From the NCBI GenBank assembly GCA_036784855.1, contig JAZDSV010000018.1, positions 62,001 through 126,000 on the forward strand: a stretch of 64,000 bases of DNA. The letters are read 5' to 3'. Below, one piece after another: positions 1 through 64,000 of this stretch. Position 1 is the stretch's first letter. The number at the start of each line of letters is the position of its first letter. The stretch comes from Aphelidium insulamus. Its lineage: Eukaryota > Aphelidiomycota > Aphelidea > Aphelidiaceae. Both the position numbers and the translations under genes were made by a program. The notes beneath the pieces are model-generated. The model saw only the letters and a program-made list of their open reading frames with translations, was not told the DNA's origin and ran no database searches.

Positions 1-2
1 GC

Positions 3-125
3 ACCAAATCCAACACCACCAACCCATACTTAGCACTGCTGATGTACGCGGTCGCCCTACTGGCCCTCATACGGTTCACGGGAGCTCTTGTCTACTTGAT
101 GAAACGAGCGAGACGTGGCTATTAG
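3..125 (+). CDS. C-terminal end of a membrane protein (5' truncated)
   Basis: An open frame enters from the left edge and stops at 123-125. The visible 40 residues hold one hydrophobic segment of about 20 residues followed by a basic tail (KRARRGY), as in a single-pass or last-helix membrane protein with a short cytosolic end. An AATAAA signal at 182-187 fits a 3' UTR for this gene. The family cannot be recognised from so little sequence. Confidence is limited because the frame is short and its upstream part is outside the window. Confidence 0.4.
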   Translation, partial: TKSNTTNPYLALLMYAVALLALIRFTGALVYLMKRARRGY

Positions 126-393
126 TATTAAGCAGGCAGCCGCTATCTGTCTCGACGTATATAAGGGCGGCCTAAAAGGAGAATAAAGTACACCAACCGA
201 CACCAAATACATGCACTGTATCCCAATACATCTACAGCAGCGTGTATGTATTGTGCACAGGCGCACTGCAGACGAAGGCCCTCAACAAACACACACTCAG
301 TGTATCAAGTGTCCATAAAACAGCCAACAATCAGGAGTGGAGCAGCTGACCCCTGAAAATGTTGCCTCCTCAAATTCACACAACGCCGACACA

Positions 394-1763
394 ATGTCCG
401 CCCCGCCCGACACCGCCACTGCTGCCGCACAGTCTCTGTCTCCACCACACAGCAGTGCACAGCCGCCATCCGAACAACTTAGTAATAATATTGGTGCATA
501 TGGCGGTGGTGGCGGCACGCACCCAATGGACGGCGCGCAGCATGGTTACGGCGGCGGCGATTCAATAACGGCCGGCGCGACCGCGCTGCATCCCGTGCGC
601 CTACGGCTACTCATACAAGCCAAGGATGCCGGCGTGGTAATTGGACGCGGTGGCAAGAACGTGCAGGAGATCAGGGCGGCCACGGACGCCCGTATTCGCA
701 TCTCGGAACACGTCCCGGGCGCCCACGATCGCGTCCTGCTAATCTCTGGCGCCGATTCCAACGCTGTCATGGCGGTGCGTGCAGTGTATTGTGTGCCATG
801 TGTATGTATTTACATGATGTGCAGGCCCTGGTAATGATCTACGGCAATCTGGTGGCCAGTGGTCTGTGCATAATCAGTCCGAGGCCGGCCAAGGACGGTT
901 CTGTCGCCGCGGCACCACCGGAAGAGCCGGCATCTACAGCACTAGAGACAGTAGAAGCGCTAGACAATACGGAAAAGAGTAACCCGAGCGGCACCGGCAC
1001 TCGCCGTGTCGTGGTAATCGCACGATTGCTCGTGCCCGACTCGCAGATGGGCGCGATAATCGGCAAAGGCGGCTGCAACATTCGCCTCATCCAACAGACG
1101 TCCGGCTGCCGCATCAACGCCTCCGAGCGCAAGCTGGGCATCAGCACGGATCGCTGTGTCACTGTCACCGGCACCGTGGACCAGTTGCGGGACGCGTGCG
1201 AGCAGATGGTGGCGCACATGGATCTGCCAGAATCGGGAGACTATGCAGCCAACGAGGTGCCGTACCGGCCGGGAGATTCGCCGATCGGCTCGCAGTACGC
1301 CACGGCTGCCGGAATACCGTACCTGCAGTATGGGTATGCGGCGGCGGCGACAGTTCCGGGTACAGCTGGGGTGCCTTCACCGTACGCCGCACACTCGGCC
1401 GCACCGCTGACCGCGATGTATGGCGGTGCTGCGACGGCCTCCGCCGCGTCACCACACCAACAACCAACGCAATCCGTGGCGCCGCTTCTAACGCAGCAGA
1501 TATGCATACCGAATCAGCTGGTTGGCGCGGTGATAGGACGAGGTGGCAGCAGAATACGGGAACTGCGCCAGATGTCGGGTGCCCAGGTGCACATTGGCAA
1601 GGAGCAGCTGGGCGATTCGGAGCGCGTGGTGTCCATTGTCGGCACCGCCGAGTGCAACAAGGAGGCACTCCGACTGCTTTACGAGCGGCTGGAAGAGGAG
1701 TCGGCCCGCTTGCTGGGCGTCGAGCCGTCTGGACAGCCATCGATGCAGCAGTCAGCACAGTAG
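394..1763 (+). CDS. Triple KH-domain RNA-binding protein (PCBP/hnRNP K-like)
   Basis: Two exons, 394-774 and 825-1763, are separated by a 50-nt intron (GTGCGT...GCAG) and give 439 residues. Three KH domains lie at about residues 66-135, 188-255 and 351-420, each with an intact GxxG loop (GRGG, GKGG, GRGG) that contacts single-stranded RNA or DNA. The intron falls in the last helix of KH1. Gly-, Ala- and Gln-rich linkers separate KH2 from KH3. This layout (two KH domains close together, a long linker, then a C-terminal KH) is that of the poly(C)-binding/hnRNP K/PSI family, which act in splicing, mRNA stability and translation. The start is the first ATG in this frame downstream of an in-frame stop at 316. 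Specific RNA targets cannot be inferred. Confidence 0.9.
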
Positions 1764-1893
1764 CAGTAGTAGTTGTTTTGTTATTGGGACAGACGGCACG
1801 CACATACACACACGCATACACACACACACACACAGACTTAAAAGAGTATTTTAATGCATATATATATATATATATTTCAAGGTGCAGCAGACA
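1764..1893. repeat. Convergent 3' spacer with CA and TA microsatellites
   Basis: This 130-bp tail-to-tail spacer between the KH gene and ISY1 holds a CA-rich run near 1801-1834 and a TA run near 1858-1876. No gene is visible; it presumably carries both 3' ends. Confidence 0.6.
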
Positions 1894-2657
1894 TTATTGC
1901 ACTGCCATGTCTTGGTCTTGGTTGACGGCCCCAGTTCGCCGTGCCAAGAATGCCGCCACGTCCTGCTGCGACGGCACCGTGTCCAGATAGAGCGCCTTGC
2001 CACCGGCAAATGGATTGCGCTCAGCCGCGGCCACTTTATGATAGTTAGATAATTTATACGCATAATGCATATACACAAGAACTATTTGTGCATACCGTTG
2101 AGGCGCTGTTCAGCCTCTGCCTCCACCTGCAGCAGTATACCGTCATCATCATCACGGTAGCCATAGTAGTCGGCATCCACGCGACGGTTCAGATCCGAGC
2201 GCGACTTTTGCGGCGGTCCAGCCGGCGCCTTTTCAAATAGCTCACGCACACCCGGCAGATCCCGCGCCCGTCCAAAGTACCGATAGCCGCTATTCCCACC
2301 CGGCACCTCTTTGCCGTCGGCGTCGAGCATTTTCCCCGCGTGACGCCTGTAATCCGGCCCGCCCAGCTCCCGGATCCGGTGCTCCCACGCCGATTTCTTC
2401 CGTATGAGCCGGTTGATCTCGTCGTTCAGGTCCCGGATCTGCTGCTCGCCCATGGTGGCGTCGTTGATGCGCGAGATCTTGCGGCCGATCTCCGTGAGCA
2501 GCTCGAAGCGCACCTCCTCGCAGTCGCGGATGGAACTCACTTCCGACGTCCAGGACGGTATGCGCTTCTTCGGGTCCTTGATGACGCCCATGTCCACCAG
2601 TTGCTGCTCGCGGAACCGGAACAGCATGGACTGTGCCTTCTCTTGGTTGCGCGCCAT
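1894..2657 (-). CDS. ISY1: ISY1 pre-mRNA splicing factor
   Basis: Exons 2657-2096 and 2033-1894 (minus strand) are joined over a 62-nt intron whose acceptor is preceded by a CTAAC branch-like motif. They give 233 residues. The N-terminus MARNQEKAQ, the central RIRDLNDEINRLIRKK-like helix, the LGGPDYRR motif, the GYRYFGRARDLPGVRELFE block and the VPSQQ motif in the second exon match the ISY1 family closely. ISY1 belongs to the NineTeen/XAB2 complex and sits near the catalytic RNA core of the spliceosome in the first transesterification step. The acidic C-terminal region is shorter than in human ISY1. The start ATG coincides with the universal start of the family. Confidence 0.95.
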
Positions 2658-3278
2658 ATTGTAGATGTATTGTAGATGTAGATGTAGTTGTGTGTGTAAA
2701 ATAGAAAAAAATCCGCGAGAATGCACACTGCGAGGATTGAACCATGTGCGTAGAAGACAGCGTGTATGAGTATTAAAATTCGCGAAAACAGTTGGCAACC
2801 CGTTGGCCCAATTGGGCGGGCGCGGCGCCACGGGGAAGCCGGACAGTCGCCATCAGGAGCAATCAGGCATGGCACACATTTGTTGTGACCACATTTTACT
2901 CTTGGGTTAAGGTCTGAGTAGGCAGCATATAGTCGCGTTCAGAATGCAGGCTCTGAAGTGGGCCGGCGCATCAACAGTGATGTTGCCGCCACTGTTCAGA
3001 CACGCGTAACAGTGTGTCTGTGACAGTGTGTGCGGGTGAGACACGGTGCGCCGCTGCTGTGATCTATGCAGTGCAATTGGCGATATTCGCGCTTGTCGTG
3101 AACAACTCAATTCAGACTATCATCCGGCTTCCTCCCCCACCCTTTTTGGGCCTGCCTACATACTTGTGGTATTCGTAGTGCGCGCTTTCACTTGGCATAT
3201 AGTAGGTTGCCTTTATGGTGATACATGTATGGCAGTTTTTTTTACTGGTCTGTTCTATTATATCCCGGATGGCGCAGG
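2658..3278. other. Intergenic region, 5' of ISY1 and 3' of the GTPBP3-like gene
   Basis: About 620 bp with no coding sequence I can support. Short frames on both strands show no family similarity and no plausible splice partners. It should contain the ISY1 promoter and the 3' end of the GTPBP3-like transcript. Confidence 0.5.
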
Positions 3279-5575
3279 TTACGCTAATTGCGCCTGCATC
3301 TGCTTCTTCTTCAGCACACCGTACTTGCTGTGGTATAGGAAACGACCGGCATCGGCCACCTTTTGCCCGTCGATTATTGACGCGAGGGACTTTTGAACCT
3401 GTGCCACAGCTTCCGCCGATATTTGTTCACTGGATAGCAGCCGAGAGCAAGTGGTCAAGTTGGCCACGCGCTCTGACGGCATATCCAGGTCGCCAGTGTT
3501 CACGCCGCCGTATCGAGTCTGCAGTATGGCGGACAGGTCGCCCAGGAACTCGTCAATACCGTGGCCAGTGGTGCAGCTGATGGCCCACACACCCATTGGC
3601 TGCACGTTGGAGTACTCGCGTATTCGCTCAAAAAGCTCCTGCATGGTCTCCTCCTTGGGCGCCACCACGAACTCTGTCTCGCCGGGGATCCGGGTGCGCA
3701 CCACACGGAATGCCTCGCGCGCAATATCCTCCCGCACACCGCCCCCGATCTCAAACAGGATCTTGCGGTTGGGCACCTTGGCCTCCCAGTGGCTGAATGC
3801 GCCCTTGCCCTTGCCCATGCGCACACCGAGCGGCTTGGCCGACATGGGGTGGTCCGGCTGCACACGCAACCAGAACCGCCCGCCCTTAACCTCCTTGACG
3901 TGGCGGTGCAGGGTGGCGCGGCACTCCTGCAGACACTTGTCCGTCAGGCGCAGGTCGTGCAGCGCGCGCAGTCCATAGTCGCCGAACTCGACGTGGTTGC
4001 CGGTGGTGTCGCCGTCCGTGCGCAGCGGGACCTTGCCGCGGAACGCCGACCGGTTCACGTCGCCCCCCTGCGGCCCCAGCGGGGCGTTCTTGTAGCGCGT
4101 CTTGCTGGGCGGTGCGGGTGTCCGGATGCGCACCAGATCCGACTTGTTCACCAGCACGATGGTGTCCGAGTCGATGGAGGCGAGGACACTGGGGTCGATG
4201 GCGGCGGCCGACTTGTTGGCGTAGATGGTCTCCATGTCCAGCACGCAAATCTTGATGTCGGCGCTGTGGAGGCGGTGGGTGGTTGCGGTGTGCGGCTGGA
4301 TTCCCCTGGCGAAGCCGACAGTGTCTGCCAGCACCACGGGCCACTCGTCAATCTGCAGCGGTGTTTCGTGCACGCATTCAGTCGGCTCCGGTGCTGATTT
4401 GCCGGCGTCGCCCTTTTGTGCTGAGAAACCATTTTAGTCACACTGCTATACGGCTGACACACGGCTGCACTTACCCAGCAAGTTCAGGAGGGACGTCTTG
4501 CCGGCACCGCCCGATCCAAACAGAGCTACGTGGACGCCGCCTCGGCGAGTGTCTGACCGCCGACTGTCTCGCAAGTGCTGTGCTATAGCTCCGCCAACCA
4601 CTCCCATGGAAGCATTGACTAGGATGCATGATCAGGTATTGTCTTGTATAATATGCTAGATGAACAAACCGTATTTATGAATTAGCGGGACAACGCTTTC
4701 ACTTGCGGGCGTGGCAGCAAGCAGTTTCCGGCAGCGATCAGCTTCAGCACTCCATGCGCCATACAGAAAGTCGATGCCGACCTATAATCATGTCAATATA
4801 TATTTATATATATATATATATATATATATAACACTACATTGTACGCACCCCGACAGAATGAAGTTGTTGGCGACGCTCTTCCTCGGTGGCCGAGGAGAGC
4901 AAAGCGGTGTTCTCGCTAAACAGTGCCGGCTCCAACGCGGCGCGCTTTCTCAACACACTGCATAGTGGCATTTAGTACATTATATATCAGCAGTAGAAGT
5001 ATGTGTACCGCTCTTGCAGCTCACGTTCGCCGACGGTAAACAGGCCGCTGCCAGACGCTTCAACGGCAGCCAGCAGAGCGATTAGAGAGCGCTCATTGTC
5101 GCACAGAATCTCCACCGTGTCCTCGCCCGTCCAGCTGCTCATTCGGGGTAGAAATACGGCGAGCGATGTGGGATCGCCACGCACGGCCAGCGCAACCGGA
5201 CGGTCCTGGGCGGCAAGCTGCGACGCGCCCAGTTGTCGCGCCGTCTAAGAATTCAGAGAAGTAGATATAGCAATGTAGCCACCCCACCTGAAGCGCGCGA
5301 GGCCCAACCACACACAAGCGACCACCACTCGGCGAGCCAGTCAGCGGGAGACGCGCCAACAGCGTGCCACGGTGCAGCTCCTCCGCCGCGAACGGATCCT
5401 CAAATACGGGCTTGATGGTATTGGGAAGCGACGGCGCGCCACCACCACCACCCACGCGTACCTCGGTGGCCATACCGGCGCGACCACCACCCGCGACCAG
5501 CAGACGGCGGCGGCCACCATACAACGCGGCGGCCAGGCGGCATCGCGCCCAAAGCGACGCGGCCACAATTGGCAT
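3279..5575 (-). CDS. GTPBP3: GTPBP3/MnmE-like mitochondrial tRNA-modification GTPase with nested uL16m domain
   Basis: Six exons (5575-5288, 5244-5009, 4957-4849, 4781-4703, 4618-4475, 4420-3279) encode 665 residues. Family members (MnmE, GTPBP3) make the 5-taurinomethyl/carboxymethylaminomethyl modification at U34 of mitochondrial tRNAs with MTO1/MnmG. Seen here: an Arg/Ala-rich N-terminus suited to mitochondrial import; a TrmE N-domain with WTGEDTVEI; a helix like that before the human G domain; P-loop GSGGAGKTS (about 272-280); G3 DTVG (about 318-321); G4 NKSD (about 377-380); G5-like ISCTTGHG; then a helical tail. Between G4 and G5 lies a complete uL16m domain (about 390-541) in the same frame, explaining the excess over the roughly 490 residues of human GTPBP3. 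The GTTRD G2 motif and the C-terminal FCIGK motif are not visible. All exon phases close. Confidence 0.88.
3654..4106 (-). other. Mitochondrial ribosomal protein uL16m domain inserted within the GTPase
   Basis: This 453-bp segment of exon 6 encodes a bacterial/mitochondrial L16 domain. It starts with the SKTRYKN block, followed by FGDYGLRAL, GGRFWLRVQPD, the L16 signature RMGKGKG with W five residues later, ILFEIGG and EDIAREAFR. uL16 is an essential large-subunit protein near the A-site tRNA and peptidyl-transferase centre. The segment has no start codon of its own at its beginning and no stop codon at its end, and it is read in frame from the GTPase G4 motif upstream to the G5 region downstream. 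I see no other uL16m gene in the window. The domain identity is strong; whether it works fused, cleaved or spliced is unknown. Confidence 0.9.
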
Positions 5576-5598
5576 TTTGTATTGTAATTCCCTTATCA
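5576..5598. promoter_or_regulatory. 23-bp divergent start-to-start spacer
   Basis: The ATG of the GTPBP3-like gene (5575, minus) and the ATG of DIM1 (5599, plus) are separated by only 23 bp of T-rich sequence. Promoter elements and 5' UTRs must therefore overlap the coding exons or be extremely short. No TATA box is recognisable. Confidence 0.5.
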
Positions 5599-6387
5599 AT
5601 GGCGTACTTCCTCCCGCATGTAAGTTGGCGTCGTCTGCTTTGGCCTTGCAGAGCGCGTTCCTCGCACCTATTGCCTATATACTCATCTTTATGTCTCACG
5701 GAGCCTAGCTCACAAATGGCTGGCAAGTGGACCAGGCCATTCTGAGCGAGGAGGACCGCGTGGTGATGATCCGGTTCGGCCACGACTGGGACGCCGAGTG
5801 CATGCGCATGGATGAGACGCTGTACGGCATTGCGGAGAAGGTCAAGAACTTTGCCGTCATCTATCTGGTGGACATTACCGCCGTGCCCGACTTTAACAAG
5901 ATGTATGAGCTGTACGACGCATGCACGGTGCGTTCACATCAATATCTATATGTGATATCATGCTATGTATATCTGTACAGATATATATATATATATGTAT
6001 ATGTTTGTATGTATATTTACGTATGTGCACGTATCTGTGTTTACTTATGTAGTTATCTATGTGGATTCTTTGTACGATTATGCGGAATGTGTGTGTATGT
6101 AAATATAGTTGCACATGTTGCTGATGGGCTTCTGCATGCGGTATCGAACACCGTGCAATCTATCCTCTGCTATTTTACATTATTGAAATCATCTGCAGGT
6201 TATGTTCTTTTTCCGCAACAAGCACATTATGATCGATTTGGGCACAGGCAACAATAACAAGATCAACTGGGCCATAACGAACAAGGAGGAGCTGATCGAC
6301 ATTGTGGACTGTGTATTCCGAGGCGCGCGCAAAGGTCGCGGTCTCGTCGTGGCGCCAAAGGACTACTCGACAAAATATCGTTATTAA
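5599..6387 (+). CDS. TXNL4A: DIM1/TXNL4A U5 snRNP protein
   Basis: Exons 5599-5619, 5709-5927 and 6199-6387 encode 142 residues, exactly the family length. The protein starts MAYFLPH and continues through NGWQVDQAILSEEDRVV, the thioredoxin-like FGHDWD segment, VDITAVPDFNKMYELYD, VMFFFRNKHIMIDLGTG and the C-terminal GARKGRGLVV...STKYRY block, nearly identical to Dim1/Dib1 across eukaryotes. The family lacks the thioredoxin CxxC and sits in U5 and the tri-snRNP, where it must leave for spliceosome activation. Intron 1 is 89 nt. Intron 2 (5928-6198, 271 nt) is long for this genome and contains a TA/TG-rich stretch. Start and stop agree with the family. Confidence 0.97.
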
Positions 6388-6805
6388 ACTTTATCATTCA
6401 CTATTTATCCATATCGGCTGATATCAATTTGAGCGGTGGGTAACGCGTGGAGGTTGCTTAGACATTTGTGATATTATATCAAACGTCCTTTTCATTGATG
6501 AGCATTATAAATGTCGAGTTGGCTGGTGTACTTTTACTGTATGCAGAAAATAGACACTTATTACGATGATCACTGGCCGTCCCGAGCTCCTCCGATAGGA
6601 ATGCTAATGCCGTAGTTATTTAGCCGTACATACATCTACATATCGTAAACATCTATTATTGCCGTGGCGGCAGGGTCGCTAAATACAAAACTGTGAAGTT
6701 TTCGTTCCTCTTCTTTCTGTGAACTACGCAACTCTTCAATTTCAAGGATTTCTGCGACGACAATTTCAATCATCACGGCGCAAAGAGAACAAAAAATTCA
6801 TCGAC
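6388..6805. other. Intergenic region between DIM1 and La
   Basis: About 420 bp, fairly AT-rich, with no coding or RNA feature I can support. It should hold the DIM1 3' end and the La promoter. Confidence 0.5.
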
Positions 6806-8353
6806 ATGACCGCCGACAACGACAACGTGGCCGCCAAACTGCTGCGCCAAGTGGAATTCTACTTTAGCGATGCCAACCTGCGCAAAGACGCGTTCATGCG
6901 CAAGACTATCGCCACCAGTGAGGAGCAGTGTACGTGTGTCTGCTGCATGGTCTCGCCATGATATACTCATTAACGTACGCGTGCAGACGCGCCGTTGGAC
7001 GTCCTTCTCTCGTTCAAGCGCGTCAAGGCACTGACGGAGGATAGCGCGGTGCTTGCCGAGGCGTTGAGTGCGTCCAGTGTGCTTGCCCTCAACGAGGACA
7101 AGACAAAGGTACGCCGCGTGGAGAAATTTGACGAGTCCACCGCCGACAAGCCCGAGGAGCCAGAGCGCATTGTTTGTGCGGTTAGTACTATGTGTCTGTG
7201 ATGCGTGTGTCCGTTGTGTATATATATTCGTTTATATCATGCACTCACAGTCACAATTCAGAGCGGCCTGGCAAAGGACGCAACGTTGGACGAGGTGATT
7301 GAGCTGTTCTCTGCGTACGGCAAGGTGTCGATTGTGCGGTTCCGTCGCGTGGCCGACGCGTTCTCCGGCGTGGCCTGGGTGGAGTTTGAGTGTGCCGATG
7401 ATGCCAAGAAGGCGGCGGCCGCCACCGTCACCTTCCGCGACAAACCGGTCAAGGTCACGCTCAAGACTGAATTCCTGGCCAAGCGGTCCGAGAAGACCGG
7501 CGGTGCGGAAGATGCTGACACCGCGAAAGAAGGCAAGAAGCGCTCGGCACCCAAGGCCGACGAGGAACCTGCAGTCAATGAAGCCTATGTGCCAAAGTGG
7601 GCGTCGGGCACACTGCTTGGATTCAAGCTGACTGCCGCGCTGGGAGATGATGCTGCTGCCACGCTGAAAGCCTTGGTGAAGCCGGCATCAGAAAAGGTTT
7701 GCTACTATGGTGCGACCAACGAGTCTGGCACCGAGGGCTATCTGCGGTTTGATGAGGCGATTGCCGCTAAAGTGCTGGAAAAACTTGGTGCCGAGCACTC
7801 AGTCGATGAGAACTGTCAGGCAGTGTTCCGTGTGCTGACTGACGACGAGATGACCGCCGTCAAGCAGGGAATCGCGCGTGAGCGTTCCCGATTCGACTAC
7901 GAGAGCGGCCGCTTGCTCAAGTTTGAGCTGAGTGCCGCCCTTCCCGAAGATGTGGCTGCCAAGTCTCTCAAGGTATTTGCTACTTACCGTTTTGCTGTAG
8001 ACAAGCGTCTGTAGAGGTTTTATTCTTACCATGTGTAGGCCGAGTTTACTGCGCTGGGAGAGGTCAAGTTCCTGGAGCTGAAGGCGGGAAACAATGTCGG
8101 CTACGCACGATTCACCTCGCCGATCGACGAGGCGACGCTGACAGAGAAGGCGCCCAAGGCACTCAGTGGAGTGGATGTATCCGCCGTCTCCATCCTGAAG
8201 GACGAGGACGAGTGGGCGTACTGGAAAAAAATTGGCGGTGGCAGTGGTGGTCCGGCAAGTAAGCGGGCCAACACTCGCGGCGGACACCGTGGCGCACGTG
8301 GAGGTCGGGGACACCGAGGCGGTCGCTCGTCCCGGCAGAAACGTGGCAACTAG
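6806..8353 (+). CDS. SSB: La protein with tandem xRRM-like domains
   Basis: Exons 6806-6929, 6987-7180, 7262-7972 and 8039-8353 encode 447 residues. Residues 1-80 form the La motif (LLRQVEFYFSDANLRKD), which with RRM1 (about 100-180) binds UUU-OH ends of RNA polymerase III transcripts. Two copies of the La C-terminal xRRM follow: about 222-312 (GTLLGFKLTAAL to EMTAVKQG) and about 322-410 (GRLLKFELSAAL to EDEWAYWKKI). The tail is rich in Gly, Arg and His with RGG-like repeats and basic residues, as in nuclear La. Metazoan La normally has one xRRM. The start is the ATG just before TADNDNVAAK; a non-ATG frame extends further upstream but is not needed. Confidence 0.92.
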
Positions 8354-8899
8354 TGCTTGCTGTATAAGGCAGCATTGAAGAGCACAACTCTCAATACAAG
8401 ATAGAACGAAGGTGTGTGTTGTCTACAGTTGGATATTGTAAGGTTGAATTTGTGCAATGAGTGAAATCCAGATCCCCAGATGCATCGAATGTAGTACGGC
8501 TACATATGTGATATGATATTCTCCCGTATTTGATTCTTCATCAAATACGAGTATCGGGACAACCGGACGCGCGCGGCTCGCACTGGATCCGCAGCAATGC
8601 CACGGTATTCGCCGGCATCGGGTTGCGCACTAGCCGCTGTTGGAGTGCATGCCATCACGTGGCAATGTGTGATACGGTACAAGTAATTCCCGAAAGACGT
8701 GTCGCAACCATCGGCGGCTGAAGTGCATCAGCAACAGAGAGTGGCGGGGTGGCGATGATGGGAGTGTGGTGGCGTGCACGCGGATGGAGACAGACACGGA
8801 AGTCGACCACGGCGCACGGGCAGCTCATCGCAATCAGCACGGCACACACGCAGACCAATAAGGGATTATTGAAGGCCAGACGAGGGCCACTCTTACCAC
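8354..8899. other. Gene-poor spacer left of the hAT-like element
   Basis: About 545 bp after the La stop codon. Short frames exist on both strands but none has a family match, plausible splice context or signal peptide. The last 8 bases (8892-8899, CTTACCAC) are the left copy of the target-site duplication. Confidence 0.5.
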
Positions 8900-8928
8900 T
8901 AGGGCTCCGATCGGGTCGAGTCGAGTCG
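8900..8928 (+). repeat. Left terminal inverted repeat of the hAT-like element
   Basis: This 29-bp repeat begins TAGGGCTCCGATCGGGTCGA and is perfectly complementary to 9657-9685. Confidence 0.88.
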
Positions 8929-9656
8929 AAGGCTTTGACCGACCCGGGTCGACCCGGGTCAACCCGATCGGGTCAGATGTTTCAACCGATCGGGTCAGAG
9001 GCATCGACCGACCCGGGTCAATCAATGTTCTAGCACCTAGAGCACGGATAACACGATTATAACCTTCATGCAAGCATCTTCAATCAATTTACAATACACA
9101 CATTATGAAATTCTTACACTTTTGATTGTGGAAGTTGCCTTCGTTTAGTATAATGCTTGTTGTGCAATAGAATCACGGATATCTTCCACGATACGTAACA
9201 ATCAATCTACTAGTGATATCAAGCTATGCACAATTGGTTTAGCTTGAGGGGCCACTTAAATTACAGCCACTCCACGGGTGTACTGGAAGGCTGACCAGCA
9301 TCCTTTGGCAACATTGGCTGATACCAGCTGGCTCTGGTGCAGTGCAACGGTGATAAGAGTTGCAAGAGGCTTTTTGGGCATAAGAATAGCATTCCGGAGC
9401 CTAACACCTTCAAAGCTATGCTGGTGCGGTTTTGGTTCAATTTATATCCCGCATGAGATGCAAAGAAGTAAGAAAGCATATATGGACAACAGGCTGTAAC
9501 TGGAATGATTTAATATTTATAAATGATAATTTTATAGGTCTGTAATTTTCGGTCGGGTCAGCCGACCCGGGTCGAACCCGGGTCAACGCGAGTCGGGTTA
9601 TGTCGGGTCGAGTCAACCCGGGTCACTTCGGGTCGGGTCGAGTCGAGCGTTTCGAC

Positions 9657-9685
9657 CGACTCGACTCGACCCGATCGGAGCCCTA
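9657..9685 (-). repeat. Right terminal inverted repeat of the hAT-like element
   Basis: This 29-bp repeat is the exact reverse complement of 8900-8928. The next eight bases (9686-9693) are the second copy of the target duplication. Confidence 0.88.
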
Positions 9686-9789
9686 CTTACCACTGTTCCA
9701 ACTGGTAACCATGAAATGAAATTGCTGAATGTGAATAATTTATTAGCCATGTGGCGGTGAGTGGAGTGGCGGTGAGTGGCGGTGAGACA

Positions 9790-10083
9790 CTAGCTTGGTG
9801 GCAGTGGACTATCGCTTCTGGATGCGGCGCATATGCCATAATTTCCTCCAAAGGGGAAGAAACAAGCTCTACATGCGCATTGTCGATCATAGGTGCAAAT
9901 CAACCGTCAGCTTAAGTTGGGATACATTTGCCTTTGTGATGTGCACTCTGTATCACTTGTGCAAGCGGGTTGAATCATCACGGGATGGGGCTCATGTGCA
10001 AGGGGCTTGCCATCCGCAATCAATGCCCCAACGCTCAGCAGGGCGCAGATAACGGTAACAAGGATGTTGAGAGTGTGTGCCAT
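9790..10083 (-). CDS. Small secreted cysteine-containing protein
   Basis: Two exons (10083-9926 and 9868-9790) joined over a 57-nt GT-AG intron give 78 residues. The first 22-24 form a typical signal peptide (MAHTLNILVTVICALLSVGA). The mature part has four cysteines at about 41, 47, 55 and 66 (C-x5-C-x7-C-x10-C) in a CTSDTEC...GGNYGIC context, reminiscent of small disulfide-rich domains. No family is recognised. The intron restores a frame that would otherwise end after 58 residues and adds the third and fourth cysteines, which favours the spliced model. It lies 100 bp beyond the hAT-like element. Function unknown. Confidence 0.5.
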
Positions 10084-10426
10084 GATAATATAATCGATGT
10101 TATGCTTGAAGAACGCACAGTACTCCCACACCGCAACTATTGGCCGCTTTTATGTTGCCGCATTCGCGTTACACAAAGCGGCGTGTTTCGGAATCCTGAT
10201 GGAACGGTCATGTTTCGGTGTTTCTGAAACTGCTTTAAGCTTTTTGGCGGCTAATATCACAGCCTGAAGCTGGGCCGAGCCTTTGTGTATGTATACAATA
10301 ATAAATATGTACAATAATACAATTATAATATATGTTATATATTATAATACATGGTGTGATGATGCAACAGACGCGATCATCGCCGCTTGAATCCATCCGG
10401 CACACTCGCTCTGACAGCGCAACTGC
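10084..10426. other. Spacer between divergent genes
   Basis: About 340 bp between the small secreted-protein gene (minus) and threonine dehydratase (plus), with an AT-rich stretch near 10290-10350. No gene or RNA is visible; promoters of both genes are expected here. Confidence 0.5.
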
Positions 10427-12241
10427 ATGGCGGACGCTGACGTGGCAAACACCGGCCCCGACTACCTGCGCCTGATACTGACGTCGCGCGTGTACGATGT
10501 GGTGCGCGAGACACCGCTCCAGCCGGCCGTGTCGCTCAGCCAGCGCCTGCAGCACTGTGTGATGCTCAAGCGCGAGGACATGCAGCCGCCCTGCTTCTCG
10601 TTCAAAATACGCGGCGCCTACAACCGGATCGCTCATCTGAGCGCGGCGGATCGTGCCCGTGGTGTGGTGGCCGTCAGTGCCGGTGAGTGCGGGTTGATGT
10701 GTATGTGTCGCGAGTTCGCCTACTGATATGACCGCCAGGCAACCACGCGCAAGGGGTGGCCCTGGCGGCCGCCAAGCTGGGATGCCGCGCCACCATTGTC
10801 ATGCCGACGTGCACGCCCGCCATCAAGGTGTCCAGCGTGCAGCGGCTGGGTGGCCAGGTCGTGCTGCACGGCGAGGACTTTGACGACGCCAAGGAAAAGT
10901 GCGCGGAACTGGTGGCCGTGCACGGCTACGTCAACATTCCGCCGTACGACGACCCGTACGTCATTGCCGGCCAGGGCACGTGCGCCGTAGAGATTATGCA
11001 TCAGGCGCGCCGGCTGGCCATCGAGCGTCGAGACAGTGAATGCACAGGGGAGTCGCCATCTGCGGGCGACAATGAGCGCACCACCGACGACGACGGCGTG
11101 GATGTGATATTCTGCGCGGTGGGTGGCGGCGGTTTGGCGGCCGGAGTCACGGCGTACGTGAAGCGAGTGTTTCCCGCGGTCACCGTGATCGGCGTGGAGA
11201 CCACGGACGCCAACTCGATGTACCAGTCGCTGCGGGCGGGCCACCCAGTCACGCTGGACCAGGTGGGACTGTTTGCGGAGGGGGCGGCGGTGCGCTGCGT
11301 GGGCGCCGAGCCGTTCCGTCTCTGCTACGGCGAGCGGGCATCGGGCGAGCAGAAGGGCGCGGTGGCCGGCCTGGACGAGGTGGTGCTGGTGGACAATGAC
11401 GAGATATGCGCGGCGATCAAGGATGTGTTCACCGAGACGCGCACCGTGCTGGAGACGGCCGGTGCGATGGGGGTCGCGGGTTTGAAAAAGTGGTGTGCGA
11501 TGCACGGCGAGATGCGTGGACTGCGCCTGGTTGCCATCACCAGCGGTGCCAACATGAACTTTGACCGGCTGCGGTTTGTCGCCGAGCGCGCCAGTCTGGG
11601 CGAGGAGCGGGAAGCGCTCATCTCTGCCGTCATTCCCGAGCGGCCTGGCAGGTGAGTGTCTTATGGTGTAGGTGCTTATGTATGGTGCTTATAATGTGTC
11701 TATGTAGCTTCTTAAAGTTCTATGAAGCAATTTACCCGCGGTCTATACTCGAGTTCAGCTATCGGTACGGCGACCGGGACAGGGCGCAGATATTTGCATC
11801 GGTGGCTGTGGAGCAGCGAGATCGGGACCTGGAGCAGATATTTGCCTTGCTGAAGGATCGCGGCATGTCGGCCTGCGACTTGAGTCACGACGAGCTGGCC
11901 AAGAGCCATGCTCGCTATCTGGTGGGCGGCAGGCACAAGGCTAGTCTCATCTATATGCATGTACAACATATCTTACGTTTTAGGTGGATGATGAGCGCCT
12001 GCTCCGATTCTCCTTTCCCGAGCGGCCCGGTGCGCTGAAAAAGTTTCTGGTGGCGCTGCATGGGGCCTGGAACGTGTCCCTGTTCCACTATCGCAACATT
12101 GGCGGCGACATTGGCAAAGTGCTGGTGGGCATGCAAGTGTGCCGTGAGCAGGAGGAAGAGTTCCGACAGTTCCTGGAGACTGTCGGCTACACGTACACTG
12201 ACGAGACGGACAGCCTGGTGTACAAGCAGTTTTTGCGATGA
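10427..12241 (+). CDS. ilvA: Threonine dehydratase, biosynthetic (PLP)
   Basis: Exons 10427-10682, 10739-11651, 11708-11939 and 11984-12241 encode 552 residues. The enzyme deaminates threonine to 2-oxobutanoate, the first step of isoleucine synthesis. Visible motifs are the PLP lysine in [10 protein letters not shown], the [10 protein letters not shown] substrate loop, the glycine-rich GGGGLAAG phosphate-binding loop and [12 protein letters not shown]. Two C-terminal ACT-like regulatory modules ([10 protein letters not shown]... and [16 protein letters not shown]) indicate the feedback-regulated biosynthetic form and not serine racemase or the catabolic enzyme. A 24-residue acidic insertion lies before [12 protein letters not shown]. 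The last intron is read as GC-AG (AAG|GCTAGT), the only option that keeps the ACT frame. The stop lies 15 bp from that of the convergent ankyrin gene. Confidence 0.93.
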
Positions 12242-12256
12242 ATGGAAATATTTATC

Positions 12257-13138
12257 TTAAATGACATGTTCAGCCATTATGGCACGGCCACGGCGAGCAG
12301 CTTCGGTGTCAATGTCAGCGCAGAGTTCATCGTTCCACGGACACGAATGTGACAGTGCAAACTCCATCATCTCCAGATTGTCATTCAGCGCAGCCGTGCA
12401 GGTTGTTCGGTAGTCCCAGGGGCAACCGTTTCTCAAGGCCCACTCGAGAACGGGCATACGATTACTTTGAGCAGCGCCGAAACAGGTATTTTCATCCCGC
12501 GGACAACCAATGTCGTGCAGGTACTGCAGTGCGTTCATACTACCATGTAGCGCAGCATAATAAAACGCATCTTCCTTGAACGACAATCCCTCGCCACGTA
12601 GCCATCGCATAACATGAACGTGATTTCCAGCAGCAGCACAAGAACCAGAATCAGCATACCACGCAGCACCAGCATTCCGCAGCCATTTAAGCACGTCAAG
12701 CTTACCGTGTGCTGCCGCCCATGAGCACAACTGACGGTCGGCAAAGTCGATATGTAAACGATCGTTAAGGCGCTCCAGCGCCTCAATATCGCCAACCTCG
12801 ATCAATTCATACGCCAACTCAATAGCATCGGCCCCACCATCCATACCAAAGTCTAGTGACGCAGCTGCCTGTTCATTGAGCGCAGTGTTAGCGATCGCAC
12901 ATTGGCTCAGCACATTGGAGTAGTAGGTTCTCTTATGGAACTGAGGATAATCGGTGTTGAATACTTCGTCGTATAGATCCTTGAGCTCGTGCGATACAGT
13001 GCCCACGTAAAGATATTGACCTCCACAGAATCCGACTATGGCGCATTTCATATGGTTATCGAGTTGGCTGAAGCCGGTTGGCGCGCCAATGACAAGAATC
13101 GGCGCCAACAGCGAGCATGCAGTCGCAAAGAAAATCAT
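12257..13138 (-). CDS. Ankyrin-type repeat protein, single exon
   Basis: An uninterrupted 293-residue frame. The C-terminal 180 residues are degenerate ankyrin-like repeats of about 27-33 residues with the recurrent pattern WLRNAGAAW / DIGCPRDENTCFGAAQ / WALRNGCPWDYRTTCTAAL. This style (G-C-P-W-D at the turn) is common in large paralogous families of some protists, algae and giant viruses. The N-terminus is hydrophobic (MIFFATACSLLAPILVIG), then a GGQYLYVGTVSHELK segment aligns with the F-box-like start of the paralogue at 37138-38238. Function unknown; such proteins usually mediate protein binding. The hydrophobic start may be a signal peptide, or translation may begin at a later Met. Confidence 0.75.
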   Translation of the reverse strand: MIFFATACSLLAPILVIGAPTGFSQLDNHMKCAIVGFCGGQYLYVGTVSHELKDLYDEVFNTDYPQFHKRTYYSNVLSQCAIANTALNEQAAASLDFGMDGGADAIELAYELIEVGDIEALERLNDRLHIDFADRQLCSWAAAHGKLDVLKWLRNAGAAWYADSGSCAAAGNHVHVMRWLRGEGLSFKEDAFYYAALHGSMNALQYLHDIGCPRDENTCFGAAQSNRMPVLEWALRNGCPWDYRTTCTAALNDNLEMMEFALSHSCPWNDELCADIDTEAARRGRAIMAEHVI

Positions 13139-13348
13139 TATGCAATCTGCAGCTTGCCCCTGTCGCCGAAATCAAGGCGACAGGATCTTCTTTGGAAAGC
13201 TGTCCGCTGTAGCAGCATTCATTCATGTGAGCTGTGCTGACATGAAGTTGAGAGGCATGAAAAGCTGTACGGCACTATCCTGGTTGCCGACTCCTCGGGT
13301 GAAATATTAACAGTGTAGCTATTGTGCAATTTGTCTCAATTCACAGAA

Positions 13349-13726
13349 ATGGTTGGCTTGCGTGCTTTATGTCTGATGACACCTTCTCAGCTTGCCTGGT
13401 ATAACCACAACTGTGTAGGGCAGTGACAAGGCCGTGGGTGCGGCAATGCTGCTGGCAAGCATCGTCATATTCGCCTACTACACGGTGTGGGTGCTAATAC
13501 TGGTACGTGTTCGTGGTATGGCCGCACTAAATCTTCATCTCGACCTCACACCTGTGGACAGCCGTTCGTGGATGAAGGACACCCGCTGCATGACGCGTTC
13601 CCTGCACGCGAGTGGGCCATCAAGATCCCCGTAGTGCTGATGCTGGTGGCGCTCACGCTCGTGTCCAGCTTCCTCGCCTTTGTAATGCTCAAGACACAGC
13701 AGAAGAAGCAAAAGAAAGTTCTCTGA
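13349..13726 (+). CDS. DPM2: DPM2, regulatory subunit of dolichol-phosphate mannose synthase
   Basis: Exons 13349-13351, 13419-13502 and 13562-13726 encode 83 residues, against 84 in human. DPM2 stabilises the catalytic DPM1 and DPM3 in the ER membrane, supplying mannose for N-glycans and GPI anchors, and also associates with GPI-GlcNAc transferase. Two hydrophobic segments are seen (AAMLLASIVIFAYYTVWVLIL and IPVVLMLVALTLVSSFLAFV), joined by PFVDEGHPLHDAFPAREWAI, with a final VMLKTQQKKQKK, matching the family along its length. The first exon appears to be the ATG alone, with the intron opening directly after it (GTTGGC donor). That junction is the least certain part, chosen because it gives M-GSDKAVGAA in frame. 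Confidence 0.88.
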
Positions 13727-13872
13727 GCACCACAATACATGCATGCATATATACATGCATATATGTCTACCAGCATACACCCATATGTATACTCGTGGAG
13801 AGTGTGTCCACTACATGCATACTCACCGAAACATCCACGCACAGAAACAGAACTTGTATATGCAATTTAATA

Positions 13873-16681
13873 TCATTCCAGCAGCGTAACCTTCAAGTCC
13901 AGTTCCTCCAAGCGGGAGCGCAAAGTGTCAATGAAGGCCGTCTCCTTGTCGATGAGGAGCGATATGTCGCCCAGCTGCTGCGGATTAGAGGCGCCATGTG
14001 GCTGACGAGTACCACCCGCCGACAGATCAATCTCGTACTCGCTGTGCAGCATGGCCATCTGGTTCTGCATTTGGGTGATGAGTGCGCGCAGGTCCACGAT
14101 TCCCTTGGCCGTCATTTGCTGCAGTTCGGCGGCCCACTGTTTCTCTGCCTCGCTCAGGGGCGGCGACGCGGCCTCCATGCTCAGCTGCAGCAGCAGGTCC
14201 ACCCGTCGGGCTAGCCGGGATTGTGTGTCCAGTGCACGCTGCACACGCTCCGTCGTCTCCTGCAGTGCCTGCTGGCTCGTGGCTGTCTGTGGCGCGACGT
14301 ATGCGTCAATTAGGTTGTGCATGCGATCCATCTCCAGCTCGAATATGCCCAGCCGTGACTCCAGCGAGCACACGTGCTGCAACAGCGTCTTGATGTCGGC
14401 GCGATCCTGTGCCGCGACTTGGGACAGCTGCGACAGCATGTCCTTGCTGATGGGGAACTCTGGGTACGGTTGTTCTTTCGGTGGCTGTTGCAGCACGGGT
14501 GTCTGCTGCGGTTGGATATTACCGCCTATGCTTAGCGCAGTTTGGCCACGCTCCGGCACGGCCTTGCCCATGATCATTCGGCCATCGCTCTGGCGCTGCA
14601 TGAATGTAAATGTCTGCTCTAGCGGCGCTTGTTGCAGTAGGGAGGTCAATGACGCGCCATCCACTCCAATATCGGCCTCGAGTGACATGACGGTGCGCAG
14701 ACTGTGGAAACGGGTGTCGTCGCGGTGCAGTTGCCGCGCTAAAGACAGTGGTGCCTCAATGACTTGGGGTTTGAAGGACACCAGATCGCGGGCCATCAGG
14801 CGCATGGCGCTGTCCATCACCACCATCGACTGGTCCAGATACACATCCGACACCACGGCGCTCCCACAGATCCCTGCCGACTCGCTGAGAGTGGCATTAG
14901 CATATGCAAACATACATATGACACGGAACTCACTCGGCAAGGTCGGCGCCAAACAGCCTGTTGACCGCACTCCACATTGCGGCGCTCTCGGCTGTCTAAC
15001 GATAGATGAAATGTCAACAAGTTGAATATTGCTGTAAACTACAAACCTCGGCGCCGTTGAAGAGAAAACTATTCAATCGAGTGAGGAGTGACGAGTCGGG
15101 AACCTTGTCCGCAGGCATGGTCATCAGCTCCATCAGCTTGGCCGTCCAGCCAGACATGTCGACACTGTGCACACCGTACCTATGGTGCACATAGAGCACG
15201 GCCGGACTAGACGGGTCCACTGTGAATGTTACTGGGTGGGTGCTGGCAGCGGCGTTCTTTTCATTGGCGGCAGCGTCTTGTCGGAAGAAGCCGAGATCAA
15301 TCGTCTCAAACAGGGCAATCTCTTCGTCTCCCAACGCACCGTCCTCATCCTCGTTGGCGGCGGCACCGTATTCCCGGTCGTCATAGCTTGCCGCAGCACT
15401 GCTGCTCCTGCCAGACTGCAATTCATCTGCGGTACTGGAGGTAGACTGCAGCAGCTCGGGAAGAAAGATCTCCACGGTGCCGTGTTCATACGCAACCGCC
15501 AGTACTTGCATCTCCACGCCGTCATAATGCGCTACGGACAGCAAGATGTCGCTGGCGAAGCACTGTCCAGATGGTGCGGCAACCTCTACCGGCCGTGGCA
15601 TAACAAGGAACGGACCCGAAGTTTTCAGCGCGGAGGAACTATCATAGATCAATTGATTAAAGATTAAAGAGCATAACTACATAGAACATACCCAGACACG
15701 CCAACACCACTCAGCGAGTACAAGTCCCCGTTGCGCATGACACAGTACGCCGTGACAGCTGTTTCATCAGAGCTGATGCAATCTTCACACACCGGGCCAA
15801 AGCAGAATGATGCGGCAATGTACGCAGTGGCCTCGTCCATAAAGCGGCCGGGTCTGGACAACGCTGCAGGCAGTGATGCGTTCTCGGCGCAAAAGTAGCC
15901 AGTGTACAGCGGTTCGTCCACATTGTCCGCCACGGCATATATGCTGTCATGTAGGTCAAGCAATATAATCTTCAACAAACTAAAATCAAACGTACCGCAG
16001 ACAGCTGTCGGACGACAGGACACAAAGGTGAGTGCCATCCGGCGAGCCGGGGTGCCACAAAGCCTGGACCACGGTGCGGTAGGCATCAGTAGCGTGATAA
16101 AATTTGCCCACTTGGAGCGCACTGCAAGTACACACATGAGCGTAGCAGGAGCATCGAGAGACAAAGTGAACTTGCGTGCAGCGTAGCGGCTCCGAGGACC
16201 GCGCGCCATCCCGTCGAGCGCTCTTGGCCTTGAGCTGTGCGGCGGACGGCAGCTGCACCACAGACACGTGCCGATCTCCCAGCACCGCCATCAGCTTGCC
16301 GCCATGGTCCGCCGGCGAGGCCACAATGCGCCTCGGCTCGAAATCCAGCCCGACACACCGAATCTGTCGCCACGCCGACGTAGCGGCGCCATCATCGTTG
16401 CGCACATCGCGCGATGCAGATGCTTTGGTGGAAGATGACGCTGTAGACTTGAGGCTGCTCAGGGAACAGCCGAGAAGAGTCCCCCGGCCGGGGCACACAA
16501 ACAAGTCGGTGCCGCGTAGAGCCAGCAGCTGTCGCCGAGGTGTCACGGAAAGCGGGAGCCGTGTGGATGACTGCACATGCGAGGTGCTACCCCTTGCCAG
16601 GGTGGTTGTGGTCTGTACACTGCTCCTGCCGGCGTCGCGGAGCAACTCGTCTCCATTCACCAGGCGCTGAAGCCAGTGCAT
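13873..16681 (-). CDS. NUP88: Nucleoporin NUP88
   Basis: Exons 16681-16176, 16121-15996, 15943-15692, 15638-15047, 14995-14934 and 14884-13873 encode 849 residues. NUP88 lies on the cytoplasmic face of the nuclear pore with NUP214 and NUP62 and helps CRM1-dependent export. The N-terminal two-thirds form the expected beta-propeller, with landmarks ALWHPGSPDGTHLCVLSSD (a direct match to the family), LRIYAVADN and GVHSVDMSGW. The C-terminal 330 residues are coiled-coil-rich and end LIDKETAFIDTLRSRLEELD. The first intron (16122-16175, 54 nt, GCAAGT donor) contains no stop, so exons 1 and 2 could also be read through. I infer removal because the segment is Cys-rich and unlike the family. Other introns are 44-54 nt. 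Confidence 0.85.
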
Positions 16682-17370
16682 TGATTGATTGATAAAGCTG
16701 AAGAACGTCACAATCGCAAGATTTGTAGTCTACATACTCGACAAGCGCAGTATAACTCCGATACGCGCATAGAACATGATATGGCAGGACATATGAAGCT
16801 TTGGGGCAACATTTTTAATCCATCTGCCGTGTTCCACTAGGAAAGTCCAAATGGCTGCTTGATATCAAGTTTGCCGATTTTCTGCAAAATGAATTTGCAT
16901 TGCTCACTATGTGATGCAAGTGTAGGTTAACATTAATATGTAGGGATCAAAATATCACATCCTCGGCATCAGTAGCAGTAATAGAGGCGTGAGAGTAGAT
17001 GAGATGTGCGAAGTGGCCAGTGCAGTGCAAGATTACTCAACTGTGAACTACAATAAGAGTGAAGTACAATCAATGGAACAGCATCAGGCAGACTTGAAGG
17101 AAGCATGAATAGGTAAAAATGGACCAAATAGCGAGCAAAGATATCAAAGTGTGTAAATATGGTATTATACCGCGCATTGGAGCAAGAGTATCAAACGAGG
17201 TACAAAGTTCTGCTAAATATAATGAGAAGCAGCAAAACGCTGTTGAGTTAAATATCACATAAAAACAAGTATAATTGTGTAGTAAATACAACTTGCAAAG
17301 CAGAAGTGCAGAATCAGGGCCACGCTCAACGTTAATATCAGCTATCAGTATTTAGCCTCTGCACCGTGAT
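16682..17370. other. Spacer between divergent NUP88 and CDK10 genes
   Basis: About 690 bp, AT-rich, with no coding frame, tRNA or repeat that I can support. It should hold the promoters of both flanking genes. Confidence 0.5.
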
Positions 17371-18796
17371 ATGGAGTCGGTGACGCTGACTAATCTGGAC
17401 GGGCAGCGGATGCGCGTACCGAACCACGGATTCCTGGGCACGTGCCGCAGCGTGGAAGAGTTTGAAAAGATTGACCGCATCGGCGAAGGCACCTACGGCA
17501 TAGTTTGTGCGTGCATTCACCTTCCTTCACCGTGTACCTCTCTGACTTGCCATCACGCCAGACAGGGCACGCGACCGGAAAACCGGGCGAGTGGTTGCAC
17601 TGAAGCGCATTCGTCTCGAGCCGGTGGACGATGCCAGCAAGGACGCGGCACAGAACCGTAATGCCGCCCAGCAGCTGCCTGCCGATGGACTGCCGCTCGC
17701 GCACTACCGCGAAATCCTGCTCCTAAAGGCGCTGCGGCATGAAAACATTGTTGAAGTGCAGGCTATTGCTGTGGGCCGACAGCTAGGCTCCATATTCACC
17801 GTGATGGAGTACTGCCACCACGATCTGGCCGGCCTTATCGACACCATCAAGAAGCCGTTCACGGCCAGCGAGGTCAAGTGCCTCATGCTGCAGCTGTTGC
17901 GCGGTGTCGGCTACCTGCATCGCAACTGCATCATACACAGGTAGGTTCATATCATATGTGTTTACATAAAGAAGCTGATATTCCGTTGAAGAGACTTGAA
18001 GCTGTCCAACTTGCTGCTGACTGCGGAGGGCACACTCAAAATAGGTAATTGGTGTGATGAATAAGAATTCTACCATCTGCTGATGGTATACACTGCAGCC
18101 GATTTCGGACTGGCCAGACAGTTCGGTTGCGCGCCCAGGTCGAAACCAATTCCAATGACACCCAAGGTGGTTACATTGTGGTACCGATCACCGGAGCTGC
18201 TATTCGGCACAAACCATTACACCGTGGCGGTGGACTTGTGGTCCGTTGGGTGCATCATGGGTGAGCTGCTGCTGCACGCACCGCTGCTAGCCGGTAAGAC
18301 CGAGGTGGAGCAAATCAAACTGATATGTGATCTGCTCGGGGCGCCCACAACACTAATCTGGCCGGGATGGACTCAGCTTCCGCTATACGGCACTATTCCT
18401 CTGCCGCTTGATGCCACACACAACAAGCTGGCATTGAAATTCCCGCGCGCCGGTCCATCCACCACCGACCTGCTCAACCGGCTGCTTACATATGATCCAG
18501 ACAGACGGCTCACAGTCACGCAGGCCCTGGACCATCCATACTTTACGGAAGATAGAGCGCTGCTGGACAAGCGGCTGCTGCCAACCTTTCCCGACAAGCG
18601 AGGTCAAAAGTTTGTCGACACTGGCCCAATGCCTCAGCACATTGTCGCGGATGCAAAGCATAGTGGCAACGGCCTGCATGTTGGGAAAAATTCTAGTACT
18701 AGCGGCACAGCATCTGTGTCAATACAGCCGAAACGGGCACAGCAAGCAGCTGCCGATGAAAAAGATGGAGTTGACAAGAGGACCAAGCACTCTTGA
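17371..18796 (+). CDS. CDK10: Cyclin-dependent kinase 10
   Basis: Exons 17371-17506, 17562-17940, 17992-18044 and 18099-18796 encode 421 residues. The kinase has GEGTYGIVYRARD (glycine loop), VVALKRIRLE (catalytic Lys), HRDLKLSN, DFG, and TPKVVTLWYRSPE with an activation-loop Thr. The leader GTCRSVEEFEKIDRIGEGTYG and the GYLHRNCIIHRDLK block identify CDK10, which pairs with cyclin M and phosphorylates ETS2 and others. The cyclin-binding helix that reads PISSLRE in animals is here PLAHYRE. It is preceded by an insertion of about 20 residues (SKDAAQNRNAAQQL) between beta-3 and helix C. The C-terminal tail of about 90 residues beyond the kinase fold is low complexity. All four exon phases agree. 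Confidence 0.93.
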
Positions 18797-19041
18797 CATG
18801 AATAAAGAGGCGGTTAATCCGATGCGTAGTGTATAATTTAACAGCAGCCACAACGCACAGTACGCCAACGCCAGTAGTAGTGTATAAGTAGAAATAGTAC
18901 ATAGCACGAAAAAAGTCCCGTGCACTTGAGAAAGCTGAAGATGCAAAAAGTCTCATTGAAAACAACGAGTGACAGCGCAACTGTCTGTGGCGCAGTTGCC
19001 CGCGTGAAACGATCGATCGCCCCGGCTCTGTCACAAACAGC

Positions 19042-19753
19042 ATGAACACGTACGCCGTCGACCACCCGGCAACCGCGCCGCTACGTGACGCCACCGCCGA
19101 TGCAAACATGGGTGCTGTGCGCGCTCCACCTGTCGCTGCCGGTTCTGCGCTGGACAGCGTGCATGTGGGTCGTGCTACACGGGAAACCAACAAGGTGCAG
19201 AAGTACGTCCAGGACGGTCATGCCAGTGACAGCGAGCTTGGCGACGCGGTGCTGCGCGCCACCCGTTTAGCGCATGATCGTAAGGCGGTGCCCATCATCC
19301 CGCCAAATTTTCTCACCCATGTCAGACATGACCCAGGAGAACCCCGTTGCGGTGGCGCCTGCGTGGGCCGTACCACTGTTGCGCTCGGTGGCAGCATCGA
19401 ATCGTTCCGTGGCAGTGCTCAACCGCTCCATGCATACCATGTCCATCAACTTGGCAATACTGGGAAACCGCGCCCTCGGCACCGGCCACGCCGTTCCCTG
19501 GGACACCGTCCCGTTTCTGGACCCAGCAGCCAACCCGCCTGCCCGCGTAGGTGACTGTTTCGTTCAATTAATAATTTGCTAACCATTGGTGATAATGTAG
19601 AACATTGCTAACCTAACCGAGTTGCAACAGATGGGCGCGGCCGAGCTGAATGCCGAGCTTCGCGGCCACGGGATCGCGCCAGCCAGACAGCTTGCCATGC
19701 GTCGGACCCAGTTGGCTCGCCGACTGGGCTACCTGGGGCCCGACTTGCAGTAG
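19042..19753 (+). CDS. Unrecognised protein with C-terminal SAP-like helices
   Basis: Three exons (19042-19279, 19326-19546, 19601-19753) joined over introns of 46 and 54 nt give 203 residues. Introns were placed because each removes a frame change and has GT-AG ends (GTAAGG, GTAGGT donors). The N-terminal 100 residues are Ala/Val/Asp-rich without a known domain. The middle (NRSMHTMSINLAILGNRAL, then DTVPFLDPAANPP) and the end (LTELQQMGAAELNAELRGHGI...LARRLG) resemble small fungal-type proteins with a helical C-terminus and, loosely, a SAP helix-extended loop-helix that could touch DNA or protein. No confident family; function unknown. Confidence 0.55.
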
Positions 19754-20340
19754 CCTGGTCGGCGGCTACTGGGTTCCCATTAAAGCGCAAAAGTTGCACA
19801 TTCATGGTTTTACTTTAAATCAACATATGTATAGGGATAATTATGTAGGCTCTGTAAGTTTCGCTATATGGACGTACATATAAATGTAAATCTGAGAATT
19901 TTGACCGCATGTTAATTATTGGCATATATAGACACGGAGATGGCCAGTTTTATGTGTCCAGAATAATGTGCCGTGCACAGTATTTATTATATAATTAAAG
20001 AGTTCAACCGCAATAATAAATCATGGCACCCAGTCGGGTAAGCTTATGCAAATCGCCGCAGCCCGGAGGTCCGACAATGTAGGCTCACAATAATCGGACG
20101 ACATACACGCTACTATGGTAATAGACGTCGGACTTACCAAAGATTCATGTATGCACGGCTGTCCCCCAACCGAGATTTCTTACTTTAATCACATATGCCC
20201 AGCGGCGAATTTTAAACAATCGGTTGATAGTATTTATTTAATTAAGCCAATACATATTCTGACATGACAAGCGTCACCACACTTGCACGCCGTTTATTTA
20301 CATGTCTACATAGTCGCGCTAAACAATGCCGTATTACACG
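19754..20340. other. Convergent 3' spacer
   Basis: About 590 bp between two convergent genes. AT-rich with AATTAAAG/AATAAA-like signals near 19990-20020. No gene that I can support, including on inspection for tRNA-like folds. Confidence 0.45.
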
Positions 20341-22218
20341 TCAACTGTCCATGGCAGCGGGAGATCGAATTTCGGCAGTGTTTGCTATTCGCTTGGTGCT
20401 GGACTCTCCAGATACGGCGCCAGATGCACTGGCCGCAGCCGCAGTCTGGACATGGAGGTGCCGCTTTGGTTTCGCCGCCCGCATCTCCACCCAACTCTTG
20501 ACGGGACCTCGACACACTGGACACGCTGTCCACTGCGTCTGTACACGGGCTGCACCACCACCACCACCACCACTGTCGCCCAGCATGCCACGTAATTCCA
20601 CACCGGCGGGCTCTTCACCGTCATCCGTATCGTGCGCACCACGATCCGCCGAACCGGACGGTCTAGTCTCCGCCTCCTCCGACACCGAGTCCACCACGCC
20701 GGCATCCGCACCCGAGTCCCCGCCCGACCAACAGTCCAGACACAGACACAAGTGCCGACACGGCATTATGAACACTTGTGCCGCATCCGACAAACACACC
20801 ACACACTGCGGCTGATCGTCGTCCGTGGCACCAACGCGGTCCAGCGAGTGCATCGACGCCGACGGACCATAAATGTCGTCGAGGGCGTACCACGCGCACT
20901 CTTCACTCGCCGCAGCATCGATGGCGCGCGTGCACGCACACTGGTACAGGTGCTGTATGGCAAACTCTTGCGCGCCAATGGCACTGCTTCCATCTGCTTT
21001 TGCCGCTGTTGGCACAGACGCTTCTTGTCGCAGTGGCACTGATGTCGACGGTGCTGCATCAGTGTCTCCACTGGTAGTTGCACCACTAGGCTTTCCCGTC
21101 TCCTCATCGTCATTGTCGGAAGTTTTCTCAACGGGGCTGCGTGGATCAGACTCGGCCGTTGCGGTGGGTGGCACAGTATTTCCATCAGTGCCACCAGAAG
21201 ATTTCGTATTCCCATCAGTCACTTCGGCGTCGTCAATGAGAACTTCCTTGGAGTCGGCGCGGCGAACAGCGCCATACACCAGTGTCCAATGCTGCCATTT
21301 AGACAGTTCCATCAGCTGTCGCGGTGCACTCGAACTGCCAGACACTGCCGGGCCAATATTAAATTCCATGGCTGCCGATTTCGGCTCCGCTGGTCTGATG
21401 ATGATGAGCAGTGGGACGGTGTTGTCATCGGGGGCAGTCGGCAGGGACACATCCTCAAACACGACCTTGTGCCGCTGTCTGGGAGCATTCAGGGTGTGCG
21501 TCAAATGTTGGCTAGTAATGCTGGCGACATTGTTGACGCCAGACGACGGTGTTGCTGCTTTTGTTGAGCCGAGTTCTTGCAGTAGTGCCTGTGTCGCCGT
21601 ATTAACGCACAGCGCCACATCGCACGCAATTACAACATCCAGCTCCAGCGATACATCAAACTTGCCTGCATAATTATATAAGTATGTTAACACTCAAATA
21701 TATAAACAGCACTTGCCAGGGGATTTGGAGGTGGCGGGTGCAATGCGCAAGCTTGATCGCTTAAAGTGGCACGGCACCAGCATTGTGGATGAGGTGACGG
21801 GTGGAACGGGTGCCGAACCGTGCATTAGAGCATTGAGCTGTCTGTGAAGCAGTGATTAGTGAGTGGTTGGCAGGATGCACAGTTTCACCACTTGCTTGGC
21901 AGTCATGTTGACAAACAGCTCCAACGGCACCGTGAGTGTGGAGAAGGAGTTGGACACCGTGGTGCACTGCACGCCGTCAGCTCCACTAGGATCCTTTGGA
22001 CGCCATCTACTTACCCACCCATTGCCGACAAACATCTTCAACAGTCGCACTCGCCGGTAGAACAGTGCGGATCGCAGGGCCCAGCCAAACAGCCACAGCA
22101 CCAGGAACAGGCCAAAGTATGCGGCATAGTTGCCACTCTGGTCAATGGGCATCAACATCCACTCGTCGAATGCATTGCGTGGCTGCCACTGCAGTGCCGG
22201 TGTCATGCTGGCCGCCAT
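20341..22218 (-). CDS. MGRN1-like RING ubiquitin ligase with N-terminal membrane segment
   Basis: Exons 22218-21889, 21837-21717 and 21665-20341 encode 591 residues. An N-terminal transmembrane segment (YFGLFLVLWLFGWAL) precedes a MGRN1/RNF157-type substrate domain. The RING starts QCVVCLSDAAQVFIMPCRHLCLC (about residue 436) and ends TACPVCRGPVKSWVEMR. In MGRN1 the last zinc-ligand pair follows after about a dozen residues; here a 67-residue acidic and Gly-rich insertion separates CLDCW from CPVC. A long low-complexity region precedes the RING. MGRN1-type ligases ubiquitinate trafficking proteins such as TSG101. Intron 2 is GC-AG (G|GCAAGT), forced by the conserved frame. The exact first splice donor (21888) has a one-codon alternative. 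Confidence 0.8.
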
Positions 22219-22633
22219 ATGCGTTGTTGATTATTATATTTTTGGTGGCTTGTTTTCATGTATTCTTGTATATCGGGTGTGACCAACATTTTTATTAAAG
22301 TGAGTGAGGCCAGTGCCATAGCCGTCTCAACAGTGTAAAAGTGACCAACAGTGTAAAATGGTTCTGAACTGTTGCCACCAACTAAATTTGTAGAAGCTCA
22401 TTGCCGCGTTTATAGCCACCAATAGCACAAGTATACAGACATGGCTTCACAGTGTGTATGTACCTAAATACATCATGCGGGCGGTATCACGGCGCATATA
22501 ACATGTACATTTGTATCGTGTGAAGGCGGAGTATTTGGGTATGTATGTAGTAAGGACAAGATTAGTCCTATGTAGTAAATAGATGTATATACAGCACACT
22601 TGGACAATCAGCCAGGCAACAGCAATCACACAT
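22219..22633. other. Spacer between divergent MGRN1-like and TAPT1 genes
   Basis: About 415 bp with no coding feature; AT-rich. The promoters of both genes are expected here. Confidence 0.5.
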
Positions 22634-24867
22634 ATGGGCACAGCCGGGCGCATTGTCCAGTATCTCTGGTCCGAGATATGCGCCCCGGCAGGCGATGCAG
22701 ACGCTGGCGAAGAGTTCACGGATGATGAGGAGGAGGATGCCGCCCGGGCCAAGATTAGCGAACTGCAGCGCGAACGTCTGGGCAACTTTCTTACGGTGCC
22801 CATACAGCTGGAGCGTCTGATGGGCTTTGGCTACGTGGTGTGTCTGGACGCGTTCCTCTCCGTGTTCACTGTGCTTCCTATCCGCGTGTGTATGGCCGTG
22901 GTATCTCTACTCGTGGCCGCAGTGCATAGAGCTCTCGGACGGTGGGTCCACTTGCAGTGTTGACCTCAAACACCGCTGACTTAGTGCGCAGACCGGTGCC
23001 ACGCAGATCCAGTGTGCTGCGGCATGCTCAGCGCAAGGATTTACTGTCGGCCATGCTGTTGGTTGCCGGTTCATTTCTGCTAATGAACTTGGACCCGTCC
23101 CGGCTGTACCATTCCATTCGCGGCCAGGCCGTCATCAAATTGTACGTAATCTTCAACGTTTTAGAGGCAAGTGGGATTCACTTGAGTTCCTTTGATATAG
23201 TATGTTAAACATATGCACAGATATGCGATCGGCTGTGCTGCTCGTTCGGCCAAGATATCCTGGACTCGCTGTTTGTGGGGATATTCCCTCGCAGCGAGTC
23301 CCCGCTCTCCGTACGCTCCGTGGGTCACTTTATGCTCACACTGCTCTACGTGTGCGCCCACACTCTGGTCCTGTTCTACCAAGTCATCACACTCAATGTG
23401 TCCATCAACAGCCACAACAATGCGCTGCTCACACTGCTGATCAGTAATCAGTTTGTCGAGATCAAGGGCAGCGTGTTCAAGAAGTTTGAAAAGGAAAATC
23501 TGTTCCAACTGTCGTGCAGCGATATGGTCGAGCGTTTCCAGCTGTCGGTCTTTCTACTCATTGTGTCCATGCGGAATCTGGCCCAACTGTCGCTGCCCAA
23601 ATGGTGGCCCGTCACCTTGTTGTGGTCGTGGGACTCTGCTGCGGTGGATGGCGCGCTGTTGCGGCTACGCACCGCACCCATGATTGTGGTTCAAGAATAC
23701 TTGGAATCATTTTCACATGCCCTAGTTGCCGCAGTGCAGCGCTCATGTCTCTCGGTGTGCGACGCAATAGCTCATCCATTTTCGTGGTCGTGGGATATGG
23801 GCTCCTACATGGACGTGTTCGACACGCTCATCTACCCCATGCTGATTGTGTTTGGCACCGAGATGCTGGTGGACTGGCTGAAGCACGCCTTCATTACAAA
23901 GTTTAATCAAATCAGGCCGGCCGTCTACGAGCGGTACTTGGACATTCTGTGCAAGGATGTGGTATGTGGGGACGCAGTGGCACCTTCAACTAACGCTAAA
24001 CAATCGACTCCCACAAATGTCATGGATAATTCGGCCGTGGTTGCTCGGCGCATTGGATTTGCAACCATTCCACTGGCGTGCCTGGTAGTGCGGGTGTGCA
24101 TTCAGACACTGTCGTCTCTGCTCGATGAAGAATGCCCGGCTGTTCAGTTCAGCGGCACTGACGGCGAATCTGGACTTGTACCGGCTATACAGTGCTATGG
24201 ACGGCGCGCGGCCGTGTTTACAGCCGCGTATGTGGCTCTGCTCACTGCCAAGTGCGCCGTGGGAATGTCGCTGCTGCGCTATGCAAATCATCGCTGCGAC
24301 TTGGCTCGCCGACACGCCAACCAAGTGCGATTCGACATGACGGCCATGCAATCGGCGTCCGACCTGACAATCACCACCGTGGTGGACAAGGTCAAGTCGG
24401 AATCTGCATCAGCAAAATTCTACTCCTTGCCCAACTCTCCCGCATCCATTCGTACTGAGGCTTCACAAAGCCCAATCGATAGCGAGGATGATTTGTCGGC
24501 GCTTGCTGCACAGCGTTTCTCTTCATCGTCACACAACAGGCCAGTATTTTCCCTTTCACGCGGTAATAGCGATATTGTCGTGCGAGATCGCTACGGGGCG
24601 GAGAGCGACGGGCAACACCCGCGCCCCATTCCATCAAACATTAATTCACGGCGGATCGCCGGACTCCCGCCGTCATTCAAGTCAGCGGTCACCAGTGATT
24701 TCAAAGTGCCGGACATTGGCGGCACTGTCAAAGCGGCGGTGGCGGTGGGCGAGCTGGTCTCGGCGGAAAAAGATTTAATCGGCACGATCAAAACGGCACA
24801 TCAAGACACTGAAGTGTCGCTGGAGAAAATCGGTCGCTTCACGCTGTTCAAAAGCAGGATTCCTTGA
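22634..24867 (+). CDS. TAPT1: TAPT1-family multi-pass membrane protein
   Basis: Exons 22634-22941, 22992-23166 and 23221-24867 encode 709 residues. The TAPT1 (DUF747) core is clear: LERLMGFGYVVCLDAFLSVFT, YHSIRGQAVIKLYVIFNVLE, CDRLCCSFGQDILDSL, TLNVSINSHNNALLTLLISN, FVEIKGSVFKKFEKENLFQ, VDWLKHAFITKFNQI and RRIGFATIPLACLVVRV. Several transmembrane helices are predicted by eye. Animal TAPT1 is linked to cilia and ER/Golgi function; the yeast homologue Emp65 acts in ER protein quality control. The C-terminal 190 residues are a Ser-rich cytosolic tail. Intron 2 is a clear GC-AG intron (GAG|GCAAGT...CACAG) placed inside the most conserved block (VLE|ICDRL). Confidence 0.93.
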
Positions 24868-24924
24868 TAAATGCAAAGGGTGAAACAATTAATTTCATTT
24901 TAGTTGAATGTTGCGAGACGGAAG

Positions 24925-25560
24925 TCAATTATTTTTATTCAGGTACGCGCGCAGCAGTTCTTGTTTGCGAATATGTGGATATTGTGCTGTTTTAAGATAT
25001 TCGAGAGCTTCTTTTACGATTTGGGGACTGAAAGATCCAGTTTTTAGCAGCGCTTCTACTACGGCTACGGATAATGAAGTAAGGGCGTTACGGTAAGTGA
25101 AAGTTTGTGCAACGCTGGCACCGCTACCAATCAGAAACCCAACATTGCCGAGCCGATTTGCGCGGACTGCCGCTTGCAGGGGGGTTTCTTCATGTGTGTT
25201 TGTGATTTCCATATCCTGCATAGCGTGCGGCAGTAACAGTTTCTGGATTTCTGGATTGCGATTTTTCGCCGCCAAATGCAATACCGTTTGTCCATAGCTG
25301 TTTTTTAAGCGTATTATTCGTCCACGGTCGTCTGGTTCGAGCAAATCAAGAAAATATTTCACGCCCCTTGCAGAACCACTCATAGCAGCATAATGAAGTG
25401 CACTGCCATACATTTCGTACTGTACCTTGGGCAAAAATGCTTAGATATTTCGGCAGACCTTTCACGGAGCAGATCAGTCGCACCGGCAGCTGCGAGCACT
25501 GTTAATGGCAACTTATTTCTACTTTCCGGTGACCAAATTTTGCTGCCATAACGATATAAT
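24925..25560 (-). CDS. Ankyrin-repeat protein, 5' end unresolved
   Basis: The 3' exon (25439-24925) and a preceding exon ending at 25484 join over a 44-nt GT-AG intron, restoring one ankyrin frame: LPLTVLAAA|AFLPKVQYEMYG. Downstream repeats are conventional (GSALHYAAMSGSARGVKYFL, GQTVLHLAAKNRNPEIQKLL, ETPLQAAVRANRLGNVGFLI), unlike the GCPWD-type repeats at 12.3 and 37.1 kb. Upstream of about 25560 the frame continues as YRYGSKIWSPESRNK but I find no start codon or clean splice to the open stretch at 25570-25725. The gene may have a further exon or be broken. Likely a protein-protein interaction module; no specific function. Confidence 0.55.
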
Positions 25561-25763
25561 GCTATCCTGAAGTGATCCGTTTCTACGTTGTATCAGAGTA
25601 CTCTGATAGTATCGATATTTGGTGGCACGTACAATTGCATTATCAGGGGATCTGTCAGGGAATTTGAACCACATCAATATCTGCGCATTTAGCTGCAATT
25701 TCATCTGTGCGCTAATCACTGGCAATCGATTGATATATTGTGCAAAAAGAAGAAACGCGCTTG

Positions 25764-28569
25764 ATGGCCAACGTGAAGCGGCAGCAGAAGCAACAACGCG
25801 CCAAGCAGGAGCAGACGGGCCAGCAGCACCGCACCGGGCGCGCCATGTTGCTGGAGCTGAATTTGCCGCAGTTGCAGAATCTTATTCGACGCGACCCGGC
25901 ATCGTACCGCACCGAGTTCCAGCGGCAGTGGCGCCACTTTCAGAGCTCCGTGGACATTCTCAAGCTGTCGCCCGCCGCGCCCGTCAAGGACTTTGAGGAG
26001 CTGGTCCTCTTTCTGGCACACGTATGTACTTATACGTTTGATGTGTCTACGTTAATGCTCTGCCATCGCAGGTGGCCTACTGCTATCCGGAGGACATGGC
26101 CGGCTTTGCAGTGCAGCTGATGGACCTACTGCGCGACAACCACGCCACGCTGCACACCGACGTGCGCAAATCCATAGTGCAGAGTCTGATGCTGCTGCGG
26201 TCAAAGAATAGCGCGTGTCAGATCGCCGTGCTGTCCCTGTTCTTCCAACTGCTGCGCTGCCACGACAAGCAGCTGCGCGCCATGCTGGTCAAGTATATCG
26301 CCACCGATATTCGCAACTCGAACCAGAAATGCCGCAACAACAAGCTGAACCGCGCACTGCAGAACCACATGTTTACGCTCATTTCCAGCGCTGATCAGTC
26401 TGGCGCGGTGCGCAGTGGCAGCAATGTGGGCAGCAATAGCACTGGTGGCGGCGGAGTTAATAATGGTTCAAGTGGCGATGCGGCGGACCTGGCCGCCAAG
26501 TACTGCTTGGATATCGCCATCGAGCTGTACCGCAAGAACGTGTGGAACGACAGCAAGACCGTCAATGTGATTGCCGAGGCGCTGTTCTCGCAGCACATGA
26601 AGGTTCTAGTGGCAGCGTTGAAGTTCTTTCTCGCCGGCGATTCAGCCTCGGCTGACGGCGATGGCAGTGACGTGGAGGGCGACGGTGACGATCTGCCCAA
26701 TATCAAGCAGATGCAGTTCCGTGCCACCTTCACCAAAAAGTCCAAGGGAAACTCGGCCAAGCTGGCCAAGGCGATGAAGGTGGTGAAGCGCCGCGGCAAG
26801 AAGGACAAGCGCGCCGAGGTGTTCAATTTCAGCGCGCTGCATCTGCTCAACGATCCGCAAGGACTGGCCGAGAAACTATTCGGCCGCCTGCTCAAGAAGG
26901 GTTCTCACCAAGGAAGTACTGATTCCACAGAACCTTCGGGGACAGACTCTGCGGCCGCCAAGACCACGCGCGAGATCAAATTCGACATTCGGCTGATGAT
27001 TATGAACTTGGTGTCGCGGATTGTCGGCGTGCACAAACTGATCCTGCTCAATATCTATCCGTACTTTGTGCGCTACCTGAAACCGCACCAGCCAGATGTC
27101 ACCGGCGTGCTGGCAATCTGCGCCCAAGCCTCGCACGATCTGGTGCCGCCCGATGCAGTGGAGCAAATGTGCCGCGTGATTGTCGGCAACTTTGTCACGG
27201 ACGCATTCGCCGCCGAAGTGATTGCCGCGGGATTGAATGCGCTACGTGAGATTTGTTCGCGCTGTCCGCTGGCAATGGACGAGGAGCTGTTGGCGTACGC
27301 GTGCACGTTCAAGAATCATCGCGACAAGGGCGTGTCGATGGCGTGCCGGTCGCTCATCTCGCTCTACCGCGACGTCAACCCGGAGCTGTTGCCGGTGCGT
27401 GAGCGTGGCAAAACCGCCGCTATGAGTGTGGCTCGCGGACAGTCGCGGCGTCTGCAGTACGGCGCAGAGACGGTGCACAGTGGCGTGGAGGGCGCAGACT
27501 TGCTGCTACAGTCTGACGCGGAAGACGGCGATGGCGCTCAAGCAAGCGATGCAGAGGACAGCGATGCTGCTTGGGAGAAGGCCAGTAATGACGGCGATGG
27601 AGAAAATGATGGCGACAACGAGGGCTGGGTCAATGTGTCCAGCGAGGACGAGGAGGCCACGTTTGCTGCCAATGCCGCGCTGTCGGACGACGACGAGCCG
27701 CTGACTGCACGGGAACGCTCCGAGCGTCGCAAGCAAATCAAGCGAGACCGTGCACAGCTTCGTCTCGGTATCACGTTGGACACCATGCCCACGAATGATG
27801 AGGCGGATAAGATTTCCGACGATGATGACTCGTCGAGTGAAAAGTCCGACATTGACGAACTGTCGGACAGCGTAGAATTGATCGACCAGGACATCAGCAG
27901 CGACGATGACGGCGAAAATTCGGATGATAATGCATCGGGTGAAACCATTGATGAGGAGGACGATGGGGAGAACGTGGAGAATGATGATGTAGTATCAGTC
28001 GAAGCATCGAACGAGACACAAGCATCCCGCCCCGAGCTGCACCGTTTTTTGACTCCCGCCGATTTCGCCAAAATGAAGCAGCGACGTGAAGAATCAGAAG
28101 CCGAACGCCTCGTCAACGGTCCTCGTCGCAATACCGCTTCGAAGCGCCGAGCTAGATCGCCTTCACCGTCCGTTGCCAATGCGGATGAAGGCGTTGTGTC
28201 CAAGTGGGCCATTGAGGGACCGCGAAAGAAACGAAAACAAGACCGCGAGGAGCGACTGGCCTCGGTGATGGAGGGTCGCAAGGACCGGCCAAAGTTTGGC
28301 AGTCGCAAGGGCAAGGAACGTGGATCTACTACCAACAAGGCAAGTGAATTGCCTGTCATTCTAGCTTTATAATTGTTGTGTAGGAGAAAGCCAAGAACAA
28401 GAACTATATAATGATGGCGCACAAACAGGCTGTCACGGACAAGACAAAGATGTCCATGCGCGACAAACAGGTAATCGTCAATAACATCGATGGAGTTATA
28501 TTAATATTCACTTTTGTTCAGATTCGCCAGCGCAAAGCCATCGACCGTCAAAAGAAACTCAAGCACTAG
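25764..28569 (+). CDS. SDA1: SDA1, ribosome-biogenesis factor
   Basis: Exons 25764-26021, 26072-28339, 28384-28470 and 28522-28569 encode 886 residues. SDA1 acts in pre-60S maturation and nuclear export of the large subunit. Landmarks are [12 protein letters not shown], the HEAT-like [76 protein letters not shown] and [31 protein letters not shown] long Asp/Glu-rich region (about residues 560-750) and a basic tail follow ([16 protein letters not shown]...NYIMMAHKQ). Introns 2 and 3 were found because the basic tail of the family continues in two tiny exons. Intron 2 is GC-AG (AAG|GCAAGT). It is longer than the human protein (687) because of Gly-, Asn- and acidic insertions. Confidence 0.95.
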
Positions 28570-28935
28570 AATTATAAGAAGTCGAACTGAAATATTTTTG
28601 TTATAAAGCAACAAAATATGCCACTCAAAGCCGGCTACAAATAATAGAGATAAAATACCACAGATTCAGAGATATCAAAACTGCTGGCACGGCATTGAAA
28701 AGCTGAATGGAATGTGCGAGTGGAAGTCGTCATTTAAACTTTTCTTGACTAACGGTATGTTAAGTACCCTCTGATAGCGTGATAAGTATGATGAGGGGAC
28801 AATGCCACTATGAGAGTCGATGTGTGTTAATTCACTTGATACGGACTCAACGACGAATAGAAAATCTTTTGAAGGAACAAACAAATTAGGCAGCCGGAAT
28901 TCAACGAGATAAACAAAACTGCGCGCCTTGCTGCG
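28570..28935. other. Convergent 3' spacer between SDA1 and the light-chain gene
   Basis: About 365 bp, AT-rich. No coding or RNA feature seen; the 3' ends of both transcripts are expected. Confidence 0.5.
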
Positions 28936-29583
28936 TTATCCGGACATGATGACGCGGACAAAGTTTTCGTAGTTGACAAATCCGTTCTTGTCCACTTCGA
29001 CGTACTTGAGCAGCTCGTCCACTTCCTCATCCGACAGCTTGTCGCCCAACGACGTCAAAACTGGGGCATTTAATCACTATGAGCATGGTGTTAGCACTCA
29101 CCGTATCGGAGTTCACCGCTGGATATAACACCATTGCCGTCCTTGTCAAACACCTGAAATCCCTGGATAAACTCTTCCACCGTGCCGTGCGGCTTGAATC
29201 CCTGTACAAGTTATGATGGACCATGATAGTACAGATGGCCAACCTGTCCGTCATTACGGTTGATGATCTGGTTGACAAAGTGGTCAAAGGTGACTGGCTT
29301 GCCCGCCTGAGCATTGAAAATTTCCTGTATCTCGGCGCTGGTCGGGTTCTGCAAAGTTATGGAGAGACCGCCCAGACTTGCGAGACACTAGTGTAATGTA
29401 CCTGGCCGCAAGAGCGGAGCAAGTCGCCCATGTGCGTCAAATCCATGGTGCCATCACCCTTCTTGTCAAAGAGCGAGAACGCCTCCTTGTATTCGGTCAT
29501 CTGGTCTTCAGTGGGCTACAAGAGGGCTGGTTAAGAATGGGTGAAAGTCGGGATGAAGGGCGACAGGTGAGTGCACGCACCAT
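28936..29583 (-). CDS. Myosin essential light chain / calmodulin-like EF-hand protein
   Basis: Five exons (29583-29581, 29515-29402, 29348-29244, 29201-29102, 29060-28936) encode 148 residues. The first exon is the ATG alone, as in many calmodulin genes. Four EF-hand positions are seen. The first loop (DKKGDGTMDLTH) ends in His instead of Glu and the last is degenerate. The third (DKDGNGVISSGE) keeps all canonical ligands. The family signature near the end (ELRYVLTSLGDKLSDEEVDELL, NYENFVRVIMSG) fits myosin essential light chains better than calmodulin, suggesting a myosin neck-binding subunit. A calmodulin-like regulator cannot be excluded. Introns are 43-66 nt. A GT microsatellite lies just upstream of the start. 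Confidence 0.88.
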
Positions 29584-29597
29584 GGTTGGATCCTTTG

Positions 29598-29628
29598 GGT
29601 GTATGTGTGTGTGTGTGTGTGTGTGTTT
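29598..29628. repeat. GT dinucleotide microsatellite
   Basis: A GT run of about 28 bp lies 15 bp upstream of the light-chain start codon (on the opposite strand to the gene), within its promoter or 5' UTR. Confidence 0.7.
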
Positions 29629-29840
29629 CGTATCTGCACTGTAACAAGTGGCGGCCAATGTGTTACAATTTTGAAGTGAGTCGCTTTAGCTATTTACATT
29701 ATTGGCACAGGCAGACTCCTTTTTGCGCATTTTCAATCTGTGGACGTCCTCAATATGAATTTCAGAAACGACGACCAGGACACGGAGGACGCTCGGAAAA
29801 GTGAACATCATCACACTGCAACAACGTTGTCTAATAGTGA

Positions 29841-32800
29841 CTATGACATTACAGACCAGCTGACATAAAAGAGGCTGTAGGCCGCCTTTGTCTTTACGCG
29901 TGACTCCTCGGCTGCAACATCGCCCATCGCACACACTTCACTCACTCGCGAGTCGTCAAAGTGAAGCCACGATTTCCTGCTCGGTTGTCGGACTACCGCT
30001 GTATAGTGGCCACCATTCAGGCCGCCGTAATGATTTGAAATGGCGAACAGGTCGTATTTCTGCGGTGGCTTGGTGCTGGCAGATATCACGGGTGCGCCGC
30101 CTGTACTACTGCTCTTGTAGTGGGGCAGCAGTTTCTGTTGCAATGACGTGGAAAGATATGCAAACAAGTCCATGCCTCTACAAGGGCTGAGATTCCCAAA
30201 AAATGCAAAGCATACAACTTGCCTGACAGGAAAGTCCACAAAGGTGTCAAGTTTGTCCCGAAACCGGCCATCGAAGGAGAAGCGTTTCAAATGCACAAGC
30301 AAGATCCGCGGCAGTCGTGATATGGTCAATTTCTTCACGGCTTGTCTCGGAACTTTGCACTGAGGACACCGCCTACAGATAAGCAAGTGCGAAGATAAGA
30401 TTGCTTAACATACCAAGAATCCGCCTCGTCTAGTACCTCTTCCTTGACAAATTCATTCAGACAGTCCGCCAGGCGCACCGAGTCACCGACGGAACCTCTT
30501 TGCGGAATCGGCAGCGACAAATACATGAACGGATTGAACGTGGTTGATGTCTTGCCGCAATGGCGACATTGCAGTTGAGATTTTAATTGACCTTGGAACA
30601 GCGATACGATTAGCGAGTCGTTTCTGTTCAAGTATCGAAACCACGCGCGCTCTGCACCCATCTACAAGATGAAAATATCTGTTCAATAAAGAGGCGCAAA
30701 TAGACTTACATCCTCGGGCAATGTGTCGTCATCTTGCGACTCGGGGATCGCTTTGATCCAGTCTGGTACAGCGCGAGCAAAGAGCTTGGAACTGCCGCGC
30801 ACGCCTATGCCCTGGTTCAGATCTTCGTGCAGGCCGTCAAGTAGGAAGGATAAAAACTCTTGCGAATCGTGCTGATCTGCACCGCGGAATTGCGGGGCAA
30901 ATGTACACAGTACTTCTTTGAACTGTGCCGGTGATACTACGACGCCGTTTTCTTCGCGGAAGATGGTGGTGACCAGCGAAGAAAAAGCGGCCGCCAGTTT
31001 CGACTTGCTTGATAGTGCGTTGTCGGGATTGAGAGCCTTGCGGAAACTTCCATCGTAAAAGTATACAGCCAGCGGCCGAGTGGCCATCAGGCATTGCAGG
31101 ATAGAATTCATGAAGCATGTGTTGCCGAGGTTTTTCAAGCCGACGCAGCCGCGACCCGATGACAGTCCTGCACCAGTAGACGAGAAGACGTTGTCCAGGT
31201 AGTCATCTCCGAGCGCCGATGGCGAATGTATGGTGAGTGAAGTAGAGGAACCTTGTGTGGAAGACGACGGCGAGGGAGCACGAGTGCGCGTGAGAGCAGA
31301 GGGCCGACGTGGCTGCACTGCTGCGTGCTGTGGTACAGATGGCAATGGCTTCATTGTAGGCGTCGGCCTGATAGACAATGGTGGTGCGCTGGGTAGTGGT
31401 TGGGCGTATTGAGGAGCCAGCGAGCCAATTTCTTTGCTGATAGTCGGTGCCGTGGAAGCAGTAGAGTATTGTGGCACTGATGAGGCTGGCTGTGGCACAG
31501 GCATCTGCAACGGCGTTGATCGAGGACCGTTCGGGTAGTACGTGGCGGACGAGGCCGCGTCGTCCAAACGCACTGGCGCATCGTCAAAGTGTGCGGCGGT
31601 AGCAAAGTTATGAAATGGGTTGTCGTAAATATTTTCCTTGTCAGAGTTAGTTCGTGAATAGCTAAAAGTGTCGGCCTGGTTGAATGAGCTTGGACGCCGC
31701 ACTTCGAACGACGCCGTCTGTGCCAAGTACGGCGACGGCGGTGCTTGACCGCGATTGAGCTAACTGGGTCAACAGACAGCAATGGCACAAAAAATATGCA
31801 TACATAATCTGCGGCAGAACGAATAATGCTGGGAAGCGGTGTCGGCGCGCTGAGCGAGGAAGAGCCGGACGGCTGCGGTTCGGCTTGCTGCAAAAAATTA
31901 TCCACGAACCCATCCGAATCGCCAAATGCGATAAATTTGGCTCCATTTGACGCACGCACAGCCGATGACGCCGTTTCGGCACGCCACGCTCGCCAGCCGC
32001 CCACGAGTATTGCAGGTGTACGCTGTGGCAATTTGAGCAGCGCAAAGTCTTGTATGGCTTGCAGCAGGCGGTCGAGGTGAGAAGTTTCGCGCGGCCTGGA
32101 CGAAGACTCGTCCATGTAAACAATCAGCTCAAAGTTGTGCCGCTCTGCAAAATTTTTGCGATGATAAGCCGGCTCTGTTTGAATGAGAGACTCGAGCTCT
32201 TCGCCCGTCATTCTGCAAGGTTAATCCAGATCATTCAGAAGTAATTACATCGCCAGACCCTTCAGTTAGCAAATCCGCATCCACATTAACCACATGGCAT
32301 CCAGACAAGTGCGAGTGGCAAAAGTCCTGGCGCGAGCGAATATCAATGACTAGAATTTTTGGCGGATTCGGATATTGCAGATATGAGAGCAATTTAGCCG
32401 CAGTAATCTCTTCCGGTGACTGCCACGTAAGTGCACTATAAAAACATTACATGAGCCGAACCTTTCGCTGAGAGCCCGTACTGCTGCTGGAATTCGTGGC
32501 AATAAGTTTGGCAATTATCTTGTTGTCCAGGTCTACGCTGGGCGTCCGAGCAGATTTAAGTCCTAGAAGAATTAAGTGAACTAACATGATTTATATGAAT
32601 ATTCTCCAACCAGACAGACTCTGCTCCACTGGTGGCAGTTGGGTCTTGCTCTGCCCATGTGTGGATTTGCCGGCAAGTATGCTGTCTGCAGCCTGTTTCG
32701 CCTTTAGGTCTGCGTGAGCCGCGTCGAGTTTCTTTGCCATTGCTTCCAGTTTGGCCACGACGCCCTTTAGCTCCTACACGCGCACCAAAGTTAAAGCCGT

Positions 32801-33264
32801 TTAATATTGATTCCCAGCAGGCCTACCAATTTTAGGCGCAAGTACTCTTTATGCCGCGGGTCGGTGCGGGAAAACTTTTGCCATTCGCGGTGCTTCTCCA
32901 GGCCAAATAGGATGCTTCAGGCATCGTCAGCAAGGAACTGACATATCGATGTCTCATACTTGCAAAACTTGTGCAGGCCAACGTACGCCGCCGCTACATT
33001 GCCATCCAGCTCATCCATCTCTGCCTGTCAGGGTGAGCAAGTGAGTGAGTGCTGCGCGGAGCATGATGCAGGCAGGCACACCTGTTTGATGCACTTGGCC
33101 GCGGTGCTGAGCCATGTGCCGATGCTGTACTCCTCATTGACACGTACAACCGCCTGCCTAGCTAACTCGGACGCCGAGCACTGCGCAGTCGCACCAGCAC
33201 CGCCGCCTAGCGTCCCAATGGACGCCAGCGAGCTGGACGATGACGAGTGCGCGGATGGCCGCAT
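29841..33264 (-). CDS. USP8: USP8-type ubiquitin-specific protease with rhodanese domain
   Basis: Eleven exons (33264-33082, 33024-32960, 32914-32827, 32773-32611, 32562-32462, 32419-32259, 32212-31804, 31759-30710, 30661-30414, 30372-30223, 30177-29841) encode 984 residues. In order: a USP8-like N-terminal helical domain (LDGNVAAAYVGLHKFC), a short coiled coil, a rhodanese-like domain (KILVIDIRSRQDF...ILVGGWRAW), a Ser/Pro-rich linker, and the USP catalytic domain. The Cys box is GLKNLGNTCFMNSILQCL, with zinc ligands CRHC and CPQC, and the His box is NHYGGLNGGHYTA. USP8 deubiquitinates endosomal cargo and ESCRT proteins. Exon phases close throughout. Intron 10 is GC-AG (CAG|GCAAGT, 45 nt, no stop) and intron 6 uses a weak GTCTGG donor. 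Confidence 0.93.
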
Positions 33265-33407
33265 TTAATATGGGATTTGTATTTTTATTTAACACAGTGT
33301 TTAATGCATTAGCGCTTGGCACCTTAGACAGGTGTAAATATGCCTTTGCAAATGGCCAGTTACACAGGTGTATGCCACTATTTAATATGGTCTACTCTAT
33401 ATATTGC

Positions 33408-36400
33408 TCAACTAAAGATAAATGCAGGCGATCCGGGAGAAGCAGATACATGGTCAATACTCTCCACCACGGAAACGTGTTGCACCCCGAGACTTTTGCG
33501 CAATAGCTCCGTATTGACCTCTAGCACCGCGAGTTCATCGAACAATAGTGCTCGGTCAAATGCGGCCGGACCTTGCTCCAGCACAGCGTCCATTGTTTCG
33601 CGCATGAACGGCAGCAGCTTCTTGTGCTTCTTCATCAGTGCAGACATACTTGGATCCGCTTTAACCATGTGGCTAATCGTCTTGAAGTCTGGAAAGCGCT
33701 GTTTCTCCTCCTCACTACTGTACGCTGAGCGCAGTAATCTTATTGCGGCAGACTGCCATTCGGGGAATTCCTTGGCGACTGCTACTGTCAATGATGTCAG
33801 CGGCGCTAAGTTTGCTTGGTTCTTTTTCTTTCGAGATGGGGTCTTGGCTTGCTGCAGTGCGGATGCAGCGTCCTTGCGCACACGGTCAATGTACTCCCTG
33901 GCGTGCAACAGGCTTTTATCAACATTTTCTGCGTGTGGCCAGCTAGCTTGCATCACGGACTCGGGCTGCATTAAAGGTGTGAGTGGTGACAATAAAATCA
34001 CATGAAACCCAACCTTGGCCAATATGTCTTGCCAAACATGCTCGGAAAAGTGAGGCGTTATTGGGGCAAGCAACAGCGCTTGTACATTCATGTAGCGCTC
34101 CAGTACTCGGGGGTTTATCGCTGCGCCAGTTGTCCCTTTGGCATAAACATAGCGATCTTTTGCATTTAACAGTTCGTGAAACGAGTATTTGACCGCATCG
34201 TAGTACAGCATCCTGGCATTGTTATTTGCGTCGTAAATATAAGTAACCTATCACTGTACCTATCGTATGCCTGGTCCGCGCGTTGTATTAGATAATTTAT
34301 GTCATTGAGGAATACATCGTCGTCGAAAGAGTTTGACGTGCTTGGTGACGGAACAGCAGTATTTCCCGACCACACTTGACCCATCCACTCCTTCAGCGAG
34401 AATAGCTTCAGTACTACACTGTTTGCTCTGTCGCGGTCGAAATTGGCATCGTCAACACCGTCGCCGCTTTCCGCGAGCGCCAGTCGGGTGCCGTCCGCCG
34501 TATACTCTTCCACCGCCTGCTGCAGTGTCATAAAGTTTCCCGTGCTCTTAGACATTTTTTCGCCATTGATGAGAAGGTGGCCGTTGGCGCGTATTGAACG
34601 CGGCCAATGCTTGGCATCAAACAGGGCCACATGGTTGTATAGGTAGAACAGCAAGTGATTGCACAGCAGATCCTTGCCCGACACACGCAAATCCACCGGA
34701 TAAAAGTATTGAAATTCCCGTCTCATTTTCTGCAAGTCTTGGAGCTGTATTTCACAATCGGCAGGCGGTGGCCGCTCCTCGCTCGCAAATATATAATCCC
34801 ACACAGCGTCGGTAATTTGGTGTGGTTCAATGTTTAGCTGTCCTTTTGCCGATCCTTCCAGATTGCCTAATTACATTAACCACAAATGGATGAGTTATAC
34901 TGATGCTCGCCTTGTAGCAGGTGCGCCACGGTGTAGAATGCCGTGTAGATGGAACTGTCGGACAAGGACTCAATCAGCCATTCTTCATCCCACGGAAGTC
35001 GCGTGCCAAGTCCGTACGATCTTGCGCACGCCCACTCACGCAGCCACTCCAATCCCCCGTTGAACCCGGCCCGCACTTCGGGGTGGTAGAACTCAATGTT
35101 ATCAGCCGCACTGACACATGACACATGTGAGGCAACCGAAAAAGTATAAAGTACTCAACTCTTACCGTTTTGTATCGCGCTTCCAGTGCTCTTCGCCATA
35201 GTTCAGATACCACTGATCCGTCAGCGCCACCACACACTCGTCCCCGGAGCGAGATATGCACTCGGACTCGGGTTCCCAGTACGGGCAGGCATCGCCACTA
35301 GCAATCAGATGCTCCCGTATGCGCGGCTTGGCCTCGTGCACCGGCTGTCCGGCAAACTCACCAACAGCCATGTGTCCCGAGTAGTAAGCGTCACGATATA
35401 CCTTTTCCTTGGCAGCAGCGATTGCCGCCACGTCTCTGGGCGAGTTGACCTGCATCTCCTGACAGACTGTCGGCGCAGCCATGTTGCCCAACTGTGCAGT
35501 TTGAATGACAGGTATGGGTTGAAGCGATGCCACAAGACTCTTGTCGACGCCAAAGTAATGCGGCTTTTTCTTCAACTCCATCAACGTCAGGTAATCGTCC
35601 GGCGAGTCGCTCGGCACCGAAGTCACGATACCGGTGCCCTGAAGTGGTGGACAGTTACATATAAGAAGACAAAATTATATGGGTGTTACCTTGTTGTGCT
35701 TGATGGCCGCCATGGGCAGCACGGGGACAGTGGGAAGTTTGGCGAGTGGCGCACGCACACTGCACCCCACCAGATCTCGGCCAGATATGGAAGACTGTAA
35801 AGCCGGCAGCATGGACGTGAACCCATGCTGGTGGCGCATATTGCGCGCGGCACGTTCAGTGCACACGAACACCTCGGTGTCGGACACACGGTAGGCGCCG
35901 TACTGCACAGTCGGCCCCACAAAACAGTTGGTCTGGCCGTACATGGTCTCGGGCCGGAGTGTGGCAGCGGTCAGATACACTTTCAGCCCATCGGAAGTAT
36001 CAAGGGACTTCAGGCACGGCGGGAACGGCCGCTGCAACTCCAGTTTGATCAGAGTGTACTCTTGCGGCGCCACGCCCTCCCCAGTCTGCCGGTCATGGTC
36101 CATGCACGGCTGCCCGTCCAGCGGCGAGTAGATGGTGTACCTCTTGCCAAAGCAAATCTTGTCAGCGGCCTTGAGACGGCGGAACTGCCACCGCACAAAC
36201 GAGTCAAAGTACGGATTGACGTCCGTGGTGATAAATGAGCGCCGCCAGTCCACCTTCACGCCCAGACGTTTCAAGTCGGCACGGGCCAGCTGGGGAAAGT
36301 GTCGCAGCCAGTGTTTGGCGTCGGCAAAGAGCGGGATGTCGCAGTCTGGCACGCCCATCGCGCGCATTATGTCCCATTGGCGTGGCGTGTTAGCACCGTC

Positions 36401-36863
36401 TGTATTGTCTGTGCACAGTTCACGCCGGAGCTTGTCTGCGCAAGTCTGCATGCACCACTGGTGTCAGCTACATGCATACATATTGTTCCACACGTGCCTT
36501 TATGGGCATACCGGTGCCGTGGAAGCCGAACGGGAACAGGACACGCTTGCCCTTCAGACGCTGATAACCGGCGGCAAACTCGCACTTGCTCAACGAGAAC
36601 GCATGGCCAAGATGCAGCCGCCCATTCATGTACGGGAATGGAAAGGTGACCGTGTACTTTTGCGGGGGCGATGCATGTGAGTAGTAGCTAGACACGTCTG
36701 GCGCGTCCACCTCAAACATCCGTGCAGCCTCCCAGCGCTGCTGAATGCGCGTCTCTATGCGCGCCAGAGTGTCGCGTTTCACGGTGCTCTTGCCGGGGGC
36801 GCTGCAGGTTGTGGCCGCTGACGACGCATGGCGTATCAAGCCGGCATAGCTCCGCCGCGCCAT
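33408..36863 (-). CDS. LARS1: Leucyl-tRNA synthetase, eukaryotic cytosolic type
   Basis: Exons 36863-36498, 36445-35690, 35638-35166, 35110-34911, 34866-34260, 34212-34014 and 33965-33408 encode about 1052 residues. Motifs: HIGH-like [44 protein letters not shown], the editing-domain [15 protein letters not shown] and [31 protein letters not shown], and KMSKS in [10 protein letters not shown]. It charges tRNA-Leu in the cytosol. It ends near PGSPAFIFS, about 110 residues before the end of human LARS1, so the C-terminal extension is absent. Intron 4 is GC-AG (CAAG|GCGAGC). Intron 1 is probably GC-AG too (PIK|TCADKL matches the family), though a GT donor 6 nt on would add two residues. Intron 6 (48 nt) has no in-frame stop. 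Confidence 0.95.
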
Positions 36864-37137
36864 TGTTAAGTTGCCCTTTTGTGACTGCCGCCTTGAATAT
36901 TGGATTTGGCCATCTGCCAATGTAAAATGTGCTGGAACATTAATTTACTAGCACGTAATCATGACAGGTTGTGTCGAGGCTGTATTGGATGTGTGAGCCG
37001 TTGTAGATAATTGCAATTGTAATTGTATGTATTTATTTAAGTGCAATTAAATAACAACTATCGATCCATACGCTCAAAGACCATATGCTGAATTGGTCAG
37101 AATTGGCCAGATTACATAGTTATATCGTGCATTAGGC
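36864..37137. other. Divergent spacer between LARS1 and the ankyrin gene
   Basis: About 275 bp, AT-rich around 37010-37060. No gene seen; the promoter of leucyl-tRNA synthetase is expected here. Confidence 0.5.
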
Positions 37138-38238
37138 ATGTGGTCCACCTGCCGACCCCTTACAAGCGTATTAGGAGGTTGCTGCTGCAATCAGGAGGTC
37201 GGCAGCAAATGCATCTTGCACACCGAAAGAGTAATAATAATCTTGCTGCTTCGCGCCATTGCTAACCTCTTGATGATGGCTGTGTCTGTCAGTGCCGCGC
37301 CGCACGAGTTATGCGGCCTACCTCCGACTGTTTGGCGTCTCGTGCTTGACCACTTGCCCCGTCAGTACATATATCTAGCGCCGATATCCACCGAGATGGC
37401 GGCGCTGCATCGCGCGCATTTTTCTGGTGACACGGACCGCTGCACCACCAGCTACTCGAGAACGGTTGATCTCTGCGCTGCTGGCAACGAAAAGCCACTC
37501 GATGACAATTTCAAGAAATATATCGCGAGCGGGGTCAAGAATGGCGCTGTTCCCGCCAAACTTGCAGCCGCCGCAATTACCAAGGGTAGCATCAACGTCC
37601 TACAATATCTCAAAGATATGGAACTGCTCGCATTTGGTGACAGTCAGCTGTCACGGCACGCTGCTGCTAGCGGCCAGATCAAGACTCTCGAGTGGCTACG
37701 GGAAAATGGTGCACCCTGGGATTCCGGTACATGCTATGCAGCTGCATGCGGCGGTCACCTTGCACTGCTGCAATGGGTACGTGAGCACGGATGCCCGTGT
37801 GATAAGTCTTCAATGCAGTTGGGCGCGATCAAAAGCGGCAACGAGGACCTGCTACAATGGATGCTCAGCAACGGCATGCTCGACGCTTCGGCAACGTTTT
37901 ACGCGGCACAGCATGGTAGCCCGGAAGTTCTTACATGGCTAGTGTCAAGCGGGTTTGGCAAGCATAAAAGTGTGTGCACCGAGGCCGCAAAGCATAATCG
38001 CCTCGATATGCTTCGAGCGGCACACAATCTTGGATTCGACTGGGACACATACACGTGCTTCTTTGCGGCATTAAATGGTAACCTTGAAATGCTGCGGTGG
38101 GCGATATCAAGCGGGTGCCCTTGGAGTCCCTCGATATGCTACACGGGTTCCCTGCAACAACATCAAGCGGATGTTGCTCAATGGATAAAGGACAATTATG
38201 ATGTCCAACTGGTCAATAATCGATGCTGGCCATATTAA
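37138..38238 (+). CDS. F-box-like/ankyrin repeat protein, single exon
   Basis: An uninterrupted 366-residue frame; a second in-frame start at 37273 (MMAVSVSAAPHEL) gives 321 residues and fits the paralogue better. After the start an F-box-like segment is seen (LPPTVWRLVLDHLPRQYIYL), then five to six degenerate ankyrin repeats of about 27-30 residues with the pattern WLRENGAPWDSGTCYAAACG / WVREHGCPCDKSS / WAISSGCPWSPSICYTG. It is the closest relative in the window of the minus-strand gene at 12257-13138. F-box plus repeat proteins often recruit substrates to SCF ubiquitin ligases; this is inference only. Downstream, 117 bp separate it from the tRNA gene. Confidence 0.75.
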   Translation: MWSTCRPLTSVLGGCCCNQEVGSKCILHTERVIIILLLRAIANLLMMAVSVSAAPHELCGLPPTVWRLVLDHLPRQYIYLAPISTEMAALHRAHFSGDTDRCTTSYSRTVDLCAAGNEKPLDDNFKKYIASGVKNGAVPAKLAAAAITKGSINVLQYLKDMELLAFGDSQLSRHAAASGQIKTLEWLRENGAPWDSGTCYAAACGGHLALLQWVREHGCPCDKSSMQLGAIKSGNEDLLQWMLSNGMLDASATFYAAQHGSPEVLTWLVSSGFGKHKSVCTEAAKHNRLDMLRAAHNLGFDWDTYTCFFAALNGNLEMLRWAISSGCPWSPSICYTGSLQQHQADVAQWIKDNYDVQLVNNRCWPY

Positions 38239-38355
38239 ATACATTCGAAGAATATTTTAACGTTTTTTGTGAACATCATGAAAGCACAAGAACTGAAGGA
38301 TACTGATTTTCCTAAAAGAGAATTATGGTTAAACACAAATTCAATTTGCCACCTA

Positions 38356-38429
38356 GCTTTCATGGTGTAGTTGGTTATCACGTGTGCCTCACACGCACAA
38401 GGTCTCCAGTTCGAGCCTGGATGAAAGCA
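38356..38429 (+). tRNA. tRNA-Val (anticodon CAC)
   Basis: A complete intronless cloverleaf. The acceptor stem pairs GCTTTCA with TGAAAGC (7 bp) and the discriminator is A. The D-arm holds AGTTGGTTA. The anticodon stem TGTGC/GCACA encloses loop CTCACAC with anticodon CAC at 34-36, preceded by T33. The T-arm is TCCAG-TTCGAGC-CTGGA. Internal promoter boxes A and B (GTTCGAGCC) are present. A run of five T residues at 38434-38438 is a likely polymerase III terminator. CCA is not encoded, as expected for a nuclear eukaryotic tRNA gene. The La protein encoded at 6.8-8.4 kb would bind such transcripts. Confidence 0.95.
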
Positions 38430-38689
38430 TTGCTTTTTATTCCATTTTCATGTACCTAAGGTTTGCCTCATTTTGGCAAAGTTTGCCAAATCAATAATTG
38501 ATAATTAAAAAAATATTTCCCTTTGGGTTTTGCCTTTGCATGCATTACATATACACAGCAAGGATTACATATGCGTACAAGCCAGTATAACCTGCATGTC
38601 TGGGGTACTTTTTTCCGCACATATTCTATGGCGGGCCAATTGCTGTATGGAAGCTCAGCTTGCTCAATCGTATTTATAACGAGAAAAAA

Positions 38690-41600
38690 ATGCCGCGCTG
38701 GCTTTGGTGGTGGGGAGATGAACTTGACCCGGCGGAACTGTCTCAACAGCATCGAGACATTCTTGCGCCTGACCCGTACGTTCAGACACTGATATGCGCC
38801 TGTTTGCCAGGTGTCTGACCACCTACTCAGTGCACAGGCGCGCCGATGGATCGTGCTGCGGGCAGATGGCGCCCCGCATAACCTGGCACACGATGTATCG
38901 CAGCACCACAATGAACACAGACGGTCCTCGGCTAGCCACACAGCTACTGCCAGCCCGGTGGCGGATGGAGACGATTACTTTGTGATGGATCTGCACGTAC
39001 TGCTGGGAAACTCATCGCAGTCAGCCATCACGGTATCCGACAGGAGCTCCCAGGTGGCTCAGTGCTCCCCCGAAGAACTGACGGCACAAATGGCCGCACA
39101 GTCTCGGGCTTGGACCGCGTGCCGCATTAACCACTTTCAGCATGTGCGGTACGTTTGATATCACTTGTTCAAGCACCACGCTTATAATCATGCGTGCAGC
39201 GAATTCAACAAGGCTTATCGCGACTATACATTGCGCATGATTTCACTTCACTCATGGAGCAATCAAATACTTGAGCGGTGTGTTGTGTGTGGCTGTATGA
39301 TGCATTTCCCTACACTTACACATATTTTTACCGCAATAGCGCCCGACAAGATCAGCACGTGGTGGGAAGTCTGCCGCTCATCGGATACCCTAATGGTCAA
39401 GTTCTTGTTAAAGACAGTGCCAATTATCCAACTTCAACTGTGCCTCTAGCAGAGCGGCTAGGTAATCATACGTTGTGCTGCAATAGCTTTACTATACGGT
39501 TGCAGAGCAATGGTTTCACCGATGGGACAGTCTCAAGATCAATGTGATAGCAATCGATGAGCAGTCGGAGGAAATTGCATCAGAGCTCAGCGTGCCCGTC
39601 ACTTTCAAGTCAGAGTGCGTCAGCTTAAATATCTTTAGCTCGCACTCACTACATGCGCGCAGGTCATCCGAGATGCTGCTTGAACAAAAGGTATTTTGTA
39701 ATAATGTGGTAAAAGTTGCGGTGATACTTACTTGCTTAGCTGGCTTTGAATGAGGCGTTCAGAGATGAATTTGAGCACTTGTCACTGGTGCAGACAAAGA
39801 TGGCACACTTATCTGTAGAGCTGCAGACTGTCGGCACCGAACTTGCCGAGGTGCGCACCGCTCTTGAGCCATTCTTGAAATTGCATCGACTTCCCGCTGC
39901 ATATGGCGCCGCCCTGTGCGAAGTATATCGCCGTCAGGCTCACAGGACGGTAAGAAACTATAAATGTGCACACGGAATCGTCACTAATGTATAAGGCTTA
40001 TATTGATGTGGTGCGCCGGATACATGATCTGCTGTCCGCAGTGCACGCCAAGGAGCAAAGGAGACGCGACACGTTCTCGCAAGAAATCGAACCTTATCTT
40101 GTCGATAATTGTGTGCCGGGACTAAAGGAGTTGGCTCCGTGCTGTACCGTGCAGTACGATCAGATAGAACAGTCCACCATTCCGCTGGTCACTCAGGAAC
40201 ATCTACGAGGTCCGCTTTTGCTTGTCTGCCACAAAATAATGTAGCTCCTCAACTTTGCAGAGCTGGAGAATCAAGCTTCACTGCTGCGGGAGCAAATACA
40301 TCGAGAAAACGTCGTAAAAAATACGGACATGAAGACATCCGGCACCGACTCGTTGTCCAAGCTTCTGGTCACTCTATCTAAAATGCGCTCCCAGCACGAA
40401 ACTGTCGCCACAGACTTTGATCGCATACTCACAAAGAGTGGTAGGAAATGTTGAAGCAATGTATCACGACCGATATAATGCAATTTCCATAGTTTTTTCT
40501 GAACGAGTTCAATCGCTCGAGAGGGAAAATTTGCTGCTGAAGAGTAGTTTGGAGAGCCGACATGCAGCTCCTTCCTCCGATGACCTCACCGGTGCCGTTC
40601 CCATTTTCTCCGCGCCCAGCACGCACTCTACTCCGTCGTCACCCACGCCGCACTCGTTCAACGCCAATTCACTGCAACGCGCTCTCAATACGCTTCAAGT
40701 GTACGAGTCCCGGATCAAGGAACTTGAACATCAGCTGGAATCAGAGACAGAAGCATTACGCTGCCAGCTGGAAGTTGCCGAGTCCGAAACCCGCAAACTG
40801 CAGAATGATAATGATTTGCTGTTCAACGAATTGCGACAACTTAAGTCACTGCATGGCGAACAAGTTCCTAGCGCCGAGCCACCCGTTCATCAGTCTACCG
40901 ACGTCCTGGATGCCAGCTGGATGAGTGTTGGAAGGGCTACGCCGGGAAAATTGTATGTTAAATCGCGAACTGTTGATGCCATTTAATTTCTCAAGGATGA
41001 ACGCAACTGTTTGGCTCCGGCGCCAAAGTGACACCAAACTGTACACTATGGTCAGGAGTGACCAGCTGGTCGCAGTAAACCTTTCGGAGCAGTCGTCCGC
41101 CTTGCTGTCACGAGTAGAGTCGCTGCCTTCCGTGCCGCCATGGATTGAATGCACGGTTAAAGAACTCAAGACCACCGAAGATGGACTACTCATTGACGTG
41201 GACACCGTTCGTCGCCGTGAAGTGCCGGTAGATAGCAGTGCCGAGTCATCGCTGAACAGCGGGCGGCAGCAATCTAGACTGTCCATAATGCTACAACAGA
41301 TGCTTGTCTCGGCTGACCAACAGCAACATTTGGCGCTCTCATCCAGCTCGTCGGCTTCCGGTGGCGGCGGTTTATACAGTAATCATCATCCAGCACGTGG
41401 CAGCCGTGTCGCCTCCTCTCCCATTGACGTGCCGACCAGACAATCGGCCGTATCACGCCCTCTCCACCGTCAGCCATCACAGCGCGCCTCACCCACACTC
41501 GCAATCTCATATCCGAACGTCGTCTCCACCTTCAAACAAGTGTTTGACGAGCGATCTCGCGCTGAATCTTTCTCATCGAATGGGGGCACAACGGTGCCTG

Positions 41601-41857
41601 AGGATATGGTGACACCCACACGCGAAGAAAGCTTTTCAGAAACGATTACAATCACCCGTCTGCCGTTCTCCGTAGCGCCCTACAACACCGAGGTTGTTCT
41701 GCACCGGCCGCAAGCGCCACGCACAAGCAGGGCGAGCAGCAGCTCTCGATCTCGGGGCACCACACAGCGCTCTGTATCGATTAATGGTGGCGGTGGTGGT
41801 GACCCCTCATCCCGGCGCACAAGCCTGTTCTCACCGCTGTCCTGGTTCAAGTCGTAG
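38690..41857 (+). CDS. ATG11/FIP200-like autophagy scaffold
   Basis: Eleven exons (38690-38775, 38831-39148, 39200-39277, 39340-39461, 39506-39614, 39663-39690, 39740-39949, 39996-40209, 40261-40440, 40493-40952, 40996-41857) encode 888 residues with all phases closing. The centre is helical and matches the ATG17-like region of ATG11/RB1CC1 (ALCEVYRRQAHRTAYIDVV, KEQRRRDTFSQEIEPYL). Coiled coils follow (SLERENLLLKSSLE, RIKELEHQLESETEAL). A C-terminal Claw-like domain is seen (NATVWLRRQ...LVAVNLSEQS...PPWIECTVKEL), with a Ser-rich tail of about 200 residues. The family scaffolds the ATG1/ULK1 complex and binds cargo receptors through the Claw. The N-terminal ubiquitin-like part is not clearly recognised. 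Family call rests on domain order and patchy similarity. Confidence 0.65.
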
Positions 41858-41927
41858 CAGTTGTCCTGACAAATACTCAAATATACATACAGTTTGCATT
41901 ATGGCTCTGTTATGGTATCGCCGCCGT

Positions 41928-43931
41928 TTAGAGCGGAATAAATGCGGCCGTGAGCGACGTGACTGGTGCCCCGGTGCACTTTCCCAGACTGCCAGATGGC
42001 GCAGAATCCTCCTCCACCGCACCGGCAATGTCCAGATGCGTGTATGCCAGCTGCTGTGTGGGGTCGACGGCGTCCAGCCCATGCCGATCAAGACCAGCGG
42101 CTGCGAAAGCATCAGCACAGTTTTACGACACAGTTGCACGATAACACATGACTTGCCGCGCAACATAAACGCAGCTGGAAACTGGTGTCCGCGTGCAGTC
42201 ATTGTACTAGGTGCAGTGTTGCACTGGACAACGTCTTCACGTAGAGACGTTGCCGCCACCATCTTGTAGTCTTCGCGGCGCAGAGTGGAAACCTCCCACG
42301 GCTCACCCATTGCCTCACCAGCTTCAGCCAGCATGCGACTGGTGGGTGGCGAGAGTTTTCCGGCGGGACCGTTGTCCAGACAGGCCGGGTACGGACCGTA
42401 GGCGCGGATTACATGACCCGTCAGCGTGGCCACGGTGAACAGTCGACACTTTGCGGGAGATGACAACGTCGATGAAGACTGGACTTTGAGTGCCAGTTGC
42501 CCAACATCCGCCAACAGATCGGCCATCACCATGCGCCCTTCGGCGTCGGTGTTGCCCACGAGAACTGTACGCGTCGGTGGTCACTACAAGTTATTCTCAA
42601 TGGTGAATTCAACTTACCGCGCACACCAGCCCTGGAGAGAATAATCTCATCCGACACATACGAGTCCACGCCGACCGAGTTGCGCACAAAAGCCAGCTTG
42701 GCACAGACATTGAGATGCGCCGGCTGCAGCAGGCCCACGGTCTTCATGAAGCCTGCCACACCACCGGCGCCGCCCTTATCCCGAGACATTCCGCGCATGG
42801 ACCCATTGGTCTTTACATCCGCGCCTCCGGTATCATACGTGATGCCCTTGCCCACAAAGAACAGACTGCAGAGATGCATTTAATCAAGATACATACTAAA
42901 CATAGTAGGTTGACTTACTTTTCGGTAACACTTGATGGCTGCGGCGAGCGGTATTCAATGGTGACCACGGCCGGGCGGTGCCGCTCAACTGGCATGAAAA
43001 TTAAATGTTATTAACAACGAATATAGAACCAACGAACCACTCCAGGAAGCACGGGCCACGGCCGACAGCAGGGGATACTCCGCCTCCAGCACTGAGCGCT
43101 CGGTCATCACCGATATTGTAATGTTGGGCACAGATTTAAAGGTGTCGCGCAAATACTCGGCCGCCCTGAGTGCCGACATTCGCTCCGGGTCGCACTCGGT
43201 TATGTCTGATGAATAAGAACTTGGAGAGCAGCAACACAGGCAAACTTACGCCTGGCACACATGCGCCCACTCTCAATGGCGTTGACGTAGGCGGCACAGC
43301 GCGGCCGGTCAACATTGTTAATTATGCCGGTGTCGGCGGACATCGAACTGATGGCGGCGATAGTGGTGGCAAGCGGTGTTTGAGGCGTAATACCGCGTGC
43401 CATCACGTGCTCCACATACTCTAGCGGTACATAGGCTGCCTGTAGCGCGCCCAGCAATGCCACCATCAAACTGCGTTCCGCCGTGAACAGATGCTGCGCC
43501 TTGGCGGACACGATAGAGAGACTGGGGCGTCTCAGGCCGGCTCCAAGAGCCAGACGCATGCCGGCCGCAGCACCTTCAGCCACACGCCGCACATCGTCAT
43601 AGTCACGGTTTAAAGGACCGGTGGGCGCGAGTATGAGGGGTGCAATGCGCGGCTCATCAGCATCGGCACGCACAGGAATCAGCTGCGGCCGGCTGAAGAA
43701 GGACGCGTCCACCGCCGAGTGCAGCTTGATGGTGGCGGCCATGCTAGATCCACGCGCTCTGACGACGCTCAGATCTTTGTCGGGACACGTGAATACAACG
43801 ATGGCGACATCCGTGTCCATGGCGGCATCGGGGCCTACACTGGCGGGGGCAAGAACGCTTCCCGCCGTGAAGTTGTTGCCGGGCATATTGTGATTGTGAT
43901 ATTCAAGTTGCGCTGATATATACAGCAGCAT
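41928..43931 (-). CDS. M17 (leucyl) aminopeptidase family protein
   Basis: Exons 43931-43250, 43205-43038, 42988-42919, 42865-42618, 42564-42157 and 42100-41928 encode 582 residues (537 if the second Met at 43886 is used). M17 enzymes are dinuclear-zinc exopeptidases. Metal and catalytic motifs are present: FFVGKGITYDTGGADVKTNG, MSRDKGGAGGVAGFM and the signature VGNTDAEGRMVMADLL. The C-terminus has ARGHQFPAAFMLR and YTHLDIAG. The ADVKTNG variant and RPAVVTIEY segment resemble the animal W07G4.4/LAP-2-like branch rather than canonical LAP3. Intron 5 is GC-AG (CGCG|GCAAGT), needed to join AAFMLR to AAGLDRHGLDAV. The gene ends 70 bp from the convergent ATG11-like gene. Confidence 0.9.
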
Positions 43932-44033
43932 ATGTTTGCAACAAAGTGCTAATATATTATTATTAATATTATATATATAATATTAGAGTTTGAATGGCCG
44001 ACAGTAAATATCGCATGCAATTCCGGTTGATCG

Positions 44034-44674
44034 TCACTCAATGTATTCTCTGGCCCCGTTGGCGCCAACGGTGAAACATTGCACTTTTACGGAGTCAGAG
44101 CACTTGTTCAATTCGTAAACTATTGTTCGATTATCAGCCGAAATCTTGCATTCGCTGTCCAGGTAATTTTTAATTTGCAATTTGCCATCCTTGCAAGATT
44201 TGAAGTGGTAGCGAACGTAATCGGACATAACGGATTTCACACATTTGTTCTCAACACTCATAATGACTACAGAATCTTGCGAAAACGAGCAGTCCAATGT
44301 CTTGTATTGACGATAAATCGAGTACGTTTTGCCTGATACTAGCTTGGGCATTGTTTCTCTGACGGCATCTCCCTCCCAATAGCAAACTTCAGTATTTTCT
44401 GTGCCTGAGCGTGTCACACCATCGGCAAGGTGAAAAGCCTTGCAAATGGGCATCCAATGACACGCGATAGATTCAGGATTAAACTTGCGTTCTAGCCATT
44501 TCAACTCGCCTCTGCCATGGCACCGTTGATCGCCCAGCTTGTCCGTGGCGAGCCAAGCGGTACATGTTTTTGAGTGTAGTAGTTGTCCAAAATCTTTCTG
44601 CGGGTGGTCGCTCCAATGGCGCAGTTGATGTACACAGCCACTAGCATGAGCAACATGTACGTGACTTGATGCAT
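44034..44674 (-). CDS. Secreted cysteine-rich protein, unrecognised
   Basis: The first exon starts at 44674 with a clear signal peptide (MHQVTYMLLMLVAVYINCAIGA). It continues to about KILDNYYTQKH, where a GT donor (GTACCG) lies. A second open stretch in another frame (about 44504-44034) encodes some 150 residues with about ten cysteines, including CHWMPICKAF, KTLDCSF, ENKCVKS, FKSCKDG, SECKIS and VQCFTV, ending at 44034. An intron of roughly 50-60 nt must join them, but several acceptors fit and I could not choose. No family is recognised. Likely an extracellular or secretory-pathway protein. An AT-rich region (43950-43990) lies downstream. Confidence 0.5.
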
Positions 44675-45196
44675 TTTCGTATTGCTTTTCAGTTCAGTTG
44701 TTTTCTCAGTAGTTTCAATGTGCTCGGTGTGGCAAAAAGTATGAAGGCAGCGCCCAATCAGCAGCACGATGTGTGATTGGTCAGAAAGACTTACAGCGAT
44801 TCTCCCATTGCGGGCTAGGATAGTACTCGTGCACTCAATATGTGGTACATTCCCTCCGACAAAGCTGCAATGCGACGACTGCTGGTACTACTGGACGTGA
44901 CTACAATCACATCACGTCCATTTTCAAACTACATTGAAGCTACGGGGCTGCTGGAAGCTTGGCCCGTGGCTAAAGGAAACGTGCATTGTGCAAGTTAATG
45001 AAGCTTGATACATATGATACATATGTGGTTAAATCTTGGATCGTCAACAGTGCAATATATGATGATGCATATGATACATATGAGGGTAAATCTGTTCGAC
45101 CCGTTGAAATAGTGCATTGGCTGGTAAGCAGTGCAAGGTAAAAACTTACAAGAGTTGATACCAACAATTCTAATCACGCCATTATCACAACCATCA
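44675..45196. other. Spacer with a short imperfect tandem duplication
   Basis: About 520 bp without a supported gene. Between about 45008 and 45125 a unit of roughly 60 bp containing CATATGATACATATG and then GGTAAATCT-like sequence occurs twice with differences. The rest is unremarkable. The C9orf85-like promoter is expected at its right end. Confidence 0.45.
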
Positions 45197-45862
45197 ATGA
45201 CGGAAAAGGTATCGCTGCGACGCGGCAACGCCAAGAAGACGGCCCAGAAGCACCAGAACACGTCCGCGTACCGGCACAACAAGAACAGCAAGCTGACGCG
45301 CACCATCCAGGCGCTGCCGGTGAACGGCGTGTGCCAGCACTGCACCGACATACTCAACTGGCGCAAAGCCTACCGCAAGTACAAACCGCTCACGGTGCCC
45401 AAGCGGTGTATCGGCTGCCAGGAGAAAGCGGTGCGTGACGCGTACCACGTGCTGTGTGGCGCGTGTGCACGGCAGCGGGGCGTGTGTGCAAAGTGCCAGC
45501 AGTGCAGCCAGGTGGTGAACGCGGTCCCCGAGTCGGCGCTGTCACCGGCCGCGGAGTCGGCGCGCATGCAGTCGCTGCTGAGTGGCTTGCCGGAGCGGAA
45601 GAGGCGGTCGGTGGTGCGGCGGCTGGGCGGAGAGGGGGCCGGCTCTCTGGCGCAGCTGGAGGCGCTACTTGCCGCCATGCCTGGCTTATCATCAATTCGG
45701 GACGATGACGATTTCAGCGATGACGAGGAGTCGGTGAGTGACTCTGATGGAGACTCCCTGGGTGGCGGTGATGAAGACGGCGAAGAGCAGGTGGAGGATG
45801 CCGAGGAGGAGGACGACGATTTCGACAGTGGCGACAATGCCGATGCTTGCGTGGGCAACTAG
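45197..45862 (+). CDS. C9orf85 homologue (DUF2039 zinc-ribbon protein)
   Basis: A single exon of 221 residues. The N-terminal 110 residues match the conserved C9orf85/DUF2039 family: GNAKKTAQKHQNT near the start, then NGVCQHCTDILNWRKAYRKYKPL, PKRCIGCQEKAVRDAYHVLCGACA and CAKCQQCSQ. The CxxC pairs suggest zinc binding. The C-terminal half is a helical segment followed by a strongly acidic tail (DDDDFSDDEES...DDDFDSGDN). The human protein is uncharacterised; no function is claimed. The start is the first ATG in frame and gives the family N-terminus MTEKVSLRRGNAKKT. Confidence 0.9.
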   Translation: MTEKVSLRRGNAKKTAQKHQNTSAYRHNKNSKLTRTIQALPVNGVCQHCTDILNWRKAYRKYKPLTVPKRCIGCQEKAVRDAYHVLCGACARQRGVCAKCQQCSQVVNAVPESALSPAAESARMQSLLSGLPERKRRSVVRRLGGEGAGSLAQLEALLAAMPGLSSIRDDDDFSDDEESVSDSDGDSLGGGDEDGEEQVEDAEEEDDDFDSGDNADACVGN

Positions 45863-46031
45863 GCCAAAACAGATAGATAGATGTGTGTTCACTGCACTGT
45901 ACCTTCACGGCATGGCATGCACGTGTGTACCTATAAGTGCAGCTGTCTGTCTGTGCAGGTGTCTGTCTGTGTGGGCAGGTGTCTGTCAGTGCAGGGTGGC
46001 AAAGGGGGCGCTGTGACTGTGGACGCGCGAC

Positions 46032-47635
46032 ATGGAGGCGCCGGATCAGGCGGCGGCAGACAACGACTCTGCCACGGAGGCGTCACCACAGCCACCACAG
46101 CCACCACACGGCCACGGCACAATACACAGCCTGCACTTTGGCAGTGATGATGATGGTGACGACGAGGATGATGGCGAGTACTACGATGAAGGCGGCGCCG
46201 GGTCGTCTTCCTCCGGCAGCGACGATGATGACGAGGACGACACCAGCACCGAGGCGTCGCACTTGGACGCGGCAGTCAACGACACCCCCGGCACACTGCC
46301 CGGTGACAGCAACATAAACAGCAGTGTCAGCAGCAGCAAGAAGCAGCGTCTGATGGCTGCGATGGGAGACGCGTCAGACGACGAGATGGAGGACGCGGCC
46401 GCCGAGCTCATTGTACCCATGGCTCCCGAAGAGGTGCAGCGCCTACGCCACGAGGCCCGCGAGAAAGGTGTGCCTGTATGCATGCTGTAATGACCACCCA
46501 TTTATGCCACCCAGGCTACCAGCGGTTCCTGAGCGAGCAGCAAGCGGCCGGGACCGATGTCTACGCACTGGTCTATGCATTCGGCTTCATGCTGCCCACC
46601 TCGCTGCTGGATATACGCGTGGAGCAGGTGTGGGCCATATTTGCCGCCATGCTGCGCCGGTTCTGTCTGCAGCGTCGCCGGCTCCAACTCCACAACACTA
46701 TTGACGATGCGGTGCAACTGTTGCGGCAGTCCCGGCGCATACTCGTCCTCACCGGCGCTGGGGTACCTATACATACTATACATACATCTGTATACTGTAT
46801 ACCATTCATGTGCAGATATCTGTTTCGTGCGGTATACCCGACTTCCGGTCCGAGAACGGCTTGTACGCAACGCTGGGCGAGCGCTACCCGGACCTGGACG
46901 ACCCGCAGCTCCTGTTCGACATACACTACTTTCGCCACAACCCGCTGCCGTTCTTCCAGCTGGCGCGCGAGATATTCCCCAGCCACTTCCAGCCATCCGT
47001 CACCCACCGATTCATCCGGGCGCTGGAGACGCGCGGGCAGCTGCTGCGCAACTATACGCAAAACATTGACACGCTGGAGAAGCGGTGTGGCATTGAGCGG
47101 GTGGTGCACTGTCACGGCTCGTTTGACACTGCGTCCTGTCAGCGCTGCGGGCACACGGTGGACGGCGACGCCATTCGTGATGATATTCTCAACCAGCGCA
47201 TTCCCTACTGCACTAGCTGTGCTGCAGGTGTGTCTCTATATATTTGTCTACGTGTGTGTATGTATGTGTGTGTGTGTATATATGTATGTGTGTATGTATG
47301 TATGTATGTATGTATGTATGTATGTATGTATGTATGTATGTATCTATGTATGTGTGTATGTACGTATGTATGTATGTATGTGTGTGTGTGTCTATAGTTG
47401 GATATATATATGTGTGTATGGCTATAGTTGGATGTATAAATATGTATGTATGTGTGCATGTGTGTGTGCATGTGTGTGTATGTATGTATGTATGTATGTG
47501 TGTATGTACGTATGTATGTATGTATGTATGTATGTATGTATGTATGTAGGTATGTGTGTATATTCATATAGCTGGATGTATGTATGTGTGGATGTATGTA
47601 TGGGTGTGTTTGTATGTGTGTGTGTCTATAGTTGG

Positions 47636-47669
<34 letters not shown>

Positions 47670-48386
47670 ATGCGTCTATCACGTCTAATGAGATCAGAGC
47701 CACAAGGAGGACGGGACGACGACAGTGCGGAGCTGCCAGCGAATATAATGAAGCCCAACATTGTATTTTTCGGCGAGAAACTGTCGGACGACTTTGACAA
47801 CCAGATCGAGCGAGATCGCGAGGAGGTGGACCTACTGCTGGTTATTGGCTCATCGCTCAAGGTGGCCCCGGTGTCCAGCATTGTCGGCTACATTCCACAC
47901 TCAGTGCCCATTATCCTCATTAATCGGGAGCCCGTCTATCACTTGCACCACTCGTTCGACGTGCAGCTGCTTGGCTACTGCGACGAAATTGTAGAGGACC
48001 TGGCACGGCGGCTGGAGTGGCCGGCCGAGGAGCTCCCTGCGATGCCGACGCCCGCTGCTCGCATAAGCAGTACAAATAATGATAGCGAAGATAAAGACAA
48101 CGACGGACAGCAAGCACAGCGAGACGACATGATGACGGCCGCTGAACCCGCACACGTGCCACCCAACATTTATCTGTACCGCGGTGCAGTATTCAACACG
48201 GAGCGGCACCACGCAGCACTGGCCGACAGTGATATGGATGTCGGTGACAGCAGCAGCAGTGAGGATGAAGCAGAAAATGTCGCCGTGCCCGTCAGTTCCC
48301 GCAATGCGGTCATATCCGAGGTGCAAGTGGGCGCTGTTGTCAGTGTGGAGGCAACCGCCACCGAGGTGCACACAGCAGAGCCCTGA
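46032..48386 (+). CDS. SIRT1: SIRT1-type NAD-dependent protein deacetylase
   Basis: Exons 46032-46467, 46515-46762, 46816-47227 and about 47698-48386 encode 594 residues. The acidic N-terminus is followed by a SIRT1-like helical region (LPTSLLDIRVEQVWAIF) and the sirtuin core: VLTGAGISVSCGIPDFRS, YTQNIDTLE, catalytic His in HCHGSF, zinc ligands CQRC and CTSC, IVFFGEKL, VIGSSLKVAPV and ILINREP. The C-terminus contains VPPNIYLYRGAVF, the counterpart of the human SIRT1 ESA segment that clamps the catalytic core. Together these identify the SIRT1/Sir2 subclass. Intron 3 (47228-47697, about 470 nt) is a large TATG/TG microsatellite; its acceptor could instead be 9 nt further on. Confidence 0.93.
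47228..47680. repeat. TATG/TG microsatellite filling SIRT1 intron 3
   Basis: Some 450 bp of (TATG)n, (TG)n and (TA)n, with three spaced copies of a CTATAGTTGGAT(A/G)TAT-like phrase. It occupies almost the whole intron. Long Tyr/Val/Cys/Met reading frames across it on both strands are artefacts of the 4-bp period. Confidence 0.9.
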
Positions 48387-48419
48387 CAGAGAGGTCCAAT
48401 ATATCTACACAGCAACATT

Positions 48420-50036
48420 ATGTCACTGCGGTCTGCTGCGGGAAACCTGTGGCTGAGCGGTGACGCCACTGGAGCACGGGCTGCCGGAGATGCCTTCACC
48501 GTGGCCGTCAAGGACCTGTTCTGTACGCGTGGCCACCCAACCACGTGCGCGTCACGCATGCTGGACGGTACATAGGCAGCGGTGAATGCCAGTGCCGGCT
48601 GATGTCACATTTGCCTGCAGGCTACCGCTCCCCGATAGAGTCCACGGTGACGCGTCTGCTGAGCGCGATGCCTGGCGCGCGCATTGTCGGCAAGGTCAAC
48701 ATGGACGAGTTCGGCATGGGGTACGTGTATCTGTGTCCTCTGTCTGTGGATGCCTGCGGATGCCAGGTGTCCGTTTATCTACCCCCGGTAGCACTCACAC
48801 ACCATCGCAGCTCCCTCAACCAGCACTCGCACTTTGGCGCGCTTACACACCCGCTCAGCGACCGCCACGCGCCCGGTGGCAGCAGTGGGGGCTCTGCGTA
48901 CGCCGTGGCCACCGGACAAGTGCGATGGTGAGCACGAGATAGTTTTCCACCATCGTAATCGCATCGCGTTGCAGCGCTCTGGCCTCTGACACGGGCGGCT
49001 CGACGCGTCTACCGGCCGCCTACTGCGGGATTGTGGGCTTCAAGCCGTCAATCGGCCTGCTGTCACGGTGGGGCATGGTCAGCTACGCCAGCTCACTCGA
49101 CACCGTCGGCATCATGGCGCGCACTGTCGCCGATTGTCGCCACGTGTTTCGCGCCCTGAACCGGCACGACCCGCTCGATCCCACGTCGGTGCCGGACACG
49201 TATCGCCGCTACGTCAACCACAACAAGCTGGACATGGCCGGGCTGACTGTTGGTGTGCCGGCGGTGCGTTCTGGCCTTCTTACTGCGCTTACAACATACA
49301 TTACATCTATGTATCTCGCAGGAAATGCTTGTTGATGCAAGCGACATAATGCTGGATGCCGTGGAGCGGACGCTGAATTGTCTGCAACAGAGCGGTTCCA
49401 CCGTTCGTGTAGTGTCGCTGCCACACGTGCAGTACGCCGTGCCCGCCTACTACATCATTGCCTGTGCCGAGGCGGCGAGTAATCTGGCGCGCTACGATGG
49501 CATTCGCTACGGTATACCGTATATCGATGCATCAATGCACTTAGTCATCAATGCACTTTGCAGGATACCAGACACAGGATCAAGGCGACGATATCGTCAG
49601 TAACGAAATGGCCGACCGAGCTCGGACCAGGGCCGAGGCGTTCGGAGCCGAAGTGAAGAAGCGGCTACTACTTGGCACCTATGTCGCCTCTGCTGCCGGC
49701 TACGAAACCTTTCTTCACAAGGCGCACTGTATACGCCGGCTTATACAACAGGATTTCAACACAGTGTTCACAGACGGCGGCATAGATGTTTTGGTTGCAC
49801 CCGTGTCTGCGACCACGGCACCCCTCATCAACAGGGAGCAGTCGGCAGTGTCCGAGTACGCAAATGACACTCTGACTGCGCCTGCAAGTCTCGCCGGACT
49901 GCCTGCAATCTCTATACCGACTAGTTCTACTAGCCCCGAAGATGGAATGCCCATCGGCGTGCAACTAATGGCCCCGTACTTGCGCGATGATGCGCTACTG
50001 GGCATTTCACAGCACCTGCACTGCAGTGATAGTTGA
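48420..50036 (+). CDS. GATA (QRSL1): GatA, glutamyl-tRNA(Gln) amidotransferase subunit A (mitochondrial)
   Basis: Exons 48420-48567, 48621-48720, 48811-48927, 48975-49263, 49322-49511 and 49564-50036 encode 438 residues. The amidase triad is intact: Lys in VAVKDLF, cis-Ser in [10 protein letters not shown] and nucleophile Ser in [15 protein letters not shown]. The segment RYGYQTQD...[19 protein letters not shown] is diagnostic of GatA. With GatB and GatC it converts mischarged Glu-tRNA(Gln) to Gln-tRNA(Gln) in mitochondria. It starts only 34 bp after the SIRT1 stop, so its promoter must overlap that gene or be very small. It is somewhat short at both ends compared with bacterial GatA (about 480 residues). 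Introns are 47-90 nt. Confidence 0.95.
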
Positions 50037-50120
50037 ATATATTTAATAATTGAATTTATTGTTGAAAGTTCTCTTTTGAAGCATAAAACTTCCGGTGCGT
50101 CATCCCTGGATGAAGCTTCG

Positions 50121-50380
50121 TCAGCGTAAATCTATGTCCAGATCATCTGCCTCTTTTTCCAGATCTTCAGCACCTAGTGGCAGATCCGTATAGTTTCCCA
50201 CTCTTTCGGCATCTTGTTCCGGTGCACCTTGGTTTGAAGCTTTAACCTCACGTGGCTTGAGTTGGTATGTTTTGGCCGGATAGAGCGTCTCGCAACAATA
50301 CTTGTCGAGTTTCTGGCTCTTCTCGCGATTGCGACAATATAAATATCCGCGAATTGCTGATGGTTTGATGCATCTTACTC
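50121..50380 (-). CDS. 3' exon of an unrecognised small gene
   Basis: An open minus-strand frame of 85 codons follows a plausible acceptor (CTTTCAG at 50381-50387) and ends at 50121. The encoded segment starts VRCIKPSAIRGYLYCRNREK, has a CC pair in DKYCCETLYPAKTY, and ends acidic (EDLEKEADDLDIDLR). Length and phase are self-consistent (two bases plus 86 codons). Upstream exons within 50381-50548 could not be resolved. Residue composition and the acidic tail look like a real protein, but I recognise no family. It lies between GatA (convergent) and the neurofibromin stop. Confidence 0.4.
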
Positions 50381-50548
50381 CTGAAAGATTTCATTGGACG
50401 ACTCCTATGTTGCATAGGTATTGGCTAATTAGTTGCCGCAGCAAAATGATTTCATTCCCGTATGAGCACTGCAGAAACCTTTTCATAGTATTTCGACGTA
50501 GGAATTATTCGACAGATATTATATTTCTTAATATTAAAGTAGCATAAA

Positions 50549-53500
50549 TTATTTTAGCAGCAGTTCAATAAGCTGACTGACGTGCGTGCAAATCGTGTAC
50601 TTTTTGTTGCGCGAAACATTGCCAAAGCTGCCACAATCCGGCGCCAGCAGTCCCGAAAAGCCGGCGTCCATTAACGGGTTGGCCATCATGACGTGTGGAG
50701 TCTTTGATGGCGACTGTGGTGATCGCAACGATGAGCTGCTCAGCGACGGTGTGATGTGTGACAATGCCGCATTGGCGCCCACTCGCTTCTTTGGACCACT
50801 CTTTGCAGTGAGGGTGCGCGTCAACGTGGCCAGTCCATGCTGCAAATTACTCAAGGGGCCATGCACAAATTCCACGGATGCTTTGGTTGTTGCCGTCGCT
50901 GAGCTTCCCGTATGGCTAAATTGTGGCCGCGACGGCACGGGCTCATTCAACTGATCCATGGAGCCGGACCATTCCGCCACTTCTGCTTCATCGGTGGCCG
51001 ACAGCGAAAATAAGATTCGGTGCACTGCGTCAATAAGGAGCGGGGAGTGCGAGTTCCCGAGCACGTGCGACATTTTTGGAAGCAGGCGGTCCATTCTGTT
51101 AATGTTAATTATCGGAACAACCACTACGGCACTTACAGATGCGGCATGATGTCGGGGAAAAATACGGCCACCTCGGCCAAAAAGTTGTACATGAACAGCG
51201 TTTCGTTCTCATATTCGACGTTCTCCAGGAACGTCAGCATCAGCGATGCAAGAATCAGTGCAGTCGTCGAGTCGGGAATGGATAGTCGATCCAGCAACTT
51301 GCGGTACTTGCCGCCTTTCGCGACTGCATCGCCAAACTTGGAAGGCATTGCAGCGGCGGATGTGCATGCAGGTGCTTGCTCCTCTAAATCATCCACATCC
51401 ACGCCCACCTGCCATAACAAATCTTTCAGAACGGCAGCGTCAACCACAGGCAACAGTGGGGCCATGTATCCAATTAGGGACGCGTCCACACACCCAGGCA
51501 ACTGTTGATTAGTCAACGTGACATCCTCGTCATCAACTTGGCTATAAAAAGACTGGTACAGGAAACGGCTAGTGATATCGTAGAAACTGAGCAAAGTTGA
51601 TGTGGTCGGCGCCTTTGTGCTGGGGTGCCGCAAACCCTTCAGCAGCGTAACCGCTACCGCGAAGCCAAAGTCGTTACTGAAAGATATGCCGCACAAAGAA
51701 TCGATTTGGTCTGCGACACTGGCCAACGGAGCCCGCGATCGAAGCAGGAAATCGGATGGACTCTGCTGGATGAAGTACCCTTTGGCGTTCAAGTTACGTA
51801 ACACTGTTTGCACCAGTGCCAAGGAATGTGTGAATAAGGGCACGTGTCCAATTTGAACCAGGGAGATGCCAAGCCAAAACAGCGAACGCAAGAATCGTGA
51901 CTCTATCGGACAGCCCTCCACCATACTGGTGAGAGAAATAATTATACTACTAATCAGATGACAGTCCGTGTCGTCAAAGTACAAGAGGGCGCGCCGCAGG
52001 GCAGCTAGAATTTGATACACCAAATCATCGTCCATTTCTCCGCGCGATAAGCATCCCAGCTCCACGAATGACCGCGGCTGCAGTGCTGGATTGAATTGGA
52101 ATGCCTGAGCAGTAGCGAGGCTTATCCAGCGAGCGCGCCATGTTGTCGACACATCTGGGCAAGTTAGAATTACTCATTATTTTCTGCACAGCGCTTACCC
52201 AAAGAGGACGCACCGCCATACATTGCATCCATAAGCGATACCATTATTGCTTCCAGTGAGGAAAGAGACAGCTTTTCCGGATTGTCTGATGACGCAGGCT
52301 CGGTTGAAACATTGAACGCGGAATTCGACGGCTGATTTGCACCAAAGAGCAGTCGAAATTTAGGCTCGCTAAATTCTCGCAAGAGCCTTTTCAGCGGTTT
52401 GCGCTGCTTTTCCGCCAAGGCAATCGACGTGCAAAGTGAATGTACAATATTCACCAGCAGTCCGTGGATCGTAGTTCTGACCATCGTACTGCCGCTTGCA
52501 GCCACCAACACAATGATATGCAGCAGCTCGGGAAGATATTGCTGGACGTAGAGACGGTTGTTGAATGACAGCATGAGGCAGAATCGCAACAGAACACATA
52601 TTTCTTTCCACGCCGCGTGCTCTGTCAAAACCGCAGTCGGTTTTACCGACGTATCGTTGATCGACTAAAAGTCATTGTTAGCTTTAGCACGTTTTAAATA
52701 CTAATCAGTCGAATACCTTGCGCAATCTGGAAATTATGCGGCCAGAAACCAGATGCACATTGGCGAACGACAATGTGACGCATGTATCTGCCAAAGTCTC
52801 TGCAGTGATTGAGCCGGGGCCATGGTCGATTGCATGCTGCAGCAACGTGTTCATCCTAGAAGTCAGATGTTGCGATGTGGCAACATTGTATCTTATACAT
52901 CAAGTTCACAATCTCGTCACTTGAACCTAGCGTATGCCATATTTTAGACTGAACCGATGGGTACATCTTGAAAATGTGAGCGATTTATCAATAGACAGCC
53001 AAAGCGGACCTGCTTTTCGCGCACAGTTAACCCCATAAGCATCTTTAGTATCTCATTGATTTGCTTCTTCGCGATATCTGGTTCCCCGTTGTTTAAGTCT
53101 TGGATTAAAGCAATATTGGCGAGCCACCTATTTGTTATGATGTCATAAATCGGAAAACGGACACAAAACGTACGGTGCCATATATTCCAGGCAAAGGTGC
53201 TTCGACTCGGTAGTCGACTTTTCAAATCCGACAAAGCATTCCTTCAAGAACTCTACAGTCAAATGGGGCTCGGTGCGCGCCAATCTTTCGCTGATAATGG
53301 TTATAAAGTGGCTGCTGTTTCCAGGGATAAGCATCCCTGCTGCGTTAAGAGCTTGGGCAGAAACTGCACGACGGACCTTTGGCCGTGAGAAGCTGATTTC
53401 CAACATCAAAATTGAAGATGACGCAGAGCAAGCTCAACATGTTGTACGACGCCAACCGGAGGTCAGGATCATCACTGCCAAGATTAAGAAGTGCCATGTT

Positions 53501-56500
53501 AAGCAGGGTTCCCGGGACATCGCTAGGTCTAATAACCCGCTCTTGCAATTTGGCTCCTTTGCTCTGGTGAACTTTGGCGCAGCCTGCTCTGATCGCTTGA
53601 ACTATAATGTCGCGCTTTACGCTTGCAAGGATGACCGAAGAGCGTCCGTTATTGTACTTAATAGAAAATTCTTCATCCTTATCTTGAGCGATCGCGACGT
53701 CGTCCACGCTTGCCAGCAATATGATGTCGTTGATGGTAGCATTCATTCCAAAGAGCTCTTGTTTTTTCACCTGGAAAATGAGCGGAATGACAGAAACAAA
53801 ATGCGTTTACCGAGAGCAGCTGAATAGCATCGCTAGTAAGACGTAACGACACAGTGATGTTTCCACGAAAATTTGACAGCAACGTCACGTTGGCAGAAAA
53901 TGTCCATTCCTGCTCCAAAACAACTACGCAGTGAGAATTTTTCGGGTAATCAACACAGTATTTACCTGTGGCCTTTGGAAGACGTAATTCCATCGGAGAA
54001 ATGTGTTCATTGAACTCGTTGAGCGAGTTGATTAGCACAATGCGTTTCATCATTTTCGATGACATTAATCGCTGAATTTTTTTCGAATACTTTTTGAAAG
54101 CGGAACTGGGATTGTACAGAAAGACTTGGTTCAAATTCGTAGAGCATTCGTAAGGCACAATTTGCAGCATCTGATGAATCCACTGGCTTTGAATCTCGTT
54201 CTCTTCACTAAATTGTGACAGATCTACTACAACACTGAACGGTTGGCCGAGATATGGTTTCATTGCATGTAGTATGCTGTAAATGAACAGCTCCAAGTCG
54301 ACTGAATTTGTAGAAATTCTTCGCGCGATGTAGTAGAAAAGATGTTGACGGCCCTTATCATCAGCTGTCTGCCTCCAATAAATTTACATCTATATGATTT
54401 ACCTTTGAAGTACCACCTTCGTAAAATATACGTTTTTCCTTAATGGAATCAATGTTCCGATGCTGATTGCGAGCCATAAATTCGGCATATAAGTGATTCG
54501 ACACTTGTTTGCCTGCGGATAAGTTCTTGTCCTCCTTTCTAGCATTCTCCACCGGCGGCCCCAATTGTGCAATCAAAGTACTTAGCGAGTCAATAGCTTT
54601 GCGCACAGAGTTGTGCTGCACCGTGGATATACCACCACCAGCACCATGTGTGGACTCTTCCGTTGTGCGCCTGACCAAGCCGTCACTGGGAGAACTGGAG
54701 GGTATCTTTGCTCCGAACGTCGACTGCCTCGTGGTCAAGTCACGAGATATTAACTCCAGACTGGATGTCAAATATCGATGAAGTTTTTGCAGATCATCGT
54801 CATCGATGCGGTTTAGAACTACGGGCAAATCATAATCTGGAAGAGGCCATTTAGAAAGCTCGGTCAAAAATTCCGTTACACGAGGCGAGTACCGCTCAAC
54901 TAATGAATTGAAGTCCTTCATGTGCACCTCTTTTCCGCCAAACGCTACGCCATTAGAGATATTCTGAATTATTTTCGACGCCAGCAAACATCCACGCCTG
55001 ATATGTTGAGATGTTTCAGGCGAGTCATCGATGAATATATCGGGTGTAACTATCGCCGGGCATACGAAACGTAGAAAAAAGAAGCCTCCTACGACGACCG
55101 ACAGCTTTGCATCCGGAAAATGAGAACCGACGGCCATGGCGAGGAAACTGCAAATATTTTTCAGCTCCACCGGTATTTCGTTTGCGGCATTAAGTACGGC
55201 GTCCAGCAACATCGAAGTTATCCACCTCAAATTTTCGCGGTTCTGCGCGATATCGTCTCCGGCAATCAACTTTCCTGGGTCAACTTCGTATGAACGGGAG
55301 GACGTCAAAACATCGGCCCAAACAGGTTCCAACGTTTTTCGCAAGTATTCTGACCCATTAGCCTTGGCGTAACCAGTAATCAACTTTGTTGAGATACTGT
55401 TCCTTCGAAACAAGTTCGCTGCGCTATCAGTACGCCAAACTTCCTTTTCAATCACCGCCTTTAGTAATTTAAGCGTTTGGTTTCGCGATTCGAAAATCGT
55501 GAATAGCAAACTTGACACGTCATCCAAGTCTGAATTTGGACACACGTCCACCAACGACAAGGTAAGGGTCATATCTGGTTCGTACAACAACTGAAGCTTG
55601 TTAATTAATGTAAATGATGATCAGAAAACATGCCTCAACTAGCTTCTGGTAGCGATCAGTGATATATGTATCAGCTAGGCCTTCAAATTCCGCTCCTTGA
55701 TCTAAAATGTTTGACAAAACCTGCATGAAAGCAGTCCTGGTTTTCGAATCCTCATGATAGCCGACCGACAAAGCATGCTTGAGACCACAGTCAATATTGG
55801 AACTCAGGAGATTTGACAGCGCCAAAATGCTGTATTCTTTAAGTTGAACCAGCTCTTTTGCATGCTCCGCAGACTAGATAAATTTTAGCTAAGCAATAGC
55901 AACACATTGCTTTACTCACCTTATTGTGACCAGCATCAGCTTTATCCGTTACTTCGTTGCGGCAGCGCTTCAGAACTTGCAAGAAAAATTGAAAATATTT
56001 GTAAAACAATCGCGATCGCGCCTCTGCCAAATCATCGATATCATGTGTGCCATCAATCGGCTGAAGTGGCAGCTGCACTAATAGAGCGACAATTGCCTTG
56101 AGACACATCAGGTCCAAGTCGCGCGATAATTTTGATGCTCGAGAATTAGCATCATCTTGCACGGTGGATGCGTCCATAGCAACAGTTGCAAAATCGCTTG
56201 TCCATTCTACGATAGTCTCTAGCGCCTTGTTTCTAAACTTAATTTCCTCGCGCAAACTTAGATAATCTCTTTTTGACAACAATGCCTCGATTACTTGACA
56301 CATTTTGAACTTGCATCGCATAGCAACCGGATTACGGCTCAATCGATTTAGGTACTTGAAGTAGGACATCATCAAGGAGCCAAAATCGATTGCGGCAAGA
56401 TTGTCCGAGTGCTGCTGTGTGCGCTCCACAACCGCCTTTACAACAGAGAGGATCTGTTCGATGTGAAACGTGCTGCGATCACTGCATGCCACGTCGCCAT

Positions 56501-59500
56501 TTTCTGCAAACAATTTTGTGACCATCGCTTCTAAATGATGGAAGAAGAGAACGTAGAGACCGGAGCTAAGCTCGGATCCGATAACTTCCTTCACGCTCTC
56601 GCGAACCATGGCGTTCTCGGATACGAGCATGTCCAATATCTCGCTTAAAAACTTGTCAACTACCGACGCTCGTGCCCCATCATTGGAATGATCTGGCGCA
56701 CTGACTCGACGTAAATGCATTGATCGAACAGTTCCAGCAGCAGCAAGTCCATGCTGAGAAGGAAGATGGTGAGATGCCGCAAAAGTTGGCACGCAGCATC
56801 CGCCAAGAGAACAGAGGAACCCGGCGTAATTCTGCCATTCTCCCTTGTCTTCGATAACTTCCGCCACCGCTGAATTCATTACTGTAGAGGTACGCGTGAC
56901 TGCATGAGGCATCAACCGAGATCCGGCTGCGAAAATTGTTTTTTTCTTCTGATCAAGTGCCTAACATGTGAACAACATCGAAAATCATCTTATGAAATAC
57001 GCACATCTGTGGCAACATCTTCGACTATCTTCCCCACAGCGAGCGACATTTGCTGCCAACGCTTGTAGCCTTCTTCCCACGCCAGTGAAATGCCATCCGA
57101 ATGCTTGTCAAGTGCGCGCAACATTTTGCGAATCTTTTTCTGCAGCGCTACTCTGCCCGTAATGATCGACTGTGAAGAGCCAGCAGCGCCACTCGCACTC
57201 AAATGCTGCCGATAGGTGATACAATTCGGTAACTTGAATGGTTCAGATGAGCCTTCATCAGAGTTGAATTCAAGCAGCATAGATTCGGTGCACAGCTCGT
57301 TCAAGCACGACATCGATAGCGAGCAAATGTCGGTATCGGCCGAACATAGCGCGAGTAAAAGCGCCGCCTCCAAGTACGTCATGCACGCTCGGTACTCATC
57401 TGCATCTTGGCTGATTTGAAAAGGCTCACGCTGATCGCCGATATATGCAACGCGACTTTGAAGCAGTTGAAGCATAAATTCTAAATGATGTTTGATTGTT
57501 CCATCATCGCGAGCGTTTCCCGCATTCACGTCCAAAAGCTGTTTTGCGACTGCGCCCGAAACTTGGGAGCTAATCATCAACTCAAGAGACAAAGTTCAAG
57601 CAGATCAAAGCTCACCTGAGGGCCCAAAAAGTATGAATGGCACTGTTTATCGGTCCCCAATACTTGATGTAGGCAGGCTGGTGTAATTCAATCAGCGTTT
57701 CGGCGGCCATGTTGCGAATACCGTAAGAGGATTCTTGCATTGCGCACACAATGTTCAAAAGCAAAGTTTGCGTATCCTCGCGATGCGTTTCTTCGTTTTC
57801 ATTCTAGATTGAAATTAAATTCTTGACTTTCTCGAACTATGCACACTCACATAGATTGCAACTTGAGGGTCAGCGCTGTACAGCCGAAGCAAATTGACCA
57901 GCATTTCCGTGCGTTCCGTGTCTTCGTCACGCTTCTGTTTCGACTTTTTCTCCGCAACGGCCGTGGCTGACTTGCGGTCGACGGCGAAATTGGAAACACA
58001 CTCATTCAGCATGGCACGTAGGGGACCGGCCACCTCGCCGTACAGCATTGATAAAGCGGGATATGACGAATTCTTTGATTCTTGCGTGGCCACCATATAA
58101 AACGCCTTGACCATTACGATGCGGAATGAGAACTGATTGCCGTCGTCTATAAATACGGGCAGAGTAGTGCGAATAAACGTTTCAGGACTACGTCGGAAAC
58201 AAGTCAGAAAGAAATCAAGAACCAATTCTTGATCGAGCGCGGTATCGCCAACCGAAAACGTCTTATTAAATCCATTGAACAGTTTTTCCTGCGTGTGTAA
58301 GAAGGATTTTAACAAATTAACAACTTCTTACCTTGAGTTCATTCTCATATTCAGGAGCCATGGCTCCCAGAGGCGATACTTCCAGGCCGACCACAGACAC
58401 GCTTGCACGACAAATGTCCATGTAGCATAGCGCTGCTGCTTCAGCCAAACGGGAGGACTTAAGCGATTGCTTGATTGTGTCCAGGAAAATCGCATATTGT
58501 GCACACTTCTTGTTGCCAGGATCGGCAACGACAGTGGATTGAATGTCTGGGCACAGCATCAACAGCGTAGTCTGATACGGCCAAATCACCAACTTCTTCT
58601 TTCCACTGTCGGCCAATGGCGTGTAGAACTCAAACAGAACATCACTAGCCCCTAAACAAATTACTTTACTGCTCATTCTTAACTTGCTCTCACCTTCCAG
58701 ACGGCGCTGCTGTTGGTGAAGAGCTGAAAACTCGGCGGGACACAGCTCGATCCAATTCCAAATCGCCTTGCGAACCACGGCCGGTATGGTCAGTGAAGGA
58801 GACTTTTTCAACGATCGAACAATACTGCTAATCTCGGCAAGCACTGCAGAGAGCTTTTGCCTGTTCAAGTGGCAAAATTCCAGGGCGCGCAACTCGTTCG
58901 GATCGCAGCTGTCATCTGTGGCCACGGCTAGCGCCGTCAATTTGGCCTTCACTATCGCGAACATAATATCCCAATTGCTGGCGCTAATGTAGAAGAGCAA
59001 CCGTTGAGCGGCGGCGTGCAGCTCAGCTACCGACGCAGAGATCGGCGCCACCATTGACTCCACCGTCGCCTGTGACAGCCCAAGAAAGGCAACCAAATTA
59101 ATCGACGAGTCTGCACCACCTGCCATGGACGCACTGCCAGCCACGGCACCCAAATGTGCAGTCGACTGGTGAGCTGCGTGACTACTGTCCGCGGTGTTTA
59201 GCGGGTTCAGGTAGCGCGAGGCAATGGCATAAATACTCATGACAATCTTGTCATCAAGCGGCGGCGGACCATCGCCAGCTTTGCCGGCGTGTAGTGCATT
59301 CTGTGTGGCCAATGATCCCTGGCTGGACGTGTGGGTCCGACTCGCGCTGTTTTGCTTATTGAGATCCAAGCTGGCGGATGGAGCCGCGGGAGTATGCGCC
59401 TGGGAGCCGCTTGCCTGGGAATGATGCAGGGAGCGACTGCGTTTCGCGGGAGACGTTTCCTGCACGCCCGGTACTTGCGCCAGCTGACTAGAGCGCCCGG

Positions 59501-60032
59501 GCGACTCGCCACTGACATTGCGTTCATGGGTCGGAATCAGCGGGCGAGACGGCGACCGAGTCAAGATCGACAGCGACTGGGAGCCGGCACCGTCAGCCAG
59601 CACCGAAGCAGAGGCCAGGTGTGCGCGCCAGCACGCATTCAGGCACACGAACAGCAGTTTGAGCAGAAAGTGCTGCGACTGAATGAGCAGCTGGGGCGAC
59701 GCCCCGACAGGATCTGGTGCCGCAGTGCCGACCATGGCCGCCACGCCAGACACATCCCCGCCGCCCACTCTGCCCACGTTGTCAAACAGGTTGATGAGTG
59801 CGCGGGCGACGATGTGGATACGCCGCGGCGCCAGCTCCACCACGGAGCGGACATTCTGCTGGATGATGGGGTCAAGGCGGAACTCGTCAAACGGGCGTCC
59901 AGTCTGCGACGGGAGCTACCAATACAGTCAGCCATGTGCGTGTGTGAGTGTGGATATACACACTCGCACTCTTACCTTCTCCCCCAGCCGGTTAATGATG
60001 GAGAAGGTGAGCTTGGTGTCGCCGACGCTCAT
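50549..60032 (-). CDS. NF1: Neurofibromin (Ras GTPase-activating protein)
   Basis: Eighteen exons (60032-59976, 59915-58694, 58651-58332, 58288-57851, 57803-57616, 57569-57005, 56960-55920, 55873-55634, 55596-54403, 54353-53811, 53770-53377, 53339-53174, 53127-53010, 52966-52899, 52855-52717, 52664-52199, 52154-51137, 51095-50549) encode 2907 residues; human has 2839. The Ras-GAP domain has the arginine-finger loop NLFRRNSIS and FFLRFVCPAIVTP. A Sec14-PH module follows (FYYIARRIST, GQPFSVVVDLS, SDVPGTLLNMALLNLGSDDP), then C-terminal HEAT-like repeats (TEPHLTVEFLKECFVGF, HGLLVNIVHSLCT, FQFNPALQPRSFVELGC). It stimulates Ras GTP hydrolysis. Every exon phase closes. Intron 8 is GC-AG (GAG|GCATGT); intron 11 is only 37 nt. 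Confidence 0.95.
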
Positions 60033-60551
60033 TTTGGCAAATGTTGTTGTTGATTTTTAACTGCTCCGTTCTCTCTGTCCCATTGAATGGTGCTTGAATG
60101 TGCTTGAACTGTGCTTAATGTAATCATATTGGTACAAATTTATGTACAACATTACATATACAAAGGACAGTACAGCTTATAGACATGTTTTATGTGTAGA
60201 CGCCCACAAGATAAGTTCATGAATTCAAGCAACTATTACTCAGCAATATGCCAGTCCAAGAAAATAAAAGTATAGCGCAATTAGATATCACAAGTGTTTG
60301 TATTAAAAGCCCCATTATGTACACCAAGCACTTGTCACATGGTATGGTATGTCGCATATAACACAAGGAAACGGATACAAGCAAATACTCTTCTAAACGA
60401 CTGCAATACGTATTTCGTTATCAAGTATCATTCATATAGCCAGCTACTGACTGATGTCAGCTAATGTCCATGTGTTTAACGTAAATTAAGTCAATTAAAA
60501 TCTGCACAGCTAATTAACGCGCTGAAATACATAAGACAATAACAGCGAGAT
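60033..60551. other. Spacer upstream of neurofibromin
   Basis: About 520 bp, AT-rich, no coding sequence or RNA recognised. It contains the neurofibromin promoter and the 3' end of the phosphoesterase gene (same strand). Confidence 0.5.
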
Positions 60552-61502
60552 CTATTCAACCAGCGAGTGGAATGCCAGGCACTTTAGACGCCAGCGCTTG
60601 CCGTCGGCAGTGGGGTAGAGTTGCGCGGTGGCAAAGCGGCCATCGCGCAGTGGCCCTGCATTCACCACGGATACCGAGCGGTGCTTCACGTGTCCCCACG
60701 GGTGGTGCGCGTGACCATGCAGAACGCACAGTAACTCATAGTGAGAGGACTGTGCCGAGAGAGCCGCCGCGTACGCATCCAGGTGAGCTGTGACGGCCGC
60801 AGAGCCCCCGTCAATGGCGCGATCCCCCGCCTGCTTGTGCACAACGCTGGTGCCACTCATGGACGGGCCAATGTGCAGCAGCCAGAGCACGCTGCACCGA
60901 CCGCCTCCAGGCACCAGTTGAAACAGTGATTTGATATCGGCGCCAAGTGCCGACTGCGACTGATAAGGATAGCCTTCATATGCCACTTCCGTGGTGTCAC
61001 TGTCGGCCGACGCGTCGCAGTAGGGCGATGGCGCACTGCCGCCTAGTCCGCAGATGGTGAGTGGCGGCGTGCCCAGGCCGGCGATGGTGATGCACTGGCC
61101 GTGCACGTTGATCAACTTGCCGGGCACCCTCAATTCGCTGATGGCGAGGGAACCGCGGCGGAAATTTGACGCCTCCACATACTGGTCTGCCGGGTCGTGG
61201 TTGCCTGCGCATATGTGAGGTATGATGTAATAGTTGTTGTTGCCACTATTCGTTATTGCCGTACCGGGGACGTAGAGCACGGAGACGGGGAGTCGCCTTA
61301 ATGCAGCCAGCGTGTCTTCCCACTCGCTCACAGAAGCCTCCAAGGAATCCGTGGCAGGTACTGGGTGCTGCACGTTGACCAGATCGCCGCAGCACAGCAC
61401 AAAGTCGACGCGGGGAGAGTGTTGCTCGCGCAGAAAGTCCCCGAACGCGTCAATGTGGTTGCACGCGGCGTGCAAGTCCGTAATCACTGCCACGTGCAGC
61501 AT
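60552..61502 (-). CDS. Calcineurin-like metallophosphoesterase
   Basis: Exons 61502-61265 and 61204-60552 encode 296 residues. The five metal-binding blocks of the family are visible in order: D-x-H in ITDLHA, CCGDLVN, VPGNHD, LLHIG and VLHGHAHHPWGH. The 60-nt intron splits the VPG|NHD block. It has no stop and keeps frame, but its removal gives the canonical VPGNHDP, so it is almost surely spliced. No signal peptide or membrane segment, so probably cytosolic. The substrate is unknown; it resembles small class III cyclic-nucleotide phosphodiesterase-like or CPPED1-like proteins only at the motif level. Confidence 0.85.
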   Translation of the reverse strand: MLHVAVITDLHAACNHIDAFGDFLREQHSPRVDFVLCCGDLVNVQHPVPATDSLEASVSEWEDTLAALRRLPVSVLYVPGTAITNSGNNNYYIIPHICAGNHDPADQYVEASNFRRGSLAISELRVPGKLINVHGQCITIAGLGTPPLTICGLGGSAPSPYCDASADSDTTEVAYEGYPYQSQSALGADIKSLFQLVPGGGRCSVLWLLHIGPSMSGTSVVHKQAGDRAIDGGSAAVTAHLDAYAAALSAQSSHYELLCVLHGHAHHPWGHVKHRSVSVVNAGPLRDGRFATAQLYPTADGKRWRLKCLAFHSLVE

Positions 61503-61539
61503 TTGAAGTTCCTATTATACTGACAAATGCACACACAAC

Positions 61540-61568
61540 TGTCTATATATATATATATATATATATAA
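61540..61568. repeat. TA dinucleotide microsatellite
   Basis: About 28 bp of TA repeat lies in the 83-bp spacer between the RS-tailed gene (3' side) and the phosphoesterase gene (5' side). Confidence 0.8.
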
Positions 61569-61585
61569 TAATCATTAGATGTGTA

Positions 61586-62132
61586 TTAGCGGGACCTTGA
61601 GCGAGAGCGCGAGTATGTGGAACGGGACGAGCGTGAACGGGACGAGCGTGAATACGGGCTGCGCGAACGAGAACGACTGCCACGAGAGGACCTGCTATCC
61701 GCCGCACTGGCATCCCGATTGTCGACATCGCTGTCATCGTCATCGCTACTCCGCCCACCAACCGTCACAAAACCCTCGGCAAGTATGCGCGCCCTCTCCG
61801 CCATGAACCGATCGAGGAACCCGCGCTGCCATCCGTTCTCTTCTATTTCCGCCGATGAGTCCGACGCCAGTGAGCGGTCAAAGTCGGCCAGAATGTCGGC
61901 CATGTGCGCCTCGGTGTACCTGACAGTGACATCAAGAAACTGAATATGCATAACGCGTATGTCTGTGCGGTGGTGGTGGCACGAATCACCACATCATGAT
62001 AACCACCTACTGCGGAGATTCTACGCAGGGAGCGTGGCGCACATTCTGCGGCATTGGCTGGTAGGGCACGGTGTTGCGGCAGTGGGCGACCATCCAGCCG
62101 GCCTGCAGGAAGAATGTGCGCTCGTCATCCAT
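61586..62132 (-). CDS. Small protein with RS-repeat tail
   Basis: Exons 62132-62011 and 61919-61586 join over a 91-nt intron to give 151 residues. The N-terminal 100 residues are helical (ERTFFLQAGWMVAHCRN, HMADILADFDRSL, GFLDRFMAERARILAEG). A short acidic stretch follows (SSDDDDSDVDNRD), then about 45 residues of Arg/Ser dipeptides (SRSRSRSPYSRSSRSRSS). RS tails are typical of splicing-associated proteins and SR-kinase substrates, which would suit a nuclear role. No family recognised. The intron acceptor (GTCAG at 61920-61924) was chosen because it is the one that continues the frame from PQ into YTEAHMADI. Confidence 0.6.
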
Positions 62133-62460
62133 ATGTGTTTCTAATTGTGTGTGTATTTATTTACACATGATTAAGGCCATTGATTAAGGCGGCGCATTGA
62201 ACTAATCAACTGGCATTCGAGTTCATATTAATAAATAGTACAACTGAGAGTATTATATCAAGTGTTTTATGCACACAGAAGGAGGCTCTATATATTAACA
62301 TATTGGCTTCTGGTCTACGCGAACATTGCAATGCACAATTATCATTAACTTGAAGCGACGCGTATGAACATTATGGGCAGTATTTGGAAGCTATAAATAT
62401 CTACATTGATGGACAAGAACTTGATGTCATACGACCCGCGGATATACATAAAGTTACATA
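62133..62460. other. AT-rich spacer
   Basis: About 330 bp upstream of the RS-tailed gene, AT-rich and without any supported gene or RNA. Confidence 0.5.
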
Positions 62461-62760
62461 CTATTTAACAAGGCGCATTGCAACGTGAAATTGCTCCACT
62501 ACACTAAAGTAGTAGCAGTTGGCAAACACTGCCAGCACCACAAACAAACAGGAAGGCAATGAGATCAGTGAAACGGCGATAAGAGACGATTCAGCACCTG
62601 TAAATGAAATGCATCCAATACATCGATATGCATCTATGTATATGATAGATCAACCACAATTGGTAAATGTGGCGTCCGCCAAGGAGGGATTGTGTTGAGT
62701 GGAATTGCGAGAGAAAAAATTTTCAGCGATTTCCGCAATCGATTGGCCGGGCGGCGTCTC
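62461..62760 (-). CDS. Possible 3' exons of a single-pass membrane protein
   Basis: A minus-strand exon (62597-62461) with a good acceptor encodes 44 residues. It has a strong hydrophobic helix (LISLPSCLFVVLAVFANCYYF) and a short charged end (VVEQFHVAMRLVK) before the stop. A donor about 50 nt upstream joins it in frame to an open stretch (about 62760-62647) containing an N-glycosylation-like NST and Asn/Ser-rich sequence. No start codon or further upstream exon was found, so this may be chance. If real it is the C-terminal part of a membrane protein. Confidence 0.25.
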
Positions 62761-63325
62761 CCGATTGGGTCAGCCGAGGTCGCGCAAAAAACCGAATCGC
62801 CGCTAAATTTGGCTCAACGTCGTCGTCGTCTGTCGCGCGTGCACACCCGCCCACACCCGCTCCTCCGTGCACCCACACACCCACACCCACACTCCTCTGT
62901 GCACTCTGCTAGACACTAGACACTGCTGCACACACACTGGCACTGGGACACTGACCGCGCTGTGCCGTCGTTTGTCGCTTGTAGTCGATATACCGCCGTC
63001 GGCTTTTCCTGTACTGCCACTGCCGCTCGCCGCTGCTGGTCTTCAGCGTCAGCGTATCTACACACACATATATATATATCTATTCATCTGGCACAAGATC
63101 GAGGCTGTTGACTCTGGCCACCCGACGATTCCGCATAGCCACTGACGTCAGCATCTGTTGGTAGCTGTCTAGCGCCTGGCACACACTACTCCTACTGAAG
63201 TCTCTGGGTCTGCACTTCTCACGGCGCCGTACACAACACGCACACACACACTATATCGATCTCGCTCTCTCGCGCACTCTCTCTCTCTCTCTGTCTGGTT
63301 TCAGCCTGCTTGCTGGCCGACCGCA
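62761..63325. other. CA- and CT-rich 5' region of the right-edge gene
   Basis: About 565 bp with CACACC-rich blocks (about 62835-62940) and a CT run (about 63263-63293), ending at the start of the right-edge gene. No supported coding sequence; probably its promoter and long 5' UTR. Confidence 0.45.
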
Positions 63326-64000
63326 ATGAACATTGTGCACTCGCAGCACTCGTCCGTCACACACGGCCACTCTGTTGTCGGCACTCCCACCCCCGCCGCC
63401 GCCGCCGCACAACACTCGGCCCCTGTGGCGCTGGTCTCGCCCGTGGGTGGCGCCACATCTGCCTCCTCCGTGGCCGCCTTGCAGCACAACTTTTTCACAC
63501 TGTCAATCACGGCGAGCACCATGGCTGCGGTGTCGGCTGCTGTCTCGGCGCCCGCGGACGCTCTGCCACTGGCGGCCACCACTGCGGACGCTGTACAGCA
63601 CACCGCACACTCTCAGCCGTCTCAGCCATCTCAGCCACCTCAACAACACCTACAGCAACACAGTGGATCCCCATCGGCGGGGGCTGACGGCGGTCAGCGT
63701 CAATCCCGCAGCAAGGCCGGCAGTATTAGTGGTGGTGCTGCACCGTTCCGCTGGTTCCACCCGTCAGCCGCCTCACACGCTGACCAGCACGGCCATCCTC
63801 ACAGCAGCCACCCACATAACCACCACTTGAATGGTGCCGGCAGCCAAAATACCTCGGAGGAGTCGATACACTCGTCCGCCTCGTCCGTCGAGTCGGTCAC
63901 GCGCAAACACACCATGGTCTACCGCCTGTTCCACCCCACAATCGTGCAGCAGCTCCAACACCCCGGTGGCGGCGGCAATCAGCATGGCGCGGGCAATGCC
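63326..64000 (+). CDS. N-terminal part of a low-complexity protein (3' truncated by the window)
   Basis: One frame stays open for all 225 codons from the ATG at 63326 to the right edge, although the sequence is GC-rich and low in complexity. It is rich in Ala, Ser, His and Gln (HSQPSQPSQPPQQHLQQHSG; HGHPHSSHPHNHHLNG) with a basic Ser patch (QSRSKAGS), a PFRWFHPS motif and, near the edge, SVTRKHTMVYRLFHPTI. Such leaders are typical of regulatory proteins such as kinases or transcription factors, but no domain is reached before the sequence ends. The CT-rich tract upstream suits a 5' UTR. Confidence 0.6.
   Translation, partial: MNIVHSQHSSVTHGHSVVGTPTPAAAAAQHSAPVALVSPVGGATSASSVAALQHNFFTLSITASTMAAVSAAVSAPADALPLAATTADAVQHTAHSQPSQPSQPPQQHLQQHSGSPSAGADGGQRQSRSKAGSISGGAAPFRWFHPSAASHADQHGHPHSSHPHNHHLNGAGSQNTSEESIHSSASSVESVTRKHTMVYRLFHPTIVQQLQHPGGGGNQHGAGNA

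What the first reader, a model, noticed from the sequence alone, without database searches (positions are those of the whole stretch)
3279..5575. uL16m ribosomal protein nested inside the G domain of a GTPBP3/MnmE GTPase
A complete mitochondrial L16 domain, including the RMGKGKG signature, is read in the same frame between the G4 (NKSD) and G5-like (ISCTTGHG) motifs of a tRNA-modification GTPase. In MnmE/GTPBP3 only a short helix lies there. This would tie a wobble-uridine modification enzyme physically to a core large-subunit protein of the mitoribosome. I know of no such nested fusion. Either the fused protein sits in the mitoribosome, or it is cut or spliced to give two products.
Basis: partly seen in the sequence, partly recalled or inferred. 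Interest (0 to 1): 0.92.

Follow-up and report, generated by a model that had tools for sequence, protein, structure and literature searches.

The report
Ribosome protein nested inside a GTPase
In what appears to be an aphelid (a parasite of algae, close to fungi) and its relatives, a core protein of the mitochondrial ribosome is encoded in the middle of the gene for an old tRNA-modifying enzyme, so both seem to be made as one protein; the enzyme half seems to have lost its original job and probably rides on the ribosome.

Summary
On the minus strand, six exons (5575-3279) encode a 676-residue MnmE/GTPBP3-derived protein. A complete bacterial-type uL16 (residues about 402-550) lies between G4 (NKSD) and helix alpha4/G5, in one uninterrupted exon. 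Eleven other proteins have the same insertion at the same point; one is from Amoeboaphelidium protococcarum. The 12 form one group in a uL16 tree (100/99), and the linker is as conserved as uL16 itself. Cutting uL16 out in silico improves the MnmE-profile E-value in 12 of 12. So it is one ancient domain insertion, not an assembly error. In the held draft genome I found no other bacterial-type uL16, no second MnmE and no MnmG/MTO1, MnmE's partner; MTU1 and an EF-Tu were found as controls. MnmE's catalytic FC(V/I/L)GK end is missing in 9 of 9 family members that reach the C-terminus, and three have lost G3. Best reading: the fusion is the only uL16m and sits in the mitoribosome; wobble-uridine modification is lost; the MnmE part persists as a nucleotide-binding or structural appendage. 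No structure model or RNA data could be obtained. My literature searches found no report of it.

The parts
3279..5575 (-). Fused gene: 676-aa MnmE/GTPBP3-derived protein with nested uL16; stop codon at 3281-3279
   Evidence: Gene model; homology across exons
5288..5575 (-). Exon 1: start, basic acid-free N-terminus (5 K/R, 0 D/E in first 30 residues; presequence-like by my judgement, no predictor run), start of TrmE_N-like domain
5009..5244 (-). Exon 2: TrmE_N-like domain with WTGED motif
4849..4957 (-). Exon 3: first helical part
4670..4781 (-). Exon 4: first helical part
4475..4618 (-). Exon 5: end of helical part and G1/P-loop (GSGGAGKT at 4517-4494)
3279..4420 (-). Exon 6: G3, G4, linker, uL16, alpha4/G5 and C-terminal segment, no intron
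4311..4325 (-). G3 DTVGF
4137..4148 (-). G4 NKSD
4107..4136 (-). Entry linker LVRIRTPAPP; G4+linker mean pairwise identity 0.69 over 66 pairs
3660..4106 (-). Complete uL16 domain, residues 402-550, mean pairwise identity 0.69 over 66 pairs
3801..3821 (-). uL16 signature RMGKGKG (12 of 12 family members have RMG[K/R]GK[G/A])
3609..3659 (-). G domain resumes: alpha4-like segment PKEETMQELFERIREYS
   Evidence: MnmE profile continuous across the in-silico cut
3558..3581 (-). G5-like ISCTTGHG
3312..3335 (-). C-terminal YHSKYGVL where MnmE has FC(V/I/L)GK; catalytic Cys motif absent
   Evidence: motif function from PMC12397908 (passages)

Best explanation
In an ancestor of aphelids the mature coding part of uL16m was inserted once into the MnmE/GTPBP3 gene, exactly between G4 and helix alpha4 of the G domain. 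The product is one imported polypeptide whose nested domain is the only uL16m, so it has to sit in the mitochondrial large subunit, with the MnmE-derived domains outside it as an appendage (shown: anatomy, conservation, single copy in one draft genome; inferred: one mature polypeptide, import, ribosome residence). The tRNA-modifying role was lost together with MnmG and the catalytic C-terminus (strongly suggested by sequence). The appendage persists because both halves of the G domain hold uL16 and because the N-terminus supplies the presequence; where the P-loop and G4 survive it probably binds GTP or GDP as a structural cofactor or slow switch beside the A-site region, as GDP does in mS29 (inferred, about 0.4 on its own).
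For: Same insertion point and segment length (154-157 residues) in 12 of 12; removing the segment improves the full-sequence E-value of a plain-MnmE profile in 12 of 12 (window 1e-17 to 4.6e-21; P0075 5.2e-39 to 3.3e-42; weakest P0008 0.32 to 0.012). One group in the uL16 tree, 100/99, in 100% of 200 bootstrap trees. G4+linker identity 0.69, equal to uL16 0.69, above G1-G3 0.34 and C-helical 0.25. PF00252 finds only this gene and one that reads as cytosolic RPL10; P0075 as query finds only this locus. MnmG: TIGR00136 best E 0.27, at a gene that reads as a pyridine nucleotide-disulphide type flavoprotein; PF01134 only its FAD-binding start; PF13932, the MnmG C-terminal domain, 0 matches, against 9 of 14 control genomes. 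Found with the same tool: MTU1 (275.9 bits), EF-Tu (E 2e-104). FC(V/I/L/M)GK in 24 of 24 plain MnmE aligned (of 53 hits), in 0 of 9 fused proteins that reach that end; the Cys is crucial and MnmG works with it (PMC12397908 passages). mS29 precedent: PMC11106087 passages.
Against: No RNA or protein data: one mature polypeptide is inferred. G1, G3 and G4 are all intact in four relatives (P0075, P0001, P0003, P0004) and in the window, so a GTPase role may remain. MnmG absence was tested in one unnamed draft genome; the published assembly that I think closest has 91.4% single-copy BUSCOs (PMC10608142 passages), so a gap is possible. TIGR00450 and PF10396 did not ring on the window gene itself, so a very divergent second MnmE could be missed. 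For the 364-aa window ORF alone the best GTPase profile was HflX (1.3e-4), MnmE second (8.6e-4); MnmE is clear only with the full model and the relatives. In the tree the fused uL16 segments lie nearer the six bacterial-type rows (91/88) than the fungal-type uL16m rows, midpoint-rooted, so descent from uL16m is inferred. Structure prediction failed, so compatibility of the two folds is untested.
Confidence: 0.68

Rival explanations
1. The fused protein is still a functional enzyme: the MnmE half modifies wobble uridines (perhaps with an unrecognised partner) while docked on the ribosome through uL16.
For: P-loop GK[S/T] kept in 7 of 7 that cover G1; NKxD in 10 of 12; DTVG in 8 of 11 that cover it; MTU1, which acts on the same base (recalled), is present.
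Against: No MnmG found; FC(V/I/L)GK absent in 9 of 9, only P0008 has a lone Cys near that place; TrmE_N weak (P0075 E 1.2e-6, just below the curated cut-off; no match in the window genome).
Confidence: 0.08
2. Two products: alternative splicing or proteolysis separates uL16m from a MnmE-like GTPase.
For: One in-frame GT donor (CTG|GTGCGC) just after NKSD pairs with 10 in-frame AG acceptors in the stretch scanned; protein cleavage cannot be excluded from sequence.
Against: The putative intron would be 456-534 nt against 43-67 nt for the five modelled ones; its 5' edge would encode the linker IRxPxPPxKIR, which has I, R, P, P, K and R invariant in 12 of 12; without MnmG a free MnmE has no task that I know of.
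Confidence: 0.12
3. The MnmE moiety is pure baggage: it does nothing beyond targeting, and survives only because deleting it would need two simultaneous cuts. This shares every step with the best explanation except the last, so the two odds overlap.
For: Fast-diverging N- and C-terminal parts (0.20 over 10 pairs and 0.25 over 36 pairs against 0.69 for uL16 over 66); G3 lost in P0008, P0009, P0010; G4 altered in P0008 and P0009.
Against: P-loop GK[S/T] kept in 7 of 7 even where G3 is gone; the five proteins that reach both ends (window, P0075, P0004, P0009, P0010) all keep N-terminal, G and C-terminal parts.
Confidence: 0.3
4. Assembly or frame artefact.
For: None found.
Against: Eleven other sequences, one from a named species, with the same join; a 1142-nt open exon with high GC3 throughout (0.83, 0.91, 0.70).
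Confidence: 0.01

Closest known systems
MnmE / GTPBP3 / Mss1 (tRNA U34 modification GTPase)
   Same: TrmE_N-like N-terminus, split helical domain, G domain with G1, G3, G4, G5 in order; PRK05291 MnmE E 2.7e-39 for P0075 and 8e-43 for P0003; PDB MnmE chains 9hip and 1xzp matched by P0075
   Different: About 156-residue uL16 inserted after G4; catalytic FC(V/I/L)GK motif gone; partner MnmG not found; I know of no MnmE with an inserted ribosomal protein (recall)
uL16m / MRPL16 (mitoribosomal large-subunit protein)
   Same: Whole mature domain incl. RMGKGKG; best PDB match of P0075 is the mitochondrial uL16m chain 3j6b_K (E 4.7e-24); only bacterial-type uL16 found in the genome
   Different: No own start or presequence; flanked on both sides by G-domain halves
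mS29/DAP3 (GTPase-like mitoribosomal protein)
   Same: A G-nucleotide-binding fold built into the mitoribosome; there GDP stabilises and GTPase activity is dispensable (PMC11106087 passages)
   Different: Small subunit, separate gene, another family (recall); not nested with a universal ribosomal protein
RbgA/GTPBP7 and GTPBP8 (GTPases needed for uL16m assembly)
   Same: GTPases that act at the step where uL16m joins the large subunit (PMC10654211 passages)
   Different: Free factors; a gene that reads as Mtg1 is still present here (L027), so the fusion has not simply replaced it

Membership tests
MnmE/GTPBP3 | Overall MnmE profile match through N-domain, helical and G domain | tested here: met
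   PRK05291 E 2.7e-39 (P0075 60-390; below that model's curated cut-off of 380 bits); window residues 123-394 iE 1e-16 with a plain-MnmE profile; weak for P0007, P0008, P0009
MnmE/GTPBP3 | Contiguous G domain G1-G3-G4-G5 | tested here: not met
   Interrupted after G4 by uL16 in 12 of 12
MnmE/GTPBP3 | C-terminal FC(V/I/L)GK with catalytic Cys | tested here: not met
   Absent in 9 of 9 that reach the C-terminus; present in 24 of 24 plain MnmE aligned, of 53 hits
MnmE/GTPBP3 | Partner MnmG/MTO1 in the genome | tested here: not met
   TIGR00136 best E 0.27 over profile 1-31 (the gene reads as another flavoprotein); PF01134 seven matches, all within profile 1-37; PF13932 none; one draft genome
MnmE/GTPBP3 | K+-coordinating Asn in the P-loop (xNxGK; role recalled) | tested here: inconclusive
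   Kept in 5 of 7, lost in window and P0009
MnmE/GTPBP3 | U34 modification activity | not testable with these tools
   Needs tRNA mass spectrometry
uL16m | Full L16 profile and RMGKGKG signature | tested here: met
   Pfam E 2.9e-35, profile 16-132 of 132; NCBIfam rplP 112.5 bits over cut-off 76.85
uL16m | Only bacterial-type uL16 gene in the nuclear assembly | tested here: met
   the other gene hit reads as cytosolic RPL10 (name recalled). mtDNA is not in the assembly
uL16m | Groups with mitochondrial rather than bacterial uL16 in a tree | tested here: inconclusive
   Midpoint-rooted tree places the 12 with the six bacterial-type rows (91/88), not with the fungal-type rows
uL16m | Present in the mitoribosome | not testable with these tools
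   Needs proteomics or cryo-EM

The most novel reading that the evidence does not exclude
Aphelid mitoribosomes carry a built-in, nucleotide-responsive GTPase module: uL16m brings its own G domain to the A-site region, where GTP or GDP binding gates uL16m loading or large-subunit function. A retired tRNA-modifying enzyme has become a regulatory part of the ribosome.
Probability: 0.25. Interest if true: 0.9.

Novelty: new variant of a known kind. Interest (0 to 1): 0.8.

Why it matters
Enzymes co-opted into mitoribosomes are known (recalled), but I know of no case (recall, plus the ten searches listed) in which a universal ribosomal protein is nested inside a GTPase domain and kept so across a group. 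It is a one-off domain insertion that coincides with apparent loss of the MnmE-MnmG pathway in the genome tested, a candidate shared character of aphelids, and a direct test of whether a G domain can fold around, and ride on, uL16, the protein whose loading normally depends on separate GTPases.

Tried and rejected
Assembly error, pseudogene and chance: rejected on 11 relatives. A second uL16m or GTPBP3: not found. The C139 hit reads as a DRG-type GTPase (name recalled). A hidden MnmG: the one TIGR00136 match (C9) reads as a soluble transhydrogenase-like flavoprotein and the top PF01134 match (C97) as an amine-oxidase-like one (names recalled); the other five PF01134 matches were not read. Replacement of Mtg1 by the fusion: a gene that reads as Mtg1 is still there, so rejected. 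Relaxed selection from identity differences alone: not claimed, because plain MnmE also evolves faster than L16 (recalled); I rely on motif losses. Alignment A2 put the C-terminal halves of plain MnmE over uL16, so it served only to read the FC(x)GK ends and as input for a structure job that never finished. Taxon of the window: inferred as an aphelid, probably Aphelidium, from homology to A. protococcarum, genome size and GC; not proven. mtDNA was sought for its tRNAs but COX1 is not in the assembly. Literature: ten searches over CC-licensed PMC papers; their listings showed no report; I saw passages only of five papers and no paper whole.

Full report
What is there. The minus strand from 5575 to 3279 reads as a six-exon gene for a 676-residue protein. 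Introns are 43, 51, 67, 51 and 54 nt, all GT..AG, chosen by eye. The exon 1-5 part aligns with relatives as one stretch (P0004: residues 52-296, E 1e-28; also P0010, P0003 and P0075; P0009 gave no BLASTP hit; profile of those five: residues 53-284, E 8e-30). Exon 6 (4420-3279) is a single open stretch with G3 (DTVG), G4 (NKSD), the linker LVRIRTPAPP, a complete uL16 with RMGKGKG, an alpha4-like helix, a G5-like ISCTTGHG and a C-terminal segment. The uL16 part of the 364-aa ORF matches Pfam Ribosomal_L16 at 2.9e-35 and NCBIfam rplP above its cut-off. For that ORF alone the GTPase identity is weak: HflX E 1.3e-4, MnmE E 8.6e-4. It is firm with the full model: a profile from 53 plain MnmE proteins covers residues 123-394 at iE 1e-16.

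It is not unique. Two searches found 11 further proteins with the same architecture: P0001-P0010 and P0075. In one search these score 504-693 bits and the best plain L16 scores 127 (best 120 of 390 hits listed). Not all are complete: P0002, P0005, P0006, P0007 and P0008 begin beyond G1, P0001 begins in the helical part and P0003 in the N-domain; P0005, P0006 and P0007 end soon after G5. P0075 (686 aa) is the clearest: MnmE profile residues 60-390, then L16 413-535, TrmE_N E 1.2e-6 (29.1 bits, cut-off 29.8), PDB matches to mitochondrial uL16m (3j6b_K, 4.7e-24) and to MnmE 9hip and 1xzp.

One ancient insertion. The segment is 154-157 residues at the same point in 12 of 12. Cutting it out in silico improves the plain-MnmE profile E-value in 12 of 12. 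In eight (window, P0075, P0001, P0002, P0003, P0004, P0005, P0010) the match becomes one stretch from before G4 to beyond G5; in P0007 and P0008 it is one short or weak stretch; P0006 and P0009 remain in pieces. The uL16 segments of the 12 form one group against 15 plain uL16/L16 rows, which I picked from the hits, with support 100/99. In that midpoint-rooted tree the group lies beside six bacterial-type rows (91/88) rather than the fungal-type uL16m rows, and the window exon's best PDB match is bacterial-type, marginally ahead of mitochondrial uL16m; so descent from uL16m is my inference from single copy and host, not a tree result. Mean pairwise identity is 0.69 for uL16 and 0.69 for G4 plus linker (66 pairs each), 0.49 for G3-G4 and 0.45 for alpha4-G5 (66 each), 0.34 for G1-G3 (41 pairs), 0.25 for the first helical part (15 pairs) and the C-terminal part (36 pairs) and 0.20 for the N-domain (10 pairs). 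A linker conserved as amino acids argues that it is translated, not spliced out.

Genome context. The held genome is 17.95 Mb in 169 contigs. PF00252 gives three matches: this gene, and two exons of one gene on C96 that read as cytosolic RPL10 (name recalled). Searching with P0075 gives only this locus. TIGR00450 gives nine weak matches, none the window gene and none over the cut-off; PF10396 gives none; so a highly divergent second MnmE could be missed, an ordinary one hardly. MnmG: TIGR00136 gives one match, E 0.27, profile 1-31 of 616, in a gene that reads as another flavoprotein; PF01134 gives seven, all within profile 1-37, two above that family's cut-off; PF13932, the MnmG C-terminal domain, gives none while 9 of 14 control genomes ring. 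For sensitivity, MTU1/MnmA is found with 275.9 bits and an EF-Tu at 2e-104, below its family cut-off of 522.4 bits as a gene in two pieces. The assembly lacks COX1, hence probably the mtDNA. The window is probably from Aphelidium: a published A. insulamus assembly has 18.9 Mb, 52% GC and 91.4% single-copy BUSCOs (PMC10608142, passages); this is inference.

What the MnmE half can still do. MnmE works in a complex with MnmG, and its C-terminal FC(V/I/L)GK cysteine is crucial (PMC12397908, passages). The motif, in the form FC(V/I/L/M)GK, is present in 24 of 24 plain MnmE rows that I aligned (of 53 hits) and FC(V/I/L)GK in 0 of 9 fused proteins that reach that end; P0008 alone has a Cys at or next to the place. 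P-loop GK[S/T]: 7 of 7 that cover it; Asn of xNxGK: 5 of 7 (not the window, not P0009); DTVG: 8 of 11 (lost in P0008, P0009, P0010); NKxD: 10 of 12 (NQRD in P0008, TKRD in P0009). The window protein also lacks a recognisable G2. So tRNA modification was probably lost in the common ancestor, while nucleotide binding was kept longer and is fading in some lines.

Mechanism. Shown: one gene, one exon across the join, conserved join, only bacterial-type uL16 found. Inferred: the protein is imported, the uL16 part docks in the mitochondrial large subunit, and the MnmE domains remain outside as an appendage. uL16m is a late-joining protein of the A-site region, and its loading depends on the GTPases GTPBP7/RbgA and GTPBP8 (PMC10654211, passages); a gene that reads as Mtg1 is still present, so the appendage has not simply replaced it. 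In human mS29, a G-nucleotide-binding mitoribosomal protein, GDP stabilises and GTPase activity is not needed (PMC11106087, passages); that is the model I favour where the P-loop and G4 survive. Pure baggage is the main rival. Two products by splicing would need a 456-534 nt intron with donor GTGCGC, far longer than the 43-67 nt introns of the gene.

Limits. No RNA, protein or structure evidence. The structure jobs were interrupted and the tool then switched off. Loss of MnmG was tested in one draft genome only. No report of the fusion showed in the listings of ten searches of CC-licensed PMC papers; most subscription papers, including a main aphelid genome paper (recalled), are not in that library.

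Noticed in passing
window 2834-3132 (+): Nuclear RNase P RNA (RF00009, 76 bits, E 7.7e-20, full model 1-301) lies just beyond the fused gene's 3' end, on the other strand.
   Followed up: no
L013/L014 (G000 C53:243941-245266): MTU1/MnmA, the U34 thiolase, is kept although MnmG was not found: a genome that may make s2U34 without the C5 group.
   Followed up: partly
window 2082-2831 (-) and 5727-6257 (+): Neighbouring ORFs read as ISY1-like and DIM1/TXNL4A-like spliceosomal proteins (names recalled); the DIM1-like ORF points away from the fused gene, about 150 bases from its ATG.
   Followed up: no
G000 C37:14806-15663 and C134:5240-5800: Two contigs carry a NUG1/GNL3-like gene with a long identical translated stretch; the C134 frame differs after it: perhaps alleles or an assembly duplicate (name recalled).
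   Followed up: no
L012 (G000 C9:8531-8623 and flanks): Intron-free genes that read as a soluble transhydrogenase and a bacterial outer-membrane-like protein: contig C9 may be bacterial contamination (names recalled).
   Followed up: no
P0014 and P0016: Other unusual precomputed architectures with L16: PF05193 and PF00300 in P0014, PF07650 and PF00189 in P0016; may be gene-prediction joins.
   Followed up: no
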